DNA of 64,000 bases from Chromobacterium subtsugae. Its GTDB lineage: Bacteria > Pseudomonadota > Gammaproteobacteria > Burkholderiales > Chromobacteriaceae. Location of the stretch: contig NZ_JYKA01000002.1 in assembly GCF_001676875.1 (NCBI RefSeq), positions 124,001 to 188,000 of the forward strand, given 5' to 3'. Both the position numbers and the translations under genes were made by a program. The notes beneath the pieces are model-generated. The model made no database searches. It was not told the origin of the DNA and saw nothing but the letters and a program-made list of their open reading frames with translations. Below, in pieces: positions 1 through 64,000 of this stretch (its first letter is position 1; each line of letters starts with the position of its first letter).

Positions 1-1155
1 AGCGACATGGTGATGCCGGCCATGCTGCAAGTGACCCGCGATCTGGACGCCGACAGCCGCCACGTGCCCACCGCCCTCAACGCCTTCCTGCTGGGCGGCA
101 TCGCCCTGCAATGGCTGATCGGCCCGCTGTCCGACCGCTTCGGCCGCCGGCCGCTGCTGCTGGCCGGCGTCCTGGGCTTCGCCGCCGCCTGCGCCGCCGC
201 CGCCGGGGCGCAGCAGATCGAAAGCTTCAACCTGCTGCGCTTCGCCCAGGGCACCGCGCTCGGCTTCGTCATCGTCGTCAGCTACCCGGCGCTGCAGGAA
301 ACCTTCGCCGAGGAGGACGCGGTGCGGTTGATGGCGCTATTGGCCAATATCGCGCTGCTGTCGCCGCTGGCCGGACCGCTGTTGGGCGGCCTGCTGCTGA
401 AGCTGCTGTCCTGGCGCCAGCTGTTCGCCGCGCTGGCCGCCGCCGCCTTGCTGGTGGCGCTGGGCCTGTGGCGGCTGATGCCGGAGACGGTGGGCGCGCC
501 GCGCCGCGACGGCCCCGCGCTGCCGCCGACGCCATTGCGGCTGAAGGCCGCGCTGGCCAACTACCTCGGCCTGCTGCGCCACCGCACCGTGCTGTGCGGC
601 AGCCTGGCGCTGGGCCTGATCACGCTGCCTCTGATCGCCTGGATCGGCCTGTCACCGCTGCTACTGATCCGCCAGCTGGGCTACAGCAACCTGGAATACG
701 GCCTGTGGCAGCTGCCGGTGTTCGGCGGCGTGATCGCCGGCAACCTGGCGCTGAACCGGCTGGCCGGCCGCCAGAGCCTGGCGCGGCTGCTGCGCCTCTC
801 CCTGGCGCCGATGGCCTGCGGCCTGCTGCTGACCGGCATCCTCACCCCGCTGCATCCGACGCTGCCGACCCTGGCCGCCGGCCTCGCCATCTACGCCTTC
901 GGCCTGGGCCTGGGCAACGCCACGCTGTACCGGCTCACCCTGTACGCCAGCGACAGCGCCAAGGGCAGCGTCGCCGCGGTGCTGGGCATGCTGTCCACCG
1001 CCACGCTGGGCGCCGGCGCGGCCTTGCTGGCCTGGCTGAACGCCGGCGACAGCCCGCAAAGCTTCGCCGTCGGCGCCACCGCCGCCGCGCTGCTGGCCGC
1101 GCCGCCGCTGTGGCTGCTGCTGCGCGCGCCGCAGCCGCAGGCCAGCGCCGCCTGA
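1..1155 (+). CDS. MdfA-like MFS multidrug efflux transporter, 5' end outside window
   Basis: Membrane exporter of the major facilitator superfamily, drug:H+ antiporter DHA1 type. The frame is open from base 1, so the N-terminus lies upstream; the first visible residues align with the end of helix 1 of MdfA/Bcr-type pumps. Visible marks are motif A (GPLSDRFGRRP, about residues 39-49 counting from the ATG at 7), an antiporter motif C (SPLAGPLLGG, about 119-128) and roughly eleven hydrophobic helices. The next gene starts 33 bp after the stop on the same strand, so it is probably cotranscribed with the acyl-activation genes and may export their product or confer self-resistance. The substrate cannot be read from the sequence. 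The family call is firm; MdfA versus a close paralogue is not. Confidence 0.85.
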   Translation, partial: SDMVMPAMLQVTRDLDADSRHVPTALNAFLLGGIALQWLIGPLSDRFGRRPLLLAGVLGFAAACAAAAGAQQIESFNLLRFAQGTALGFVIVVSYPALQETFAEEDAVRLMALLANIALLSPLAGPLLGGLLLKLLSWRQLFAALAAAALLVALGLWRLMPETVGAPRRDGPALPPTPLRLKAALANYLGLLRHRTVLCGSLALGLITLPLIAWIGLSPLLLIRQLGYSNLEYGLWQLPVFGGVIAGNLALNRLAGRQSLARLLRLSLAPMACGLLLTGILTPLHPTLPTLAAGLAIYAFGLGLGNATLYRLTLYASDSAKGSVAAVLGMLSTATLGAGAALLAWLNAGDSPQSFAVGATAAALLAAPPLWLLLRAPQPQASAA

Positions 1156-1187
1156 CACTCGTTTCCCCATCGATACCGTAAAGCACC

Positions 1188-2318
1188 ATGACCTCACTCA
1201 AGCATGTCGAAGCGCTGTGCCATCTGGACGATCCCTACCGCGCCGACGCCGAATGCGACTGCCTGTTCGACGCCGCGATGCGCGAGCTGGTGGACTACCA
1301 CTGCGAGCGCAGCCCCGGCTACCGCCAATGGCTGGAGCAGAACGGCTTCACGCCGGCGCGCCTGGCCGGCCTGGCCGACTGGTCGCAGCTGCCGCCCATC
1401 TTCGCCAACTATTTCAAGCGCCGGCTGCTGCTGAGCGCAAGCGGCGAAGACGCGCTGGAGCTGACTTCGTCCGGCACCACCGGCCAGAAAAGCCGGATGC
1501 GCTACGACGAACGCAGCATCGGCGCCGCCCAGCGCATGGTGGACCGCATCTTCGACCACTACGGCTGGCATACCCCGGACCAACCGGCCAACTACCTGCT
1601 GCTCAGCTACGAGCCGGCGGGCGCCATCACGCTGGGCACCGCCTACACCGACCAGTTCCTGTGCAAGTACGCGCCGGTCAACCGCGCCGTCTACGCGCTG
1701 CGCCACACCGGCAAGGGCAACGAGTTCGATCCCTTCGGCGCGATGCGCGCGCTGCAGGAATTCGCCGCGGAAGGCCTGCCGGTGCGCATTTTAGGCTTCC
1801 CGGCCTTTCTGTGGTTCACGCTGGAGCGGATGCGCGACATGGGCCTGCCGCCGCTCGCCCTGCATCCGCAATCGCTGGTCTTCCTCGGCGGCGGCTGGAA
1901 AACCCATGCCGACCAGGCGATTCCCAAACTGGAGCTGTACCGCCGGCTGGGCGAACAGCTGGGTCTGCCGGACGAACGTTGCCGCGACGGCTACGGCTCG
2001 GTCGAGCATCCAGTGCCCTACGTCGAATGCCCGAACCACCGTTTCCACGTGCCCAGTTGGGCCCGCGCCTGGGCGCGCGACACCGCGACGCTAGCGCGGC
2101 TGCCCTACGGCGAGCCCGGCTTCCTGCACCTGGTTTCGCCCTACATCACCTCAAGCCCGGCCCATAGCCTGGCGTTGAGCGACCTGGCGGCGCTGCACCC
2201 GGCGGCCAGCTGCGGCTGCGGCCTGGCCACCGACTGGTTCGAGCTATTGGGCCGCGCCGGCACCAGCAAGAGCCGCAGCTGCGCGATGGCCGCGTCCGAA
2301 CTGATCAAGGAGTCCTGA
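1188..2318 (+). CDS. LuxE-like acyl-protein synthetase
   Basis: 376-residue protein of the LuxE branch of the PaaK/ANL adenylating family. LuxE activates a carboxylic acid as acyl-AMP and passes the acyl group to its own cysteine for reduction by LuxC. The nucleotide-binding Ser/Thr/Gly loop SSGTTGQKS is at 94-102, a Cys-Gly-Cys-Gly motif lies near 343-346, and a C-terminal cysteine at 365 (SRSCAM) sits where LuxE enzymes carry their acyl-accepting cysteine. Length matches LuxE. The ATG is 33 bp after the transporter stop, and the stop falls 2 bp before the LuxC-like gene, whose ribosome binding site AAGGAG lies inside this gene. No luxA, luxB or luxD is present, so a role in luminescence is not implied; the acyl substrate is unknown. 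Confidence 0.8.
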   Translation: MTSLKHVEALCHLDDPYRADAECDCLFDAAMRELVDYHCERSPGYRQWLEQNGFTPARLAGLADWSQLPPIFANYFKRRLLLSASGEDALELTSSGTTGQKSRMRYDERSIGAAQRMVDRIFDHYGWHTPDQPANYLLLSYEPAGAITLGTAYTDQFLCKYAPVNRAVYALRHTGKGNEFDPFGAMRALQEFAAEGLPVRILGFPAFLWFTLERMRDMGLPPLALHPQSLVFLGGGWKTHADQAIPKLELYRRLGEQLGLPDERCRDGYGSVEHPVPYVECPNHRFHVPSWARAWARDTATLARLPYGEPGFLHLVSPYITSSPAHSLALSDLAALHPAASCGCGLATDWFELLGRAGTSKSRSCAMAASELIKES

Positions 2319-2320
2319 AC

Positions 2321-4723
2321 ATGTATCTGATTGATGGAGAATTGCGCGCCCAGCTCACGGCGGACGACGCGCTGGCCGCGCTGCGCGCCCGACTGGCCGA
2401 CACCCTGGCCGCGGAGCCGGATGTCGAGGCCGTACTGTCCTGCGCCGAGCGTTTCGCCGACGCGCTGGCGCGCGCCGGCGGCCACCCGCTGCTGGACGAG
2501 GCCGGCCGCCTCGCCCTGGCGCGCTTCTGCCGCCGCGAAGCGCTGCAAGCCAAGCTGGAGCGCGAACTGGACGAGCGGCCGTTCTCGCTGCGCCGTCACG
2601 ACTACCGCGAAGCGCGCTTCGAAGCCTGGCGCCCGCTGGGCCTGGTGCTGCACATCACCCCGTCCAACGCGGCGCTGCTGCCCTTCATGGCGGCGCTGGA
2701 AGGCCTCTTGGCCGGCAACGTCAACTGGCTGCGCCCCAGCGCCAGCGACCAGGGCCTGAGCGCGCGGCTGCTGGCCGAATTCCTGCGCCACGACCACAGC
2801 GGCCGGCTGGCCCGGCGCGTCGCCGTGCTGCCCATCGCCAGCGACCGGCTCGCCCCGCTGCTGGCCGAGGCCGACGCGGTGTCCGCCTGGGGCGGCGACG
2901 CCGCGCTGGCCGCCATCCGCGCGCAATTGCCGCCCGGCTGCCGCTGGATAGACTGGGGCCACCGCGTCAGCTTCGCCTATCTCGACCCGGCCGCCGGCGA
3001 CGCACAACTGGACGCGCTGGCCGACGATGTCTGCCGCCACGACCAGCAGGCCTGCTCCAGCCCGCAATGCCTGCTGGTGGACTGCGACGACGCGGAAACG
3101 CTGCGCGGCGTCGCCGCGCGGATGGCCGCCGCGCTGGCGCGCCGCGCGCCTCAGTGGCCGGCGCTGCGGCCCGACCTGCAGGAAGCCGCCGAGATCAGCA
3201 GCCAGATGGCCTTTCTACGGCTGGACCAGGCCTTCGCCGGCCTGGACGGCGAAGTGCTGGACGGCGAAGGCTGGCGGCTGGCCTGGAACGCCCGCCATGA
3301 ACTGGCGCCGTCGCCGCTGTTCCGCACCCTGCAGTTGCGGCCGGCGCCGCGCGCCGAACTCTCCGCCATCCTGCGCCCCTGGCGCACCCGCCTGCAAAGC
3401 TGCGGCCTGATCGCCCCGGCGGCGCGCCTACCGGAACTGAGCCGCGCGCTGCTGGCGGCCGGGGTCAGCCGCGTCGCGCCGGCCGGCCGCATGCACGACG
3501 GCTACGACGGCGAGCCACACGACGGCGTCTACGCGCTGCAACGGCTGTCGCGCCGGGTGTCGGCCACGCTGGACGCCGCCGCGCTGCCCGGCCACGCCCA
3601 CCTGGACGCGCCGCCGGCCGAGCCCGAGGGCCTGGCCGCGCTGCCGGTGATGGACAAGGCCGACTTCCAGCGCCAGGGCGCCAACGCCAAGGCCCAGCTG
3701 TTCTTCCGCAGCGGCGGCAGCAGCGGCGCGCCCAAGCTGGCCGGCTTCAGCTATCGCGACTACCACCGCCAGATGCGCGCCGCCGCCGACGGGCTGTTCG
3801 CCGCCGGGCTCGACCCAGCCGCCGACCGGGTGATGAACCTGCTGTACGGCGGCAAACTGTACGGCGGCATGCTCAGCTTCTTCACTATCCTCGACCACAT
3901 GGGCGTCGCCCAATACCCGATGGGCGGCCCGTCCGACGACGATTTCAGCGAGATCGCGCGCTTCATCGTCGAGCAGAACATCAACACCTTGGTCGGCATG
4001 CCCGGCACCTTGCACCGGCTGTTCGAATGCGAGAACAAGCTGCTGCGCGGCTACGGCGGCGTGCGCAAGGTGTTCTTCGGCGGCGAGCACATCAGCGACG
4101 GCCAGCGCGCCTACATCGGCAGCTTCGGGGTGGAGCTGATCCGCTCCGCCCTGTATGGATCGGTGGATGCCGGCCCGCTCGGCCACGGCTGCCCCGGCAG
4201 CGCCGACGGCGAATTCCACCTGCTGGCCGAAACCCAATGGCTGGAAGTGTTGGAGCAGGACAGCGACCGCCCCGCCGCCGCCGGCGAAATCGGCCGCCTG
4301 GTGTTCACCTCGCGCGAGCGCGAAGCGCAGCGGGTGCGGCGCTACGACCTGGGCGACCTGGGCCGCTGGCTGCCCGGCCGCTGCGCCTGCGGCCTGGCAA
4401 CGCCCCGCTTCCAGCTCACCGGCCGCCACGGCGCGCTGCTGCGGGTCGGCACCATCTTCGTCAATCCGGCCGAGCTGAGCCGGCAAATAGGCCTGCCGCT
4501 GCAATGGCTTGTGGACCAGGCGGACAGCGGCTGCGACCGCATCCGCCTGCTGGCCGACGGCGAGCCCAACCGCATCCGCGCCCAATTGCTGCAGGACCCG
4601 ATGCTGAGCGAAGTCGTCGGCGGCGGCCTGCTGAAACTGGAAATCTCCCCGACGCCGGCGGCCGAATTCCGCCGCCATCCGCACAGCGGCAAGACGCCGC
4701 TGGTGCTGGACCTGCGCCGTTAA
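2321..4723 (+). CDS. Two-domain enzyme: LuxC-like acyl-CoA/acyl-protein reductase fused to PaaK-like adenylating domain
   Basis: 800-residue fusion. Residues about 1-420 match LuxC, the NADPH-dependent reductase that converts activated acyl groups to aldehydes: an HITPSN segment at 111-116, the catalytic cysteine 245 in QQACSSPQ, and the LuxC-type tail around 389-404 (GRMHDGYDGEPHDGVY). Residues about 440-800 form a PaaK-like ligase with loop SGGSSGAPK at 464-472, a GGEHISDGQ segment near 587-595, LYGSVDAG at 611-618 and a C-terminal CACG pair. LuxC proteins are usually about 480 residues and stand alone, so the extra domain is unusual. A strong AAGGAG sits 9 bases before the ATG. It probably activates and reduces an acid, handing intermediates between this protein, the upstream LuxE-like enzyme and the next ligase. 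Substrate and product are unknown. Confidence 0.8.
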   Translation: MYLIDGELRAQLTADDALAALRARLADTLAAEPDVEAVLSCAERFADALARAGGHPLLDEAGRLALARFCRREALQAKLERELDERPFSLRRHDYREARFEAWRPLGLVLHITPSNAALLPFMAALEGLLAGNVNWLRPSASDQGLSARLLAEFLRHDHSGRLARRVAVLPIASDRLAPLLAEADAVSAWGGDAALAAIRAQLPPGCRWIDWGHRVSFAYLDPAAGDAQLDALADDVCRHDQQACSSPQCLLVDCDDAETLRGVAARMAAALARRAPQWPALRPDLQEAAEISSQMAFLRLDQAFAGLDGEVLDGEGWRLAWNARHELAPSPLFRTLQLRPAPRAELSAILRPWRTRLQSCGLIAPAARLPELSRALLAAGVSRVAPAGRMHDGYDGEPHDGVYALQRLSRRVSATLDAAALPGHAHLDAPPAEPEGLAALPVMDKADFQRQGANAKAQLFFRSGGSSGAPKLAGFSYRDYHRQMRAAADGLFAAGLDPAADRVMNLLYGGKLYGGMLSFFTILDHMGVAQYPMGGPSDDDFSEIARFIVEQNINTLVGMPGTLHRLFECENKLLRGYGGVRKVFFGGEHISDGQRAYIGSFGVELIRSALYGSVDAGPLGHGCPGSADGEFHLLAETQWLEVLEQDSDRPAAAGEIGRLVFTSREREAQRVRRYDLGDLGRWLPGRCACGLATPRFQLTGRHGALLRVGTIFVNPAELSRQIGLPLQWLVDQADSGCDRIRLLADGEPNRIRAQLLQDPMLSEVVGGGLLKLEISPTPAAEFRRHPHSGKTPLVLDLRR

Positions 4724-4768
4724 ACCTTGCGCCGGCCGTCCGCGGACGCCGGCGCCGAAGCCGCAATC

Positions 4769-6031
4769 ATGAATCCAAAGCTGAAATCACTCGTCGACCA
4801 CGCCCGGCGCCATTCGCCGTTCTATCGCCAGCTGTACCGCGCGCTGCCCGCCGAGGGCTGGCGGCTGTCCGACCTGCCGCCGGCCGATCCCGACCACTAC
4901 TGGCGCGGCTCGCAAACGCTGCGCGACTGGCCGGTGCTGACCGCGCCGCTGGACGACGGCCATGTCTTCAAGACCGGCGGCTCCACCAGCGAGGGCAAGC
5001 TGTCGGTCTTCAGCCGCGCCGAGTGGCAAGCCTTCGTCCAGGCCTTCGGCGGCGGCGTCGCCCGCCAGCTGCGGGCCGGCGACCGCGTCGCCAACCTGTT
5101 TTTCGCCGGCGACCTCTACACCAGCCTGCTGTTCATCCACGGCGCGCTGTCGCGCGCGCCGCTGCCGCTGGTGGAATTCCCGTTCACCTGCCATGTCGAC
5201 GACGCCGTGCTGGCCGACGCCATCCGCCGATATGAGATCAACGCGCTGACCGGAGTGCCGGCGCAGCTGCTGCGCTTCGCCCACCACCTGGCGCATGCCG
5301 GCCAGACGCTGGCCGGCGTCGATACCGTGCTGTATGGCGGCGAAAGCCTGTTCGGCGAGCAACTGGCGCTGCTGAAACAGGCTTTTCCCCAGGCCCGCAT
5401 CGCCTCGGTGGGCTGCGCCAGCGTCGACGCCGGCCTGATAGGCTATGCCGAGCCCGGCTGCCGCCACGGCGAGCACCGGGTGTTCGACGACGACAGCCTG
5501 GTGGAGATACTGGACGAGGCCAGCGGCGAGCCGATCAGCGAAACCGGCCGCTGCGGCGTGCTGACGCTGACCAATCTGCAGCGCCGACTGATGCCGGTGA
5601 TCCGCTATCCCACCGGCGACCTGGCCTGCTGGCGCGAGCCGCCGGGGCCGGCGCGCAAGTTCGCGCTGCAGGGCCGCTCCGGCCAGGGCCACCGCGTCCG
5701 CGTCGGCACGCTGTCGCTGTTTCCGGCGCAACTGGCGCCGCTGCTGGAAAGGCATGCCGAGCTGTTGGCCTGGCAGCTGGCGATAGAACGCCGGGACGGC
5801 CGGGACGCGCTCAGCCTGCTGCTGGCCAGCCGCCGCCAGCTGGATTGCGCGGCGCTGCGCCAGGACTTGCTGGCCGCCCAACCGGCCATCGCCGCGCTGT
5901 GCGCGGCCGGCCAGCTGCGCCTGGACATCGTCCAGACCAGCCCGGAGCGGATGCGCACCCATCCGCGCTCCGGCAAGCTGATGCGGGTGGTGGATCTGCG
6001 CGACTACCAAGCCGAGGAGGCGCAGCCATGA
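4769..6031 (+). CDS. PaaK-like AMP-dependent ligase
   Basis: 420-residue adenylate-forming enzyme related to phenylacetate-CoA ligase and coenzyme F390 synthetase. It carries the glycine/serine-rich ATP loop TGGSTSEGK at 69-77, a VLYGGESLFGEQ segment and a typical lysine-containing C-terminus (RTHPRSGKL), the last similar to the end of the preceding fusion protein (RRHPHSGKT). The open frame extends upstream to a TTG at 4727, but the ATG at 4769 begins a normal family N-terminus (HSPFYRQLY follows), so I use it. The stop TGA overlaps the ATG of the next gene (ATGA), indicating translational coupling. With the LuxE-like enzyme and the fusion this makes three adenylating domains in one operon; whether they act on the same or different acids is not visible. 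Confidence 0.8.
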   Translation: MNPKLKSLVDHARRHSPFYRQLYRALPAEGWRLSDLPPADPDHYWRGSQTLRDWPVLTAPLDDGHVFKTGGSTSEGKLSVFSRAEWQAFVQAFGGGVARQLRAGDRVANLFFAGDLYTSLLFIHGALSRAPLPLVEFPFTCHVDDAVLADAIRRYEINALTGVPAQLLRFAHHLAHAGQTLAGVDTVLYGGESLFGEQLALLKQAFPQARIASVGCASVDAGLIGYAEPGCRHGEHRVFDDDSLVEILDEASGEPISETGRCGVLTLTNLQRRLMPVIRYPTGDLACWREPPGPARKFALQGRSGQGHRVRVGTLSLFPAQLAPLLERHAELLAWQLAIERRDGRDALSLLLASRRQLDCAALRQDLLAAQPAIAALCAAGQLRLDIVQTSPERMRTHPRSGKLMRVVDLRDYQAEEAQP

Positions 6032-6948
6032 GCGCCCGCCATCCCGCCGCCGCCTGGGCGCGCGACTACCAGGCCGGCGACGCCGCCGCGGTCAGCGCGC
6101 TGTTCCGCGCGGTCTACGGCGACCACTACGTGTATCCGGACGTCTACCTGCCCAGCCAGATCGAGCAACGCAACGCCAGCGGGCAATGGCATTCGGCGGT
6201 GGCGCTGCTGGACGGCCGTCTGGCCGGCCATGCCACGCTGTGGCTGGACCCGGCGCGGCCCGGCCAGGCCGAGCTGGCCTTGAACGTGGTGCATCCGGAC
6301 GCGCGCGGACGCGGCGTGGCCAGCCTGCTGGGACGCCATCTGCGCGCCGCGGCCGGCAGCCTGGGCTGCGGCCTGCTCACCATCAAGCAAGTCTGCTCGC
6401 ACCCGCAAAGCCAATACCTGGCGCAAACGCTGGGCTTCCACACCAGCGCGCTGATGCTGGACTACGTGGATTCGCCGTTCGGCAAGCCCGAGCCGGAAAG
6501 CATCGTGCTGGGTTGCCTGCCGCTGCGGCCGCGGCCGTTGCCCGAACTGGCCTGGCCGGCGGAATGGGAGGAATGGCTGCGGCCGCTGCGCCAGGCCTTC
6601 GGTCCCGGCGCGCCGGCGGCGGCGCCGACGCGCTTGCCCGGCCTCAGCCTGGCGCGCCACGGCCAGCGGCTGGAAGTCGTCGTTCCGCAGCCCAGCGCGG
6701 CGCGGCTGGCGGAAATCGCCGCCCTGCCGGCCGGCCAGCTGATCTACCTGAAGCTGGCGCCAAGCGCCGACGCGCTGGCGCTGCGTCCGCGGCTGGCAGA
6801 GGCGGGCTTCCGCTTCGGCGGCCTGCTGCCCGATGCCGGCGGCGGCTGGCTGCTGTTGTTTCTGCGCGGCCAGCGCGGCGACGCCATCCGCTTCTGCGAC
6901 GCCGGCGCCGAACAGCTATACCGGCTGGATTTGCAGCCGGCGGCTTAA
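6028..6948 (+). CDS. GNAT-family acyltransferase
   Basis: 306-residue protein with an N-terminal GNAT fold: LALNVVHPDARGRGVASLLG contains the acyl-CoA binding Arg-Gly-Arg-Gly loop near residue 91-95. The C-terminal half (about 180-306) has a regulatory-like beta-rich look with no family I can name. The ATG overlaps the previous stop (ATGA) and has GAGGAGG about 8 bases upstream, so the start is secure. GNAT enzymes transfer acyl groups from CoA or carrier-linked thioesters to amines; in this operon it could condense an activated acyl group with an amine, or acetylate the product. It ends tail-to-tail with the YbjQ-like gene, the two stop codons overlapping. Confidence 0.75.
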   Translation: MSARHPAAAWARDYQAGDAAAVSALFRAVYGDHYVYPDVYLPSQIEQRNASGQWHSAVALLDGRLAGHATLWLDPARPGQAELALNVVHPDARGRGVASLLGRHLRAAAGSLGCGLLTIKQVCSHPQSQYLAQTLGFHTSALMLDYVDSPFGKPEPESIVLGCLPLRPRPLPELAWPAEWEEWLRPLRQAFGPGAPAAAPTRLPGLSLARHGQRLEVVVPQPSAARLAEIAALPAGQLIYLKLAPSADALALRPRLAEAGFRFGGLLPDAGGGWLLLFLRGQRGDAIRFCDAGAEQLYRLDLQPAA

Positions 6949-7295
6949 GACGGACGGGCCGCGTCCAGCGGCTCCACCCGCACCGCGGTGCCGTAGCACA
7001 GCACCTCGGTCAGGCCGGCCATCACGTCGGTGGCGTCGTAGCGCATGCCGATCACCGCGTTGGCGCCCAGCGCCGCCGCGTGCTCGCACATCAGCGCGTA
7101 GGTTTCGGAGCGCGCCTGCTCGCACAAGCTGGTATAGATGGTGATGTTGCCGCCGAACAGCGACTGCAAGCCGCCGAGAAAATTACCCACCACCGAGCGC
7201 GAGCGCACCGTAATTCCGCGCACCACGCCCAGATTGGCCACCACCCGGTAGCCGGGCAGATCGAAAGTCGTGCTGACCATTTTTGCCGGCAACAT
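6945..7295 (-). CDS. YbjQ-family (UPF0145) putative metal-binding protein
   Basis: 116-residue protein of the YbjQ family, a small oligomeric beta/alpha fold of unknown function, sometimes called heavy-metal-binding. The family pattern is clear: GYRVVANLGVVRGITVRSRS near residues 15-34, then GLQSLFGGN, YTSLCEQARSETY and GANAVIGMRYDA. The ATG at 7295 has GAGGAG 6 bases upstream; an internal ATG six codons later is less well placed. It is 62 bp downstream of the ComB-like gene on the same strand, with a 7-bp GC hairpin (7313-7331) between them, so it may be either cotranscribed or separately expressed. No function can be assigned from context. Confidence 0.85.
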   Translation of the reverse strand: MLPAKMVSTTFDLPGYRVVANLGVVRGITVRSRSVVGNFLGGLQSLFGGNITIYTSLCEQARSETYALMCEHAAALGANAVIGMRYDATDVMAGLTEVLCYGTAVRVEPLDAARPS

Positions 7296-7357
7296 CGCAT
7301 TCTCCTCAAGTCGGCCCGCCCGATGCGGGCCGGAAACGAATCGGGAACCGCCGCGCC

Positions 7358-8068
7358 TCACAGCGCGCGATACTCGCCTGCCTGCAGACGCGGCACGCAG
7401 GTGCTGACATCCAGCTGCGCCGCCAGTTCGATATCGTCGGCGAAGCCGCGCTCGATCAGTTCCAGGCTGGACGTGCACTGGCGCAGATGGCTGAGCAAAT
7501 CATGCCTGGCCAGCAAGAACGCCGCTTCGGCCGCCTGCGCCTCCGGCGACTTGCTGCCAGTCAGCCGGTGAATGATGGCGCCGGCGCCGATGAAGTCTTC
7601 GAAGGCGAAACGCAGCTCGCCGTCCGGTGCGCGTTCGCCCGCGGCGATCAGCCGCACCGGCGCGCCCTGGCTGCCGGCGTATGCCGCCACCGCGGCGGCA
7701 TTGCGCAGACAGCCCGCCACCACCTCGCCCGCCGCGCACTCCAGGCTCAAGGCGGCGCCGTTCGGCGAGGGCAGCACCAGCCGGCTGCCGGCGCTCAGCG
7801 CCCGCATCGAGACCGGCGACAACGACAGCTTGTTGCGGCTGCGCTTGCCGGCCAGCTGGGCCTTGCGCTCGGCGGCGAAGGCTGCGGCGCCCTCGTCGTC
7901 GGGACGAAAAGGCAGCAGCGCCGCGCCGCAGCCGCAGCCGATGTCGACGCAGGTGCTGAACGACAGCACGTCGACAATCACGCACAGCGCCGCCTGCCCA
8001 TCCAGCCGACGCACGCCCGGCAGGCCCCATTCCAGCCCAATATCGTATTCCTGCTGCCCTTGATACAT
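7358..8068 (-). CDS. ComB-family (2-phosphosulfolactate phosphatase-like) protein
   Basis: 236-residue protein with the ComB fold: IVDVLSFSTC near 31-40, LPSPNGA, a glycine/asparagine segment (CLRNAAAVAAYA), then GERAPDGELRFAFEDFIGAG. In methanogens ComB dephosphorylates 2-phosphosulfolactate on the way to coenzyme M; most bacteria with this family do not make coenzyme M, so the physiological substrate here is unknown. Two adjacent ATG codons (8069-8071 and 8066-8068) follow the ribosome site AGAGGG; the second gives better spacing. The protein is cysteine-rich around 40-47 (Cys40, Cys45, Cys47). It lies just after the terminator of the DUF3224 gene, so it probably has its own promoter within a very short gap or relies on readthrough. 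Confidence 0.75.
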   Translation of the reverse strand: MYQGQQEYDIGLEWGLPGVRRLDGQAALCVIVDVLSFSTCVDIGCGCGAALLPFRPDDEGAAAFAAERKAQLAGKRSRNKLSLSPVSMRALSAGSRLVLPSPNGAALSLECAAGEVVAGCLRNAAAVAAYAGSQGAPVRLIAAGERAPDGELRFAFEDFIGAGAIIHRLTGSKSPEAQAAEAAFLLARHDLLSHLRQCTSSLELIERGFADDIELAAQLDVSTCVPRLQAGEYRAL

Positions 8069-8088
8069 CATTCCCTCTGTACGAAAAA

Positions 8089-8121
8089 ACCGCCACCAGC
8101 CCTTGAAGGCTGATGGCGGCG
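8089..8121 (-). terminator. Rho-independent terminator after the DUF3224 gene
   Basis: A 12-bp stem with one mismatch (CCGCCACCAGCC pairing with GGCTGATGGCGG, loop CTTGA) is followed on the minus strand by six T residues. It lies 73 bp after the DUF3224 stop and about 18 bp before the ComB-like gene's start codons. Confidence 0.75.
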
Positions 8122-8193
8122 TCACTGATGGTTTTCCAGTACTGCGCCGCAAACACTGCCACGGCAGCATGACAAGCCGGTGATGCCTGTGAT

Positions 8194-8619
8194 TCAGTCG
8201 CGGTATTGCAGCGTCAGCAGATACTCTCCGCCATGCTCCCCCGCCCGGGCCACGATGCGCCCGTCGCCGCTCAAGCCGGCGAAATCGCCGCTGCCGCTGC
8301 CCGGCATCACCCGCAGCGAACCGCTGACGCCGGCCGCGGCGGAATACACGCCGTCATGCCGCAGCACCAGGCTGCCCTGCCGCTCGCCCCAGCGCGCGAC
8401 CACGCGCTCGTAGCCGATGAAGCTCACCTCGCCGCCCTCGTCCGCCGGATACAGCAGCTGGTACTCCAGCCAGCCTTGTCCCTCCAGGCTGCCGCTCAGC
8501 GCGTTGACGATGCTGGCGCGCTTGAGCTCGCCGGCGCCTTCGGTCTGCTGCAGCAATTGCTCGCTCCATGAGCCGACGTCGAAACGGCAGCTCAGGGAAA
8601 CCGCGAGATGTTGGCTCAT
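8194..8619 (-). CDS. DUF3224 domain protein
   Basis: 141-residue protein resembling the DUF3224 family, a single-domain beta barrel thought to share the allene-oxide-cyclase-like fold. Visible family features are the ISLSC-like start (LAVSLSCRFDVGSWSEQ), the LEGQGWLEYQLLY strand, GYERVVARWGERQGSLVLRHDG and the closing GEYLLTLQYRD. No signal peptide or catalytic motif is evident and the biological role is unknown. It stands alone between the opp terminator upstream and its own terminator downstream. Confidence 0.75.
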   Translation of the reverse strand: MSQHLAVSLSCRFDVGSWSEQLLQQTEGAGELKRASIVNALSGSLEGQGWLEYQLLYPADEGGEVSFIGYERVVARWGERQGSLVLRHDGVYSAAAGVSGSLRVMPGSGSGDFAGLSGDGRIVARAGEHGGEYLLTLQYRD

Positions 8620-8685
8620 CGCTCCGCTCCTTTGGCCATTGGCTTACAAGCATAATCGTTGACGCGCGCCGCAGCCAGCGCCGCG

Positions 8686-8723
8686 CAAACAAAAACCGCC
8701 GCCAGCGCAAAGCGTGGCGGCGG
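8686..8723 (-). terminator. Rho-independent terminator of the opp operon
   Basis: An 8-bp perfect stem (CCGCCGCC / GGCGGCGG, arms 8696-8703 and 8716-8723, with a further partly paired loop) is followed on the minus strand by TTTTTGTTTG. It lies 20 bp after the oppF stop. Confidence 0.85.
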
Positions 8724-8743
8724 CGCGACGGAACGGGTCCGCG

Positions 8744-9736
8744 TCAGGCCAGCAGGCAGGACGATTGCGTTTCGCTCGACAGCTTGCGCAGCTTCGGCAC
8801 CTCCTGCGCGCAACGCTCCACCGCCTGCGGGCAGCGGGTGCGGAACACGCAGCCGGACGGCGGGTTGATCGGGCTGGGCAGATCGCCCTGCAGGATCTGG
8901 ATCACCTTGTTCTTTTCCTGCCGCGGGTCCGGAATCGGAATGGCGGACAGCAGCGCGCGGGTGTACGGGTGCGAGGGCACGTCGTACAGCGCGTGCTTTT
9001 GCGCCAGCTCCATTTCGCGCCCCAGGTACATCACCAGGATGCGGTCGGAGATGTGCTTGACCACCGCCAGATCGTGGGCGATGAAGATCAGCGCCAGGCC
9101 CATCTCGCGCTGCAGTTCCTTCAGCAGGTTGATGATCTGCGCCTGGATCGACACGTCCAGCGCCGACACCGGCTCGTCGCAGATGATCAGCTTGGGCTCC
9201 AGGATCAGCGCGCGGGCGATGCCGATACGCTGGCACTGGCCGCCGGAGAACTCGTGCGGGTAGCGGTTGATCATCTGCTCGCGCAGGCCCACCCGCTTCA
9301 TGATGGCCTTGACGCGCTTCATCACCTCGTCGGCCGACAGCTCGGGCTTGTGCACGCGCAGCGGCTCGCCGATGATCTGGGCGATGGTCATGCGCGGATT
9401 CAGCGACGCCAGCGGATCCTGGAAGATCATCTGGATGTCCTTGCGGACGCTGAGCCAGTCTTTGGCGCTGCCTTGGCGCAGGTCCTTGCCCATCCAGACG
9501 ATTTCGCCTTCCGTCGCCGGGATCAGGTTGAGGATGGCGCGGCTGAGGGTGGACTTGCCGCAGCCGGACTCGCCGACCACGCCCAAAGTTTCGCCGGCGA
9601 AGAGGTCGAAGCTGACCCCGTCCACCGCCTTCAGCGTTTTCTTGGGGCTCCACGGCCAGGCGTCGCCGCCCTTGACCTGGAAATGAACCTTGACGTTGCG
9701 TACCGACAGGATCGGCTGCTTGGCGGTTTCAGACAT
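8744..9736 (-). CDS. oppF: Oligopeptide ABC transporter ATP-binding protein OppF
   Basis: 330-residue ATPase, one of the two nucleotide-binding subunits that power peptide import at the inner membrane. Walker A GESGCGKST is at 55-63, the Q-loop segment IFQDPLASLNP near 104-114, the ABC signature FSGGQ at 163-167 and Walker B LIICDEP at 183-189. The C-terminal extension with cysteines (CVFRTRCPQAVERC) is the oligopeptide/dipeptide-specific domain seen in OppF and DppF, which binds an iron-sulfur cluster in some homologues. Its start overlaps the end of oppD by 8 bp, implying coupled translation. OppF rather than DppF is preferred because of the complete oppA-to-F order; dipeptide specificity cannot be excluded. 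Confidence 0.88.
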   Translation of the reverse strand: MSETAKQPILSVRNVKVHFQVKGGDAWPWSPKKTLKAVDGVSFDLFAGETLGVVGESGCGKSTLSRAILNLIPATEGEIVWMGKDLRQGSAKDWLSVRKDIQMIFQDPLASLNPRMTIAQIIGEPLRVHKPELSADEVMKRVKAIMKRVGLREQMINRYPHEFSGGQCQRIGIARALILEPKLIICDEPVSALDVSIQAQIINLLKELQREMGLALIFIAHDLAVVKHISDRILVMYLGREMELAQKHALYDVPSHPYTRALLSAIPIPDPRQEKNKVIQILQGDLPSPINPPSGCVFRTRCPQAVERCAQEVPKLRKLSSETQSSCLLA

Positions 9737-10730
9737 GCGTCACCTCCTCGGCGGCTTTGACCAGTTCTTCCGCCGGCTTGTGACAGGCGCGCAGAATCTG
9801 CGGATTCAGGCTGCTGGCGGCCAGCGGCGGCAGCTCGCCGACGCAGCGCTCGCTGCTGTGCACGCAGCGCTCGCTGAACGGACAGCCCTTGGGCATATTG
9901 GCCATATTAGGCGGATTGCCGGGGATGCTGACCAGCTCGGAGCCGTCGTGGTCCAGCCGCGGCAGCGCGCCCAGCAGGCCGATGGTGTAGGGATGGCTCG
10001 GGTGGTAGAAGATGTCGTCGGCGCGGCCGTACTCCATCGCCCGGCCGCCGTACATCACCAGCACGTTCTCGCACAGGCCCGCCACCACGCCCAGGTCGTG
10101 GGTGATCATGATGATCGAGGTGCCGAAATCGCGCTGCAGGTCCTTCAGCAGCGTCAGGATCTGCGCCTGCACCGTCACGTCCAGCGCGGTGGTCGGCTCG
10201 TCGGCGATCAGCACTTCCGGCTCGCACAGCAGCGCCATCGCGATCATCACCCGCTGGCGCATGCCGCCGGAGAATTCGTGCGGGTACATATTGATGCGCC
10301 GCGCCGCTTCCGGGATGCGCACCGCGTCCAAAAGCTCGATCGCGCGCTTTTTGGCGTCGCGCCGGCTCAGGCCCTTGTGCAGCTCCAGCACCTCGCTCAT
10401 CTGCCGCTCCACCGTCAGGTAGGGGTTCAGCGAGGTCATCGGGTCCTGGAAGATCATCGAGATGCGGTCGCCGCGGATCTTGTTCAGATCCTTCGCGCCC
10501 ATCGCCAGCAGGTTTTGGCCGTGGTACAGCGCTTCGCCGCTGGTTTTGCCGTTCTTGGCCAGCAGCCCCATCATCGCCAGCACGGTCTGGCTCTTGCCGG
10601 AGCCGGATTCGCCGACGATGCCCAGGGTCTGGCCCTTTTTCAACTCGAAATTCACGCCGTTGACGGCGTTGACCACGCCGTCGTTGGTCTGGAACTGAAC
10701 CCCGAGGTTAGTTACTTTCAGAATGCTCAT
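9729..10730 (-). CDS. oppD: Oligopeptide ABC transporter ATP-binding protein OppD
   Basis: 333-residue ATPase paired with OppF. Walker A GESGSGKSQ is at 40-48, followed by IFQDPMTSLNP, the signature FSGGMRQRV and Walker B VLIADEP, then the peptide-transporter C-terminal domain with GCPFSERC. The frame is open to an ATG at 10742, but the ATG at 10730 starts the usual family N-terminus (MSILKVTNLGVQF) and has GAGG upstream. It begins 26 bp after the oppC stop and overlaps oppF by 8 bp. OppD and OppF form the heterodimeric motor bound to the OppBC permease. Confidence 0.9.
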   Translation of the reverse strand: MSILKVTNLGVQFQTNDGVVNAVNGVNFELKKGQTLGIVGESGSGKSQTVLAMMGLLAKNGKTSGEALYHGQNLLAMGAKDLNKIRGDRISMIFQDPMTSLNPYLTVERQMSEVLELHKGLSRRDAKKRAIELLDAVRIPEAARRINMYPHEFSGGMRQRVMIAMALLCEPEVLIADEPTTALDVTVQAQILTLLKDLQRDFGTSIIMITHDLGVVAGLCENVLVMYGGRAMEYGRADDIFYHPSHPYTIGLLGALPRLDHDGSELVSIPGNPPNMANMPKGCPFSERCVHSSERCVGELPPLAASSLNPQILRACHKPAEELVKAAEEVTHV

Positions 10731-10755
10731 GGCTTGCCTCATCTATCCTGCGGGA

Positions 10756-11667
10756 TCAGCGGTCTTTCGGGTCCAGCGCGTCGCGCAGGCCGTCGCCGAT
10801 ATAGTTGGCGCAATACAGCGTCAGCGACAACATCCCGGCCGGGAACAGCAGGATCCACGGCGTGGAATCCATCACCCCGGCACCGTCCTGGATCAGCACG
10901 CCCCAGCTGGTCATCGGCTCCTGCACCCCCAGGCCGAGGAAGGACAGCACCGACTCGGTCAGGATCACGCCCGGCACCGTCACCGTGGTGTAGATCACCA
11001 CGATGCCCAGCAGGTTGGGCACGATGTGGCGGAAAATGATCACAGGCGTCGACACGCCGATCGCGTGCGCCGCCTCGACGTATTCCTTGGACTTGATCGC
11101 CAGCGCCTGGCCGCGCACCACCCGCGCCATGTCCATCCACGAGAACACGGTGATGGTCAGCACCACCAGGTAGAACTCGCGGCCCAAGAGCGTCACCATC
11201 AGAATGGCGATCAGCAGGTAGGGCACCGCGTACATCATGTCGACGATGCGCATCATCAGCGAGTCGATCTTGCCGCCGAGGAAGCCGGCGGTGGCGCCCC
11301 AGACTATGCCCAGGATCACCGAGGCGATGGTGGCCAGCAGGCCCACCATCAGCGAGATGCGGCCGCCGACCAGGCAGCGCACCAGCAGGTCGCGCCCCAG
11401 CGCGTCGGTGCCGAACCAGTGCATATTATGCAGCGTGGGCGCCTCGCTCATCGCGTCCCAGTCGGTATCGGCATAGCCGTTGGCCAGCAGCATGGGGCCG
11501 AAGATACAGGCCAGCGTGATCAGGCTGAGCACCACCAGGCTGACCACCGCCGCCTTGTTGCGGAGAAACCGGATGCGGGCGTCGCGCCACAGGCTGCGGC
11601 CTTCGACCGCCGCCTCGCTCAGGCCGTTTTCCAGCGCTACGGCCGCAGCCGCTTGTTTGCTCTTCAT
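10756..11667 (-). CDS. oppC: Oligopeptide ABC transporter permease OppC
   Basis: About 303-residue integral membrane subunit with one N-terminal helix (about 33-55), then five further helices and the cytoplasmic EAA loop (AHAIGVSTPVIIFRHIVPN) that contacts the ATPases. AAGGAA immediately precedes tandem ATG codons at 11670 and 11667; the second has better spacing. A longer frame to 11715 would overlap oppB and lacks a ribosome site. It starts 13-16 bp after oppB and is followed by oppD after 25 bp, consistent with one transcript. Family assignment is secure from the OppC-type N-terminal extension and operon order. Confidence 0.9.
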   Translation of the reverse strand: MKSKQAAAAVALENGLSEAAVEGRSLWRDARIRFLRNKAAVVSLVVLSLITLACIFGPMLLANGYADTDWDAMSEAPTLHNMHWFGTDALGRDLLVRCLVGGRISLMVGLLATIASVILGIVWGATAGFLGGKIDSLMMRIVDMMYAVPYLLIAILMVTLLGREFYLVVLTITVFSWMDMARVVRGQALAIKSKEYVEAAHAIGVSTPVIIFRHIVPNLLGIVVIYTTVTVPGVILTESVLSFLGLGVQEPMTSWGVLIQDGAGVMDSTPWILLFPAGMLSLTLYCANYIGDGLRDALDPKDR

Positions 11668-11683
11668 CATTTCCTTCGCCCCC

Positions 11684-12604
11684 TCAGTAGCGGATCTTGG
11701 GGTCGAGCAAGGCATAAGCCAGGTCGACGAGGAGGTTGAACACCACCGTGATCACCGTCACCAGCACCACCAGGCCCAGCACCAGCGTGTAGTCGCGGTT
11801 GGAGGCGCCGTTGACGATCAGTTTGCCGAGCCCCGGCAGGCCGAACACCGTCTCGGTCACCACCGCCGAGGTGATGGACGAGATGGCCAGCGGGCCGATC
11901 ACCGACACCACCGGCATCAGCGCCGGCTTCAGCGCGTGGCGCAGCACGATGGCGCGCAGCGGCAGGCCCTTGGCGCGCGCGGTGCGGATGAAGTTGCTGT
12001 TCAGCACTTCGATCAGGCTGCCGCGCATCACGCGGCCGATAGTGGAGACGTTGATGAACACCAACAGCGAAATCGGCAGGATCATGAACTTCAGCTTGAA
12101 GTTGTCCCAGCCACCGGCCGGCAGCAGCGGCAGCCAGATGGCGAAGATCATCACCAGCACCGGCCCCAGCACGAAGGACGGGAAGGCGCCGCCGATATTG
12201 CCGAACAACATAACCAGATAATCGACGACGCTGTTCTGGCGCAGCGCGGCGATGGTGCCCAGCAGCACGCCCAGCACCAGCGAGATCAGGATGGCTCCGC
12301 CGCCTATGGTGGCGGACACCGGCAAGGCCTTGCTCACCAGATCGTTGACGCTCCAGTCGGCATAGCGGAAGGAGGCCCCCAGATCGCCGTGCAGCAGGCT
12401 GTTGAGGTAATACAGGTATTGTTGCCACGGAGGCAGGTCAAGATGGTACTTGGCCTGCAGATTGGCCAGCACCGCGGCGGAGACCTTGCGTTCGCCGTCG
12501 AACGGGCCGCCCGGCGTCAAGTGCAGCAACAGATAGCAGACCGTGATGACCGCCAGCAAGGTGGGGATCGTCGCCAGAATGCGTCGGAAAGTATAAGACC
12601 ACAT
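11684..12604 (-). CDS. oppB: Oligopeptide ABC transporter permease OppB
   Basis: 306-residue inner membrane permease. It begins with a helix at about 7-29 (FRRILATIPTLLAVITVCYL), has the periplasmic LTPGGPFDGER segment typical of OppB, five more helices, and the EAA loop (TARAKGLPLRAIVLRHALKPA). Length equals that of enteric OppB. The gene is separated from oppA by 146 bp containing two hairpins, which would allow the binding protein to be made in excess over the membrane parts. Confidence 0.9.
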   Translation of the reverse strand: MWSYTFRRILATIPTLLAVITVCYLLLHLTPGGPFDGERKVSAAVLANLQAKYHLDLPPWQQYLYYLNSLLHGDLGASFRYADWSVNDLVSKALPVSATIGGGAILISLVLGVLLGTIAALRQNSVVDYLVMLFGNIGGAFPSFVLGPVLVMIFAIWLPLLPAGGWDNFKLKFMILPISLLVFINVSTIGRVMRGSLIEVLNSNFIRTARAKGLPLRAIVLRHALKPALMPVVSVIGPLAISSITSAVVTETVFGLPGLGKLIVNGASNRDYTLVLGLVVLVTVITVVFNLLVDLAYALLDPKIRY

Positions 12605-12750
12605 ATCGAACTCCGCTTGGCGGGCGCAGCGCGGCCGCCCGCCAACGCGCGAGGCCGTGCCGCCGCCAATCTACATCTCAGGCCGGAGTCCGCCAGGCGG
12701 GCCTCCGGCCTCTGTTCATCCAGCGCGAACGCTGGCCGCTTGCATCACGC
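12605..12750 (-). promoter_or_regulatory. oppA-oppB spacer with two stem-loops
   Basis: Two perfect or near-perfect inverted repeats lie between oppA and oppB. One is 9 bp (TTGGCGGGC / GCCCGCCAA, 12617-12645), the other a 9-bp stem extended by CCGCC/GGCGG (12680-12711). Neither is followed by a T run on the minus strand, so they are better explained as mRNA-stabilising or processing structures than as terminators. In enteric bacteria similar structures raise oppA mRNA relative to oppBCDF; the same role here is inference. Confidence 0.5.
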
Positions 12751-14364
12751 TCAGTGGGCGATGATGTAGAGGTCCTTGCCCTGGTAACGATCCAGCGGGC
12801 TCTTGCCGTAGCCGCCCACATAGGACTTCACCAGACGCGGCGCGGTGTATTGCAGCAGCGGCAGCATCGGGTAGTCGTCCATGATCATCTTGGTGGCCTG
12901 GGTGAACAACTGCTTGCGCTTGGCCGGGTCCAGCGACTGGCTGCCCTGCTTGATCAGCTCTTCCGCCTTGGGATTGCAGTTCTTGTTTTCGTTCTGATCG
13001 TTATTGCACTGCACCAATGCCAAGAAGGTGGTGGCGTCGTTGTAGTCGGCGTTCCAGCCGTTGCGGGCGATCTGGTAGTCGCCGTCATGGCGCTTCTTCA
13101 GCAGCACCTTGAACTCCAGGCTTTCCAACTCGGTGTTCAGGCCCAGCTTCGACTTCCACTCCGAAGCGGCGAAGATCGCCATCTTCTTGTGATAGTCGTT
13201 GGTGTTGTAGGTGAAGGTCACCTTGGTGCCCGGCTTGACGCCCGCTTCGGCCAGCAGCTTCTTGGCCTCGTCGACGCGCTTGGCCATCGGCCATTTCACC
13301 CAGTCGTAGGTGGAGGCGTCGGCGCCGGAAATGCCGCGCACCATCACGCTATAAGCAGGCGTCTGGCCGTCGGCGGTGATTTTCTTGGCCAGAATGTCGC
13401 GGTCGATCACCATCGACAGCGCCTTGCGCACGCGCACATCCTTCAGCAGCGGATCCTTGTTGTTGAACGAGTAGTAGCGCAGGGCCAGGAATTCGGTGTT
13501 GCGGATTTCCTTCGGGTACTGCGCCTTGTACTTGTCGAAGGTGCCCGGCGGCAACTGGTAGACGAAATCGTTCTGGCCGGATTCAAACAGTTTGACGTCG
13601 GCGTTGCTGTCTTCGATCGGCAGATAGGTGATCTTGGTCAGCTGGACGTTCTTGGCGTCCCAGTAGTTGGGGTTCTTGGCGGTGACGATCTTGCTGTTGA
13701 CTTGCCAGTCCTTCAGCAGGAACGGACCATTGCTGACCATCTTGCCCGGCTTGGTCCAGTCCTTGCCGTACTTGTCGATGGTGGCCTTCGGCAGCGGCGC
13801 CAGCTGGGTGTTGGCCACCAGCGACGGCAGGAACAGCACCGGATAAGGCGTCTTCACTTCCAGCGTGTACTTGTCGACGGCCTTGACGCCCAGCGTGGAG
13901 GCCGGCTTCTTGCCCTCGGCGATTTCCTTGCCGTTGACGATGAACATGCCGTAGGTCGACGCGTACGGGGAGGCGGTCTTCGGATCGACGAAACGCTGCC
14001 AGCCGTAGACGAAGTCGCCGGCGGTCACCGGAGTGCCATCAGACCACTTGGCGTTCTTGCGCAGGTGGAACACCCAAGTATTGGCTTCGACTTCCTTCCA
14101 GCTTTCGGCGACACCCGGGAGAACCTTGCCGTAGACATCCAGCGTGGTCAGACCCTCGAACAGGTCGGCGGTGATGGTGTTGGCCGGCACGGATTCCGCC
14201 ACTACCGGATCCAGCGTTTCCGGCTCGGCGCCGGTATTGCGGGTGAACTCCTGCTTGGCAGCCAGCTTGACGCCGGCGGGCACCTTGGCGGCCAGCACGG
14301 AACCGGAAGCCATGGCCAGCGCGACGGCGGCGGCGATCGCCTTCAGCGATTGCTTGTCAGTCAT
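12751..14364 (-). CDS. oppA: Periplasmic oligopeptide-binding protein OppA
   Basis: 537-residue extracytoplasmic solute-binding protein of family 5. The first 25 residues form a Sec signal peptide (positively charged start, alanine-rich core, cleavage likely after SGSVLAA). The mature part has the family signature EPETLDP, SWKEVEANTWVFHLRKNAKW and SDGTPVTAGDFVYGWQRF. It captures peptides in the periplasm and delivers them to OppBC. The ATG has AAGGAG 9 bases upstream. It is the first gene of oppABCDF and has a 420-bp upstream region. A specificity for murein tripeptide (MppA-like) cannot be ruled out, but no second copy is in view. Confidence 0.9.
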   Translation of the reverse strand: MTDKQSLKAIAAAVALAMASGSVLAAKVPAGVKLAAKQEFTRNTGAEPETLDPVVAESVPANTITADLFEGLTTLDVYGKVLPGVAESWKEVEANTWVFHLRKNAKWSDGTPVTAGDFVYGWQRFVDPKTASPYASTYGMFIVNGKEIAEGKKPASTLGVKAVDKYTLEVKTPYPVLFLPSLVANTQLAPLPKATIDKYGKDWTKPGKMVSNGPFLLKDWQVNSKIVTAKNPNYWDAKNVQLTKITYLPIEDSNADVKLFESGQNDFVYQLPPGTFDKYKAQYPKEIRNTEFLALRYYSFNNKDPLLKDVRVRKALSMVIDRDILAKKITADGQTPAYSVMVRGISGADASTYDWVKWPMAKRVDEAKKLLAEAGVKPGTKVTFTYNTNDYHKKMAIFAASEWKSKLGLNTELESLEFKVLLKKRHDGDYQIARNGWNADYNDATTFLALVQCNNDQNENKNCNPKAEELIKQGSQSLDPAKRKQLFTQATKMIMDDYPMLPLLQYTAPRLVKSYVGGYGKSPLDRYQGKDLYIIAH

Positions 14365-14744
14365 CTTCTACTCTCCTTGTTCTGTCTCCGTCCTGTCTAT
14401 CGCAAGACGGCGGATTTTTTTCACTCGATTGTATCCAGAGTGGGTCCGCAGATTATGCGCAGAGGGTTTTGAATACTTCAAGCCCCAAGACCCATAATAT
14501 GCTATTCATTTTTCTCAACATCGCAACTTTGTCAGACAATAGACTACTCATGCAAATCAATGGCTTGATTACACGCTGTTTTTTATACTTTCGACATGCC
14601 GACATGTGAAATGCTATTAGCTGATCCGAGCAAATTTCATGGCAAAAACCCGCGCCGCCACCGCGCCAGCCTTACATATCATCGCCCCCTGATTTGCAGA
14701 AAGCGCGATGGATTTCCATTCACATTAAAAAATCGCACCAAATG
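14365..14744. other. Intergenic region upstream of oppA
   Basis: About 380 bp without a convincing gene, clearly more A+T-rich than its neighbours. It holds the oppA leader and a candidate promoter on the minus strand. A repeated CGACATG (about 14592-14605) is also present. I see no RNA gene. Confidence 0.5.
14452..14481 (-). promoter_or_regulatory. Candidate oppA promoter
   Basis: On the minus strand, TTGAAG (14481-14476) is separated by 18 bp from CATAAT (14457-14452), about 90 bp before the oppA start. The -35 element lies in a small palindrome, TTGAA-GTA-TTCAA (14469-14481), which could be an operator. Matches are partial, so this is tentative. Confidence 0.35.
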
Positions 14745-14770
14745 AAAAAAGCCGCCCACAGGCGGCTTTT
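14745..14770 (-). terminator. Rho-independent terminator of pyrC
   Basis: A perfect 6-bp stem GCCGCC/GGCGGC with a 4-base loop (14751-14766) is followed on the minus strand by TTTTTTCATT, about 20 bp after the pyrC stop. The plus strand has TTTT after the stem, so it may work both ways. Confidence 0.85.
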
Positions 14771-14786
14771 CAAGCGTTTTTTCCCG

Positions 14787-15821
14787 TCAGTCCAGCAAAC
14801 GCCAGCCTATCTGTTCCCCGGCGCGCAGCGGCACCAGCGCGTCGCCCGGATACGGCAGCTCGGCCGGCACGGTCCAGCTTTCCCTGGCCAGGGTGATGCG
14901 CCCGCCGTTGGCCGGCAAGCCGTAGAAGGCCGGGCCGTTCAGGCTGGCGAAAGCCTCCAGCTTGTCCAGCGCGCCGGCGGCTTCGAAGGCTTCGGCGTAA
15001 AGTTCGATCGCCGCGTTGGCGGTGTACATGCCGGCGCAGCCGCAGGCCGCCTCCTTGGCGCCCTTGGCGTGCGGCGCGCTGTCGGTGCCGAGGAAGAACT
15101 TGGCCGAGCCGGAAGTGGCCGCTTTCACCAGCGCCTGGCGGTGTTGCTCGCGCTTGAGCACCGGCAGGCAATAATGGTGCGGCCGGATGCCGCCGACGAA
15201 CAGCGCGTTGCGGTTCATCAGCAGGTGATGGGCGGTAATGGTGGCGGCCACATTGGCCGGCGCGGCGGCGACGAATTCGGCCGCCTCGCGGGTGGTGATG
15301 TGCTCGAACACCACCTTCAAATTCGGCAGTTTGGCCAGCAGCGGCTTCATCACCCGTTCGATGAACACCGCCTCGCGGTCGAACACGTCGATGTCGGCGT
15401 CGGTCACCTCGCCGTGCACCAACAGCGGCATGCCGACTTCGGCCATCGCCTGCAGCGCCGGCATCGCCTGGGCGATGTCGGTGACGCCGTGGTCGGAATT
15501 GGTGGTGGCGCCGGCAGGATACAGCTTGACGCCATGGACGAAGCCGCAGGCCTTGGCCTTGCGGATTTCATCGGCGCTGGTCTTGTCGGTCAGATACAGC
15601 GTCATCAGCGGTTCGAAGGCGCTGCCGGCCGGGCGCGCGGCCAGGATGCGCTCGCGGTAGGCGGCGGCGGCGGCCACCGTGGTGACCGGCGGCTTCAGGT
15701 TGGGCATCACGATGGCGCGGCCCATCTGGCGACAGGTGTCGGGCAGCACCGCGGCCAGCGCGGCGTCGTCGCGCAGGTGCAGGTGCCAATCATCGGGGCG
15801 GATCAGGGTGAGTGTCTGCAT
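14787..15821 (-). CDS. pyrC: Dihydroorotase
   Basis: 344-residue zinc amidohydrolase that cyclises carbamoyl aspartate to dihydroorotate, the third step of pyrimidine synthesis. Metal-binding His13 and His15 are in DWHLHLRD; the lysine that becomes carboxylated is Lys100 in [13 protein letters not shown]; other ligands follow in VHGEV and FEHITT. Length and motifs match the class II (E. coli PyrC) type rather than the longer PyrC/PyrX forms. It stands 63 bp downstream of the TusA-like gene and ends at a clear terminator. Confidence 0.95.
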
Positions 15822-15884
15822 GGTCGGGGCTTGGCGTGGCTAGAGATAAAAGAATGGCGACGGGAACACCGTCGCCAGGCATGC

Positions 15885-16115
15885 TTATTTGCGTTTGAGC
15901 ACCATCCGGAACTTGCCCTCGCCGGTGGTGGTCGATTCGAGCAGGCCGTTGCCGGTCTGGCGGCAAAACGCCTCGAAGTCCTTGGGCGCGCCGGGATCGG
16001 TGGCGATCACCTCCAGCACGGCGCCGCTCGCCATATCGGCCAGCGCCTTCTTCGCGCGCAGGATGGGCAGCGGGCAATTGAGGCCGGAAAGATCAATCTG
16101 CTTGTCGGGAGTCAT
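15885..16115 (-). CDS. TusA-family sulfurtransferase-like protein
   Basis: 76-residue sulfur carrier of the TusA/SirA/YeeD family. The signature CPxP (GLNCPLPILR, Cys14) is near the N-terminus and the length is typical. TusA relays persulfide sulfur from cysteine desulfurase, for instance to tRNA thiolation and molybdenum cofactor synthesis; moaC is about 2 kb away but not in the same transcript. Family members differ in partner and this one cannot be placed from sequence alone. It precedes pyrC on the same strand by 63 bp. Confidence 0.85.
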   Translation of the reverse strand: MTPDKQIDLSGLNCPLPILRAKKALADMASGAVLEVIATDPGAPKDFEAFCRQTGNGLLESTTTGEGKFRMVLKRK

Positions 16116-16237
16116 GGGCCGGTGTCCTGAGCCATATCGCGTTACAATGAATGGGGTATGGGCCCGCGCGCTGCGGCGGGCCTTCTGGCCGTATAGTTTA
16201 CGCCAGTCGTCAAGCCTTCCCCAAATCGGTCTTCACT

Positions 16238-17002
16238 ATGTGCATCATCGCTTTTGCCTACAAGACGCCGGGCATGGGCCAGCTGGCCCTCTTGGCCAAC
16301 CGCGACGAATACTACGCCCGCCCGTCGGCGCCGCTGGACTGGTGGCCGGAGTACCCGCATACGCTGGGCGGCCGCGACCTGCAATCCGGCGGCAGCTGGA
16401 TGATGGTCGACGGACGCAACCGCTTCGCCGCCATCACCAACTTCCGCGACGGTTTTCCGGCCAAGGCCGAGCGCTCGCGCGGCGAACTGGTGGAGCGCTT
16501 CGTCAGCGGCGACGACGACGCCTTCGCTTTTGCCGACTGGCTGCGCGCCGAGCATCACCGCTACGCGCCGTTCAATCTGCTGTTCGGCCATACCTCCGAC
16601 CTGTTCTTCTTCCACAGCCGCACCGCGCAGATCGCCCGCGTCACGCCCGGCATCCACACGCTGTCCAACGCCACGCTGGATACGCCGTGGTTCAAGAGCC
16701 AGCGGCTGGCCGAATACCTGCGCGAATTCCAGCGGGTGCCCAACGAAGACCAGGCCTACGCGGCGCTGTCCGACCCCACCCCGGCCGGCCCCGGCCAGCT
16801 GCCCAACACCCGTATCGGCCTGGCGCTGGAAAAAACCTTGTCGCCGATCTTCATCCAGGGCCGCGATTACGGCACCCGCGCCTCGATGTTGCTGACGGTG
16901 TCCAGCCGCGGCGACATCGCCTTTTCCGAATTGAGCTGGGGCCTGGCCGGCCGCGAAACCGGCCGCCGCCATTACAACCTGCGCGCCGGCACGGCGCGCT
17001 GA
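16238..17002 (+). CDS. NRDE (TANGO2-like) family protein
   Basis: 254-residue protein of the NRDE family, related to eukaryotic TANGO2. The N-terminus MCIIAFAY places Cys2 at the position of an Ntn-hydrolase-like nucleophile, and the name motif NRDE is at 21-24, followed by GGRDLQSGGSWM and FAAITNFRD. Function in bacteria is unproven; heme or lipid handling has been proposed for homologues. The frame is open to an upstream ATG at 16151, but the ATG at 16238 gives the conserved N-terminal cysteine, so it is the better start. A secreted CNP1-like protein follows after 15 bp, probably in the same transcript. Confidence 0.85.
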   Translation: MCIIAFAYKTPGMGQLALLANRDEYYARPSAPLDWWPEYPHTLGGRDLQSGGSWMMVDGRNRFAAITNFRDGFPAKAERSRGELVERFVSGDDDAFAFADWLRAEHHRYAPFNLLFGHTSDLFFFHSRTAQIARVTPGIHTLSNATLDTPWFKSQRLAEYLREFQRVPNEDQAYAALSDPTPAGPGQLPNTRIGLALEKTLSPIFIQGRDYGTRASMLLTVSSRGDIAFSELSWGLAGRETGRRHYNLRAGTAR

Positions 17003-17017
17003 TCCGGAGCATCGAAC

Positions 17018-17524
17018 TTGAAAGCATTCCTCACCCTGCCGGCCGCGCTGGCCTTGTGCCTGAGCCTGCCGGCGCTGGCCGACAACGACAGGATCAAGAA
17101 AAACATCACCTTCGAGGACGAAAAAGCCTGGGAGGAGCAAGCCTACGCGCTGCCCGACTACCCGCAAGCCGCCGACTGGGTGGAAGTGAAGCCTGACTGG
17201 CTGCAGAGCAACCGTTTCTTCGTCGATGGCAAAACGCTGAGCGTGGGCCAGGACGGCGTGGTGCGCTACATCAGCAAGGTGCTCAGCCCCAACGGCGTGG
17301 AAAACCTCAGCGTGGAAGGCATTCTGTGCAAGGACGCCCGCTACCGCGCCTACGGCTTCGGCGACAGCGTCAACCACCGCTGGATCGAGCCGATGCGGCC
17401 CATATGGCAGGACATCGTCTATGGCGACAAGCTCAGGCGCGAACTGCGCGAACTGCTGTGCCCGTCGCACAGCGCGCCGCGCGACGCCGCCGAAGCGCTG
17501 AAGTCGCTGCGCAAGGGTTCCTGA
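17018..17524 (+). CDS. CNP1-like secreted protein
   Basis: 168-residue exported protein resembling the CNP1-like family, named after an uncharacterised neisserial protein. It starts at TTG (17018) with GGAG 8 bases upstream; this start gives a clean signal peptide of about 21 residues (KAFLTLPAALALCLSLPALA). The mature part begins with an acidic/lysine stretch and has VRYISKVLSPNGVENLSVEG and a WQDIVYGDKLRRELRELLC segment, with two cysteines that may pair. It is probably periplasmic. The role is unknown. It lies 15 bp after the NRDE gene. Confidence 0.75.
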   Translation: MKAFLTLPAALALCLSLPALADNDRIKKNITFEDEKAWEEQAYALPDYPQAADWVEVKPDWLQSNRFFVDGKTLSVGQDGVVRYISKVLSPNGVENLSVEGILCKDARYRAYGFGDSVNHRWIEPMRPIWQDIVYGDKLRRELRELLCPSHSAPRDAAEALKSLRKGS

Positions 17525-17593
17525 GGCGGCCGCGAATGCGGATGGATGATGTTCTAGAATGAATCATCTGTCCTTGCATTTGCGTAAGCGCCG

Positions 17594-18199
17594 ATGGATC
17601 AGCAAACCCAACAGGAAAATCGCGAAAGGGAGTGGGTCAGGCGATTGCTCGAGCAAAAAGGCATGCATCCGCTCGAACTGAAGTCGCTGAAAACCCCCGC
17701 TCCCGATGTCGGCGTGCGGTTGCCAGACGGCCGCCTGCTGGCGATAGAAGTCACCGAGGTGCTGGCCGGCGAGCATGTCCGGCGCACCGCCAAAAAGAAG
17801 GAAGCCCATCTCGCCCGCCAGGCGGCGGTGGGCATTTATTCGATGTTCGCGCTGCCGGCAAACGCCAGCGACGTCGCCTGCCGCATCGAGGCCAAGGTGG
17901 GCAAGGACTACCATGTGCCGCCCGGGCACCAGCTGCAATTGCTGCTGGCCGCCAGCACCTTCGAACACGGCGCCGTGGCGGCCACCCTGCTGCTGTATGT
18001 GTCGGTGCAGGAGCTGAACCAGCTCACCCACGACATGCTGGCGCGCTCGCGCTACCAGCACGTCTATTTGCATCTGCAGTCCGGCCGCGGCCTCTACGAG
18101 TGGAACCGCCGCCAGCGCTGGCATGAAATCCATCCGCCGGTGTTCGATGCCGGCGGCGCGCCCGGCCCGCAGGAGCTGGATCCGCAGACCGGCAAGTAA
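17594..18199 (+). CDS. Uncharacterised protein with possible PD-(D/E)xK-like motif
   Basis: 201-residue cytoplasmic protein that I cannot assign to a family. The first 30 residues are charged and helical (REREWVRRLLEQ). Residues 36-55 (APDVGVRLPDGRLLAIEVTE) place a PD at 37-38 and Glu52-Val-Thr on a following strand, a layout like the core of PD-(D/E)xK nucleases, although the usual lysine is replaced by threonine. A hydrophobic stretch at about 113-133 is followed by an aromatic, basic C-terminus. No signal peptide is seen. It is a single gene, 69 bp after the CNP1-like gene and convergent with moaC. The nuclease idea is inference. Confidence 0.6.
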   Translation: MDQQTQQENREREWVRRLLEQKGMHPLELKSLKTPAPDVGVRLPDGRLLAIEVTEVLAGEHVRRTAKKKEAHLARQAAVGIYSMFALPANASDVACRIEAKVGKDYHVPPGHQLQLLLAASTFEHGAVAATLLLYVSVQELNQLTHDMLARSRYQHVYLHLQSGRGLYEWNRRQRWHEIHPPVFDAGGAPGPQELDPQTGK

Positions 18200-18203
18200 T
18201 CGC

Positions 18204-18683
18204 TCAGTCCGGCGCCCGCCAGCTGCCGCTCTTGCCGCCGTCTTTCTCCAGCAGCCGCACGCCGCCGATCTCCATGCCGCGGTCCACCGCCTTGCACATG
18301 TCGTAGATGGTCAACAGGCCGACATTGACCGCTGTCAGCGCCTCCATCTCCACCCCGGTCTGGCCGTTGCATTCGGCGGTCACCTCGATCCGCACCGCGG
18401 ACTCGGCATCCAGCAGCGCGAAATCCACCGCCAGCCGCGTCAGCGCGATCGGATGGCACAGCGGGATCAGGTCCCAGGTTTTCTTGGCCGCCATGATGGC
18501 GGCGACGCGGGCGATGCCCAGCACGTCGCCCTTCTTGTGGCCGCCGCCCTTCACCAGCGCAAAGGTGGCCGGCAGCATGCGGATGACGCCCTCTGCCACC
18601 GCGCGGCGGGCGGTGGCCGCCTTGGCGCCGACATCCACCATGTGGGCCTGGCCGCCGTCATCGAAATGCGTGAGTCGGGTCAT
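18204..18683 (-). CDS. moaC: Cyclic pyranopterin monophosphate synthase MoaC
   Basis: 159-residue enzyme that converts the MoaA product into cyclic pyranopterin monophosphate in molybdenum cofactor synthesis. Diagnostic stretches are [45 protein letters not shown] and [20 protein letters not shown], with the conserved catalytic lysine in the tail (EKDGGKSG). Length is standard. No other moa gene is nearby. It ends 4 bp from the convergent unknown gene and lies 33 bp downstream of the small membrane protein gene. Confidence 0.95.
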
Positions 18684-18716
18684 AACGAATCCTTCAAATG
18701 AAAACGCCCGCGGCGC

Positions 18717-18899
18717 TCAACGCAGCAGGCAGAAAATCAGCCAGAAACAGGACACAATGATCAACAGGCCGGCGCTCCAGCGGACGATGGCCAGCACCCG
18801 GCGCAGATGGCGTCTGTCGTGGGTGAGGGCGAAGCACAACAGCGCCCAGCCTATGGCCAGGATGGTCGCCAGCAGCCACAGCCGCCAGAAGCCGAACAT
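18717..18899 (-). CDS. Small two-helix membrane protein
   Basis: 60-residue protein with two hydrophobic helices (about 5-25 and 40-58) joined by a short basic loop (THDRRHLRR), predicted to place the loop in the cytoplasm. It begins 2 bp after the lpxC stop and is followed by moaC after 33 bp, so it is probably expressed from the tail of the dcw transcript. No family recognised. The hydrophobic pattern and tight spacing argue for a real gene, though at this length a chance frame is possible. Confidence 0.55.
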   Translation of the reverse strand: MFGFWRLWLLATILAIGWALLCFALTHDRRHLRRVLAIVRWSAGLLIIVSCFWLIFCLLR

Positions 18900-18901
18900 G
18901 C

Positions 18902-19816
18902 TTATTCCTGCGGCGGCAGCAAGTGGAAGCTGGACGGCGCGTCCAGCGGGTCGTCGAAGCTGACGTACTCCCAGGCCTCCGGCGTCGCCAGCAGCTTGCG
19001 CAGCAGCTTGTTGTTCATCGCGTGGCCGGACTTGTGGCCGGAGAAGGCGGCGATCAGCGGATGGCCGACGATGTACAGGTCGCCGATGGCGTCCAGCAGC
19101 TTGTGGCGGACGAACTCGTCCGGGAAGCGCAGGCCCTCTGGATTGAGCACGTACTCGTCATCGATCACGATGGCGTTGTCCAGGCTGCCGCCGCGGCCCA
19201 GGCCGTGGTTGCGCATGTATTCCAGCTCGTGCATGAAGCCGAAGGTGCGGGCGCGGCTGATTTCGTCTAGGTAGGAATGGCGGGCGAAATCCACCTCCAC
19301 CGTCTGCGGCGCGCGATTGAACGCCGGGTGGTTGAACACGATGGCGAGCTTGGCCTTGAAGCCTTCGTGCGGGTCCAGCCGGACCCACACGTCGCCTTCT
19401 TCCACCATCACGCTCTGTTTGACGCGGATGAAACGCTTTTTCTTGGGCTGATCCACCACCCCGGCCGTCTGCAGCAGATAGAGGAAAGGCGCGGCGGAAC
19501 CATCCATGATGGGCATTTCCGCCGCCGTCACCTCGACGACCAGGTTGTCGATGCCGAAGCCGGCAAACGCCGACATCAGATGCTCGATCGTGCCGACACG
19601 CACGCCGGTGTCCGTCACCAGCGTGGAGGAGAGGCGCGTGTCGTTGACGAGCGAGGGATCCACCTTCACGTCGACCGGCTCGGGCAAGTCGGTGCGGCGG
19701 AAGACGATGCCGGTATCGGGCGGCGCCGGCAGCAGGGTGAGCTTCACCCGCTCGCCGGAATGCAGACCGACGCCCGTGGCGCTGATCGCTTGCTTCAGCG
19801 TGCGCTGCAGTATCAT
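18902..19816 (-). CDS. lpxC: UDP-3-O-acyl-N-acetylglucosamine deacetylase LpxC
   Basis: 304-residue zinc deacetylase, the committed step of lipid A synthesis. Zinc ligands fall at His79 (IEHLMSAFAG), His238 and Asp242 (HKLLDAIGD), with the catalytic base at His265 (GHKSGH), the same numbering as in E. coli. It closes the dcw cluster as in many proteobacteria, 109 bp after ftsZ, and likely has partly independent expression. Its presence confirms a lipopolysaccharide-bearing outer membrane. Confidence 0.97.
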   Translation of the reverse strand: MILQRTLKQAISATGVGLHSGERVKLTLLPAPPDTGIVFRRTDLPEPVDVKVDPSLVNDTRLSSTLVTDTGVRVGTIEHLMSAFAGFGIDNLVVEVTAAEMPIMDGSAAPFLYLLQTAGVVDQPKKKRFIRVKQSVMVEEGDVWVRLDPHEGFKAKLAIVFNHPAFNRAPQTVEVDFARHSYLDEISRARTFGFMHELEYMRNHGLGRGGSLDNAIVIDDEYVLNPEGLRFPDEFVRHKLLDAIGDLYIVGHPLIAAFSGHKSGHAMNNKLLRKLLATPEAWEYVSFDDPLDAPSSFHLLPPQE

Positions 19817-19852
19817 TTCAGGCTACTCAACCAGACGGGAAAACCCGATTCT

Positions 19853-19873
19853 AGCATAGCGGCAAGCTATGCT
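19853..19873. repeat. 8-bp inverted repeat between ftsZ and lpxC
   Basis: AGCATAGC and GCTATGCT flank a 5-base loop. On the minus strand (the transcript of ftsZ and lpxC) no T run follows, so it is not a standard terminator; it could be an attenuator, an operator near the lpxC promoter, or a transcript-processing site. Confidence 0.4.
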
Positions 19874-19925
19874 TTATTGATTGATTCGCTTGCAAGAATA
19901 GCGTTTCTCTATCCTGTCTCTCCGC

Positions 19926-21113
19926 TTAGTCGGCCTGCTTGCGCAGGAAGGCCGGGATGTCGTAGCTCTCGCTCACTTCCGGATTGGAGAAGTCCAGCGA
20001 CGGCGACGAGCGGCGGCGGCCGGTGCGCATGATGGCCGGCGCGTCCAGGTCTTCGTAGTTGACCATTTCCACCGCGCGGTCGTCGGTGCCGGTCTTGACG
20101 ATCTTGATGTACTCCGGACGCTCTTCGTTGCGGGCGGACTTCTTCTGGCCGAGGCCGGTGGCGATCAGCGTCACGCGGATGGTGTCTTCCGGCATGTCCT
20201 CCACTTCGGCGGTGCCGAACTTGATCTGCGCCTCTTCGTCGGCGTACTGGCGGACGATGCCCATGATCTCGCGGTACTCGCTCATCTTCAGGCAGCCCGG
20301 CGCGGTGGAAATGTTCACCAGCACGCCGCGCGCGCCTTCCAGCGTGATGTTGTCGAGCAGCGGGCTGGCCACCGCCTGTTCGGCCGCCACGCGGGCGCGG
20401 TCGATGCCGGAGGCGTAGGCGGAGCCCATCATCGCCAGGCCCATTTCGCACATCACGGTGCGCACGTCGGCGAAGTCGACGTTGATCAGGCCCGGGCAAG
20501 TGATGACTTCGGCGATGCCGGCCACCGCGCCCTTGAGCACGTCATCGGCGGCGCGGAACGCCTCGCGCATGGTGACGTCCTCGCCCAGGACTTCCATCAG
20601 CTTCTCGTTGGGGATCACGATCAGCGAATCGACGTGTTTCTTCAGGTCTTCGATGCCGTTCTGCGCCACTTTCATGCGCTTGCCTTCGTGCTCGAACGGA
20701 CGGGTGACCACGCCTACGGTCAGGATGCCCATTTCCTTGGCCACTTCGGCGACAACAGGCGCCGCGCCGGTGCCGGTGCCGCCGCCCATGCCGGCGGTGA
20801 CGAACACCATATTGGAGCCGCGCAGCATCTCGGCGATGCGTTCGCGGTCTTCCAGCGCCGCGCTGCGGCCCACTTCCGGATTGGCGCCGGCGCCCAGGCC
20901 GCGCGTCAGGTTGGTGCCCAGCTGCAGCTTCTGCGGCGCGCGGTTGCGCTGCAGCGACTGCGCGTCGGTGTTGGCGCAGATGAACTCCACGCCGTGCACA
21001 TTGCCGGTGATCATGTTGTCGATGGCGTTGCAACCGCCGCCGCCGACGCCGATCACCTTGATCACGGCCGTGGTGGCCGTTTCCTGCATCACTTCGAATA
21101 CCATTCCGCTCAT
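19926..21113 (-). CDS. ftsZ: Cell division GTPase FtsZ
   Basis: 395-residue tubulin homologue that forms the Z ring. The GTP-binding signature GGGTGTG is at 110-116, the synergy segment NVDFADVRTVM is present, and the C-terminal conserved peptide (YDIPAFLRKQAD) that binds FtsA is intact. The linker before it is short. The frame is open to 21206, but the ATG at 21113 has GAGGAG upstream and the normal family N-terminus. A 93-bp spacer separates it from ftsA and likely carries extra ftsZ signals. Confidence 0.97.
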   Translation of the reverse strand: MSGMVFEVMQETATTAVIKVIGVGGGGCNAIDNMITGNVHGVEFICANTDAQSLQRNRAPQKLQLGTNLTRGLGAGANPEVGRSAALEDRERIAEMLRGSNMVFVTAGMGGGTGTGAAPVVAEVAKEMGILTVGVVTRPFEHEGKRMKVAQNGIEDLKKHVDSLIVIPNEKLMEVLGEDVTMREAFRAADDVLKGAVAGIAEVITCPGLINVDFADVRTVMCEMGLAMMGSAYASGIDRARVAAEQAVASPLLDNITLEGARGVLVNISTAPGCLKMSEYREIMGIVRQYADEEAQIKFGTAEVEDMPEDTIRVTLIATGLGQKKSARNEERPEYIKIVKTGTDDRAVEMVNYEDLDAPAIMRTGRRRSSPSLDFSNPEVSESYDIPAFLRKQAD

Positions 21114-21206
21114 TTTCCTCTCCTCAACATAAGATGAGCCACTAACCGTGTTTACTACGCCCGAATCCTCGCGCCGCCGCCCATGCGGCCGGCGCTTTCC
21201 CGCCAT

Positions 21207-22451
21207 TTAGAAGTTCCCGGCGAACCAGGCCTTCATCTTGCCGAACAATTGCCCCACGCCGGCCGACTCGGCCTTGCTGTGCGGGCCGGCATAACCCTGG
21301 ATCTGGTCCTTGCCGTACAACAGCAGGCCGACGCCGGTGGAGAAGCGCGGCGTCTTCACCACTTCCGCCAGGCCGCCTACATACTTGGGCACGCCGACGC
21401 GCACCGGCAGGTGGAACACCTCTTCGGCCAGCTCCACCATGCCCGGCATCAGGCTGGCGCCGCCGGTCAACACCATGCCGGACGACAGCAGCTCCTCGAA
21501 GCCGCTGCGGCGCAGCTCCTGCTGCACCAGTTGGAACAGCTCTTCCACCCGCGGCTCGATCACTTCGGCCAGCGTCGCGCGCGACATCTGGCGCGGACCG
21601 CGCTCGCCGACGCCGGGCACTTCTATCATCTGCGCCGGATCGGCCATCGCGACCAGCGACACGCCGTGCTGGATCTTGATGTCCTCGGCTTCCTTGGTCG
21701 GGGTGCGCAAGGCCATCGCGATGTCGTTGGTGATCTGGTCGCCGGCGATCGGAATCACCGCGGTGTGGCGGATCGCGCCGCCCACGTACACGGCGATGTC
21801 GGTGGTGCCGCCGCCGATGTCGATCAGGCACACGCCCAAGTCTTTCTCGTCCTCGGACAGCACGGCGATGGCCGAGGCCATCGGCTGCAGCACCAGGTCG
21901 GACACTTCCAGGCCGCAGCGGCGCACGCACTTGGTCACGTTCTGCGCGGCCGACACCGCGCCGGTGACGATGTGCACCTTGGCTTCCAGCCGCACGCCGC
22001 TCATGCCCAAGGGCTCGCGCACGCCTTCCTGGCCGTCGATGCTGTATTCCTGGGTCAGGATGTGCAGCACCTGGTGGTCGGGCGGAATGGTCACCGCGCG
22101 CGCGGTTTCGATCACGCGGTCGATGTCCATCTTGGTGACTTCGCGATCCTTGATCGCCACCATGCCGTGCGAGTTCACACTCTTGATGTGGCTGCCGGCG
22201 ATGCCGACGAACACCTCGTGAATCTTGCAGTCGGCCATCAGCTCGGCTTCTTCCAGCGCGCGCTGGATCGCCTGCACGGTGGACTCGATGTTCACCACCA
22301 TGCCGCGCTTCAAGCCGCGCGACGGCGTGTGTCCCATGCCGACGATGTTAAGCTGGCCGTCTTCCAGCACCTCGGCGACGATCGCCACGATCTTAGAGGT
22401 GCCGATGTCCAGGCCGACCAGCATGTTCTTGCTTTCCTTTGGTTTGCTCAC
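21207..22451 (-). CDS. ftsA: Cell division protein FtsA
   Basis: About 414-residue actin-like protein that tethers FtsZ to the membrane. The phosphate-1 loop VGLDIGTSKIVAIV is near residues 12-25, the phosphate-2 motif is IDIGGGTTDIAVY, and the adenosine motif LTGGASLMPG is near the end. The last residues (FGKMKAWFAGNF) form the amphipathic membrane-targeting helix. The start is uncertain: GTG at 22451 (GGAG upstream, N-terminus MSKPKESKN) fits the family best; an ATG at 22424 and a TTG at 22463 are alternatives. It follows ftsQ closely. Confidence 0.95.
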   Translation of the reverse strand: MSKPKESKNMLVGLDIGTSKIVAIVAEVLEDGQLNIVGMGHTPSRGLKRGMVVNIESTVQAIQRALEEAELMADCKIHEVFVGIAGSHIKSVNSHGMVAIKDREVTKMDIDRVIETARAVTIPPDHQVLHILTQEYSIDGQEGVREPLGMSGVRLEAKVHIVTGAVSAAQNVTKCVRRCGLEVSDLVLQPMASAIAVLSEDEKDLGVCLIDIGGGTTDIAVYVGGAIRHTAVIPIAGDQITNDIAMALRTPTKEAEDIKIQHGVSLVAMADPAQMIEVPGVGERGPRQMSRATLAEVIEPRVEELFQLVQQELRRSGFEELLSSGMVLTGGASLMPGMVELAEEVFHLPVRVGVPKYVGGLAEVVKTPRFSTGVGLLLYGKDQIQGYAGPHSKAESAGVGQLFGKMKAWFAGNF

Positions 22452-22470
22452 CTGTCGCTCCAACGCCTAA

Positions 22471-23196
22471 TCACTTGTTTCCCTTTACCGGCGGCGCCTT
22501 GTAATCGGGCATCCGCACGGCGAATCCGTTTGGATAGCGCAGATCGACGTATTCGATGTGATACGGCAACCGCGCCAATTCGCTCTTCCAGTAGGTGGCG
22601 AAACGTTCCGCCCTCGCCACCACGTCATTTCTGCCCAGCTCCAGCTGCAGCTGGTTGTCCAACACCACCTTCCACGCCCGCCGCGACGACAGCCACAGCT
22701 CGCGCGGCGCCAGGCCCGACGGCTGCAAGGACTGACGCATCTGCGTCAGCATCGCCGTCATGTCCTTCTCAGCGCCGGCCGGACCGTAAAACACCGGCAG
22801 CTTGGCGTCGCTGGCGGCGTCGAAGCGCTCGCCGCGGGTGTTGACCAGGCCGTTTTCTCCCCAGCGCGCCAGCGCCACATGCTCCTCCACGGTGATGTCC
22901 AGCGCGTCCGGCCAGCGCCGCCTCACCTGCGCGTCGCGCACCCACGGCAATTTGCCGAAAGCCGCGCGCGTCTTGTCGATGTCCAGCGTGAAGAAGGTAC
23001 CGGCCAGTTCATGCTCCGCGATGAACTTCAGCTGCTCGGCCGTCACCCGGTTCATATCCCCCTGGATGCGTATCTTCTTCACCGGGAATACCGGCGCGTG
23101 CGTCAGCCAGAATCCCCCCGCGTACAGCAACATCAGCGCTGCAGCGCCCAGCATCAGATTGGCCAGGCTCCGGAGCAGCCGATGGTTATCCCACAT
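22471..23196 (-). CDS. ftsQ: Cell division protein FtsQ
   Basis: 241-residue bitopic protein of the divisome. A single membrane helix at about 10-30 is followed by a POTRA domain ([20 protein letters not shown]) and a beta domain ([25 protein letters not shown] is the conserved core). It recruits FtsBL and FtsW/FtsI. It overlaps ddl by 11 bp and ends 7-19 bp before ftsA, as is usual in this cluster. Confidence 0.93.
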
Positions 23197-24097
23197 GCAC
23201 CGTATCCAATACCTTCAGGCACAAGTCTTCGTAAGCGATGCCCTCGGCCCGCGCCGCCATCGGCACCAGGCTGTGGCTGGTCATGCCCGGGCTGGTATTC
23301 GCTTCCAGCAGGTAGATCTCGCCCGCTTCATCCATCAGGAAGTCCACCCGGCTCCAGCCGCGGCAACCCAATACCTTGAACGCCTTCAGCGCCAATTCGC
23401 GCGCCTTCGCTTCCACTTCCGGCGCGAGGCCGGACGGGCAGCGGTAGACCGTGTCGTCGCGGAAGTACTTGGCCTGGTAGTCGTAGTACTCGGTGGCCGG
23501 TTCGATCTTGATGGTCGGGTAAGCCACGTCGCCGATTACCGCGCAGGTGTACTCGCCGCCGCCGATAAACTGCTCGGCGATCACCACCGCGTCGTACTTG
23601 CGCGCTTCCGCAAACGCCGCGCGCAACTCGCCCGGCTGCTTGACCTTGGTCACGCCTATGCTCGAGCCCTCGCTGGACGGCTTGACGAAGATCGGCAGGC
23701 CCAGCCGCTTTTCGATGGCGTCGAAATCGCTGTCTTCATCCAGCAGCTCGAAAGCCGGAATCGGCAGGCCGGCGCCCTTCCACAACAGCTTGGTGCGCCA
23801 CTTGTCCATGGCGATGGCCGAGGCCATCACGCCGCAGCCGGTATACGGCATGCCCAGCGCTTCCAGCGCGCCCTGCAGCGTGCCATCCTCGCCGAACGGG
23901 CCGTGCAGGATGTTGAACACGCAAGCGAAACCTTCTTCCTTCAAGGCCGCCAGCGGCTTTTCCGCCGGATCGAACCCGTGGGCGTCCACGCCCTTGGCCA
24001 GCAATGCCGAGAGCACGCCGGCGCCGCTCATCAGCGACACTTCGCGCTCGGACGAGCGACCGCCCATCAACACCGCCACCTTGCCGTACTGCTTCAT
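23186..24097 (-). CDS. ddl: D-alanine--D-alanine ligase
   Basis: 303-residue ATP-grasp enzyme making the D-Ala-D-Ala dipeptide for peptidoglycan. Visible marks are [15 protein letters not shown] near the N-terminus, the [12 protein letters not shown] segment, [13 protein letters not shown], and the metal-binding end [25 protein letters not shown] (Asp, Glu and Asn ligands). The tyrosine in MPYTGCGV and the SEGSSIGV loop are consistent with D-Ala rather than D-Lac specificity. Corresponds to DdlB of dcw clusters by position between murC and ftsQ. Confidence 0.95.
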
Positions 24098-24148
24098 CTA
24101 TCTACCCTCAACAGGCCCGCGCCCGCGGCGCGAGCGGAAAATCCCTGG

Positions 24149-25540
24149 TCAAACCAGCGCCAGCACCTTGCCCGGCACCGCGCCCACCGACCCCGCGCCC
24201 ATGGTCACCACAACATCGCCGTCGCGGGCGGCATCGACGATGGCCTGCGGCAGCTCGGCGATGCTCTCGACGAACAGCGGCTCTACCTTGCCGCCCACCC
24301 GCACCGCCCGCGCCAGCGCGCGGCCGTCGGCGGCGACGATGGGCGCTTCGCCGGCGGCGTACACCTCACCCAACAGCAGCGCGTCGACTCCGGACAGCAC
24401 TTTGACGAAGTCTTCGAACAGATCGCGGGTGCGGGTGTAGCGGTGCGGCTGGAAAGCCAACAACAGGCGGCGGCCCGGGAAGGCGCCGCGCACCGCGGCC
24501 AGCGTGGCCGCCATTTCCACCGGGTGGTGGCCGTAATCGTCCACCAGCGTGAAGCTGCCGCCGTCCTTGGCCTTCACCTCGCCGTAGCGCTGGAAGCGGC
24601 GGCCGACGCCGGCGAATTCCGCCAGGCCTTGCTGGATGGCTTCGATGCTGGCGCCGCACTCCAAGCCGATGGCGATCGCCGACAAGGCGTTCAGCACGTT
24701 GTGGCGGCCCGGCAGGTTCAGCACCAGCGGGAAGCGGGTGATGGTGCCGTTCTTCACCACCACGTCGAAATGCATCTGGCCGGCCGCCGCGCGCACGTTT
24801 TCGGCGTAGATGTCGGCGGAATCGTCGAGGCCGTAGGTGGTCACCGGCTTGGTGATGCGCTCCTTGATCTCGCGCACGTTCGGGTCGTCCACGCACAGCA
24901 CCGCGCGGCCGTAGAACGGCATCCGCTGCAGGAAATCGACGAAAGCCTGCTTCAGCTTGTCGAAGCTGTGGTCGTAGGTGTCCATGTGGTCGGCGTCGAT
25001 ATTGGTCACCACCGCCATCACCGGGGACAGGTGCAGGAAGGAGGCGTCCGACTCGTCGGCCTCGGCCACCAGGAATTCGCCCAAGCCCAGCTTGGCGTTG
25101 GTGCCGGCGGCGGTCAGCTTGCCGCCGATGACGAAGGTCGGGTCCAGGCCGGCCGCGCCCAGCACCGACGCGGTCAGGCTGGTGGTGGTGGTCTTGCCGT
25201 GGGTGCCGGCGATGGCGATGCCCTGCTTGAAGCGCATCAGCTCGGCCAGCATCATCGCGCGCGGGATCACCGGGATGCGCTTGTCGCGCGCCGCCAGCAC
25301 TTCCGGGTTGTCGGCCTTCACCGCGGTGGACGTCACCACCACGTCGGCGCCTTCGATATAAGTGGCGTCGTGGCCGAAGAACACGCGCACGCCTTCCGCC
25401 GCCAGCCGCTTGGTGGTGGCGCCGTCGGCCATGTCGGAGCCGGACACGGTATAGCCCAGGCCGTGCAGCACCTCGGCGATGCCGCACATGCCGACGCCGC
25501 CTATGCCGACGAAATGTATGTGTTTGACCCTGTGTTTCAT
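24149..25540 (-). CDS. murC: UDP-N-acetylmuramate--L-alanine ligase MurC
   Basis: 463-residue cytoplasmic ligase adding L-alanine to UDP-MurNAc, the first peptide-stem step. An N-terminal Rossmann domain ([17 protein letters not shown]) binds UDP; the ATP loop GTHGKTTTT follows near residue 110; the C-terminal Mur domain has DDYGHHPVE and FQPHRYTRT. It starts 10 bp after murG and is followed by ddl after 51 bp. Confidence 0.96.
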
Positions 25541-25550
25541 GTCTGTGTCT

Positions 25551-26660
25551 CTACTGGGACGCTTCTACGGCGTCCGGTCTATCCCCGGCCAGCTGCTGGC
25601 ACAGGTCGGCCACCCGGCCGGCCGCGCCGGAGCGGGCCAGCGCGCGCGCGCGCCCGGCCTTTTCCAGCAACTGGTCTCTGTCCAAACTCGCCAGCAGGCC
25701 CGCGAGCCCGTCGGCGTTCAATTCCTTCTGCGGCAGATGCCAGGCCGCGCCGGCCTCGGCCATCCACTCGGCGTTGTCGCGCTGATGGCCGGTGGTGGAC
25801 ACCACCAGCGGCACCAGCACGCTAGGCACGCCGGCCGCGCACAATTCGCTGACCGTGATCGCACCGGCGCGGCAAATCACCAGATCGCACTCGGCCAGGC
25901 GCTTCGGCATGTCGTCGACGAAGGGCAGCAGCTCCACTTGCTCGCGCAGGCCCGCTGCTTGATAAGCCGCCTCGACCGCGGCGAAATTGGCCTCGCCGGT
26001 CTGGTGCGTCAGTTGCGGCCGCTTGTCGGCCGGCAACTTGGCCATCGCCTGCGGCAGCGTTTCGTTCAATATTTTCGCGCCCAGGCTCCCGCCCACCACC
26101 AGCACTTTCAGCGGACCGCTGCGGCCGGCGAAGCGCTCGGCCGGCGGCGCGATGTTCTCGATCTCGCCGCGCACCGGATTGCCGGTGACCAGCGCCTTGG
26201 CCTGCCGCGCGGCGCTGCCGTCGAAACCGCAGGCCAGCTTGCTGGCGAACGGCAGCAGCGCCTTGTTGCTGAGCAGCAGACCGGCATCGGCGTTGACCAG
26301 CACCAGCGGCTTCCACAGCAGAGCCGCCGCCGCGCCGCCGGGCAGGCAGACATAGCCGCCCATCCCCAGCACCGCGTCCGGCCGATGGCGCAGCATCAGC
26401 GCCAGGCTGCGGACAAACGCGGCCGCCAGTTGCGCCGCGCCCGTAAGCGAGCCCAGCAGGCCCTTGCCGCGCACGCCATGGAAATTCAGCTTTTCCAACG
26501 GGATACCGGACGGCGGCACCAGCTTGTTCTCCATTCCGCGGCTGGTGCCCAGCCACACCACTTTCCAGCCGCGCTGTTGCAGCTCTTTGGCCACGGCGAG
26601 GCCGGGGACGATGTGTCCGCCCGTGCCTGCCGCCATCACCATGACCGTGCGATTCGCCAT
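25551..26660 (-). CDS. murG: Undecaprenyl-PP-MurNAc-pentapeptide GlcNAc transferase MurG
   Basis: 369-residue GT-B glycosyltransferase on the inner face of the membrane that converts lipid I to lipid II. Glycine loops are [15 protein letters not shown] near the N-terminus and VVGGSLGAK in the second domain; the donor-binding [11 protein letters not shown] and the closing HQRDNAEWM are present. Unlike its neighbours it is separated from the upstream gene (ftsW) by 132 bp of hairpin-rich sequence. Confidence 0.95.
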
Positions 26661-26815
26661 TTCTATCCGTTCCGTTAAATCTTGTTGCCGCGCATCATGC
26701 GCCGGTTCTTGCTTCGCCCTTCGGGCTCGCAGAAACCAAAGGACACGGCGCCAAGGCGCCTGGAAAGGCTTGCAGCCTTTCTTTATGCGGGGCTAAACCT
26801 TATAGCCCCGCATAA
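26661..26815. repeat. Hairpin-rich spacer between ftsW and murG
   Basis: The only sizeable gap inside the upper dcw cluster holds several inverted repeats in a row: GCGCAT/ATGCGC around 26698-26711, GCCC-TTC-GGGC, GGCGCC-AA-GGCGCC, AAAGGCT/AGCCTTT around 26765-26781, and a perfect 13-bp pair TTATGCGGGGCTA / TAGCCCCGCATAA (26783-26795 and 26803-26815) whose arms contain the ftsW stop. No clean T run follows on the minus strand. It may be an attenuator or a small palindromic repeat element. Confidence 0.6.
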
Positions 26816-27950
26816 TCCTTCGGTTTTCGTAGTCCACCCGCAGCAGCACCGCCACCGCGATCAAATTCATCAACATCGCCGAACCGCCGAACGACATCAG
26901 CGGCAGCGTCAAACCCTTGGTCGGCAACAGGCCCATGTTCACCCCGATGTTGAAGAACACCTGGATGCCCAGCCAAATGCCTATGCCCTGCGCCACCAGC
27001 GCCTGGTAGTAGCGCTCCAGCTTTTTCGACTCCACGCCGATATGGAAGGCGCGGCGCACGATCCAGGCGTACAGGCCAACCACAACGCAGATGCCGGCGA
27101 AACCGAACTCCTCGGCGATCACCGCCATGATGAAGTCGGTGTGCGCCTCCGGCAGGTAGAACAGCTTTTCGATGCTGCCGCCCAAGCCCACGCCAAACCA
27201 TTCTCCACGTCCGATCGCGATCAGCGAGTGACTCAGCTGATAACCCTTGCCGTAGGGATCGTCCCACGGGTCCATGAAGCCCAGCACCCGCTTCAGCCGG
27301 TACGGCGAGGAAATGATCAACACCACGATCGCGCCCACCGCCATCACCGCCAGCCCGGAGAAGATGCGCATATTGATGCCGCCGAGAAACAGCAGGCCCA
27401 TCGCGATGCTCATCACCACCATCAGCGCGCCGAAGTCCGGCTCGCGCAGCAGCAGGAAAGCCACCACCACCATCGCCATGAACATCGGCAGAAAACCTTC
27501 CTTGATGCTGTGCAACAGGTGGCTCTTGCGCACCGTGTAGTCAGCCGCGTACAGCACCACCGCGAACTTCATCACCTCCGACGGCTGCAGATTCAGCACC
27601 AGCAGGTTGATCCAGCGCCGCGAACCGTTCACCACCTTGCCGATGCCGGGAATCAGCACCAGCACCAGCATCACCAAGCCGATCAGGAAGATCTTCCCCG
27701 AATACTTCTGCCAGAAGCCGGTGGGAATCTGGAACGCCATGTACGCCGCCGCCAGGCCGATCACCATGAATACCACGTGGCGGATCAGGTAGAAGTAGCG
27801 GTTCTGCGTCGCCGCGTCGGCTTCCGCGTAGGCGATAGACGCCGAATACACCATCACCAGGCTGATCGACAGCAACAGCGCCAGCGCCCAGGCCAGCGCT
27901 TCGTCCAACGGGGTGATCGCCACGTAATGGCGCGCCGGGTTGCGGTTCAT
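26793..27950 (-). CDS. ftsW: Septal peptidoglycan polymerase FtsW
   Basis: 385-residue SEDS-family glycosyltransferase with about ten membrane helices, polymerising lipid II together with FtsI at the septum. Family motifs are [13 protein letters not shown] in helix 1, [18 protein letters not shown], the conserved VGLGGSIEK loop and [20 protein letters not shown] near the end. The frame is open far upstream, but the ATG at 27950 overlaps the murD stop (ATGA) with GGAG upstream and gives a normal length. Its last codons form one arm of a long hairpin. Confidence 0.94.
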
Positions 27951-29308
27951 CGCCGCTCCGCCTTCAGCGCCGCGACGGTGTCGATGAACACCTGGGCGCG
28001 GTGCGCGTAGTTGCGGAACATGTCCAGGCTGGCGCAGGCCGGCGACAGCAGCACCACGTCGCCCGGCCGGGCCAAAGCCGCCGCGCGGCGCGTGGCCGCC
28101 TCCAGCGTGTCGAAGCGTTCCACCGCGACGCCGCTGCCTTCCAGCGCGGCCTCGATGCGGCCGGCGTCGCGGCCGATCAGCAACGCCGCGCGCGCCGCGC
28201 GCCGGCAAGCCGCCTGCAGCGGCGCGAAATCCTGCCCCTTGCCGTCGCCGCCGGCGATCAACACCACCGGACGGGTCATGCCGTCCAGCGCCGCTTCGGT
28301 GGCGCCGACATTGGTGCCCTTGGAATCATCGATAAACGCAACACCGTCGAATTCGTCTACCAGCTCCACGCGATGCGCGAGGCCGCGGAAAGTCTTCAGC
28401 CCGTCCAGCAGCGTGTTCAGCGGCAGGCCTATGCCCTGGCACAGCGCCAGCGCGGCCAGCGCGTTGGCGGCGTTGTGCAGGCCTTGCAGCTGCATGTCGG
28501 CGCAGTCGAACACCGCTTCGCCGGCCACGCTCAGCCGGTAGCCGTCGCCGCGCGAGAGCGCGTAGTCGGCCTCGCCCTGCAACGAGAACCACTTCACCTC
28601 GTGGCCGGGGCGGACCATGGCGCGTACCAGCGGGTCGTCGCGGTTCAGCACCTGCAGGCCGTCGCCGTTGAACACCGCGGTCTTGGCGTGGGCGTAGTCC
28701 AACAGGTCGGCGTAGCGGTCGAGGTGGTCCTCGGAAATGTTCAGCACGGTGGCGGCGTCGGCGCGCAGGCTGAAGGTGGACTCCAGCTGGAAGCTGGACA
28801 GCTCCAGCACCCAGACGTCGGGCCGCTTGCCGCTTTGCTCGCGCGCCAGCTGAGCCTCCAGCACCGCCAGGCCGATATTGCCGGCGACCACGGTATCGAG
28901 GCCGGCGGCTTCGCACAAATGGCCGACCAGGCTGGTGACGGTGCTCTTGCCGTTGGAGCCGGAAATGGCGATCACCTTGCTGCCGTCGCCCTGGATCGCT
29001 CGCGCCAGCAGTTCGATGTCGCCCACCACCTCGCCGCCGGCGCGGCGGAAGGCGGCGATGGCCGGGTTGACCAGCGGCACGCCGGGGCTGACCACCAGCA
29101 GCTCCATGCCGGCGAAGGTGGCGGCGGTGAACTCGCCGCGCGACACTGGCGTGCCCGGCAGCCAGCGCTCCAGCTCGGCCAGCCGCTCGGCGGACGGATT
29201 GGCGTCGACCGCGCTGACACGTGCGCCGTGGGCGGCCAGGTAGCGCGCGGCCGCCAGCCCCGAGCCTCCCAGCCCCACCACCATCACTTGTCGATTGGCG
29301 TAATCCAT
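27947..29308 (-). CDS. murD: UDP-MurNAc-L-Ala--D-glutamate ligase MurD
   Basis: 453-residue ligase adding D-glutamate to the stem peptide. The N-terminal UDP-binding loop is [15 protein letters not shown], the ATP loop is [14 protein letters not shown], and the C-terminal domain holds [13 protein letters not shown] and [12 protein letters not shown], the latter typical of MurD. It begins 11 bp after mraY and overlaps ftsW by 4 bp. Confidence 0.96.
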
Positions 29309-29319
29309 CGTCGCTATCC

Positions 29320-30405
29320 TCAGCGCAGCTTCAGCGTGGACAGGCCGGCCAGCACCAGCATCATGGTGATAATCCAGAAACGCACCACTACCTGCGTCTC
29401 CTTCCAGCCTTTCAATTCAAAATGGTGATGCAGCGGCGCCATGCGGAACACCCGCTTGCCGGTGAGCTTGAACGAGCCGACCTGTATCATCACCGACAGC
29501 GCTTCCACCACGAACAGGCCGCCCATGATGAACAGCACCACTTCCTGGCGCACGATCACCGCGACGGTGCCCAGCGCGGCGCCCAGCGCCAGCGCGCCGA
29601 CATCGCCCATGAACACCTGGGCCGGATAGGCGTTGAACCACAGGAAGCCCAGGCAGGCGCCGCACATCGCCGCGCAGAACACCACCACCTCGTGCGCGCC
29701 GGGAATGAAGGGCACGCCCAGATACTTGGAGAACACCGCGTGGCCGGCGGCGTAGGCGAAGATCGACAGGCCGGCCGACACCATCACGGTGGGCAGCGCG
29801 GCCAGGCCGTCCAGGCCGTCGGTCAGGTTGACCGAATTGGAGGTGCCGACGATCACCAGGTAGGTCAGCACGCAGAAGCCCACCGCGCCCAGCGGATAGG
29901 CGACGGTCTTGAAGAAGGGCACGATGAATTCGGTGGACGCCGGCAGCTTGGCGGTGGCGATCAGGAACACGCCGGCGCCGATGGCGATGGCCGATTGCCA
30001 CGCCATCTTGAACTTGGCGGACACGCCTTTCGGGTCCTTGTACACCACCTTGCGCCAATCGTCGTAAAAGCCCAGCGCGCCGGTGCCCAGCATCACCGCC
30101 AGCAGCAGCCACACGTATTTATTGGACAGATCGGCCCACAGCAGCGTGGTGATGGTGATGGCCAGCAGGATCAGCGAGCCGCCCATGGTCGGCGTGCCGG
30201 CCTTGACCAGGTGGGTTTGCGGACCATCGTTGCGCACCGCCTGGCCGACCTTCAATTCGGTCAGCTTGCGGATCACCCACGGCCCCAGCAGCAGCGAAAT
30301 CGCCAGCGAAGTCAGGGCCGCCATCACCGCGCGCAGCGTGATGTAATTGAAAACATTGAAGGCCCGGATGTGCGAGCCCAACAGATCAGCCAACCAAAGC
30401 AGCAC
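29320..30405 (-). CDS. mraY: Phospho-MurNAc-pentapeptide transferase MraY
   Basis: 361-residue polytopic enzyme that forms lipid I from UDP-MurNAc-pentapeptide and undecaprenyl phosphate. The catalytic signatures are all visible: [26 protein letters not shown] and the histidine cluster [11 protein letters not shown]. About ten membrane helices. It begins one base after murF, so the two are tightly coupled. Confidence 0.97.
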
Positions 30406-30406
30406 C

Positions 30407-31771
30407 TTATACTCCCTCTGTGTTTGCGTGCATCAGGTGTTCCACCACCCGTTCCATGCGCATGAAGCGCGACCCCTTGACCAGAACGGCGGTACCCGAC
30501 GCCAGCCGGCTATCCAGGCACTCCAACAACTCGTCAATCGAATCAAAATGCTGCGCGCCGGCGCCGAAAGCGGCGACGGCTCCGCGCGACAGCTCGCCCA
30601 GCGCGAAGAGCTGTTCGATGCCGCGCAGGCGCGCATGTTCCCCGACTTCGGCATGCAAGGCCGGCGCGGCCTCGCCCAGCTCGCCGATGTCGCCCATCAC
30701 GAAACAGCGCGGCCCCGGCTGGCTGGCCAGCACGTCCAGCCCGGCCTTCATCGAATCCGGGTTGGCGTTGTAGCTGTCGTCGATCACGGTCAGGCCGCGC
30801 GGACCTTGCTTGATCTGCAGGCGGCCCTTGGCGCCGCCGAAGGCCGCCAGGCCAGCGGCGATGGCCGCCAGCGGCACCTCCAGCGCCAGCGCGACGGCAG
30901 CCGCCGCCAGCGCGTTGCGCACGTTGTGCTCGCCCGGAGCCGGCAGCGCGATGTCGATCTCCCCAAGCGGGGAAACCAGCGTGAAGCGGCTTTGCAGCGC
31001 ATCCATCCGCAGCGCGCGCGCGCCGATCTGGGCGTCCGCGCCCAAGCCGAAGCTCAATTGGCGATGCGGGCCGGCGGCGGCGCGGAACAAGGGCAGATTG
31101 GCGTCGTCGGCGTTGACCACCGCCACGCCGCCGTCTTCCAGCCCCTCGAAAATCTCCGCCTTGGCGCGGGCCACTTCAGCGGTGGAGCCGAAATGGCCGA
31201 AGTGGGCGCGCATCGCGTTGTTGACCAGCGCCACCCGCGGCCGCGCCAGGCCGGTCAGGTAGCGCAGCTCGCCATGATGGTTCATGCCCATCTCGATCAC
31301 CGCGTAACGATGCTGCGGCTTCAGCTGCAGCAAGGTCAGCGGCAGGCCGATGTCGTTGTTGAAATTGCCGGCGGTGGCCAGCACGGCGTCCGCGCCGGCG
31401 TGCGCGCGCAAAATGGCGGCCAGCATTTCCTTGACCGTGGTCTTGCCGTTGGAGCCGGTGACGCCGACGCAAACCGCGGGCTGGCTGGCGCGCCAGCCGG
31501 CGGCCAGGCGGCCCAACGCCAGCCGGGTGTCGTCGCCGGCCTGGATCAGGCTGGCGCCCGCCAGCTCGAAGCCGTCGCGCACCAGCGCGGCGGCGCCCTT
31601 GGCCGTCACTTCGGCGACGAAGTCATGGGCGTCGAAACGCTCGCCCTTCAGCGCGACGAACAGGTCGCCCGGCTGCGCCAGCCGGCTGTCGGTGATCACG
31701 CGCAGCACTTCGCCGTCGGCGCCGATCAGGCGGCCTTTGGCAAAGTCGGCGGCTTGGCTCAGCGTCATCAT
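30407..31771 (-). CDS. murF: UDP-MurNAc-tripeptide--D-Ala-D-Ala ligase MurF
   Basis: 454-residue ligase that completes the pentapeptide using the dipeptide made by Ddl. Features are RVITDSR and [15 protein letters not shown] in the first domain, the ATP loop [14 protein letters not shown], and [16 protein letters not shown] in the central domain, typical of MurF. It overlaps murE by 4 bp. Confidence 0.96.
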
Positions 31772-33249
31772 GCTTGCTGCCCCCAGGCGGTGAGCGCCTC
31801 TTCCGCGACGCGGAAGTCGGAGAACGGCCGCTTGGCGCCGGCGACGTCCTGGTATTCCTCATGGCCCTTGCCGGCGATCAGCACCACGTCGCCCACCTTG
31901 GCCTGGCTCACCGCCCAGTGGATGGCGGCCTCGCGGTCGGCCTCCACGTGCGCGCGGGCGGCGTCCATGCCGGCCAACACGTCGCGGATGATGGCCTGCG
32001 GGTCCTCGCTGCGCGGGTTGTCGCTGGTCAGCACCGCCACGTCGGCGTGTTTCTCGGCGATGGCGCCCATCATCGGACGCTTGCCCGGATCGCGGTCGCC
32101 GCCGCAGCCGAATACGCAGAACAGCCGGCCGCCGGCCGGGCGGATTTCGCCCAGCGTCGCCAGCGCCTTCTCCAACGCGTCGGGCGTGTGGGCGTAGTCG
32201 ATCACCACCAGCGGCTCATGGGTGCCGCCTATGCTCTGCATGCGGCCGCGCGCCGGCTGGATGCGCGCCATCACCGCGGCGGCGTCCTGCAGGCTGACGC
32301 CGTTGACGCACAGCGTGGCCAGACAGGCCAGCAGATTGGCGGCGTTGAAGCGGCCGACCAGGCCGGTGCGCACGTCGGTCACGCCCCACGGCGTGGTCAC
32401 GGTCATTTGCAGGCCTTCCAGCGTGGCGGCCAGCGCCAGCGGACGGACATCGCCCTGCTCCAGGCCGTAGGTCACCACTTGCGTAATCTTGGGATCGATC
32501 TCGGCGGCCAGCTGGCGGCCGAAAGCGTCGTCGGCATTGATCACCGCCTGCTTCAGGCCTTCCCAGAAGAACAGCTTCTTCTTGGATTCGCCGTAAGCCT
32601 GCATCGAACCGTGGTAGTCCAGATGGTCGCGGGTCAGGTTGGTGAACACCGCGGTCGCGAAGGCCACGCCGTTGACGCGGAACTGGTCCAGGCCGTGGCT
32701 GGACACCTCCATCGTCACCACGTGCGCGCCCTGGCGGCGGTATTCGGCCAGCTTCTGCTGCACCGTCACCGGGTCCGGCGTGGTGTGGGTGGTTTCGGTC
32801 AGTTGGCCGTAAAAACCGTTGCCGACGGTGCCGATCAACGCCGCTTTGCGGCCCAGCAGCGAAAAGGCCTGCGCCAGCCAGTGCGAAATGGAGGTCTTGC
32901 CGTTGGTGCCGGTGATGCCGACCACGGTCAGGTCGCGCGCCGGCTCGCCCAGCACGTGGGCGGCGACGATGCCGGCGCGCTCGCGCAGATTGGGCACCGC
33001 CAGGTTGGGCACTTGCCAGGCCGGATTCCAGGCGAAGCCGTCGGCGTCGTCCCACAGCACCGCGGCCGCGCCTTTTTCCAGCGCGGCGGCGATGAAATCG
33101 CGGCCATCGGCGAACTCGCCGCGGCAGGCGAGAAATACGTCGCCAGGCAGCACGCGGCGGCTGTCGGCCTCCACTCGCTTGATGGTCAGGCCCAGCTGGT
33201 TCAACGCGGCCGGATCCCAGTCCGGCAAGGCGATCAGACGACTCTTCAT
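31768..33249 (-). CDS. murE: UDP-MurNAc-tripeptide synthetase MurE (meso-diaminopimelate type)
   Basis: 493-residue ligase adding the third stem residue. The ATP loop is GITGTNGKTSISHWL; the central carbamylated-lysine region is present; and the amino acid selectivity motif DNPR (LTSDNPRSEDP) specifies meso-diaminopimelate, the residue expected in Gram-negative peptidoglycan. It sits 3 bp after ftsI and overlaps murF by 4 bp. Confidence 0.97.
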   Translation of the reverse strand: MKSRLIALPDWDPAALNQLGLTIKRVEADSRRVLPGDVFLACRGEFADGRDFIAAALEKGAAAVLWDDADGFAWNPAWQVPNLAVPNLRERAGIVAAHVLGEPARDLTVVGITGTNGKTSISHWLAQAFSLLGRKAALIGTVGNGFYGQLTETTHTTPDPVTVQQKLAEYRRQGAHVVTMEVSSHGLDQFRVNGVAFATAVFTNLTRDHLDYHGSMQAYGESKKKLFFWEGLKQAVINADDAFGRQLAAEIDPKITQVVTYGLEQGDVRPLALAATLEGLQMTVTTPWGVTDVRTGLVGRFNAANLLACLATLCVNGVSLQDAAAVMARIQPARGRMQSIGGTHEPLVVIDYAHTPDALEKALATLGEIRPAGGRLFCVFGCGGDRDPGKRPMMGAIAEKHADVAVLTSDNPRSEDPQAIIRDVLAGMDAARAHVEADREAAIHWAVSQAKVGDVVLIAGKGHEEYQDVAGAKRPFSDFRVAEEALTAWGQQA

Positions 33250-33252
33250 GGT

Positions 33253-35004
33253 TCAGAAATCCGCCGGAACGGGGGTCGATTCCGGCAATAAAGTGTTATT
33301 GGATGGCTCGTCGGGCGGCACATTGAGCACTCGCAGCGCGCCGCCGGCGACCTGCGAGAACACCGGGGCCGACACCGCGCCGCCGTAATATTTGCCGGCG
33401 GAGGGCTCGTCTATCATCACCGCCACGATCACCTTGGGCGCATGGCCGGGCGCGAAGCCCATGAACAGCGCGCGGTGCTTGTTGGCCACATAGGTGCGGC
33501 CTTCCAGCTTGCGCGCGGTGCCGCTCTTGGCGCCGATGCTGTAGCCGATGATGCGGCCGCCGACGGCGCCGCCGCCCGGCTGGCTGTTGGCGATCAACAA
33601 ATCGCGCATCTCGTGCGCGGTCTTGACGTCGATCACCCGCTTGCCCGGCATCGGGTTGCTGGTCTTGTACAGCGCGATCGGCAGCATCACGCCGTCGTTG
33701 GCGAAAATGGTGTAGGCGCGCGCCATCTGGATCAGGCTGACCGACACGCCGTAGCCGAAGGACATCGTCGCCTGCTCGATCGGCCGCCAGTGGTGCCAGT
33801 CGCGCAGCCGGCCGCTGGCCTCGCCGGGGAAGCCGGTGTTGGGCGCGCGGCCGAAGCCCAGCGCGTCGTAGTGCTTCCAGAACTCTTCCGGGCTGTTCAT
33901 CAGCGCGAGCTTGCTGGTGCCGACGTTGGACGACTTCTGGATGATGCCGAGAATGCCCAGGCTGGCCTGCGGCGACACGTCGCGGATGGTGGCCGGGCCT
34001 ATCATGTAGCTGTGGGTATCCAGCACCGTGTTCAGATTGGCCTTGCCGTGCTCCAGCGCCAGCGCGATCGACAGCGGCTTCATGGTGGAGCCGGGCTCGA
34101 ACAGATCGATCACGCCGCGGTTGCGCATCATTTCCGGCGTCACGCCGACGCGGTTGTTGGGGTTGAACGACGGGTAGTTGGCCAAGGCCAGCAGTTCGCC
34201 GGTATGGGCGTCCAGCACCACCACGCTGCCGGCCTTGGCCTTGTTGGTTTCCACCGCGGCCTTGATCTCGCGGTAGGCCAGGTACTGGATGCGGTGGTCT
34301 ATCGCCAGCGCCAGCTTCTGGCCGTCGCGCGGCGGCTCGATCGCGGCGACGTCTTCGATGATGTGGCCGCGGCGGTCCTTCAACACCACGCGGCGGCCGT
34401 CCTTGCCCGCCAGCATCTTTTCGCGGGCAAGCTCGACGCCTTCCTGGCCCTTGCCGTCCACGCCGGTGAAACCGATGATGTGCGACACGATTTCGCCGGC
34501 CGGGTAGAAGCGGCGGAACTCCTGCTGCTTGGCGATGCCGGGAATGCCCAGCGCCATCACCTTGTCAGCCTGCTCCGGGCTGATCTGGCGCTTGATGTAG
34601 ACGAATTCCTTCTTGCGGTCGGACAGCTTGGCCGACAGCTCTTCCGGCGACAGATCCAGCAAGGCGGCCAGTTCGCGCAGCTTGGCCGGCGGCACCGGCT
34701 CCATGTCGGCGGGGCTGGCCCAGATGGTCTGCACCGGGGTGCTGATCGCCAACGGCTCGCCGTTGCGGTCGGTGATCACGCCGCGGTTGGCCTCCAGCGT
34801 CAGCGCGCGGCGAAAACGGGCCTCGCCCTGGTTCTGCAGGAAGTCCTGCTGCACCACCTGCAGATACATCGCGCGGCAGACCAGCGCGAAAAACAGCAAC
34901 GCCAGCATCAACAGCACACAGCGCACGCGGGTGCTGGTCATGCGCAGGGACGGACTGGCCGACATCGGCCGCTGACGAACGCTGTAGTTGCTGCCGGCTC
35001 GCAT
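33253..35004 (-). CDS. ftsI: Septal peptidoglycan transpeptidase FtsI (PBP3)
   Basis: 583-residue class B penicillin-binding protein that crosslinks septal wall with FtsW. A single membrane helix at about residues 27-50 is followed by the pedestal domain (EANRGVITDRNGEPLA) and the transpeptidase domain: active-site serine in GSTMKPLS, second motif SSN in QKSSNVGTSK, third motif KSGT in GAKSGTARK. The ATG overlaps the ftsL stop (TGATG). A TTG one codon earlier is also in frame but less likely. Confidence 0.96.
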   Translation of the reverse strand: MRAGSNYSVRQRPMSASPSLRMTSTRVRCVLLMLALLFFALVCRAMYLQVVQQDFLQNQGEARFRRALTLEANRGVITDRNGEPLAISTPVQTIWASPADMEPVPPAKLRELAALLDLSPEELSAKLSDRKKEFVYIKRQISPEQADKVMALGIPGIAKQQEFRRFYPAGEIVSHIIGFTGVDGKGQEGVELAREKMLAGKDGRRVVLKDRRGHIIEDVAAIEPPRDGQKLALAIDHRIQYLAYREIKAAVETNKAKAGSVVVLDAHTGELLALANYPSFNPNNRVGVTPEMMRNRGVIDLFEPGSTMKPLSIALALEHGKANLNTVLDTHSYMIGPATIRDVSPQASLGILGIIQKSSNVGTSKLALMNSPEEFWKHYDALGFGRAPNTGFPGEASGRLRDWHHWRPIEQATMSFGYGVSVSLIQMARAYTIFANDGVMLPIALYKTSNPMPGKRVIDVKTAHEMRDLLIANSQPGGGAVGGRIIGYSIGAKSGTARKLEGRTYVANKHRALFMGFAPGHAPKVIVAVMIDEPSAGKYYGGAVSAPVFSQVAGGALRVLNVPPDEPSNNTLLPESTPVPADF

Positions 35005-35276
35005 CAAATCTTCCCTCCGGGGGATATCACCTGGATCTGGCGCGGATCCGGGGTATGCATGTCAAGACGGGTGGACGCGGCCTTCTCGATCACCGCGTGC
35101 GCGCCCCAGGTGCTTTGCTCCAGCTGCAGCTGGCCGTATTCCACCTCCAGCTGCTGCCCGGACTTGGTTTCCTTCTGCAGATCGCTGTAAAGCTTGCGCG
35201 ACACGTGGGTGGACGTCACCACCGACCAGGCGGAGAAGACGGTCATCGCCAGCAGCATCGCGTTGAGCTTGTTCAT
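35004..35276 (-). CDS. ftsL: Cell division protein FtsL
   Basis: 90-residue bitopic protein that pairs with FtsB and FtsQ in the divisome. After the short start MNKLNAMLL comes a membrane helix to about residue 24, then a periplasmic coiled-coil-like stretch ([28 protein letters not shown]) split here by position 33-60. Sequence identity across FtsL is always low; the call rests on size, topology and position between rsmH and ftsI. It overlaps both neighbours by a few bases. Confidence 0.88.
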
Positions 35277-36235
35277 GCGTCCGCCTCCCGCCACGGCGCG
35301 GCGGTGCGCTCGGCCACGCGCATGATGGCGCTGCGGGCGCGCGGATTCTCGTGCACTTCCTCGTCGCCGGCGCGTATCGCCTTGCCCACCAGGGCGATAG
35401 GCGGCTTGGCCATGTCGGCCGCGCGCACCATCGCCCAGGCCGGCAGCTTTTCCTCGCTGCTGACGTCGCGCAGGTACTGCTTGACGATGCGGTCCTCCAG
35501 CGAATGGAAGCTGATCACCGCCAGGCGGCCGCGCTCGCCCAGCAGGCGCGCCGCCTGCGGCAGCACCGACTTCAATTCGTCCAGCTCGCGGTTCACAAAG
35601 ATCCGGATCGCCTGGAAGGTGCGCGTAGCCGGGTCTTGACCCGGTTCCCGAGTACGGACGTTTTGCCCAACGAGCAAAGCGAGCTCGCGCGTGGTCGTGA
35701 TGGGGTGTTCCCCCCGTTGCGCAACAATGGCTGCTGCGATCTTGCGAGCAAACCGCTCTTCACCATAAGTCTTGATCACCTCAGAAATATCGGCCTCGTC
35801 GGCCGTTGCCAACCATTCGGCGGCGGTGACGCCGCGAGTGGTATCCATGCGCATGTCCAGCGGCGCGTCGAAACGGAAGCTGAAACCTCGGCTGCCGTCG
35901 TCGATCTGCGGCGAGGACACGCCCAGATCCATCAGCACGCCGTCGACGCCGGCCACGCCCAGGCGCGCCAGTTCCGACGACAGCGTCTCGAAGCCGTTGT
36001 GAACGATGTTGAAGCGGGAATCCTCCGCCGCCAGCCGGTCGGCGACGGCGATGGCTTCCGGGTCCTTGTCGAAGGCGATCAGCCGGCCGTTCGGGCCAAG
36101 CTTCGACAGGATCAAACGGCTGTGGCCTCCGCGACCGAAGGTGCAGTCGACGTAGACGCCGTCGGGCCGGATGGCCAGCGCGTCGACCGCTTCGGTCAGC
36201 AATACCGTGCGATGCACGAAGGTGGGGGTGCTCAC
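35273..36235 (-). CDS. rsmH: 16S rRNA (cytosine-1402-N4)-methyltransferase RsmH
   Basis: 320-residue methyltransferase acting on C1402 of 16S rRNA, formerly MraW. SAM-binding features are [17 protein letters not shown] and [27 protein letters not shown] and the C-terminal [20 protein letters not shown] are diagnostic. A GTG start at 36235 overlapping the mraZ stop (GTGA) gives the normal length; upstream in-frame ATGs lie inside mraZ. Codons in about 35630-35815 look unlike the rest of the gene (see findings). Confidence 0.95.
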
Positions 36236-36678
36236 AGCGTGAAGTCTCCAAGGTGTTGGGCCAGGTCGGCCTGGTCGATGGCCAGCGCGTCGGCGGTCTG
36301 GCTGTCCCATTCCTCGGCATTCCACAATTCGAAGCGGTTGCCCATGCCTACCAGGGCGACGTCCTTGTCCAGCGCGGTCAGTTCGCGCAGGCGGGCCGGC
36401 AGCAGCACGCGGCCGGCGGAATCCATTTCCAGGGTTTCGGCGTGGCCAAGCACCAGCCGTTGATAGCGTTTCAGAGTGGGATTGCCGGTGGGAAGGGCAA
36501 GCAGGCGGGCCTCGACCGGGCGCCAGTTGGGTTCGGGATACAGCAGCAGGTGGTCTTGGGATTCCAGGGTGACGATCAGCTTGTGGCCAAACGCGGACAG
36601 CAGTGTCTCGCGGTGTTTGGCCGGAATAGCCAAACGCCCCTTGCTATCGAGAGACAGGATACTGACGCCACCAATCAT
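36232..36678 (-). CDS. mraZ: Transcriptional regulator MraZ
   Basis: 148-residue regulator of the dcw cluster with two AbrB-like halves: [17 protein letters not shown] at about 9-25 and [18 protein letters not shown] at about 84-101, each carrying the DxxGR core. MraZ binds direct repeats in front of its own operon, usually as repressor. Exactly such repeats occur 50 bp upstream, so autoregulation is well supported. It is the first gene of the cluster and overlaps rsmH. Confidence 0.96.
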
Positions 36679-36730
36679 GATTTGAACCCGCTGACCGAGA
36701 AAACGGAGCCGTCGCCCCGGGGGGCATTTG

Positions 36731-36768
36731 CCCCACTTTCACCCACTTTATCCCACTTTTCGCCACTA
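36731..36768 (-). promoter_or_regulatory. MraZ operator: four 10-bp-spaced repeats
   Basis: On the minus strand, four copies of AGTGG(G/C) occur at 10-bp intervals: AGTGGCGAAA, AGTGGGATAA, AGTGGGTGAA, AGTGGGGCAA. The 10-bp spacing puts all copies on one face of the helix. This is the arrangement known for MraZ binding sites. The first copy overlaps the -10 element, so binding should block initiation. Confidence 0.85.
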
Positions 36769-36793
36769 TAAGAAAGAACCGCCCCACGGTCAA
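36765..36793 (-). promoter_or_regulatory. Sigma-70-type promoter of the dcw cluster
   Basis: Minus strand TTGACC (36793-36788), 17-bp spacer, TATAGT (36770-36765), a near-consensus promoter about 90 bp upstream of mraZ. No other promoter of this quality is seen before ftsQ, so it likely drives most of the cluster. Confidence 0.75.
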
Positions 36794-37021
36794 CATAGGA
36801 ATTCTCTAATTCGCCTTTTGCGACAATGACTTACGGACGGGTGTAAAAATGGAATCCGTGATAAATCAGTGACTTAAAATCACCAATAAAAGTGGGACGT
36901 GAACATTGCGGATCATAGGGGATGCAACATGGCGGCAATAATTGCCGATGGAACTCTCTGACGCACAAGTATCTTCAATAAAAGAAACACTTTACCCGCT
37001 AGCAGTTTCAGGGTTGTATTT
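36794..37021. other. Intergenic region between dcw promoter and gatB terminator
   Basis: About 230 bp, A+T-richer than its surroundings, without a credible gene. It holds a 7-bp inverted repeat CGGCAAT-A-ATTGCCG (36933-36947). The plus-strand frame that begins here runs antisense into gatB and is not taken as a gene. Confidence 0.5.
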
Positions 37022-37060
37022 AAAAAACAACATGCGGCTTAAACCAGCCGCATGTTGTTT
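37019..37060 (-). terminator. Rho-independent terminator of gatCAB
   Basis: A perfect 15-bp stem AAACAACATGCGGCT / AGCCGCATGTTGTTT with a 6-base loop (37025-37060) is followed on the minus strand by a T run. It starts 13 bp after the gatB stop. Confidence 0.92.
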
Positions 37061-37072
37061 GAGTAAATCAGC

Positions 37073-38500
37073 TCAGCCCAGCTTCTGGCGCAGGATATCC
37101 TGGACCTGGGCCGGGTTGGCCTTGCCCTTGGACGCCTTCATCACCTGGCCGGCCAGCGCGTTCAGCGCCTTTTCCTTGCCGGCGCGGAATTCCTCCACCG
37201 CCTTGGGGTTGGCGGCGATCGCCTCTTCCACCATCTTCTCGATAGCGCCGACGTCGGACACCTGCTTCAGGCCGTCGCGCTCGATGATGTCATCGGCGGA
37301 CAGTTCGCTGTCCCACAGCGCTTCGAACACCTGCTTGGCCAGCTTGCTGGACAGGGTGTTGTCGGCGATGCGGACGATCAGGCCGGACAAGCGCGCCACC
37401 GAGATCGGGCAATCGGCGATGTCCTTGCCGTCGCGATTCAGCCGCGCGGCGATTTCGCCGTTGATCCAGTTGGCGGCCAGCTTGCCCTGGCCGGAAGCCT
37501 TGGCCACGGCTTCGAAATACTCGGCCTGAGCCAGGCTGGAAGTCAGCAGCGCCGCGTCGTAGGCGGACACGCCGTAGCTTTCCACGAAGCGGGCCTGCAT
37601 CGCGGCCGGCAACTCCGGCATCTCGCCCCGGATGCGGGCGATCTGCTCGTCGGAGATGCGCACCGGCAGCAGGTCAGGGTCCGGGAAGTAGCGGTAGTCG
37701 TGCGCGTCTTCCTTGCTGCGCATCATGCGGGTCTCGCCGCTGTCCGGGTCGAACAGCACGGTGGCCTGCTGCACCTTGCCGCCGTCTTCCAGGGTGTCGA
37801 TCTGCCACTGGATTTCGTACTTGGCGGCCTGCTCCAGGAAGCGGAAGGAGTTGAGGTTCTTGATCTCGCGGCGGGTGCCGAATTCCTTCTGCCCCTCCGG
37901 GCGCACCGATACGTTGACGTCCATGCGGAAGCTGCCTTCCTGCATATTGCCGTCGCAGATGCCCAGCCAGGTCACCAGCGTGTACAAGGCCTTGACGTAG
38001 GCCAGCGCCTCGTCGACCGAGCGCATGTCGGGCTCGGACACCACTTCCAGCAGCGGCGTGCCGGCGCGGTTCAGGTCGATGCCGGACAGGCCCTGGAAGT
38101 CTTCGTGCAGGCTCTTGCCGGCGTCTTCTTCCATGTGGGCGCGGGTCACGCCGATGACCTTTTCCTGATCGCCGACCAGAATCTTGAGCTTGCCGCCCTC
38201 GACGATGGGCAGGTCCATCTGGCTGATCTGATAACCCTTGGGAAGGTCCGGATAGAAGTAGTTCTTGCGGGCGAACACGTTCTTCTGGTTGATGTTGGCG
38301 TCCAGCGCCAAACCCAGGCGAATCGCCTTGTCCACCACCGCGCGGTTCAGCACCGGCAGCACGCCGGGCAGCGCCAACTCCACCGCGGAAGCCTGGGTGT
38401 TCGGTTCGGCGCCGAAGGCGGTGCTGGCGCCGGAGAAAATCTTGGAGACGGTATTGAGCTGCACGTGCACCTCGATACCGATTACGACTTCCCATTTCAT
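37073..38500 (-). CDS. gatB: Asp-tRNA(Asn)/Glu-tRNA(Gln) amidotransferase subunit B
   Basis: 475-residue kinase subunit that phosphorylates the misacylated aminoacyl-tRNA before amide transfer. Family features are the start [14 protein letters not shown], the [10 protein letters not shown] and [14 protein letters not shown] segments, [17 protein letters not shown], and a C-terminal YqeY-like helical tail ending in [11 protein letters not shown]. The ATG at 38500 has AAGGAT 9 bases upstream and matches the family N-terminus; an in-frame ATG seven codons earlier is less likely. A 165-bp spacer of no obvious content separates it from gatA. Confidence 0.96.
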
Positions 38501-38665
38501 GGTCGGAAAATCCTTATTCATGCCAGAACGCAAGCTCAGCCGCGCTCTTGGAAACGTAAACTCTTAGCCTGCTCGCAAGCGGCGCGAAGACAAGGCGGGC
38601 ACGCGCAGACGGGTTTGGTACGGCAAGCGCGCCCAACGCCGCATTCGCGTCGCGCAGCCGCCGGC

Positions 38666-40117
<1,452 letters not shown>

Positions 40118-40201
40118 TTCGATTTGGTCTTGCTATCCGGATAGTCTGGCCCGGACGGCGCCGCGATGGGGAACCAAGCGCGCCGGGGCCGATCAGAGGG
40201 C

Positions 40202-40489
40202 TTACTCGATCACTTTGGGAACCAGGAACAGGCCCTTTTCCACTTGCGGCGCCACCGCCTGGAAGGCCTCGCGCCGGTTGGTTTCGGTGACGGCGTCGTC
40301 GCGCAGCCGCAAGGACACGTCCTGCGGATGGGCCATCGGCTCGATGCCGGAGGTGTCCACCGCCTGCATCTTCTCGATCAGGCTGAAAATATCGTTGAGC
40401 TTGTCCGCAGTGGCGGCGATTTCCGCCTCGTTCACATCGATGCGGGCAAGCTTGGCAATCCGTGCGACATCCTGGTGCGTCAGCGACAT
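40202..40489 (-). CDS. gatC: Asp-tRNA(Asn)/Glu-tRNA(Gln) amidotransferase subunit C
   Basis: 95-residue clamp that wraps GatA and GatB. The start [18 protein letters not shown] and the central [25 protein letters not shown] are typical of GatC; length is normal. It heads the gatCAB operon and is divergent from mreB, an arrangement common in betaproteobacteria. Confidence 0.95.
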
Positions 40490-41877
<1,388 letters not shown>

Positions 41878-41910
41878 ACTTCAGCAACGGACCTTAACCA
41901 ACCGAGCGAA

Positions 41911-41933
41911 CGCCGCGCCGTCAAGGCGCGGCG
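41911..41933 (+). promoter_or_regulatory. Stem-loop between mreB and mreC
   Basis: Perfect 9-bp inverted repeat CGCCGCGCC / GGCGCGGCG with a 5-base loop, 33 bp after mreB and 9 bp before the mreC ATG. There is no T run, so it is not a full terminator; it may stabilise mreB mRNA or mask the mreC ribosome site, lowering MreC relative to MreB. Confidence 0.5.
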
Positions 41934-41942
41934 GTTGTGGCC

Positions 41943-42851
41943 ATGGATTTCGCCAACACCCCCAGCTTTTTCCGCTCCGGGCCGCCTCCGGCTGCGCGCC
42001 TGGCGATGAGCGCAGTGGCCTCGATCGCGCTATTGATAGGCGACAGCCACTACGGCCTGATGGAACAAGCGCGGGAAGCCCTGTCGCTGGCGCTGTACCC
42101 GGTGCAGCGCGCGGTCAACCTGCCGGCGCAGGCGGTGCGCCACGCCGGCGACTACCTGACCTCCCAGACCGAGCTGAAGCAGGAAAACACCGAGCTGCGC
42201 ACCCGCCAGCTGCAGATGTCGGCGCAGCTGTCGCGGCTGCAGACGCTGGAGCGCGAGCTGAACGAATTGCGCGCGTTGAACGCCATCCGCGCCCAGCGCG
42301 ACGACTCGGCGCAGATCGCCGAGACGCTGTACACCGGCCGCGACCCGTTCTCGTACAAGATCATCATCGACAAGGGCGACGACGCCAAGCTGCAGGCCGG
42401 CCAGCCGGTGGTTGACCCGCGCGGCCTCTTGGGCCAGGTGACGCGGGTGCAGCCGCTGACCGCCGAGGTGACGCTGGTCATCGACAAGAACCAGATGGTG
42501 CCGGTGATGATCGCCCGCACCGGCGAGCGCGCCATCCTCTATGGTTATGGTGGCGGCGTCGAGCTGCGCTATCTGCCGCAAAGCTCCGATGTGAAGGAAA
42601 ACGACCAGGTGGTGACTTCCGGCCTGGACGGGCTGTTCCCGGAAGGCATTCCGGTGGCGGTGGTGAGCAAGGTGGAGCGCAATCCCGGCGCCGCCTTCAC
42701 CCGCGTCAGCACCGTGCCGCTGGCCGGCGTGCAGCAAACCCGCTACGTGCTGGTGCTGCAGGCCCGCGAAACCCGCGCCCGCCCGGCCGAGGCGCCGGCG
42801 ATTGTAGAGAAAAAGACCAGGGGCGGCAGAAAGGCCGCCGCCGAGGAGTAG
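41943..42851 (+). CDS. mreC: Rod shape-determining protein MreC
   Basis: 302-residue bitopic protein of the elongasome. A membrane helix lies at about 18-38, a coiled coil at about 70-105 (ELKQENTELRTRQLQM and following), then the two beta domains (YKIIIDKGDDAKLQAGQPV and GLLGQVTRVQPLTAEVTLV). The C-terminal tail is charged. A GTG two codons upstream (41937) is an alternative start. No good ribosome site precedes either, but the hairpin between mreB and mreC is close. Confidence 0.93.
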   Translation: MDFANTPSFFRSGPPPAARLAMSAVASIALLIGDSHYGLMEQAREALSLALYPVQRAVNLPAQAVRHAGDYLTSQTELKQENTELRTRQLQMSAQLSRLQTLERELNELRALNAIRAQRDDSAQIAETLYTGRDPFSYKIIIDKGDDAKLQAGQPVVDPRGLLGQVTRVQPLTAEVTLVIDKNQMVPVMIARTGERAILYGYGGGVELRYLPQSSDVKENDQVVTSGLDGLFPEGIPVAVVSKVERNPGAAFTRVSTVPLAGVQQTRYVLVLQARETRARPAEAPAIVEKKTRGGRKAAAEE

Positions 42852-42857
42852 ACCCCG

Positions 42858-43361
42858 ATGTCGTTGGACCGTCCCAAGGAATTGCTCAAGCCGGTCAAGC
42901 GCCGCTTCATCCTGCTCACCTTCGTCGCCGCGGTGCTGGTCGAACTGGTGCCGCTGCCGCATGGCAGCACCCGCTGGCTGCCCGATTTCATCGGCCTCTT
43001 GATCCTGTACTGGGTGATCAACCAGCCGCGCCGCGTCAACATCGGCATCGCCTTCATGATGGGCATCATCGCCGACGTGTCCACCGCCGGCCTGTTCGGC
43101 CAGCACGCGCTGGCCTATTCGGTCACCGCCTTTCTCGCCTTGAGCCGCCAGCGCCAGCTGGTGATGTTCAACCTGGGGCAGCAGGCGCTGGTGGTGCTGG
43201 GCCTGATGCTGACCAACCAGATCATCATGGTGGTGGTGCGGATGCTGACCGGCTCCGCTTTCGTCGGCTGGAGCTATTTCCTGCCGCCGCTGATAGGGGC
43301 GCTGCTGTGGCCGCTGTTGACCAAGCTGATGTTGATTCCCTATCGCCACCACTCGGTATGA
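42858..43361 (+). CDS. mreD: Rod shape-determining protein MreD
   Basis: 167-residue membrane protein with about five helices that joins MreC to the PBP2/RodA synthase. Characteristic is LPDFIGLLILYWVINQPRRVNIGIAF in the second helix region and GQHALAYSVTAFLAL after it. It begins 6 bp after mreC and ends 14 bp before mrdA. Confidence 0.93.
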   Translation: MSLDRPKELLKPVKRRFILLTFVAAVLVELVPLPHGSTRWLPDFIGLLILYWVINQPRRVNIGIAFMMGIIADVSTAGLFGQHALAYSVTAFLALSRQRQLVMFNLGQQALVVLGLMLTNQIIMVVVRMLTGSAFVGWSYFLPPLIGALLWPLLTKLMLIPYRHHSV

Positions 43362-43375
43362 GACCCGCCTGATCC

Positions 43376-45316
43376 ATGCGCCGCCCCGCCCGTTTCAAGA
43401 ATCCGCAAACTGAAGAAGAAGAGTTTCAGCTGCGGCTGATCATCGCCTACGGCCTGATCATCCTGATGTTCCTGCTCCTTCTGGCCCGCTTCGTCTGGCT
43501 GCAGGTGCTGCAGCACGACCATTTCTCCACGCTGGCGCAGAACAACCGCATTTCGCTGGTGCCCATCCTGCCCAACCGCGGCCTGATCCTCGACCGCAAC
43601 GGCATCGTGCTGGCGCAGAACTACTCCGCCTACACGCTGGAGCTGACGCCGAGCAAGATTCCCGACCTCGCCGCCACCATAGACAAGCTGAAGAAGCTGG
43701 CCGACGTCAGCCCGCGCGACGAGAAGCTGTTCAAGAAGCTGCTGGCCGAAAGCAAGAATTTCGAAGCCATTCCGCTGAAGGTGAAGCTCACCGACGAGGA
43801 AGCCGCCCGGGTGGCGGCCAACGCCTGGCAGTTTCCCGGCGTCGAAGTGAAGGCCAGGCTGTTCCGCGACTATCCGTACAAGGAAATGACCAGCCACGTG
43901 CTGGGCTACATCGGCCGCATCAACCAGAAAGACCAGGAACGCCTCGCCGACGAGGACAAGACCACCAATTACAAGGGCAGCAACTACATCGGCAAGACCG
44001 GCCTGGAAGCGGTGTACGAGGAAGACCTGCACGGCCAGGTCGGCTTCGAGGAAATGGAAACCGACTCCGGCGGCCGCGCGGTGCGCAGCCTGCGCCGCAC
44101 GCCGCCAGTCAACGGCAACACGCTGAAGCTGGCGCTGGACATCCGGCTGCAGGAAATGGCCGACAAGCTGTTCGGCGAGCGCCGCGGCGCGCTGGTGGCG
44201 ATAGACCCGTCCACCGGCGGCGTGCTGGCCTTCCTGTCCAAACCCGGCTTCGACCCCAGCCTGTTCATCGACGGCATCGACAGCCAGACCTGGGCCGCGC
44301 TCAACAGCGACTGGCAGAAGCCGCTGGTCAACCGCGCGCTGCGCGGCACCTATCCGCCCGGCTCCACCTTCAAGCCCTTCATGGCGATGGCGGCCCTCAC
44401 CACCCACAGCATAGGCCTGCACGACATCCGTCCGGCGCCCGGCTATTTCACGCTGCCCGGCTCCAGCCACCAGTTCCGCGACAGCAAGAAGGGCGGCAAT
44501 GGCATGGTCAACCTGCAGCGCGCCATCACCGTCTCCAGCGACACCTTCTTCTACAAGCTGGCCTGGGACATGGGCATAGACAAGATCCACCCGGTGGTCG
44601 GCTCCTTCGGCCTGGGCAGCAAGACCGGCATCGACCTGGATGGCGAGGCCAGCGGCGTGCTGCCGAGCAAGGAATGGAAGGCCAAGCGTTTCGCCCGCTA
44701 CAAGCCCGAGGTGCGGCGCTGGTATCCGGCCGACGTGGTCAGCATCGGCATCGGCCAGGGCTTCAACGCCTACACCCCGCTGCAGATGGCCAACGCCACC
44801 GCCATCATGGCCAACAACGGCCAGGTGTTCAAACCGCACCTGGTGCAGCAGGTGGTGGACTCCAAAACCGGCCAGGTGCGCCAGATCGAACCGGCGCCGG
44901 TCCGGCAGCTGCCCTATCCGCAGGAGTACTTCGACTACATCAAGGAAGGCATGCACAACGTGATGATCTCGGGCACCGGCGCCCGCGTCGGCGTCGGCCT
45001 GAAGTATTCGATGGCCGGCAAGACCGGCACCGCGCAGGTGGTGGCGATCAAGCAGGGCGCCAAGTACAACGCCGCCGCGCTGGCCGAGCAATACCGCGAC
45101 CACAGCTGGTTCATCGCCTTCGCCCCGGTGGAAAAACCCAAGATCGCGGTGGCCATCATCGTCGAAAACGCCGGTTTCGGCGCCGCCGCCGCCGCGCCGG
45201 TGGCGCGCGGCCTGTTCGATTACTACCTGCTGGGCAAGGTGCCGACCGACCTGGCCGGCCTGCTCAAGACCGTACCGATGGAAAACGGGGACACGCATGA
45301 AGACACCCCTGATTAA
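43376..45316 (+). CDS. mrdA: Elongation peptidoglycan transpeptidase PBP2
   Basis: 646-residue class B penicillin-binding protein crosslinking lateral wall. A membrane helix at about 21-43 is followed by the pedestal (PNRGLILDRNGIVLAQNYSAY) and the transpeptidase domain with active serine in PPGSTFKPF, second motif SSD in TVSSDTFFYKL and third motif KTGT in AGKTGTAQV. It overlaps rodA by 20 bp, so synthesis of the polymerase-transpeptidase pair is coupled. Confidence 0.96.
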   Translation: MRRPARFKNPQTEEEEFQLRLIIAYGLIILMFLLLLARFVWLQVLQHDHFSTLAQNNRISLVPILPNRGLILDRNGIVLAQNYSAYTLELTPSKIPDLAATIDKLKKLADVSPRDEKLFKKLLAESKNFEAIPLKVKLTDEEAARVAANAWQFPGVEVKARLFRDYPYKEMTSHVLGYIGRINQKDQERLADEDKTTNYKGSNYIGKTGLEAVYEEDLHGQVGFEEMETDSGGRAVRSLRRTPPVNGNTLKLALDIRLQEMADKLFGERRGALVAIDPSTGGVLAFLSKPGFDPSLFIDGIDSQTWAALNSDWQKPLVNRALRGTYPPGSTFKPFMAMAALTTHSIGLHDIRPAPGYFTLPGSSHQFRDSKKGGNGMVNLQRAITVSSDTFFYKLAWDMGIDKIHPVVGSFGLGSKTGIDLDGEASGVLPSKEWKAKRFARYKPEVRRWYPADVVSIGIGQGFNAYTPLQMANATAIMANNGQVFKPHLVQQVVDSKTGQVRQIEPAPVRQLPYPQEYFDYIKEGMHNVMISGTGARVGVGLKYSMAGKTGTAQVVAIKQGAKYNAAALAEQYRDHSWFIAFAPVEKPKIAVAIIVENAGFGAAAAAPVARGLFDYYLLGKVPTDLAGLLKTVPMENGDTHEDTPD

Positions 45317-46394
45317 GCGCATCTGGCTGCAGATCAAGGAGCCGCTGGACGGCTGGATGATGCTGTTCCTGGGGCTGATCTTCGCGGTCAGCATGGTGCT
45401 GCTGTACTCCGCCAACAACCAGTCCTTCGACAAGATAGACAACAAGCTGGCCTATACCGTGCTGTCGCTGCTGGTGATGTGGCTGATCGCCCGCATGCGG
45501 CCGCAAAGCGTGATGAACTTCGCGCCGCCGATCTACGTGCTGGGCGTGCTGCTATTGGTGGCGGTGCATTTCAAGGGCATCACCGTCAACGGCTCCACCC
45601 GCTGGCTGAACCTGGGCGTCACCCGCATCCAGCCGTCGGAAATCCTCAAGATCGCGCTGCCGATGATGCTGGCCTGGTTCTTCCAGAAATACGAACTGTC
45701 ATTGCGCTGGTGGCATTACCTGATCGCGGCGCTGCTGATCGCCATTCCCAGCGCGCTGGTGCTCAAGCAGCCCGACCTCGGCACCACGCTGCTGATCGCC
45801 GCCGCCGGCCTGTTCGTGCTGTTCTTCGCCGGCCTGCCGTGGAAGGTGATCCTGGCCGGCGCGGTGATGTTCGCCGCCAGCCTGCCCCTGGTGTGGAACC
45901 ATCTGCACGACTACCAGCGCAAGCGGGTGCTGACCCTGATCGACCCCACCACCGACCCGCTGGGCACCGGCTACCACATCATCCAGTCGATGATCGCCAT
46001 CGGCTCCGGCGGACCGTGGGGCAAGGGCTGGCTCAACGGCACCCAAACCCACCTCGACTACATCCCGGAACGCACCACCGACTTCATCTTCGCCGTGTAT
46101 TCCGAGGAGTTCGGCCTGGCCGGCAACGTGGTGCTGCTGGCGCTGTACCTGCTGATCCTCAGCCGCGCGATGATGATCACCGCCAGCGCCCAGACCCTGT
46201 ACGGCCGGCTGATGGCGGCGTCGATCACCATGTCCTTCTTCGTCTACGCCTTCGTCAACATGGGCATGGTGTCCGGCATCCTGCCGGTGGTCGGCGTGCC
46301 GCTGCCCTTCATGTCCTACGGCGGCACCGCCACCGTCACGCTGTTCATCGGCATGGGCATGCTGATGGGCATCAGCAATCTGCGCCGGCTGTAA
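45297..46394 (+). CDS. rodA: Elongation peptidoglycan polymerase RodA
   Basis: 365-residue SEDS glycosyltransferase with about ten helices. Motifs are MVLLYSANNQSFDKI in the first helix, NGSTRWLNLGVTRIQPSEILK, the GTGYHIIQSMIAIGSGG loop and LPVVGVPLPFMSYGGTATV near the end. Partner of PBP2. Last gene of the mre operon; a GC-rich hairpin follows 10 bp after the stop. Confidence 0.96.
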   Translation: MKTPLIKRIWLQIKEPLDGWMMLFLGLIFAVSMVLLYSANNQSFDKIDNKLAYTVLSLLVMWLIARMRPQSVMNFAPPIYVLGVLLLVAVHFKGITVNGSTRWLNLGVTRIQPSEILKIALPMMLAWFFQKYELSLRWWHYLIAALLIAIPSALVLKQPDLGTTLLIAAAGLFVLFFAGLPWKVILAGAVMFAASLPLVWNHLHDYQRKRVLTLIDPTTDPLGTGYHIIQSMIAIGSGGPWGKGWLNGTQTHLDYIPERTTDFIFAVYSEEFGLAGNVVLLALYLLILSRAMMITASAQTLYGRLMAASITMSFFVYAFVNMGMVSGILPVVGVPLPFMSYGGTATVTLFIGMGMLMGISNLRRL

Positions 46395-46404
46395 GCTTGC
46401 CTCC

Positions 46405-46428
46405 GGTTCCGGCCGCCGCGCCGGAACC
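46405..46428 (+). terminator. GC-rich stem-loop after rodA
   Basis: Perfect 9-bp stem GGTTCCGGC / GCCGGAACC with a 6-base loop just after rodA. The following sequence has few T residues, so intrinsic termination would be weak; it is still the best candidate for the operon end. Confidence 0.45.
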
Positions 46429-46589
46429 AAATCCCTTCGCTTCGCGTCCATATGGTGTGTTGCAACCACCATAATAATGACAATTAGCTGTCAATTTATT
46501 CAAATCAAACTTCACATCATATACACTTCGCCATCCCGCCATTCACTTGCCCAAGCGGCCTCCCGCCGGGAGCGCCGCGGAGTCAGACC

Positions 46590-49328
46590 ATGCGAATCCA
46601 AACCCTGGGCCTGCTGCTGGCCCTGGCCGTGAGCCAGGCCGCTCCCGCCCGCGCCGCCGCATTGCCCGCCCCTTACGCCAGCGTGGAAGGCGTCAGCGAA
46701 TACCGGCTGGACAACGGCCTGCGCCTATTGCTGGCGCCGGACGCCTCCCAGGCCGCCATCACCGTCAACCTGACCTACCTGGTCGGCAGCCGCCACGAAA
46801 GCTATGGCGAAACCGGCATGGCCCACCTGCTCGAACACATGATGTTCAAGGGCACCACGCGCATCGCCAACGTGATGGACGAGCTGTCGCGCCGCGGCAT
46901 GCAGGCCAACGCCACCACCTTCCTCGACCGCACCAACTACTTCGAAACCTTCCCCGCCGACGACGACAACCTGGCCTGGGCGCTGCGGATGGAGGCCGAC
47001 CGCATGACGGACAGCCGCATCGCCCGCGCAGACCTGGACCGCGAGTTCTCGGTTGTGCGCAATGAAATGGAGATGGGCGAAAGCGACCCGTTCCGCGCGC
47101 TGTGGAAGCAGCTGACGGCGGTCAGCTTCGACTGGCACAACTACGGCCACAACACCATAGGCGCCCGCTCCGACGTGGAAAAGGTGCGCATCGACAATCT
47201 GCGCGCCTTCTACCGCAAGTATTACCAGCCGGACAACGCGGTGCTGGTGATCAGCGGCCGCTTCGACCCGGCGCGCGCGCTGGCGCTGACGCGTGACAGC
47301 CTGGGCGCCGTGCCGCGCCCGGCGCGCGCGCTGACGCCCACCTGGACCGAAGAGCCCCAGCGCGACGGCGCGCGCAAGGTGACGGTCCGCCGCGCCGGCG
47401 ACACCACGCTGCTGGCCGCGCTCTACCACGCTTCGGCCGGCAGCCATCCGGACTGGGCGGCGCTGCAGGCGCTGGACCACATCCTGACCAACGCCCCCAG
47501 CGGCCGGCTGTACCAGGCGCTGGTCGACGGCCGCCACGCGGTCAAGGTGTCGGCGCTGAGCCCGGCGCTGGCCGAGCCCGGCTACGTGTCGTACTGGGCC
47601 ACGCTGTCCAAGGGGCAAAAGCCGGCCGAGGCGCGCCGCGTCATGCTGGCCACGCTGGAAGACATCCGCCGCCATCCCATCGTCCAGGCCGAGCTGGACC
47701 GCGCCCGCGCCGCCTGGCTCAACCAGTTCGAGCAAACGGTCAGCGACCCGCAGGCGCTGAGCCTGGCGCTGACCGAAGCCATCGCGCTGGGCGACTGGCG
47801 GCTGTTCTTCCTCGAGCGCGACCGCATCGAGCGGCTGACCGTGGCCGACGTGCAAAGGGTGGCGGAGAACTACCTGAAGCCCAGCAACCGCACGCTGGGC
47901 GAATACCTGCCGACCCCGCATCCCGACCGCAGCGTGATTCCGCCCGCGCCGGACGTCGCCGCGATGGTCAAGGATTACCAGGGCAAGCCGGCGCTGGCCC
48001 AAGGCGAAAACTTCGACCCCAGCCCGGCCAATATCGAGCAGCGCAGCCGCAAACTGACGCTGGACAATGGCGCAGAGGCCGCGCTGCTGCCGAAACAAAC
48101 CCGCGGCCACGCCGTCAGCGGCTATTTCAGCTTCGCCTTCGGCGATGCCGAAGGCCTGGCCGGCCAACGCCTGGCCAGCCGGCTGACCGCCGCCATGCTG
48201 GACAAGGGCGCGGCCGGCCTCAGCCAGGCCGACATCGCCAACCGCATCGAACAGCTCAAGTCCTCGCTGCAGATCAGCGGCAGCGGCCAGGAAGTGCGCG
48301 TCGGCTTCACCAGCCAGCGCGACACCCTGCCGCAGCTGATAGACCTGATCGCCCGGCTGCTGCGCGAGCCCAGCTTCCCGCCCGCCGAATTCGACAAGCT
48401 GCGCGAGGCCAACCGCACCCGGCTGGCGGCGCTGCGCGACAACCCGCAGGCGCAGGCGGCGCGCGCGCTAGGCCAGCGGCTCAACCGCTACCCCGCCGGC
48501 GACATCCGCCATGTCCCGGCGCTGGACGAAGAGCTGGCCGAGCTGAACGCGGTCGGCCTGGAGCAACTGCGGCGCTTCCACCGCGGCTTCTACGGCGCGG
48601 GCCAGGCGCGGCTGGCGCTGGTCGGCGATTTCGACGCCGACGCCATCGGCCGCCAGCTTAACCAGCGCTTCGGCGACTGGCGCAGCGCGGCGCCTTATCG
48701 CCGGCTGGACGACAAGCTGCCGCAACCGCAAGCCGGCCGGCAGCTGCTGCAGATCGCCGACAAGGCCAATGCCGCTTACCTGGCCGCGCTGCCGCTGGCG
48801 GTGCAGGATACCGACGACGACTACCCGGCGCTGCTGCTGGCCAACCACATCCTGGGCGGCGAAAGCCAGTCGCGGCTGTTCCAGCGCCTGCGCCAGCAGG
48901 ACGGCCTGAGCTACGGCGCCGGCAGCGCGCTGAGCGTCGACAGCCGCCAGCCGGTGGCCAGCTGGCAGCTGTACGCGATCTACGCGCCGCAAAACCTGGC
49001 CAAGCTGCAGCACGGCGTCGGCGAGGAGCTGGCGCGGCTGCTGCGCGACGGCGTCAGCGCGCAGGAAGTGGCCGACGCCAAGCGCTCGCTGCTGCAATCG
49101 GCGCAACTGGCCCGGGCGCAGGACGACACCCTCAGCCGCATGCTCAGCCAACAGCTGGACCAAGGGCGCGACATGGCGTTCCAGGCGGCGCTGGAGCGGA
49201 AGCTGCAGCAGGCCACGCCGGCCGACGTCAACGCCGCGCTGCGCCGTTACCTGAAACCGGCAAGCCTGGTGGAGGTCTACGCCGGCGATTTCGCCGCCAA
49301 GGCGCCGGCGGCGCTCAAGCGCGACTAG
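46590..49328 (+). CDS. M16-family zinc metalloprotease, periplasmic
   Basis: 912-residue two-halved insulinase-type peptidase. A signal peptide covers about residues 1-23. The inverted zinc motif HLLEH is at 79-83 with catalytic Glu82, and the third ligand fits Glu159 (VVRNEME), the expected spacing. Four M16 domains follow: two in the N-terminal catalytic half, two from about 480 on without a zinc motif. Single-chain forms with both halves resemble PqqL/YhjJ-type exported peptidases. Substrates are unknown, probably small or misfolded envelope peptides. It is monocistronic, in front of a 195-bp A+T-rich region, and its 3' end overlaps dinB tail-to-tail by 14 bp. Confidence 0.9.
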   Translation: MRIQTLGLLLALAVSQAAPARAAALPAPYASVEGVSEYRLDNGLRLLLAPDASQAAITVNLTYLVGSRHESYGETGMAHLLEHMMFKGTTRIANVMDELSRRGMQANATTFLDRTNYFETFPADDDNLAWALRMEADRMTDSRIARADLDREFSVVRNEMEMGESDPFRALWKQLTAVSFDWHNYGHNTIGARSDVEKVRIDNLRAFYRKYYQPDNAVLVISGRFDPARALALTRDSLGAVPRPARALTPTWTEEPQRDGARKVTVRRAGDTTLLAALYHASAGSHPDWAALQALDHILTNAPSGRLYQALVDGRHAVKVSALSPALAEPGYVSYWATLSKGQKPAEARRVMLATLEDIRRHPIVQAELDRARAAWLNQFEQTVSDPQALSLALTEAIALGDWRLFFLERDRIERLTVADVQRVAENYLKPSNRTLGEYLPTPHPDRSVIPPAPDVAAMVKDYQGKPALAQGENFDPSPANIEQRSRKLTLDNGAEAALLPKQTRGHAVSGYFSFAFGDAEGLAGQRLASRLTAAMLDKGAAGLSQADIANRIEQLKSSLQISGSGQEVRVGFTSQRDTLPQLIDLIARLLREPSFPPAEFDKLREANRTRLAALRDNPQAQAARALGQRLNRYPAGDIRHVPALDEELAELNAVGLEQLRRFHRGFYGAGQARLALVGDFDADAIGRQLNQRFGDWRSAAPYRRLDDKLPQPQAGRQLLQIADKANAAYLAALPLAVQDTDDDYPALLLANHILGGESQSRLFQRLRQQDGLSYGAGSALSVDSRQPVASWQLYAIYAPQNLAKLQHGVGEELARLLRDGVSAQEVADAKRSLLQSAQLARAQDDTLSRMLSQQLDQGRDMAFQAALERKLQQATPADVNAALRRYLKPASLVEVYAGDFAAKAPAALKRD

Positions 49329-50472
49329 CCGGGCCGCCGCCGTCCGGCTGGGCATCGGCGGAGAGCTCGGCCTGGCCGTCCGGCTGGGTGTCCGGCAGCG
49401 GCCGGCCGTCGCGGCCGAACAGCCGCAGCTGGCGCGGCAGGTCGTGCTCGTCCGCCAGCTTCACCCCCACTCCCACCAGCCGCACCGGCCGCGCGCCGCG
49501 GGCGAAGCCGGTGCGCAGCAGCTGGCCGAAGGCCGCCATCCCCAGCGCGTAGCCGGGCTGCTCCACCGTGGTCTGGGTGAAATCGTCGAACTTCAGTTTC
49601 ACCGACAGGCCCTTGAATTCGGGATTGCCGTTGCGCGCCAGCCGCGCCTGCAGCCGGTCCACCAGCTCCGCCAGCCGCCCCAGGCAGCTGGCGAGATCCG
49701 GCAGGTCCTGCGCGTAGGTTTCCTCGACGCTGATGGATTTGCGGCTGCGGTCGGTCGACACCGGGCGGTTGTCCACCCCCTGCGCCATCGCCAGCAGCTG
49801 TTCGCCGAAACGGCCGAAATGGCGGAACAGGTCGGCCGCGGTCCAGCGCCTGAGGTCGCCGCAGCTGCGGATGCCCAGCCGGTGCAGGCGCTCGGCGGTG
49901 ACCCGGCCGACGCCGTGCACCTTCTCCACCGGCAGCAGCGCGACGAAGGCGTCGATGTCGCGCGGCCGCACCAGGAACTGGCCGTCGGGCTTGTTCCAGT
50001 CGCTGGCCACCTTGGCCAGGAATTTGTTGGGCGCGATGCCGGCCGAGGCGGTGATGCCCACCTCTTCGCGGATCTGGCGGCGGATCGCCTCGGCCATCAG
50101 CGTGGCGCTGCCCTGCTCGTGCGGCTGGCCGGTGACGTCCAGATAGGCCTCGTCCAGCGACAAGGGCTCGATCACCTCGGTGTAGCGCTGGTAAATGGCC
50201 ATGATCTGCTGGCTGGCCAGCCGGTAGCGCGCCATGTCCGGCGGCAGGATCACCAACTCCGGGCACAGCCTGAGCGCGCGCGCCGACGACATCGCCGAAT
50301 GCACGCCGTAACGGCGCGCGATGTAATTGCAGGTGGCGATCACGCCGCGCGTCTCCGGCCGCCCGCCCACCGCCAGCGGCACTTCGCGCAGGCTGGGGTC
50401 GTCGCGCATTTCGATGGCGGCGTAGAAGCAGTCGCAATCGACGTGGATGATCTTGCGCAGCGGGGCGTTCAT
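49315..50472 (-). CDS. dinB: DNA polymerase IV
   Basis: 385-residue Y-family translesion polymerase. Catalytic carboxylates are in HVDCDCFYAAIE (Asp12, Asp14 region) and SLDEAYLDVT; the helix-hairpin-helix segment VHGVGRVTAERLHRLGI and the little-finger domain (VSVEETY-like SISVEETYAQDL) follow. The tail beyond about 345 (QLRLFGRDGRPL) includes a beta-clamp-like QLxLF motif. The ATG at 50472 follows the SelW-like gene by 11 bp, so the two are probably cotranscribed. No LexA box was found upstream of the pair. Confidence 0.94.
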   Translation of the reverse strand: MNAPLRKIIHVDCDCFYAAIEMRDDPSLREVPLAVGGRPETRGVIATCNYIARRYGVHSAMSSARALRLCPELVILPPDMARYRLASQQIMAIYQRYTEVIEPLSLDEAYLDVTGQPHEQGSATLMAEAIRRQIREEVGITASAGIAPNKFLAKVASDWNKPDGQFLVRPRDIDAFVALLPVEKVHGVGRVTAERLHRLGIRSCGDLRRWTAADLFRHFGRFGEQLLAMAQGVDNRPVSTDRSRKSISVEETYAQDLPDLASCLGRLAELVDRLQARLARNGNPEFKGLSVKLKFDDFTQTTVEQPGYALGMAAFGQLLRTGFARGARPVRLVGVGVKLADEHDLPRQLRLFGRDGRPLPDTQPDGQAELSADAQPDGGGPASRA

Positions 50473-50483
50473 CGCGGCGGAAG

Positions 50484-50795
50484 TCAGGATTGGCGGTCGC
50501 TGTGGCCCAGCGCCTTGTCCGGCGCGATGCGGTCGCGCAGCCGCTGCTTGAGGATTTTCAGCTCGGGAAAGCCGTCTTCCGCCTTGCGGTCCCACAGCAA
50601 TTCGCCGTCCACCTCGACGCGGAACACGCCGCCGCTGCCGGGACGCAGCGCCACTTCGGTCAACTCTTTCTCAAAGGTGGTCAGCAGCTCCTGCGCCAGC
50701 CAGCCGGCGCGCAGCAGCCAGCGGCAACCGGTGCAATAGTGGATGACGACCCGGGGCAAGGCGGCGGGAAGCGGGGAGGAAACGGAGGTGGTCAT
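50484..50795 (-). CDS. SelT/SelW/SelH-family (Rdx) redox protein
   Basis: 103-residue thioredoxin-like protein with the CxxC motif CTGC at 21-24 (IHYCTGCRWLLRA), then a GSGGVFRVEVDGELLWDR strand pair and the closing PELKILKQRLRD helix, all typical of the Rdx family. Both redox positions are ordinary cysteines; there is no in-frame TGA or selenocysteine signal. The function of bacterial members is unproven, with thiol redox regulation proposed. It is just upstream of dinB. Confidence 0.88.
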   Translation of the reverse strand: MTTSVSSPLPAALPRVVIHYCTGCRWLLRAGWLAQELLTTFEKELTEVALRPGSGGVFRVEVDGELLWDRKAEDGFPELKILKQRLRDRIAPDKALGHSDRQS

Positions 50796-51093
50796 GACGA
50801 AAGTCGATGGCGGGACAAAAGCACAGCATACCGCAGAAAAACGACGCCGGCCCCCTGTCTTGTAGCTTGTTGTCGGGTGTGGAACACCCGCTCCTCCATC
50901 GTTTCTCTTTTATAGGCAGACTTGGCGCAAAACCAGTTTCGGGAGCCGGCGGCCGGTGATGACGTCTTGTTCAAAACTCATTACCCGGTGCCAGTGTGCC
51001 GAGCGCCGCCGCGGGTGTAAAGCGAATGCTCCCGGGACGGACAGTTGCTGCAAAGCACCATGTAACTTCGGCGCAACGCCGCGGCAAGACGAA
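50796..51093. other. Intergenic region between SelW-like and copper chaperone genes
   Basis: About 300 bp. It must contain the promoter for the SelW-like/dinB pair on the minus strand. A 6-bp hairpin GGGTGT/ACACCC lies near 50875-50890. A 60-codon minus-strand frame here has no family resemblance and I do not call it. Confidence 0.45.
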
Positions 51094-51129
51094 TAAAAAC
51101 AGCGGCTTGCCCGCCGGGGCAGCCGCTGT
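51094..51129 (-). terminator. Rho-independent terminator of the copper chaperone gene
   Basis: Long stem ACAGCGGCT-(T)-GCCC / GGGC-AGCCGCTGT (51099-51129) with one bulged base is followed on the minus strand by TTTTTATT. It begins 18 bp after the stop codon. Confidence 0.85.
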
Positions 51130-51147
51130 CCATCAATGCGCCAACGC

Positions 51148-51609
51148 TCAGTGGCTGTGGCTGTCGCCTTCGCCGCCGTCCTGCACCACCACGTCCACGG
51201 TGACGCTGCCGGCCTTCTCGAACTTCAGCGTCAGCGGGAAGTGGTCGCCCTTGTTCAGCGGCTGCTTCAGGCCCATCAGCATCACGTGGTAGCTGCCCGG
51301 GGCGAATTTCACGGTCTGGCCCGGCGCGATCGCCACGCCGCCTTCCACCTTGCGCATCCGCATCACGCCGTTGTCGTTGACGTGGGTGTGCAGTTCGGCG
51401 GCTTCCGCGCGCGGGGTGCTGGCCGACACCAGCTTGTCTTCGGTCTTGCCCTGGTTCTTCAGCGACAGGTAGACGCCGCCGGTGGGACTGGTCGCCGGCA
51501 TCGCGCGGCTCCACGGATGGCCGATGTGGATGTCGCCCAGCTGGAAGGAATGGGCGGCGGCCAGGCCGGACAGGCACAGGCCGAACAAGGCGGCGGCGAA
51601 ACGTTTCAT
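51148..51609 (-). CDS. PCu(A)C-type periplasmic copper chaperone
   Basis: 153-residue exported protein of the DR1885/PCu(A)C family that carries Cu(I) to cytochrome oxidase. A signal peptide spans about 1-19; the mature cupredoxin-like domain holds the copper ligands in the pattern of the family: His74/His76, Met83/Met85, then His108 and Met110 (SYHVMLMGL). The C-terminal GDSHSH adds histidines. The ATG at 51609 has GGAG 6 bases upstream; an ATG four codons earlier is less likely. No oxidase assembly gene (sco, cox) adjoins it here, so its partner is inferred from the family. Confidence 0.88.
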   Translation of the reverse strand: MKRFAAALFGLCLSGLAAAHSFQLGDIHIGHPWSRAMPATSPTGGVYLSLKNQGKTEDKLVSASTPRAEAAELHTHVNDNGVMRMRKVEGGVAIAPGQTVKFAPGSYHVMLMGLKQPLNKGDHFPLTLKFEKAGSVTVDVVVQDGGEGDSHSH

Positions 51610-51808
51610 CGCGGGCTCCATGATCGATGGGGAAGGGAAAACCGCGCCACTTTACCATGGCCGGGCGCGCGGGCGGCGCGGCAAAATGTCGCAGGCGTCG
51701 GCGCGGCTGCCACACCCCGCCATGCCGCTGGTTTAAAGCGCGGGCGCGCGCTATCCGGCGCTGGCGGAACGCTCTACAATCGACAGGCTATTCAATCGGC
51801 CCCGCATC

Positions 51809-52456
51809 ATGTTCAAAACGTTGTCGCTGCAATTCCTGTTTGGCGGTCTGCTCAGCCTGATCACCATCACCAACCCGCTGTCCAAGATTCCCCTGTTCAT
51901 CACGCTGACCCGCGAGATGAGCGATGCCGGCCGCGCCAGCCAGGCCCGCCGCGCCTGCGTGTTCGCCGCCGCCATCATGGTGGTGAGCCTGCTGGCCGGC
52001 AACCTGATCATGGCTGCCTTCGGCATTTCCTACGGCGCGCTGCGCATCGCCGGCGGCTTCGTGGTGGCGGTGCTGGGCTACCGGATGCTGTTCCTGTCGC
52101 AAGACCCTGGCCAGACGCCCAAGCAATCGGGCGAACGCGAGGACTACGCGTTCTTCCCGCTGGCGATGCCCGGCATCAGCGGCCCCGGCACCATCGCGGT
52201 GGTGATCGGCATCTCCACCGAGATCGCCGAACTGACCACGCTGCCGGCCAAGGCGCTGGCCTTCGCGATGACCTTCGCCGCCATCGGCCTGACCTGCGCC
52301 GGCATGTGGCTGACGCTGAAGTCGTCGCAGCTGATCTCGGCCCGGCTGGGCCGCGGCGGCCGCGAGGTGATGACGCGGCTGATGGGCTTTTTGCTGATCT
52401 GCATCGGCGTGCAGTTCGTCGGTTCCGGCATCCGCACCTTCATGGCCGGCTCCTAA
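51809..52456 (+). CDS. MarC-family integral membrane protein
   Basis: 215-residue inner membrane protein with six helices of the MarC/YhgN family, of unproven transport function. Family marks are ITITNPLSKIPLFITLT near the N-terminus, GISYGALRIAGGFVVAVLGYRML and FPLAMPGISGPGTIAVVI. Despite the name no link to antibiotic resistance is implied. It stands alone, 74 bp before the AraC-type regulator. Confidence 0.88.
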   Translation: MFKTLSLQFLFGGLLSLITITNPLSKIPLFITLTREMSDAGRASQARRACVFAAAIMVVSLLAGNLIMAAFGISYGALRIAGGFVVAVLGYRMLFLSQDPGQTPKQSGEREDYAFFPLAMPGISGPGTIAVVIGISTEIAELTTLPAKALAFAMTFAAIGLTCAGMWLTLKSSQLISARLGRGGREVMTRLMGFLLICIGVQFVGSGIRTFMAGS

Positions 52457-52529
52457 GCCAGACAAGCCGGCGCGCACAAGCCGCGCCGCCTCTGCCACAA
52501 TGGGCGGATCTCCACCGCAGGTCCGCGCC

Positions 52530-53363
52530 ATGCCCGCCTCTTCCGCCGAACGCTCCGAGCTGTTCCGCGCCGACGACCTCGGCGCGCTGGAATGCCTGGA
52601 CGCGCAATACGCCGAGCGGACCTTCCCGCCCCACTTCCATGAACAATTCGTCGTCAACACGCTGACCCTGGGCGCGCAGTCCTACCGCCACCGCGGCGGC
52701 CTGCACCGCGCCGGCGTCGGCGCGCTGGTGCTGATCAACCCCGGCGAAGTGCACACCGGCGAGACCGCGCACGAAAACGGCTGGGCCTACCGCGGCTTCT
52801 ATCCCGGCGTCGACATGATGGGCCGGCTGGCCGCCGACCTGAACGGCAAGGCCGGCCTGCCCTATTTCCGCGACACCGTCGTCGTCGACCCCGGCCTCGC
52901 GCGCCGGCTGGACAGCCTGCACCTGCTGCTGCGCGACAGCCGCGACGCCTTGCGGCGCGAATCGGCGCTGGCCGCGGTGTTCAGCGAGGTGTTGGTCAAA
53001 TACATGCGGCTGCGCCCGGACGAGCCGGCATCCGCCCCCGGCCCCGTGGAAACCGTCAGGCAGATGCTGGCCGACGATCCCGCCGCCAACCACTCGCTGC
53101 AGCAGCTGGCGGCGGCGGTCGGCTTGTCGCCGTGGCAATTGTGCCGCCTGTTCAAGCGCGAGACCGGCCTGCCGCCGGTGGCCTGGCGCAACCAGCTGCG
53201 GGTGGCGCGCGCCCGCAAGCTGCTGGCGGCCGGCATGCGGCCCGGCGCGGCGGCGCTGGAACTGGGCTTCGCCGACCAGCCGCACCTGACCCGCGCGTTT
53301 CAGCAGACGCTGGGCGTCACGCCGGCCGCCTATCAAAAGGCCGTGGGCGCGCGCCCCCGCTGA
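52530..53363 (+). CDS. AraC-family transcriptional regulator
   Basis: About 277-residue regulator. The N-terminal cupin-type sensor (FPPHFHEQFVVNTLTLGAQ, then LINPGEVHTGE) is followed by two helix-turn-helix motifs in the last 100 residues (SLQQLAAAVGLSPWQLCRLF and ALELGFADQPHLTRAFQQ, followed by GVTPAAYQK). This architecture is common in regulators placed next to AzlCD exporters. It lies 96 bp upstream of azlC on the same strand, so control of azlCD in response to an amino acid is a fair inference. An ATG at 52500 is an alternative start. Confidence 0.85.
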   Translation: MPASSAERSELFRADDLGALECLDAQYAERTFPPHFHEQFVVNTLTLGAQSYRHRGGLHRAGVGALVLINPGEVHTGETAHENGWAYRGFYPGVDMMGRLAADLNGKAGLPYFRDTVVVDPGLARRLDSLHLLLRDSRDALRRESALAAVFSEVLVKYMRLRPDEPASAPGPVETVRQMLADDPAANHSLQQLAAAVGLSPWQLCRLFKRETGLPPVAWRNQLRVARARKLLAAGMRPGAAALELGFADQPHLTRAFQQTLGVTPAAYQKAVGARPR

Positions 53364-53459
53364 GCCGCCCGCAAAATCGTTCAAGACAGGCAGGGCGGCC
53401 TGCTCCATCATCAGGAACAAAGGGCCGATGTCCGGCCCCGCCGCACGCAGGATTCATCC

Positions 53460-54170
53460 ATGCCTTCCTTATCCGACCGCCGCCGCTGGCTGCTGGACGG
53501 CGCGCGCGACACCATCCCGATGATGGTGGGCGCGGCGCCGTTCGGCGTGATCTTCGGCACCCTGGCCATCGCCGCCGGACTGTCGCCCGCCGCCACGGCG
53601 GCGATGTCGCTACTGGTCTTCGCCGGTTCCTCGCAGTTCATCGCCGTCAGCCTGGTTTCCGCCGGCGCCGCCCTGCCGGTGATCTGGCTGACCACCTTCG
53701 TCGTCAACCTGCGCCACGCGCTGTACAGCGCCACGCTGCTGCCCTACGCGCGGCCATGGCCGCTGGCCTGGCGCTGGCCGCTGGCGTTCTGGCTCACCGA
53801 CGAGACCTTCGCCGTGGTGGAGCACCGCTTCCGCAGCCTGGGCGCGGACGGCGGCCAGTGGTATTGGCTGGGATCGTCGCTGTCGATGTATCTGAACTGG
53901 CAGCTATGGACGCTGGCCGGCGTGGCGCTGGGGCGCTCGGTGCCGGGGCTGGACCAATTGGGGCTGGATTTCGCGATGGTGGCCACCTTCGCCGCCATCG
54001 TCGCGCCGCAGCTGAAGAAGCGGCCGACGCTGGCCGCGGCGCTGGCGGCCGGCGCGGTGGCGCTGCTGGCGCGCGGCCTGCCCTACAAGCTGGACCTGAT
54101 GCTGGCGGCGCTGGCCGGCGTCGCCGCCGGCATGCTGCTGGAACGCGGACAGAAACGGGAGGCGGCATGA
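53460..54170 (+). CDS. azlC: Branched-chain amino acid exporter subunit AzlC
   Basis: 236-residue membrane protein with about six to seven helices. The AzlC pattern is clear: DTIPMMVGAAPFGVIFGTLA, SLLVFAGSSQFIAVSLVSAGA, TTFVVNLRHALYSATLLPY and WPLAFWLTDETFAVVEHRF. With AzlD it exports branched-chain amino acids or analogues such as azaleucine. The stop overlaps azlD (ATGA). Confidence 0.9.
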   Translation: MPSLSDRRRWLLDGARDTIPMMVGAAPFGVIFGTLAIAAGLSPAATAAMSLLVFAGSSQFIAVSLVSAGAALPVIWLTTFVVNLRHALYSATLLPYARPWPLAWRWPLAFWLTDETFAVVEHRFRSLGADGGQWYWLGSSLSMYLNWQLWTLAGVALGRSVPGLDQLGLDFAMVATFAAIVAPQLKKRPTLAAALAAGAVALLARGLPYKLDLMLAALAGVAAGMLLERGQKREAA

Positions 54171-54490
54171 ACTCATGGCAACACTGGGCGGCCATCATCG
54201 GCATGCTGGCCGCCACGCTGGCGATACGCGCCAGCTTCCTGGTCTTCGGCCAGCGGCTGGCCTTTCCCGGCTGGCTGAACCGCGCGCTGCACTACGTGCC
54301 GGCGGCGGTGCTGTCGGCGCTGGTGGCGCCGATGGCGCTGGCGCCCGCCGGAACCATAGACCTGTCCTGGCATAACGCCTATCTGGCCGGCACCATCGTC
54401 GCCATCGCCGTGGCCTGGAAAAACGGCAAAACGCTGCTGGCCATCGTGGTCAGCTTCGCCGTCTACGGCGCGCTGCGCTGGCTGCTATAG
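54167..54490 (+). CDS. azlD: Branched-chain amino acid exporter subunit AzlD
   Basis: 107-residue membrane protein with about three or four helices, the small partner of AzlC. The start WQHWAAIIGMLAATLAIRAS and the RALHYVPAAVLSALVAPM segment are typical. The ATG overlaps the azlC stop, with GGGAGG about 7 bases upstream. Its 3' end overlaps the convergent symporter gene by 6 bp. Confidence 0.9.
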   Translation: MNSWQHWAAIIGMLAATLAIRASFLVFGQRLAFPGWLNRALHYVPAAVLSALVAPMALAPAGTIDLSWHNAYLAGTIVAIAVAWKNGKTLLAIVVSFAVYGALRWLL

Positions 54491-55798
54491 GTTGTAGGCC
54501 AACACCAGGCCTATCAGCAGCGGCGCCAGCCAGCGGCAGGCGACGCGCATCAGCAGCGCAGCCGGCGCGGACAGCCGCAGCTCGTCCCGCACCGCCGGCC
54601 ACGCCACGCGCCCGGCGAACAAGGCGGTGCCGATGCAGCCCAGCGGCAACAGCACATTGGACGCGGCGTAGTCCATCAGCTCGAAGGCGTTGCGGCCGAA
54701 CAGCCTGCAATCCGCCAGCGGGCCGAACGACAGCGCCGCCGGCACGCCGGCTAAGAAGGCCAGCGCGGTCACCGCCAGCGTCGCCTGGCGCCGGCCGACG
54801 CCGAACTCGTCTATCGGCAGGATGGCCACCACCTCCAGCAGCGACACCGCCGAAGTCAGCGCCGCCATCAGCAGCAGCGCGAAGAAAGCGGTGGCGAACA
54901 GCTGGCCGTAGGGCAGGTGGTTGAACACCACCGGCATCACCATATAAGTCAGGCCCGGACCGGCCTGCGGATTCAGGCCGAAGGCGTAGATGGCGGGGAA
55001 GATCATCAAACCGGCCAGCACCGAGGTCAGCGCCGTCAGGCCGGTCACCCACAGCGCGGAATTGCCGAGCCTGGTGCCCGGCCCGAGGTAGGAGCCGTAG
55101 GCCAGCATGCAGCCGGCGCCCACCGACAGCGAGAAGCAAGCCAGGCCCAGCGCCTCCACCAGCATGCCCGGCGTCAGCCGGGCGAAATCCGGCCGGAACA
55201 ACGCTTCCACCCCTGCCATCGCGCCGGGCAGGGTCAAGGCGCGGGCGATCAGGCCCAGCATCAGCAGGAACAGCAAGGGCATCAGCAGCTTGCCCATGCG
55301 TTCGATGCCTTTTTGCACGCCGCCCGCCACCACCAACAGCGTCAGGCCGGCGAACAGCGCGTGGGTCAGCAGCGCCTCGGCCGGATTGCCGACGTACTGG
55401 CCGAACAAGGCGCCCAGCGCGCCGACGTCATCGCTCATCACCCGGCCGTCCAGCGCGCGCAGCAGATAGCCCAGCGTCCAGCCGCCGACTACGCTGTAGA
55501 AGGAAAATATCAGGAAGCAGCACAGCACGCCGCCGTAGCCCAGCAGCTTCCAGCGCGGCGATCCCAGCCGGGCGAACGCGCCCACCGCGCCGCAGCCGGC
55601 GGCGCGGCCCAGCGCCAGCTCGGCCTGCAGCAGGGCCAGCCCCATGGTGAAGGTAAAAGCCAGATACACCAGCAGAAACGCGCCGCCGCCGTTCATGGCG
55701 GTGACGTAGGGAAACTTCCAGATGGAACCGAGGCCCACCGTGGCGCCGGCCGAAGCCAGAATGAAACCGAGGCGGGAACCCCATTGCGTGCGCGGCAT
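54485..55798 (-). CDS. Sodium:neurotransmitter symporter (NSS) family transporter
   Basis: 437-residue inner membrane transporter with the LeuT fold and about eleven helices. The signature near the N-terminus reads VGLGSIWKFPYVTAMNGGGAF (21-41), equivalent to the sodium/substrate region of helix 1. Bacterial NSS proteins take up amino acids with sodium. Helix count of eleven is usual for prokaryotic members. The ATG at 55798 has AGGAG 8 bases upstream, and the longer frame has no support. Substrate is not predictable. Confidence 0.9.
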   Translation of the reverse strand: MPRTQWGSRLGFILASAGATVGLGSIWKFPYVTAMNGGGAFLLVYLAFTFTMGLALLQAELALGRAAGCGAVGAFARLGSPRWKLLGYGGVLCCFLIFSFYSVVGGWTLGYLLRALDGRVMSDDVGALGALFGQYVGNPAEALLTHALFAGLTLLVVAGGVQKGIERMGKLLMPLLFLLMLGLIARALTLPGAMAGVEALFRPDFARLTPGMLVEALGLACFSLSVGAGCMLAYGSYLGPGTRLGNSALWVTGLTALTSVLAGLMIFPAIYAFGLNPQAGPGLTYMVMPVVFNHLPYGQLFATAFFALLLMAALTSAVSLLEVVAILPIDEFGVGRRQATLAVTALAFLAGVPAALSFGPLADCRLFGRNAFELMDYAASNVLLPLGCIGTALFAGRVAWPAVRDELRLSAPAALLMRVACRWLAPLLIGLVLAYNL

Positions 55799-55857
55799 GA
55801 CAACTCCTGAGTCAGAACAGTTTGCCGCCGCACGGGGTGAAAAGCTGGATACAACAA

Positions 55858-55877
55858 GGCCGCCCATGACGGCGGCC
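55858..55877 (-). terminator. Possible terminator between the permease and the NSS transporter genes
   Basis: Perfect 7-bp stem GGCCGCC / GGCGGCC, followed on the minus strand by TTGTTGT. A second, looser pair GCATGCCGG / CCGGCATGC (55974-55982, 56005-56013) lies right after the permease stop. Either could end the permease transcript; T runs are weak. Confidence 0.4.
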
Positions 55878-56017
55878 CGGAAAGCGGATACGAACACTCC
55901 TGGCGCGCCGGCTTAGCCGCGCCACCACCAATTTCGGCTTTGGAGTGAAATAATCTGCTTCATGATGGTTCAAGCATGCCGGTTTGCGCCCCCAGGCGTC
56001 AAGTCCGGCATGCGCGC

Positions 56018-57388
56018 TCAGACGTTTTCGCCAACCAGCCTGCCATCGGCCGGCCCGGCTTTCTTCAGGCGGAAACCCAGCCACAACAGGCCCAGCCACA
56101 GCGGCAGCACGTAGACCGACACCGCCATCCCCGGCGTGAACAGCAAGATGCCCAGGATCATGATCATGAAGGCCAGGCAGAGCCAGTTGGCCGCCGGGAA
56201 CCAGATCGACGGGAACACCAGCGCCAGGCCGGCCTTGGCGCGGCGGAACTTCAAGTGCGTCAGGCTGATCATCGCCCAGTTGGTCACCAGCGCCGCCACC
56301 ACCAGCGACATCAGGATGCCGAAAGCCTGGCCCGGCAACAGGTAGTTGAGGATCACGCAGGCGAAGGTGGCGATCGCCGACACCAGCGTCGCGTTGACCG
56401 GCACGCCGCGCTTGTCCAGCTTTTTCAGGCCGGCCGGCGCGTTGCCCTGCTCCGCCAGGCTGAACAGCATGCGGCTGGTGGCGTAGACGCCGCTGTTGTA
56501 CACCGACAGCGCCGCGGTCAACACCACGAAGTTCAGCGCGTGGGCGGTGAAGCCGGCGCCGATCTGCTCGAAGATCATCACGAAGGGGCTGCCGCCGGCG
56601 GCCACCTTGCTCCACGGGTACAGCGACAGCAACACCACCAGCGAGCCGATGTAGAAGATCAGGATGCGGTAGATCACCTGGTTGACGGCTTTGGGGATGG
56701 TCTTCTGCGGATCGGACGCCTCGGCCGCGGTCATGCCGATCAGCTCCAGGCCGCCGAAAGAGAACATGATCACCGCCATCATCATGAACAGGCCATTGAC
56801 GCCGTGCGGGAAGAAACCGCCATCGTTCCACAGATTGCTGACCGAAGCCTGCGGACCGCCGGTGCCCGACAGCAGCAGGTAACCGCCGAAGACGATCATC
56901 GCGATCACCGCCGCCACCTTGATCAGCGCGAACCAGAACTCGGACTCGCCGTAGGATTTGACGTTCGCGAGGTTGATGCCGTTGATCGCGACGAAGCAGA
57001 CCAGTGCGGTGGTCCAGGTCGGCACATTCGGCCACCAGTAGCGCACGTACTCGCCCACCGCGGTCAGTTCGGCCATGCCGACCAGCACGTACAGCACCCA
57101 GTAGTTCCAGCCGGACAGGAAGCCGGCGAACTTGCCCCAGTAACGGTAGGCGAAATGGCTGAACGAGCCGGCTACCGGCTCTTCGGCCACCATCTCGCCC
57201 AACTGGCGCATGATCAGAAAGGCGATGAAGCCGGCGATGGCGTAGCCGAGGATCATCGACGGGCCAGCCGACTTCAGCACGCTGGCCGAACCGAGGAACA
57301 GGCCGGTGCCGACCGCGCCGCCTAGCGCGATCAGCTGGATGTGGCGGTTTTTCAGCTCTCGCTTCAAACCGGTTTGGGTTTCGCTCAC
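56018..57388 (-). CDS. Amino acid permease, AroP/PheP-like
   Basis: 456-residue APC-family permease with twelve helices, of the amino acid transporter group that includes PheP, AroP and GabP. The substrate-backbone loop GTGLFLGSA is at 27-35; FLIMRQLGEMVAEEPVAGSF and the FAYRYWGKFAGFLSGWNYW stretch are close to aromatic amino acid permeases of enteric bacteria. GTG at 57388 with AAGGAG 8 bases upstream is the start; the longer frame lacks a site. The exact substrate is not certain. A palindromic operator candidate lies upstream. Confidence 0.87.
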   Translation of the reverse strand: MSETQTGLKRELKNRHIQLIALGGAVGTGLFLGSASVLKSAGPSMILGYAIAGFIAFLIMRQLGEMVAEEPVAGSFSHFAYRYWGKFAGFLSGWNYWVLYVLVGMAELTAVGEYVRYWWPNVPTWTTALVCFVAINGINLANVKSYGESEFWFALIKVAAVIAMIVFGGYLLLSGTGGPQASVSNLWNDGGFFPHGVNGLFMMMAVIMFSFGGLELIGMTAAEASDPQKTIPKAVNQVIYRILIFYIGSLVVLLSLYPWSKVAAGGSPFVMIFEQIGAGFTAHALNFVVLTAALSVYNSGVYATSRMLFSLAEQGNAPAGLKKLDKRGVPVNATLVSAIATFACVILNYLLPGQAFGILMSLVVAALVTNWAMISLTHLKFRRAKAGLALVFPSIWFPAANWLCLAFMIMILGILLFTPGMAVSVYVLPLWLGLLWLGFRLKKAGPADGRLVGENV

Positions 57389-57740
57389 GGTGAATTCTCC
57401 TTGTGGGGTGGGCGGCAAGCTAGGCCACCCTGACAGGTGCTCCGCCATCTAACCATCCGGCGCGGCTGGCCGTCAAACCCTTGGATACAATATATATGCC
57501 CAAAACATGCCATTCGATTGCATTTTAAAAATAAAATTCTCTTATATTGGCAATATCAAACCATAAATTGCCAAAACCACCCCATCAAGCTGCAAATTTC
57601 CACCCTAGCCCGATCCGGCGCGGCACGAACGTTCGGTTACCTGCGGTGACAAATGGCGAACACAGCGCCGGAAACTGTCTGTCAACATGCAGTGTCTGAG
57701 CAGCAAGTGGCGCTTCGTTCGCCATATCAGGGAGATAACA
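57389..57740. other. A+T-rich divergent intergenic region with operator candidate
   Basis: 352 bp, markedly A+T-rich from about 57480 to 57600, between the divergent permease and glycine-zipper genes. It holds the 8-bp inverted repeat described separately. On the minus strand TTGATA and TTTTAT spaced by 17 bp overlap it and could be the permease promoter. No gene is visible. Confidence 0.5.
57547..57574. promoter_or_regulatory. Candidate operator: TTGGCAAT-N12-ATTGCCAA
   Basis: Perfect 8-bp inverted repeat with a 12-bp spacer, so the half-site centres are two helical turns apart, as expected for a dimeric regulator. It overlaps a candidate minus-strand promoter for the permease. The regulator is unknown. 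Confidence 0.45.
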
Positions 57741-58451
57741 ATGAAACAACCGATATTGATCGCCAGCATTCTGGGCGGCGGCATCGCGCTCGGCGCCATC
57801 GGGGTAGCCGGCATCCAGGCCTTGAAACCGGCGGCGCCGGCCACTCCGGCCACTGTCATCCCGGCCAGCGCGCCGCTGGCCGCGGCATCCGCGCCGGCCG
57901 TGCAGGCGCTGGCGCCCAGCGCCGCCTCCGCCGTGGTGGCGCAAGCCGCGCCGAAAGCGGCCGCGCCCGCCGCCGCCGCTGCTCCGGCCCCGGCGCCCAG
58001 GCCGAAGCCGGTTCACGCCAGCTATGCCAAGGTGCTGGGCGTCACGCCGATCAAGCAGACCGTCAGCGAGCCCAAGCAGGTCTGCCATCAGGAGCAAGTG
58101 GCGCATCAGGCGCCGGTGCAGGACAACAACCGCATCGCCGGCTCGGTGATCGGCGGCGTGGTCGGCGGCCTGCTCGGCAACCAGGTGGGCGGAGGCAACG
58201 GCAAGAAGGCCGCCACCGTGATCGGCGCGCTGGCCGGCGGCCTGGCCGGCAACAAGGTGCAGGAAGGCATGCAGCAGCGCGATCAGGTGACCAGCACCCA
58301 GACCATCTGCAACACCGAAAACGTAGACAAGGAAAAAGTGGTCGGCTACGACGTCCGCTACTCGCTGGACGGCAAAACCGCCACGGTGCGGATGGATGAG
58401 AAGCCGGAGGGCAAGACCCTGCCGGCGAAAGACGGCAAGCTGCTGATGTGA
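57741..58451 (+). CDS. Glycine-zipper 2TM domain envelope protein
   Basis: 236-residue protein. An N-terminal hydrophobic segment (about 4-26) acts as anchor or signal, followed by a low-complexity alanine/proline stretch (about 27-105). The core (about 125-165) is a glycine zipper: IAGSVIGGVVGGLLGNQVGG then VIGALAGGLAGNKV, the 2TM/17-kDa-antigen type. Cysteines flank it (VCHQEQV and TICNTEN) and the C-terminus is a small beta domain (VGYDVRYSLDGKTATVRM). GGAGA 8 bases before the ATG supports the start; a longer frame does not. It is probably periplasmic or outer-membrane associated. Confidence 0.82.
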   Translation: MKQPILIASILGGGIALGAIGVAGIQALKPAAPATPATVIPASAPLAAASAPAVQALAPSAASAVVAQAAPKAAAPAAAAAPAPAPRPKPVHASYAKVLGVTPIKQTVSEPKQVCHQEQVAHQAPVQDNNRIAGSVIGGVVGGLLGNQVGGGNGKKAATVIGALAGGLAGNKVQEGMQQRDQVTSTQTICNTENVDKEKVVGYDVRYSLDGKTATVRMDEKPEGKTLPAKDGKLLM

Positions 58452-58473
58452 GCGCCGGGCGCCAGCCCCATGC

Positions 58474-58500
58474 GAAAGGCCCGGAAAACCGGGCCTTTTT
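58474..58500 (+). terminator. Rho-independent terminator of the glycine-zipper gene
   Basis: AAGGCCCGG / CCGGGCCTT with a 4-base loop, followed by TTTTT on the plus strand, 25 bp after the stop. On the minus strand it has only TTT, so it is weaker for the convergent gene. Confidence 0.9.
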
Positions 58501-58512
58501 GCCGCGCGCCGC

Positions 58513-59400
58513 TCAAGCGGCCTGACGCTGCGCCTGCAGCCGCGCGCGCTGGCGCGAAGCCGCCTCTTCCGCCGCCTCCGGCGGACCGAACAGCGCCAGC
58601 CAGCGGTCGCGCCAGTTATCGGCGCGCCATGCCTCGGCCAGCATGTCGCGCCATTCCGCCACGCTGACCCATAGCGGGTTGAAGCTGTTCACCGGCTTCA
58701 CGGTGCCGTAGTCGCACGGTTCGCTGTCCAGCTCCTCGGCATAAGTGCCGAACAGGCGGTCCCACACCACCAGCACGCCGGCGTAGTTGTGATCGATGTA
58801 GCGCGGATTCTTGGCATGGTGGCTGCGGTGGATCGACGGGGTGTTGAACACGTACTCCAGCCAGCCCAGCTTGGGCACCCCCTGGGTATGGACGAAAAAC
58901 TGGAAAGCCAGGTTGAGCAGCACCACCGCCACCACTTGCTCGGGCGGAAAGCCCACCCAGGCCAAGGGTAGCCAGAACGCCCACATGCCCGCCAACGGGT
59001 ACATCAGGCTCTGACGGAAAGCGGTGGTGAAATTCATCCGGGTGGAACTGTGGTGGACGCTGTGCGCCGCCCACAGCCAGCGCACGCGGTGGCTGACGCG
59101 GTGGAACCAGTAATAGAGGAAATCCTGCCCCAGGAACAACAGGAAGAAGCTCAGCCAGCTATCGGAAAACTGGAACAGGCGGTGATGTTGGTAGATCCAG
59201 CCGTACAGGGGCAGCACCAACAGCCAGGCCAGCTTGTCGGCGCCCTGGTGCAACAGGCCCAGCGCGGCGCAGCAGAGCGAGTCGCGCAGATCATACAAGC
59301 CGATGCGGCCGCCGCGCCGCAGCAGCCACAGCTCGCCGGCGACGAACAACAGGAATACCGGCACCAGCGCCAGCAGGATCAACTCAACCGGAAACTTCAT
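58513..59400 (-). CDS. Sterol desaturase / fatty acid hydroxylase family protein
   Basis: 295-residue integral membrane di-iron enzyme. The histidine boxes are complete: HRVSH (His100, His104), HSVHH (113-117), HTQG (His171) and HRSHH (191-195). Four to five helices surround them, and the last 50 residues are soluble and charged. Bacterial members hydroxylate or desaturate lipids, e.g. ornithine lipids, carotenoids or alkyl chains; the substrate here is unknown. The ATG at 59400 has AGGGGG upstream; a much longer frame is spurious. It converges on the glycine-zipper gene. Confidence 0.87.
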   Translation of the reverse strand: MKFPVELILLALVPVFLLFVAGELWLLRRGGRIGLYDLRDSLCCAALGLLHQGADKLAWLLVLPLYGWIYQHHRLFQFSDSWLSFFLLFLGQDFLYYWFHRVSHRVRWLWAAHSVHHSSTRMNFTTAFRQSLMYPLAGMWAFWLPLAWVGFPPEQVVAVVLLNLAFQFFVHTQGVPKLGWLEYVFNTPSIHRSHHAKNPRYIDHNYAGVLVVWDRLFGTYAEELDSEPCDYGTVKPVNSFNPLWVSVAEWRDMLAEAWRADNWRDRWLALFGPPEAAEEAASRQRARLQAQRQAA

Positions 59401-59525
59401 CGACGCCCCCTCAAACGAGCAAACACTCGATTGGAGTTTAGGCTCTAAGCCTGCCCGGCTGTCAACTGCGGACGCCGGCCATGGCGGCTCCGCCGCCGCC
59501 ATGTGGCAATAAAACCATAGGCGGG

Positions 59526-60176
59526 CTAGTCGCGGCGCGCCATCAGCGCCGCCAGCGAAGCGTCGCGGTCGGCCCAGACGCGGGCCACGCTGTGGCGACA
59601 GCCCAAGCGCTGCAGGTATTCGCCGCAACCAGACAGCCGCAGCGTCATGTCCTCGCCGAGAAAAGTCTGGCTCAAGCGCGCCACCACCGGCAGGATGCCG
59701 GCGGCGCTGAGGTCGGCGAAGCTGAAATCCTCCCCGGCGAGCCAAGGACGGCACTGCGCCAGCTTGGCCACCGCGCCGATGCCGCGCGCCAGCGCCTGGC
59801 GGATCTCCTCGCATTTCTCCGGCTCCGGCCGGGTGCCTTTCAGCATGTGGCGGATCAGCGGGCTGGCCGGCAGCATCACGTACAACTCAAGCATCGCGGT
59901 CAGCTCGCGCGCCAGCGCGCGGCTGTTGGGCGTCGGCGGCAGCAGCGAGGCGGTGGGATAGGCATCCTCCAGCCACTCCAGGATCACCGTGGATTCGGCC
60001 AGCGGGTGGCCATTGATCTCAACGAAGGGAATCTTGCCCATCGGGCTCTTTTCCAGCAGCTCGTCCTCTTGCGAGGGCGTCGTCACCACTTCCTGGAAAT
60101 TGACGCCCTTCTCCAGCAAGGCGATCTTCACCTTGTTGTAATAAGGCGATAGCGGAATACCGTGAAGTTTGATCAT
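59526..60176 (-). CDS. Glutathione S-transferase family protein
   Basis: 216-residue cytosolic protein with a thioredoxin-like N-terminal domain (KLHGIPLSPYYNKVKIALLEKG) and the glutathione-binding PFVEINGHPLAESTVILEWLE, where the Glu-Ser pair contacts the glutathione gamma-glutamyl group. The helical C-terminal domain starts near residue 85. A serine/tyrosine sits where class-specific catalytic residues occur, so the class is unclear. It follows the patatin gene on the same strand after 82 bp with a hairpin between. Confidence 0.88.
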   Translation of the reverse strand: MIKLHGIPLSPYYNKVKIALLEKGVNFQEVVTTPSQEDELLEKSPMGKIPFVEINGHPLAESTVILEWLEDAYPTASLLPPTPNSRALARELTAMLELYVMLPASPLIRHMLKGTRPEPEKCEEIRQALARGIGAVAKLAQCRPWLAGEDFSFADLSAAGILPVVARLSQTFLGEDMTLRLSGCGEYLQRLGCRHSVARVWADRDASLAALMARRD

Positions 60177-60204
60177 GCCGACTCCAATAGCGATGTGTTC
60201 GTAA

Positions 60205-60231
60205 GCGCCGATGCGGGCGAGGCATCGGCGC
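60205..60231 (-). repeat. 10-bp inverted repeat between patatin and GST genes
   Basis: Perfect GCGCCGATGC / GCATCGGCGC with a 7-base loop, 27 bp after the patatin stop and 28 bp before the GST start. There is no T run, so it is more likely a processing or stabilising structure than a terminator. Confidence 0.5.
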
Positions 60232-60258
60232 GCGGCCTACATCATCCAGCCTATTCCC

Positions 60259-61158
60259 TTATTTAGCCAGCGCCAGGCTCTTTTGCTGCAGCAATTGGCG
60301 AATCTGCGGCAGCATCTGCTGCGCCGCCTTCTCGCCTTCCAGAATGGCCTGGTTGCGCGCTTCGAATTCGGCCGAGCCGATGTTCAGCACGTTCGGGTGG
60401 ATCACCACGTCGGCCTGCTTCAGCTCCTGCGTCAGCGCCGGGCCGTTCATGATGCTCAGGCTCTGGTCCAGCATCGACAGGAAGCCGGTGGCGCGGCCGG
60501 GCTTGGGACGGCCGGTGATGTCGACGGCGATGACGAACTGCGCGCCCATTTCGCGGGCGGCGCTGACCGGCACCGGGCTGACCAGGCCGCCGTCGACATA
60601 GCTCTTGCCGCCGATCTTCACCGGCAGGAACACATTGGGGATGCTGGCCGAGGCGCGCACCGCCTGGCCGGTGTTGCCGGTGCGGAACACTACCCGGCGG
60701 CCGGAATCCAGCTCGGTGGCCACCGCGGCGAAAGGTTTGCCCAGTTTTTCCAGCGGCCGGTTGCCCACCTGGGCGTTGATCCAGTTCTGCAGCTTCTCGC
60801 CCTTGAGCACGCCCTTGGTCGACAGCGTCCAGTCGGTCAGATCGGCCTGGTCCAGCGCGATGGCGCGCTGCTGCAGCTGCATGCCGGTGAGGCCGGAGGC
60901 GTACAGGCTTCCCACCACGCTGCCGGCGCTGGTGCCAACGATGATGTCCGGCGTGATGCCGGCCCCTTCCAGCACCTTGATCACGCCGATGTGGGCGAAG
61001 CCCTTCACCGCGCCGCCGCCCAGCGCCAGCGCGATCCTGGGCTTGGGCAAGGGTTTGGCCACGGCGGCGCTCTCCGGCGGCGTGGCGGTCATGCAGGCGG
61101 ACAACAGGGAGGCGATCCCGGCCAGCAGCGCGGGACGTAGAATGCTCTTGCTAATCAT
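60259..61158 (-). CDS. Patatin-like phospholipase lipoprotein, RssA-like
   Basis: 299-residue serine hydrolase. A lipoprotein signal ends in LLSAC with the lipidated Cys22, so the enzyme is membrane-anchored in the envelope. The oxyanion loop GGGAVKG is at 47-53, nucleophile Ser77 in GTSAG (75-79), and catalytic Asp189 in DGGLVSPVP. These form the Ser-Asp dyad of patatins. Length and motif context match RssA/YchK-type proteins, although those are usually not lipoproteins. The lipid substrate is unknown. The next gene is a GNAT enzyme 15 bp upstream. Confidence 0.88.
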   Translation of the reverse strand: MISKSILRPALLAGIASLLSACMTATPPESAAVAKPLPKPRIALALGGGAVKGFAHIGVIKVLEGAGITPDIIVGTSAGSVVGSLYASGLTGMQLQQRAIALDQADLTDWTLSTKGVLKGEKLQNWINAQVGNRPLEKLGKPFAAVATELDSGRRVVFRTGNTGQAVRASASIPNVFLPVKIGGKSYVDGGLVSPVPVSAAREMGAQFVIAVDITGRPKPGRATGFLSMLDQSLSIMNGPALTQELKQADVVIHPNVLNIGSAEFEARNQAILEGEKAAQQMLPQIRQLLQQKSLALAK

Positions 61159-61173
61159 GATTCCATCAGTCTT

Positions 61174-61722
61174 TCAGACATCGACGGCCGCCATGGCCGC
61201 CCCAATGGGCGCGGGATCCAGCATCACGTAATTCAGATGCCGCGCGCCCTCCAATTCAAAATGGGTCTCGCCGTGCAGCGCCATGCCGACGCGGCGGTAA
61301 AACGCGATCGCGCGCGCGTTGCCATGCCACACGCGCAGCCACAGCCGCGGCTGGCCGGGCTGCGCCAGCGCCCATTGCCGCGCCGCGTCCATCAGCCGCC
61401 GGCCCAGGCCATGCCCGGTATGGCTCTCCACCAGATAGACCCGCTCCGCTTCCAGCGACGGGGCATCGCAGCCCTCGCAGGCTGCGTCCAGTTTCAGCTG
61501 CGCGTAACCCAGCAGATGGCCGTCTTTCTCCATCACCAGCAGCTGACGCGCCGGATCGGCGATCAGGGCCGCCATCTTTTCCGGCGTGAATTCCGTCAGC
61601 ACGTAGTCGGCCAACGCCTGGCGGATGCCGTCGAACGCATAGGTGCTCAGCCACACCTGGATCGACAGGGCGGCCAAACTCGCCGCGTCTTCGCGGCAGG
61701 CATTGCGGATGTCCACACGCAT
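61174..61722 (-). CDS. GNAT-family N-acetyltransferase
   Basis: 182-residue GNAT enzyme. The N-terminus RVDIRNACREDAASLAALS is typical; the acetyl-CoA loop lies in SHTGHGLGRRLMDAARQWA, and NARAIAFYRRVGM is the closing beta-alpha motif. The substrate is unknown. It sits between bioC and the patatin gene on the same strand with short gaps (34 and 15 bp), so it may share their transcript. Confidence 0.88.
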   Translation of the reverse strand: MRVDIRNACREDAASLAALSIQVWLSTYAFDGIRQALADYVLTEFTPEKMAALIADPARQLLVMEKDGHLLGYAQLKLDAACEGCDAPSLEAERVYLVESHTGHGLGRRLMDAARQWALAQPGQPRLWLRVWHGNARAIAFYRRVGMALHGETHFELEGARHLNYVMLDPAPIGAAMAAVDV

Positions 61723-61756
61723 GCAGCCTTCTCCCGTGCGCGCCGCTGGTTGCCGC

Positions 61757-62665
61757 TCAATCGGCGCGCGGCGCTTTCTTGACGAATTCGATCACCTGGC
61801 GGCCGTCGTCGGTCATCTTGGCCACCTTCTTGCCGCTGCCTTTCCAGGCGTGGCCGTACACCACTTCGTAGCTGGCCGGCAGCTTGCCGTCGCGGCGGTG
61901 CTTTTCATAGGCTTCTTCCACCTTGCGCCAGGCCGCCTTGCCCATCAGGCCGCGGCCGCGGCCAGCGGTGGCGTTGTGCGCGCCTATCGCCTTCAGGTCG
62001 CGCATCGCGCCTTTGGCGTCGTCGTAGGTCAATACGATCTTTTCCATGTCCATCACCGGCTCGGCGAAGCCGGCGCGCATCAGCGCGTCGCCGATGTCGT
62101 GCATGTCGATGAACTGGTTGACGTGGGTGGCGGCGTCGACGCCGGCGAAGGCGCCGCGCAGCTCGTGCAGCGTGTCCGGACCCAGCGTGGAGAACATCAG
62201 CAGGCCATCGGGCTTCAGCACCCGGCGCAGCTCGGCGAACATCTTGTCCGGCACGTTGATCCACTGGATGGTCAGGTTGGACCAGATCATGTCGACGCTG
62301 TCGTCGGCCAGCGGCAGCCGCTCGATGTCGGCCACTACCTGCCACGGCAGGCTGGGCTTGAACAGCTTTTTCAACAGGCCGTCGCCGGCGCGGCCGCGCT
62401 CGCGCGAGGCCAGCAGCATCGCATGCGCCAGGTCCAGCTCCAGCACCCGCGCCTGCGGGTAGCGGCCGCGCAATTGCGCGGCGCCGTAGCCGGTGCCGGC
62501 GCCGGCGTCGAGAATCACCGCCGGCTGATGCTTGATGTACTCCAGCCGCTCGGCCATCCGGTCGGACACCTCGCGCTGCAGCACCGCCGCCGAATCGTAG
62601 CTGGCCGCGGCCTTTTCGAACGAGGCGCGCACCCGCGCCTTGTCGGTATAAAACGCTTCACTCAT
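61757..62665 (-). CDS. bioC: Malonyl-[acyl-carrier protein] O-methyltransferase BioC
   Basis: 302-residue SAM-dependent methyltransferase that masks malonyl-ACP as its methyl ester to start biotin's pimelate chain. The N-terminus RVRASFEKAAASYDSAAVLQ is characteristic of BioC; the SAM loop DAGAGTG is at 53-59, followed by DLAHAML and MIWSNLTIQWI. It overlaps bioH by 4 bp, and the pairing with BioH supports the call over other methyltransferases. No bioA, F, D or B is in the window. Confidence 0.92.
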   Translation of the reverse strand: MSEAFYTDKARVRASFEKAAASYDSAAVLQREVSDRMAERLEYIKHQPAVILDAGAGTGYGAAQLRGRYPQARVLELDLAHAMLLASRERGRAGDGLLKKLFKPSLPWQVVADIERLPLADDSVDMIWSNLTIQWINVPDKMFAELRRVLKPDGLLMFSTLGPDTLHELRGAFAGVDAATHVNQFIDMHDIGDALMRAGFAEPVMDMEKIVLTYDDAKGAMRDLKAIGAHNATAGRGRGLMGKAAWRKVEEAYEKHRRDGKLPASYEVVYGHAWKGSGKKVAKMTDDGRQVIEFVKKAPRAD

Positions 62666-63426
62666 GCCTGGGCTTCCAGATGCTGGGCAAGCGCGCGCAC
62701 GAAATCCTGTTCATGCGACAGGAAGGGCGCGTGCGAGGCTTGCGGGAATTCGTAAAGGACGGCGTCGGGCAATGCCTCAGCCAACCAGCGGCCGGCGCCT
62801 ATCGGGGTGATGGCGTCGCGCGCGCCGCAGAACAGCGCCGCCGGGCAGCGGATGCGGCCGGCCAGCGAACGGGCGTCGGCCTCCAGCAACAGCTGCAGCG
62901 CCGGCAGCAGGCCTTGCGGCCGGCCATGGGAAAACAGCTCGCCGCGCAAGGACTTCAGGGTGTCGCGCGCCGCCGGCGCGCCCATCATCTGCAGCGCGAG
63001 GAAGCGCTCCAGCGTCTGCTCGAAAGCGCCGTCCAGGCTCTGGGCGACGGCTTCTATCGATTTGCGCTCCTGCGCGTGCGGCCAGGTTTCGTCGCGGACG
63101 AAGCGCGGGCTGGTCGACACCAGCGCCAGGCTCTTCACCCGTTCGGGATGGCGCGCCGCCCAGTGCTGGGCGATCAGGCCGCCCAGCGACCAGCCCACCA
63201 CCTGCACGGGCAGCGGGAAATGGGACGCGACCAAGTCGGCCACCGCGTCGGCGTCGAAACCGGCCAGCGCCGGCGACGCGCCATGGCCGGGCAGATCCAC
63301 CAGATGGACGCAGAAACGCCCCGCCAGATGTTCGGCCACCCGGGCGAATACGCCGCCGTGCAGCCCCCAGCCGTGCAACATGACCACGTCCGGCCCCTGG
63401 CCCAGCGTTTCAACAAACAGATTCAT
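62662..63426 (-). CDS. bioH: Pimeloyl-[acyl-carrier protein] methyl ester esterase BioH
   Basis: 254-residue alpha/beta hydrolase that removes the methyl group once the pimeloyl chain is complete. The catalytic triad is Ser80 (GWSLGG), Asp204 (GARDAITP) and His232 (QASHAPFL); the oxyanion segment LHGWGLHGGVF is typical of BioH. The ribosome site is weak. It overlaps bioC by 4 bp, so the opening and closing steps of pimelate synthesis are coupled. Confidence 0.93.
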   Translation of the reverse strand: MNLFVETLGQGPDVVMLHGWGLHGGVFARVAEHLAGRFCVHLVDLPGHGASPALAGFDADAVADLVASHFPLPVQVVGWSLGGLIAQHWAARHPERVKSLALVSTSPRFVRDETWPHAQERKSIEAVAQSLDGAFEQTLERFLALQMMGAPAARDTLKSLRGELFSHGRPQGLLPALQLLLEADARSLAGRIRCPAALFCGARDAITPIGAGRWLAEALPDAVLYEFPQASHAPFLSHEQDFVRALAQHLEAQA

Positions 63427-63450
63427 GGACAGACAAATGAGGCAAAGACG

Positions 63451-64000
63451 CTATTTTCGCAAGAGTACGATGCGAAAGAAACCACCCAGGCCCGCTTCTT
63501 CGTCGTGAATCGGTTGCAATTTGGTGACGGCGACGATGTCGCCGAGCCGCCGGTTGACGTCGCTGGCCAGCAGCCGAGCCAGCAGATTGCCGGCCCTGCG
63601 CCATAACGGCGCGCGCGCGCCGTCGGCCAGGAACTTGTCGAACACCACCGCCCGGCCGCCGGGCTTCAGCACCCGCTCCACCTCGCGCAGGCAGGCCTGC
63701 GGGTCGGGCACCACCGCCAAAGCCAGATGCAGCACCGCCGCGTCGAAGCTCGCGTCGGGAAAATCCAGCCGCTGCGCATCCATCAGCTCGGCGCGCACCT
63801 CCATCCCCAGCTTGCGCGCGCGCTCGCGCAGCTGTTCCAGCATCGCCGGGGCGATGTCGATGGCGGTGAGATGACGGCAGCGCACCAGGAAGTCCAGATC
63901 CAGGCCGGTGCCGGCCGCCACCAGCAGCACCTGCTCGCCCGGCTGCGGATTGAGCAGGCCCAGCGAGCGGCGGCGGCCGGCGGCGAAGCCCTGCGCCAGC
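63451..64000 (-). CDS. Class I SAM-dependent methyltransferase, 5' end outside window
   Basis: The frame runs without a stop from the right edge, so the N-terminus lies beyond base 64000. Visible residues include the SAM loop VAAGTGLDLDFL, DIAPAML, LMDAQRLDFPDASFDAAVLH and CLREVERVLKPGGRAVVFDKF, the pattern of UbiE/COQ5-like or Methyltransf_11 enzymes. It ends 24 bp before bioH. It could methylate a small molecule or lipid; UbiE itself is longer at the N-terminus and cannot be tested here. Confidence 0.8.
   Translation of the reverse strand, partial: LAQGFAAGRRRSLGLLNPQPGEQVLLVAAGTGLDLDFLVRCRHLTAIDIAPAMLEQLRERARKLGMEVRAELMDAQRLDFPDASFDAAVLHLALAVVPDPQACLREVERVLKPGGRAVVFDKFLADGARAPLWRRAGNLLARLLASDVNRRLGDIVAVTKLQPIHDEEAGLGGFFRIVLLRK

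Follow-up and report, generated by a model that had tools for sequence, protein, structure and literature searches.

What does a bacterium make with luminescence-type reductase genes that have no luciferase genes beside them? The window (the whole stretch of 64,000 nucleotides from Chromobacterium subtsugae that we analysed) opens with such genes, and a sequence-only reading had taken them for an orphan cluster with an unassigned product, lacking luxA, luxB and luxD.

Gene layout and domain content

That reading had described five tightly spaced plus-strand genes encoding an MFS exporter, a LuxE-like protein, a LuxC fusion, a PaaK-like ligase and a GNAT enzyme, and Pfam, NCBIfam and PDB profiles bear out all of it (Table 1 uses the gene names argued for below). 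All five genes are intact as open frames, with gaps of 32, 2 and 45 bp along the operon and a 4-bp overlap between the last pair. How far the cluster runs to the left of base 1 had been left as a question: the ATG of the MFS gene lies 102 bases before the window start (418 aa in full), so that the operon spans from there to position 6948. Because the adjoining ORF is divergent and is kept in 9 of the 10 genomes searched, we place the left end of the operon at the MFS gene. A scan for promoters and terminators upstream of the operon found none, and downstream the scan found a single site resembling a terminator, which lies on the opposite strand.

Table 1. Features of the operon and of its proposed catalytic cysteines (window positions)
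Feature	Positions	Strand	Remarks and basis
MFS exporter, MdfA/Bcr type (leup-adjacent transporter)	1..1155	+	C-terminal 384 of 418 aa inside the window
LeupA, LuxE-like acyl-protein synthetase, 376 aa	1188..2318	+	Pfam, PDB profile, identities, tree, model
Cys365 codon of LeupA, proposed acyl acceptor as in LuxE	2280..2282	+	Alignment
LeupB, LuxC reductase domain (residues 31-412) with fused PaaK-like adenylating domain (about residues 430-800)	2321..4723	+	
Cys245 codon of LeupB (motif QQACSSPQ; this cysteine is proposed to be catalytic in the LuxC domain)	3053..3055	+	Alignment
LeupC, PaaK-like adenylating ligase on its own, 420 aa	4769..6031	+	NCBIfam, identities
LeupD, GNAT N-acetyltransferase, 306 aa	6028..6948	+	Pfam, PDB fold, identities

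According to Pfam, the operon encodes MFS_1 (E=7.6e-34), LuxE (PF04443, 2.3e-23), LuxC (PF05893, 2e-133) and GNAT (3e-10) domains, while PF00501 scores weakly over the two ligase regions, at 6e-5 and 1e-5 (below the curated cut-off). NCBIfam gives an MdfA-type exporter (3.9e-94), LuxE (1.6e-18), LuxC (1.3e-13) and, twice, a DVU_1553/PaaK-type ligase (1e-21 and 1e-24); since all of these matches fall below their curated cut-offs, none of the proteins is called a named equivalog. The PDB profile search gives matches to the 7xc6 complex (LuxE 1e-25, LuxC 8e-25) and to PaaK 4r1l (3.6e-23). The best PDB fold for LeupD is phosphinothricin N-acetyltransferase, and LeupD carries an additional C-terminal region beyond the GNAT domain. 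The predicted model of LeupA has a pLDDT of 77, with stretches 73-104 and 359-370 (the TSSGTTG loop and Cys365) under 50; with confidence this moderate, we used it for the fold only. Its best 50 Foldseek matches are PaaK-type and other ANL enzymes, and LuxE of 7xc6 is absent from these 50, a point that counts against the leup assignment.

The predicted catalytic residues are intact in both proteins (Cys365 and TSSGTTG in LeupA, Cys245 and FRSGGSSG in LeupB); we take their roles to be those known from the lux enzymes and PaaK. The Cys365 column holds a cysteine in all 31 alignment rows (28 distinct genes), including the LuxE of the Photorhabdus lux operon, and in the PDB profile search it aligns with a cysteine of 7xc6_E. 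All 11 rows of alignment A2 share Cys245, which aligns with the cysteine of DQQACFSTQ in LuxC 7xc6_A.

The genome itself contains one LuxE, one full LuxC match (448 bits; three others are weak, 21-30 bits) and a single luciferase-family gene, which sits on another contig, with no luxA or luxB beside the LuxC and LuxE genes. PF02273 (the luxD type) was not found in this genome, and the Photorhabdus control gives 557 bits. We therefore conclude that the genome has no lux operon, as the sequence-only reading had stated for the genes at hand.

Relationship to the leup operon

The genes leupABCD with an adjacent transporter have been described together with the primer pair leupA_f/leupB_r and its 1,235-bp product (PMC8283571). 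On the Klebsiella michiganensis locus L088 both primers match perfectly, at 10053 (+) and 11287 (-), and the resulting product of 1,235 bp, the published size, falls in the LuxE and LuxC genes; thus the LuxE gene corresponds to leupA and the LuxC/PaaK gene to leupB. The putative LeupC and LeupD take their names from where they stand after leupB in the conserved order.

The LuxE, LuxC/PaaK, PaaK and GNAT genes stand in one order in 77 of 80 loci from named relatives, the remaining three being cut by contig ends, so that chance association is excluded and the co-occurrence check raised with the first reading comes out in favour of genes that travel together. The window proteins LeupA, LeupB, LeupC and LeupD are 70, 54, 55 and 48% identical to those of K. 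michiganensis L088, 80, 64, 64 and 46% to those of Xenorhabdus bovienii L047, and 78, 66, 62 and 44% to those of Photorhabdus luminescens L057 (the loci of Klebsiella, Xenorhabdus and Photorhabdus used for this may differ from the published tested strains, and the primers tie Klebsiella only). The window MFS protein is 55% identical to the one encoded directly upstream of leupA in L088. This neighbour is missing in 34 of the 78 loci with enough upstream DNA (2 of 80 are undecided). The 31 Photorhabdus and Xenorhabdus loci all lack it beside leupA, so an exporter role of this gene does not hold for every relative.

In a tree of 31 LuxE-family rows, made for LeupA only, the window LuxE falls within a leup group of 27 rows (3 of which repeat genes of other rows) with support 100/99; outside it are two LuxE of lux operons and two more Photorhabdus LuxE-like rows. 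Together with the identities, this tree supports the enzymes being orthologues of leup proteins and not of other LuxE and LuxC.

As gene content, gene order, the primer-tied L088 locus, identities, cysteines and motifs all agree, we consider it highly probable that Chromobacterium has here its own orthologue of leup, the NRPS-free pathway to leupeptin and close analogues. The label of an orphan has to be dropped, for homologous clusters tied by the primers are already assigned to leupeptin. Judged from its genes, the cluster is complete and its predicted product is of a kind already known. A literature search for Chromobacterium and leupeptin, with subscription papers mostly outside its reach, found no paper on the pair among those listed, some of which hold both words but by their titles deal with other subjects.

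Proposed pathway and other possible products

Leupeptin is N-acetyl-Leu-Leu-argininal, a small peptide aldehyde that blocks proteases. The original leup paper is said to be that of Li et al. 2020. In the pathway that we propose, leucine would first be N-acetylated by LeupD, with acetyl-CoA as the donor. Two PaaK-like domains, one being LeupC and the other forming the C-terminal half of LeupB, would each form an acyl-AMP and transfer the acyl group to the amine of the incoming amino acid, so that Ac-Leu-Leu is made first and is then extended to Ac-Leu-Leu-Arg (leupeptin acid). LeupA would adenylate this acid and load it on Cys365, transfer to Cys245 of the LuxC domain and reduction with NADPH would release the aldehyde, and the MFS pump would export it. 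The three activations match two amide bonds and one reduction, and the gene parts fit leupeptin in that two PaaK-type domains, LuxE with LuxC, GNAT and MFS cover bonds, reduction, acetyl cap and export. What we infer here is how the ligases are assigned to the bonds, that the acyl group is relayed between the cysteines, and precisely which product this strain makes. The idea of a compact pathway to a secreted aldehyde- or amide-type small molecule outside PKS and NRPS logic holds up, as a peptide aldehyde would fit it. A logic of separate ligases and a reductase, yielding leupeptin without an NRPS in other genera, appears in the accessible part of PMC11212599.

The same cassette and chemistry could also yield an N-acyl peptide aldehyde that differs from leupeptin in its side chains or its acyl cap, which we regard as unlikely. 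The least conserved enzyme is LeupD, the predicted setter of the N-cap (44-48% to the three named leup relatives), and published leup operons give leupeptin, its Lys analogue, pyrazinones and also homo-Arg variants (PMC11480411, from the portion available). The masses listed there are m/z 427.3027 for leupeptin and 399.2966 for the Lys analogue. LeupA is closer to the same relatives (70-80%), as are LeupB and LeupC (54-66%), which argues for leupeptin, although specificity can shift at such distances.

Other substrates are much harder to defend. GriC (AMP-binding) and GriD are described, in the accessible part of PMC10179220, as reducing an aryl acid to the aldehyde in grixazone biosynthesis, and several PaaK-like enzymes among the best 50 Foldseek matches of the LeupA model use aryl acids (e.g. 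PaaK and ClxA), so that an aryl-acid reductase with an aromatic product was considered; given an operon that lacks aromatic-precursor genes and whose counterpart, orthologous throughout, is published as making a peptide, this is very improbable. Mentions of PaaK and LuxC in PMC7744662 and PMC11481866 concern other clusters, as far as the portions available go. Membership of the LuxE and LuxC families would fit a lux-like pathway to a fatty aldehyde or lipid in which LuxE and LuxC reduce a long-chain acid, but we give this next to no credence: the genome has no luxD-type gene, its sole luciferase-family gene is elsewhere, the window LuxE stands apart from lux-operon LuxE in the tree, and P. luminescens G150 carries a lux operon and leupA together.

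Distribution and comparison with known systems

The cassette is mobile: it moves within the genus and has reached a Salmonella plasmid, and in Streptomyces it is accompanied by a different exporter and by a GNAT of distant similarity. In a class-level sample, 1 of 369 genomes had it at E 1e-60, namely the window's own; with few genomes per genus, such even sampling gauges patchiness and not the number of carriers. Megablast of the Salmonella cassette DNA against E. coli genomes gave no match (relatives below roughly 85% identity would be missed). Among phage records there was a single partial match, confined to the LuxC part. When viral contigs were scanned with the LuxE alignment, 34 pattern matches came up, none of them a relative.

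Leupeptin was first found in actinomycetes, and an acyl relay from LuxE to LuxC is known for fatty acids. There is perhaps an even chance that LuxE and LuxC were recruited as a peptidyl-acid reductase (Cys365 to Cys245) and that, with the module also present in Streptomyces, NRPS-free leupeptin synthesis may cross phyla and may be the source in some actinomycetes. Streptomyces leupeptin is counted among NRPS products in the available text of PMC10548850, which speaks against an NRPS-free origin there.

The analysis names a product class for a patchy cassette that ordinary PKS/NRPS logic would miss, now in Chromobacterium and Streptomyces. If the leup assignment is right, Chromobacterium carriers should secrete an inhibitor of trypsin-like and cysteine proteases, and the operon would be a clear example of reductase chemistry of the luminescence type acting on a peptide.

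The lux LuxC-LuxE pair (7xc6) shares with the window the C-terminal LuxE cysteine and the LuxC QQAC cysteine, and by analogy the same logic (acyl-AMP, acyl-Cys, aldehyde) likely applies to both. The window differs in having no luxA/B operon or luxD, a PaaK-like domain joined to its LuxC, a LuxE of a separate clade and, as proposed, a peptide acid as substrate. GriC and GriD, compared by described activity only, resemble the window in that an adenylating enzyme and a reductase yield an aldehyde; unlike the window operon, they are described as a two-protein reductase with an aryl substrate. The Streptomyces-type loci (L038, L039 and L040) hold the LuxE, LuxC/PaaK, PaaK, GNAT and MFS genes in one run, with identities to the window of 58% (LuxE), 44% (LuxC/PaaK) and 42% (PaaK) in L039; their order, PaaK-MFS-GNAT-LuxE-LuxC/PaaK, is unlike that of the window, their GNAT is distant (15 bits), and their MFS has no match to the proteobacterial leup-MFS profile, both belonging to broad Pfam families. 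Closest are the leup operons of Klebsiella oxytoca/michiganensis, Xenorhabdus and Photorhabdus, which share all four enzyme genes and their order with the window at 44-80% protein identity; the MFS gene lies directly upstream in Klebsiella, as in the window, and the Photorhabdus and Xenorhabdus copies are without it. These leup operons belong to hosts other than Chromobacterium, for which the product is predicted from the genes.

Gene content and identification as a leup operon

The opening 6,948 bases of the window, which belongs to a genome of 4.8 Mb, contain five genes on the plus strand. Since the ORF to the left is divergent and the YbjQ-like gene to the right lies on the opposite strand, the five-gene operon is real and complete. 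The closest named relatives of its LuxE-like protein are Chromobacterium proteins sharing at most 92% identity.

Genes of the operon (window coordinates)
Product	Start	End	Strand	Length
MFS	ATG 102 bases left of window	1155	+	418 aa
LuxE-like	1188	2318	+	
LuxC fused to PaaK-like domain	2321	4723	+	
PaaK-like	4769	6031	+	
GNAT	6028	6948	+	

A host set of Photorhabdus, Xenorhabdus and Klebsiella michiganensis presumably points to leupeptin. In a K. michiganensis locus from our LuxE scan (L088), primers leupA_f and leupB_r have perfect matches at 10053 on one strand and at 11287 on the other, giving a 1,235 bp product, which is the product size stated for these primers (attributed to Li et al. 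2020) in the available text of PMC8283571. Because the primers map there, the LuxE-like gene is leupA and the LuxC/PaaK fusion is leupB; by gene order after leupB, the PaaK-like gene is leupC and the GNAT gene leupD. For K. michiganensis, within the K. oxytoca complex, that source reports leupABCD together with a neighbouring transporter. The window's LeupA, LeupB, LeupC and LeupD share 70, 54, 55 and 48% identity with L088 (55% for the MFS protein), 80, 64, 64 and 46% with Xenorhabdus bovienii (L047), and 78, 66, 62 and 44% with Photorhabdus luminescens (L057).

A tree of 31 LuxE-family rows places the window's LuxE inside a leup group of 27 rows (3 of which, L123, L126 and L127, duplicate genes of other rows) with support of 100/99, branching within the group being mostly without resolution. 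The four rows outside it are all from Photorhabdus, namely L121 with L122 (both of unusual composition) and L124 with L125. As the L122 gene adjoins two luciferase-family genes and luxD in Photorhabdus genome G150, it is the LuxE of a lux operon, and G150 has both lux and leup. L124 and L125 (genomes G150 and G151) represent a third LuxE-like protein of about 392 aa, apart from lux LuxE and LeupA, with PF04443 scores of 131 and 129 bits; aminotransferase-like and flavoprotein-like ORFs (named by eye) lie in the same 4 kb.

According to the available text of PMC11480411, the K. oxytoca leup operon makes leupeptin, its Lys analogue and a derived pyrazinone; leupeptin is lost in a nanA mutant, which no longer uses the eliciting sugar; leup deletion reduces yersiniabactin; and the Photorhabdus leup cluster had earlier yielded this pyrazinone. 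The sequence-only reading, an orphan lux-like operon for a secreted small molecule, came close on function, but the operon is a further leup-type member and its product class is already known. No link between Chromobacterium and leupeptin was found among the matches listed in open-access papers.

A cassette with a variable site

The LuxE-alignment scan of named genomes gave 372 candidate stretches, 352 of which encode relatives, and the best 80 of these 352 were analysed. The grouping first noticed in the window recurs there: the four enzyme genes occur together in the order LuxE, LuxC/PaaK, PaaK, GNAT on a common strand in 77 of the 80 loci (L041, L042 and L063 are cut at contig ends), and the MFS gene lies upstream in 44. 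It is absent from 34 loci, each with more than 1,300 bases of sequence to judge by (13 Photorhabdus, 18 Xenorhabdus, L093, L095 and L096), and 2 are undecided. Among neighbour families found in at least 4 loci, it is MFS that has a wide spread across genera; the rest of those listed are confined to Chromobacterium, Pseudomonas, Photorhabdus, or Xenorhabdus plus one Enterobacteriaceae bin (L076). Below this threshold, two flanking families are common to L093 (Pantoea sp.) and L096 (P. entomophila). Since gene order is kept and neighbours are mostly genus-bound, we regard the cassette as the unit. Decay or assembly error may account for a short 481-aa leupB ORF and a short leupC in Rosenbergiella gaditana (L095) and for a split MFS gene in an uncultured Cedecea (L094).

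A search of 150 relatives found the fusion protein in 14 of 18 same-genus genomes (11 full length, 3 at contig ends: G002, G009, G012) and, outside the genus, at full length in 3 of 132 genomes (60–63% identity). The flank genes were searched in 10 same-genus genomes, and the upstream one was found in 9, the downstream one in 7. In G007 and G017, without the fusion gene, the flanks are 1.83 and 1.74 kb apart, as compared to about 7.4 kb with the operon, and no operon DNA was matched between them by blastn; the G007 space holds two other ORFs (306 and 242 aa). G015 has the operon at the same site as the window. In G005, window positions -79 to 6872 are matched at 77.5% identity with flanks unmatched, and the upstream flank gene is far away on the same contig, so the operon there lies at another site. 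Neither flank gene was matched in G010, and only the upstream one in G011. Some Chromobacterium genomes have leup at the site adjoining the YbjQ-like gene (window 6945–7478; L129/L130 of G007 and G017), where two others have 1.7–1.8 kb of different DNA. This site is a possible insertion hot spot.

Proposed division of labour

Leupeptin is N-acetyl-Leu-Leu-argininal. Its synthesis calls for a single acetylation, the formation of two amide bonds, an activation step ahead of reduction and the reduction itself, and the operon offers a GNAT, a pair of PaaK-type domains, a LuxE and a LuxC; the assignment of each ligase to its amide bond is one that we infer. The column of LeupA Cys365 is that of the C-terminal cysteine of lux LuxE (31 of 31 rows, 28 distinct genes). 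In alignments with the LuxC–LuxE complex 7xc6, Cys365 is matched to a cysteine in LuxE (7xc6_E), and LeupB Cys245 to the DQQACFSTQ cysteine of LuxC (7xc6_A). In the lux enzymes, these cysteines serve as acyl carrier and catalytic residue, respectively. The LeupA model (pLDDT 77.2) is nearest to PaaK enzymes, and LuxE of 7xc6 is not among its best 50 structure matches. The LeupD model (pLDDT 90.6) is a GNAT with phosphinothricin N-acetyltransferase as top solved fold, ribosomal-protein and polyamine acetyltransferases ranking close behind; leucine acetylation would suit this predicted fold. Older work on Streptomyces roseus reportedly described a leucine acetyltransferase, a leupeptin acid synthetase and an ATP-/NADPH-dependent leupeptin acid reductase, a set that fits the proposed division of labour.

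Plasmid-borne leup and Streptomyces-type leup-like loci

Most of the cassette is found in 2 of 72,556 plasmid records. The conjugative IncF plasmid CP054717 of Salmonella enterica has leupABCD and lacks the MFS gene; in the region L037:4387-18217, its leup genes have a Tn3-type transposase on one side and recombinase genes on the other, and IS911-like DNA follows immediately downstream.

Leupeptin of X. bovienii is ascribed in the available text of PMC11212599 to a pathway that uses no NRPS but separate AMP-dependent ligases together with a reductase, and that of PMC10548850 sets NRPS routes against such a pathway, placing Streptomyces leupeptin under NRPS. Three Streptomyces-type plasmid loci (L038–L040) have the order PaaK-MFS-GNAT-LuxE-LuxC/PaaK, and in L039 a kinase-like gene lies immediately 3' of the leup-like locus. 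Their LuxE, LuxC/PaaK and PaaK proteins are clear homologues of those in the window, whereas the L039 GNAT shows no more than distant similarity (15 bits), and the proteobacterial leup-MFS profile does not match the MFS protein of this locus. A fixed core with a swapped cap enzyme and exporter agrees with the roles assigned to each.
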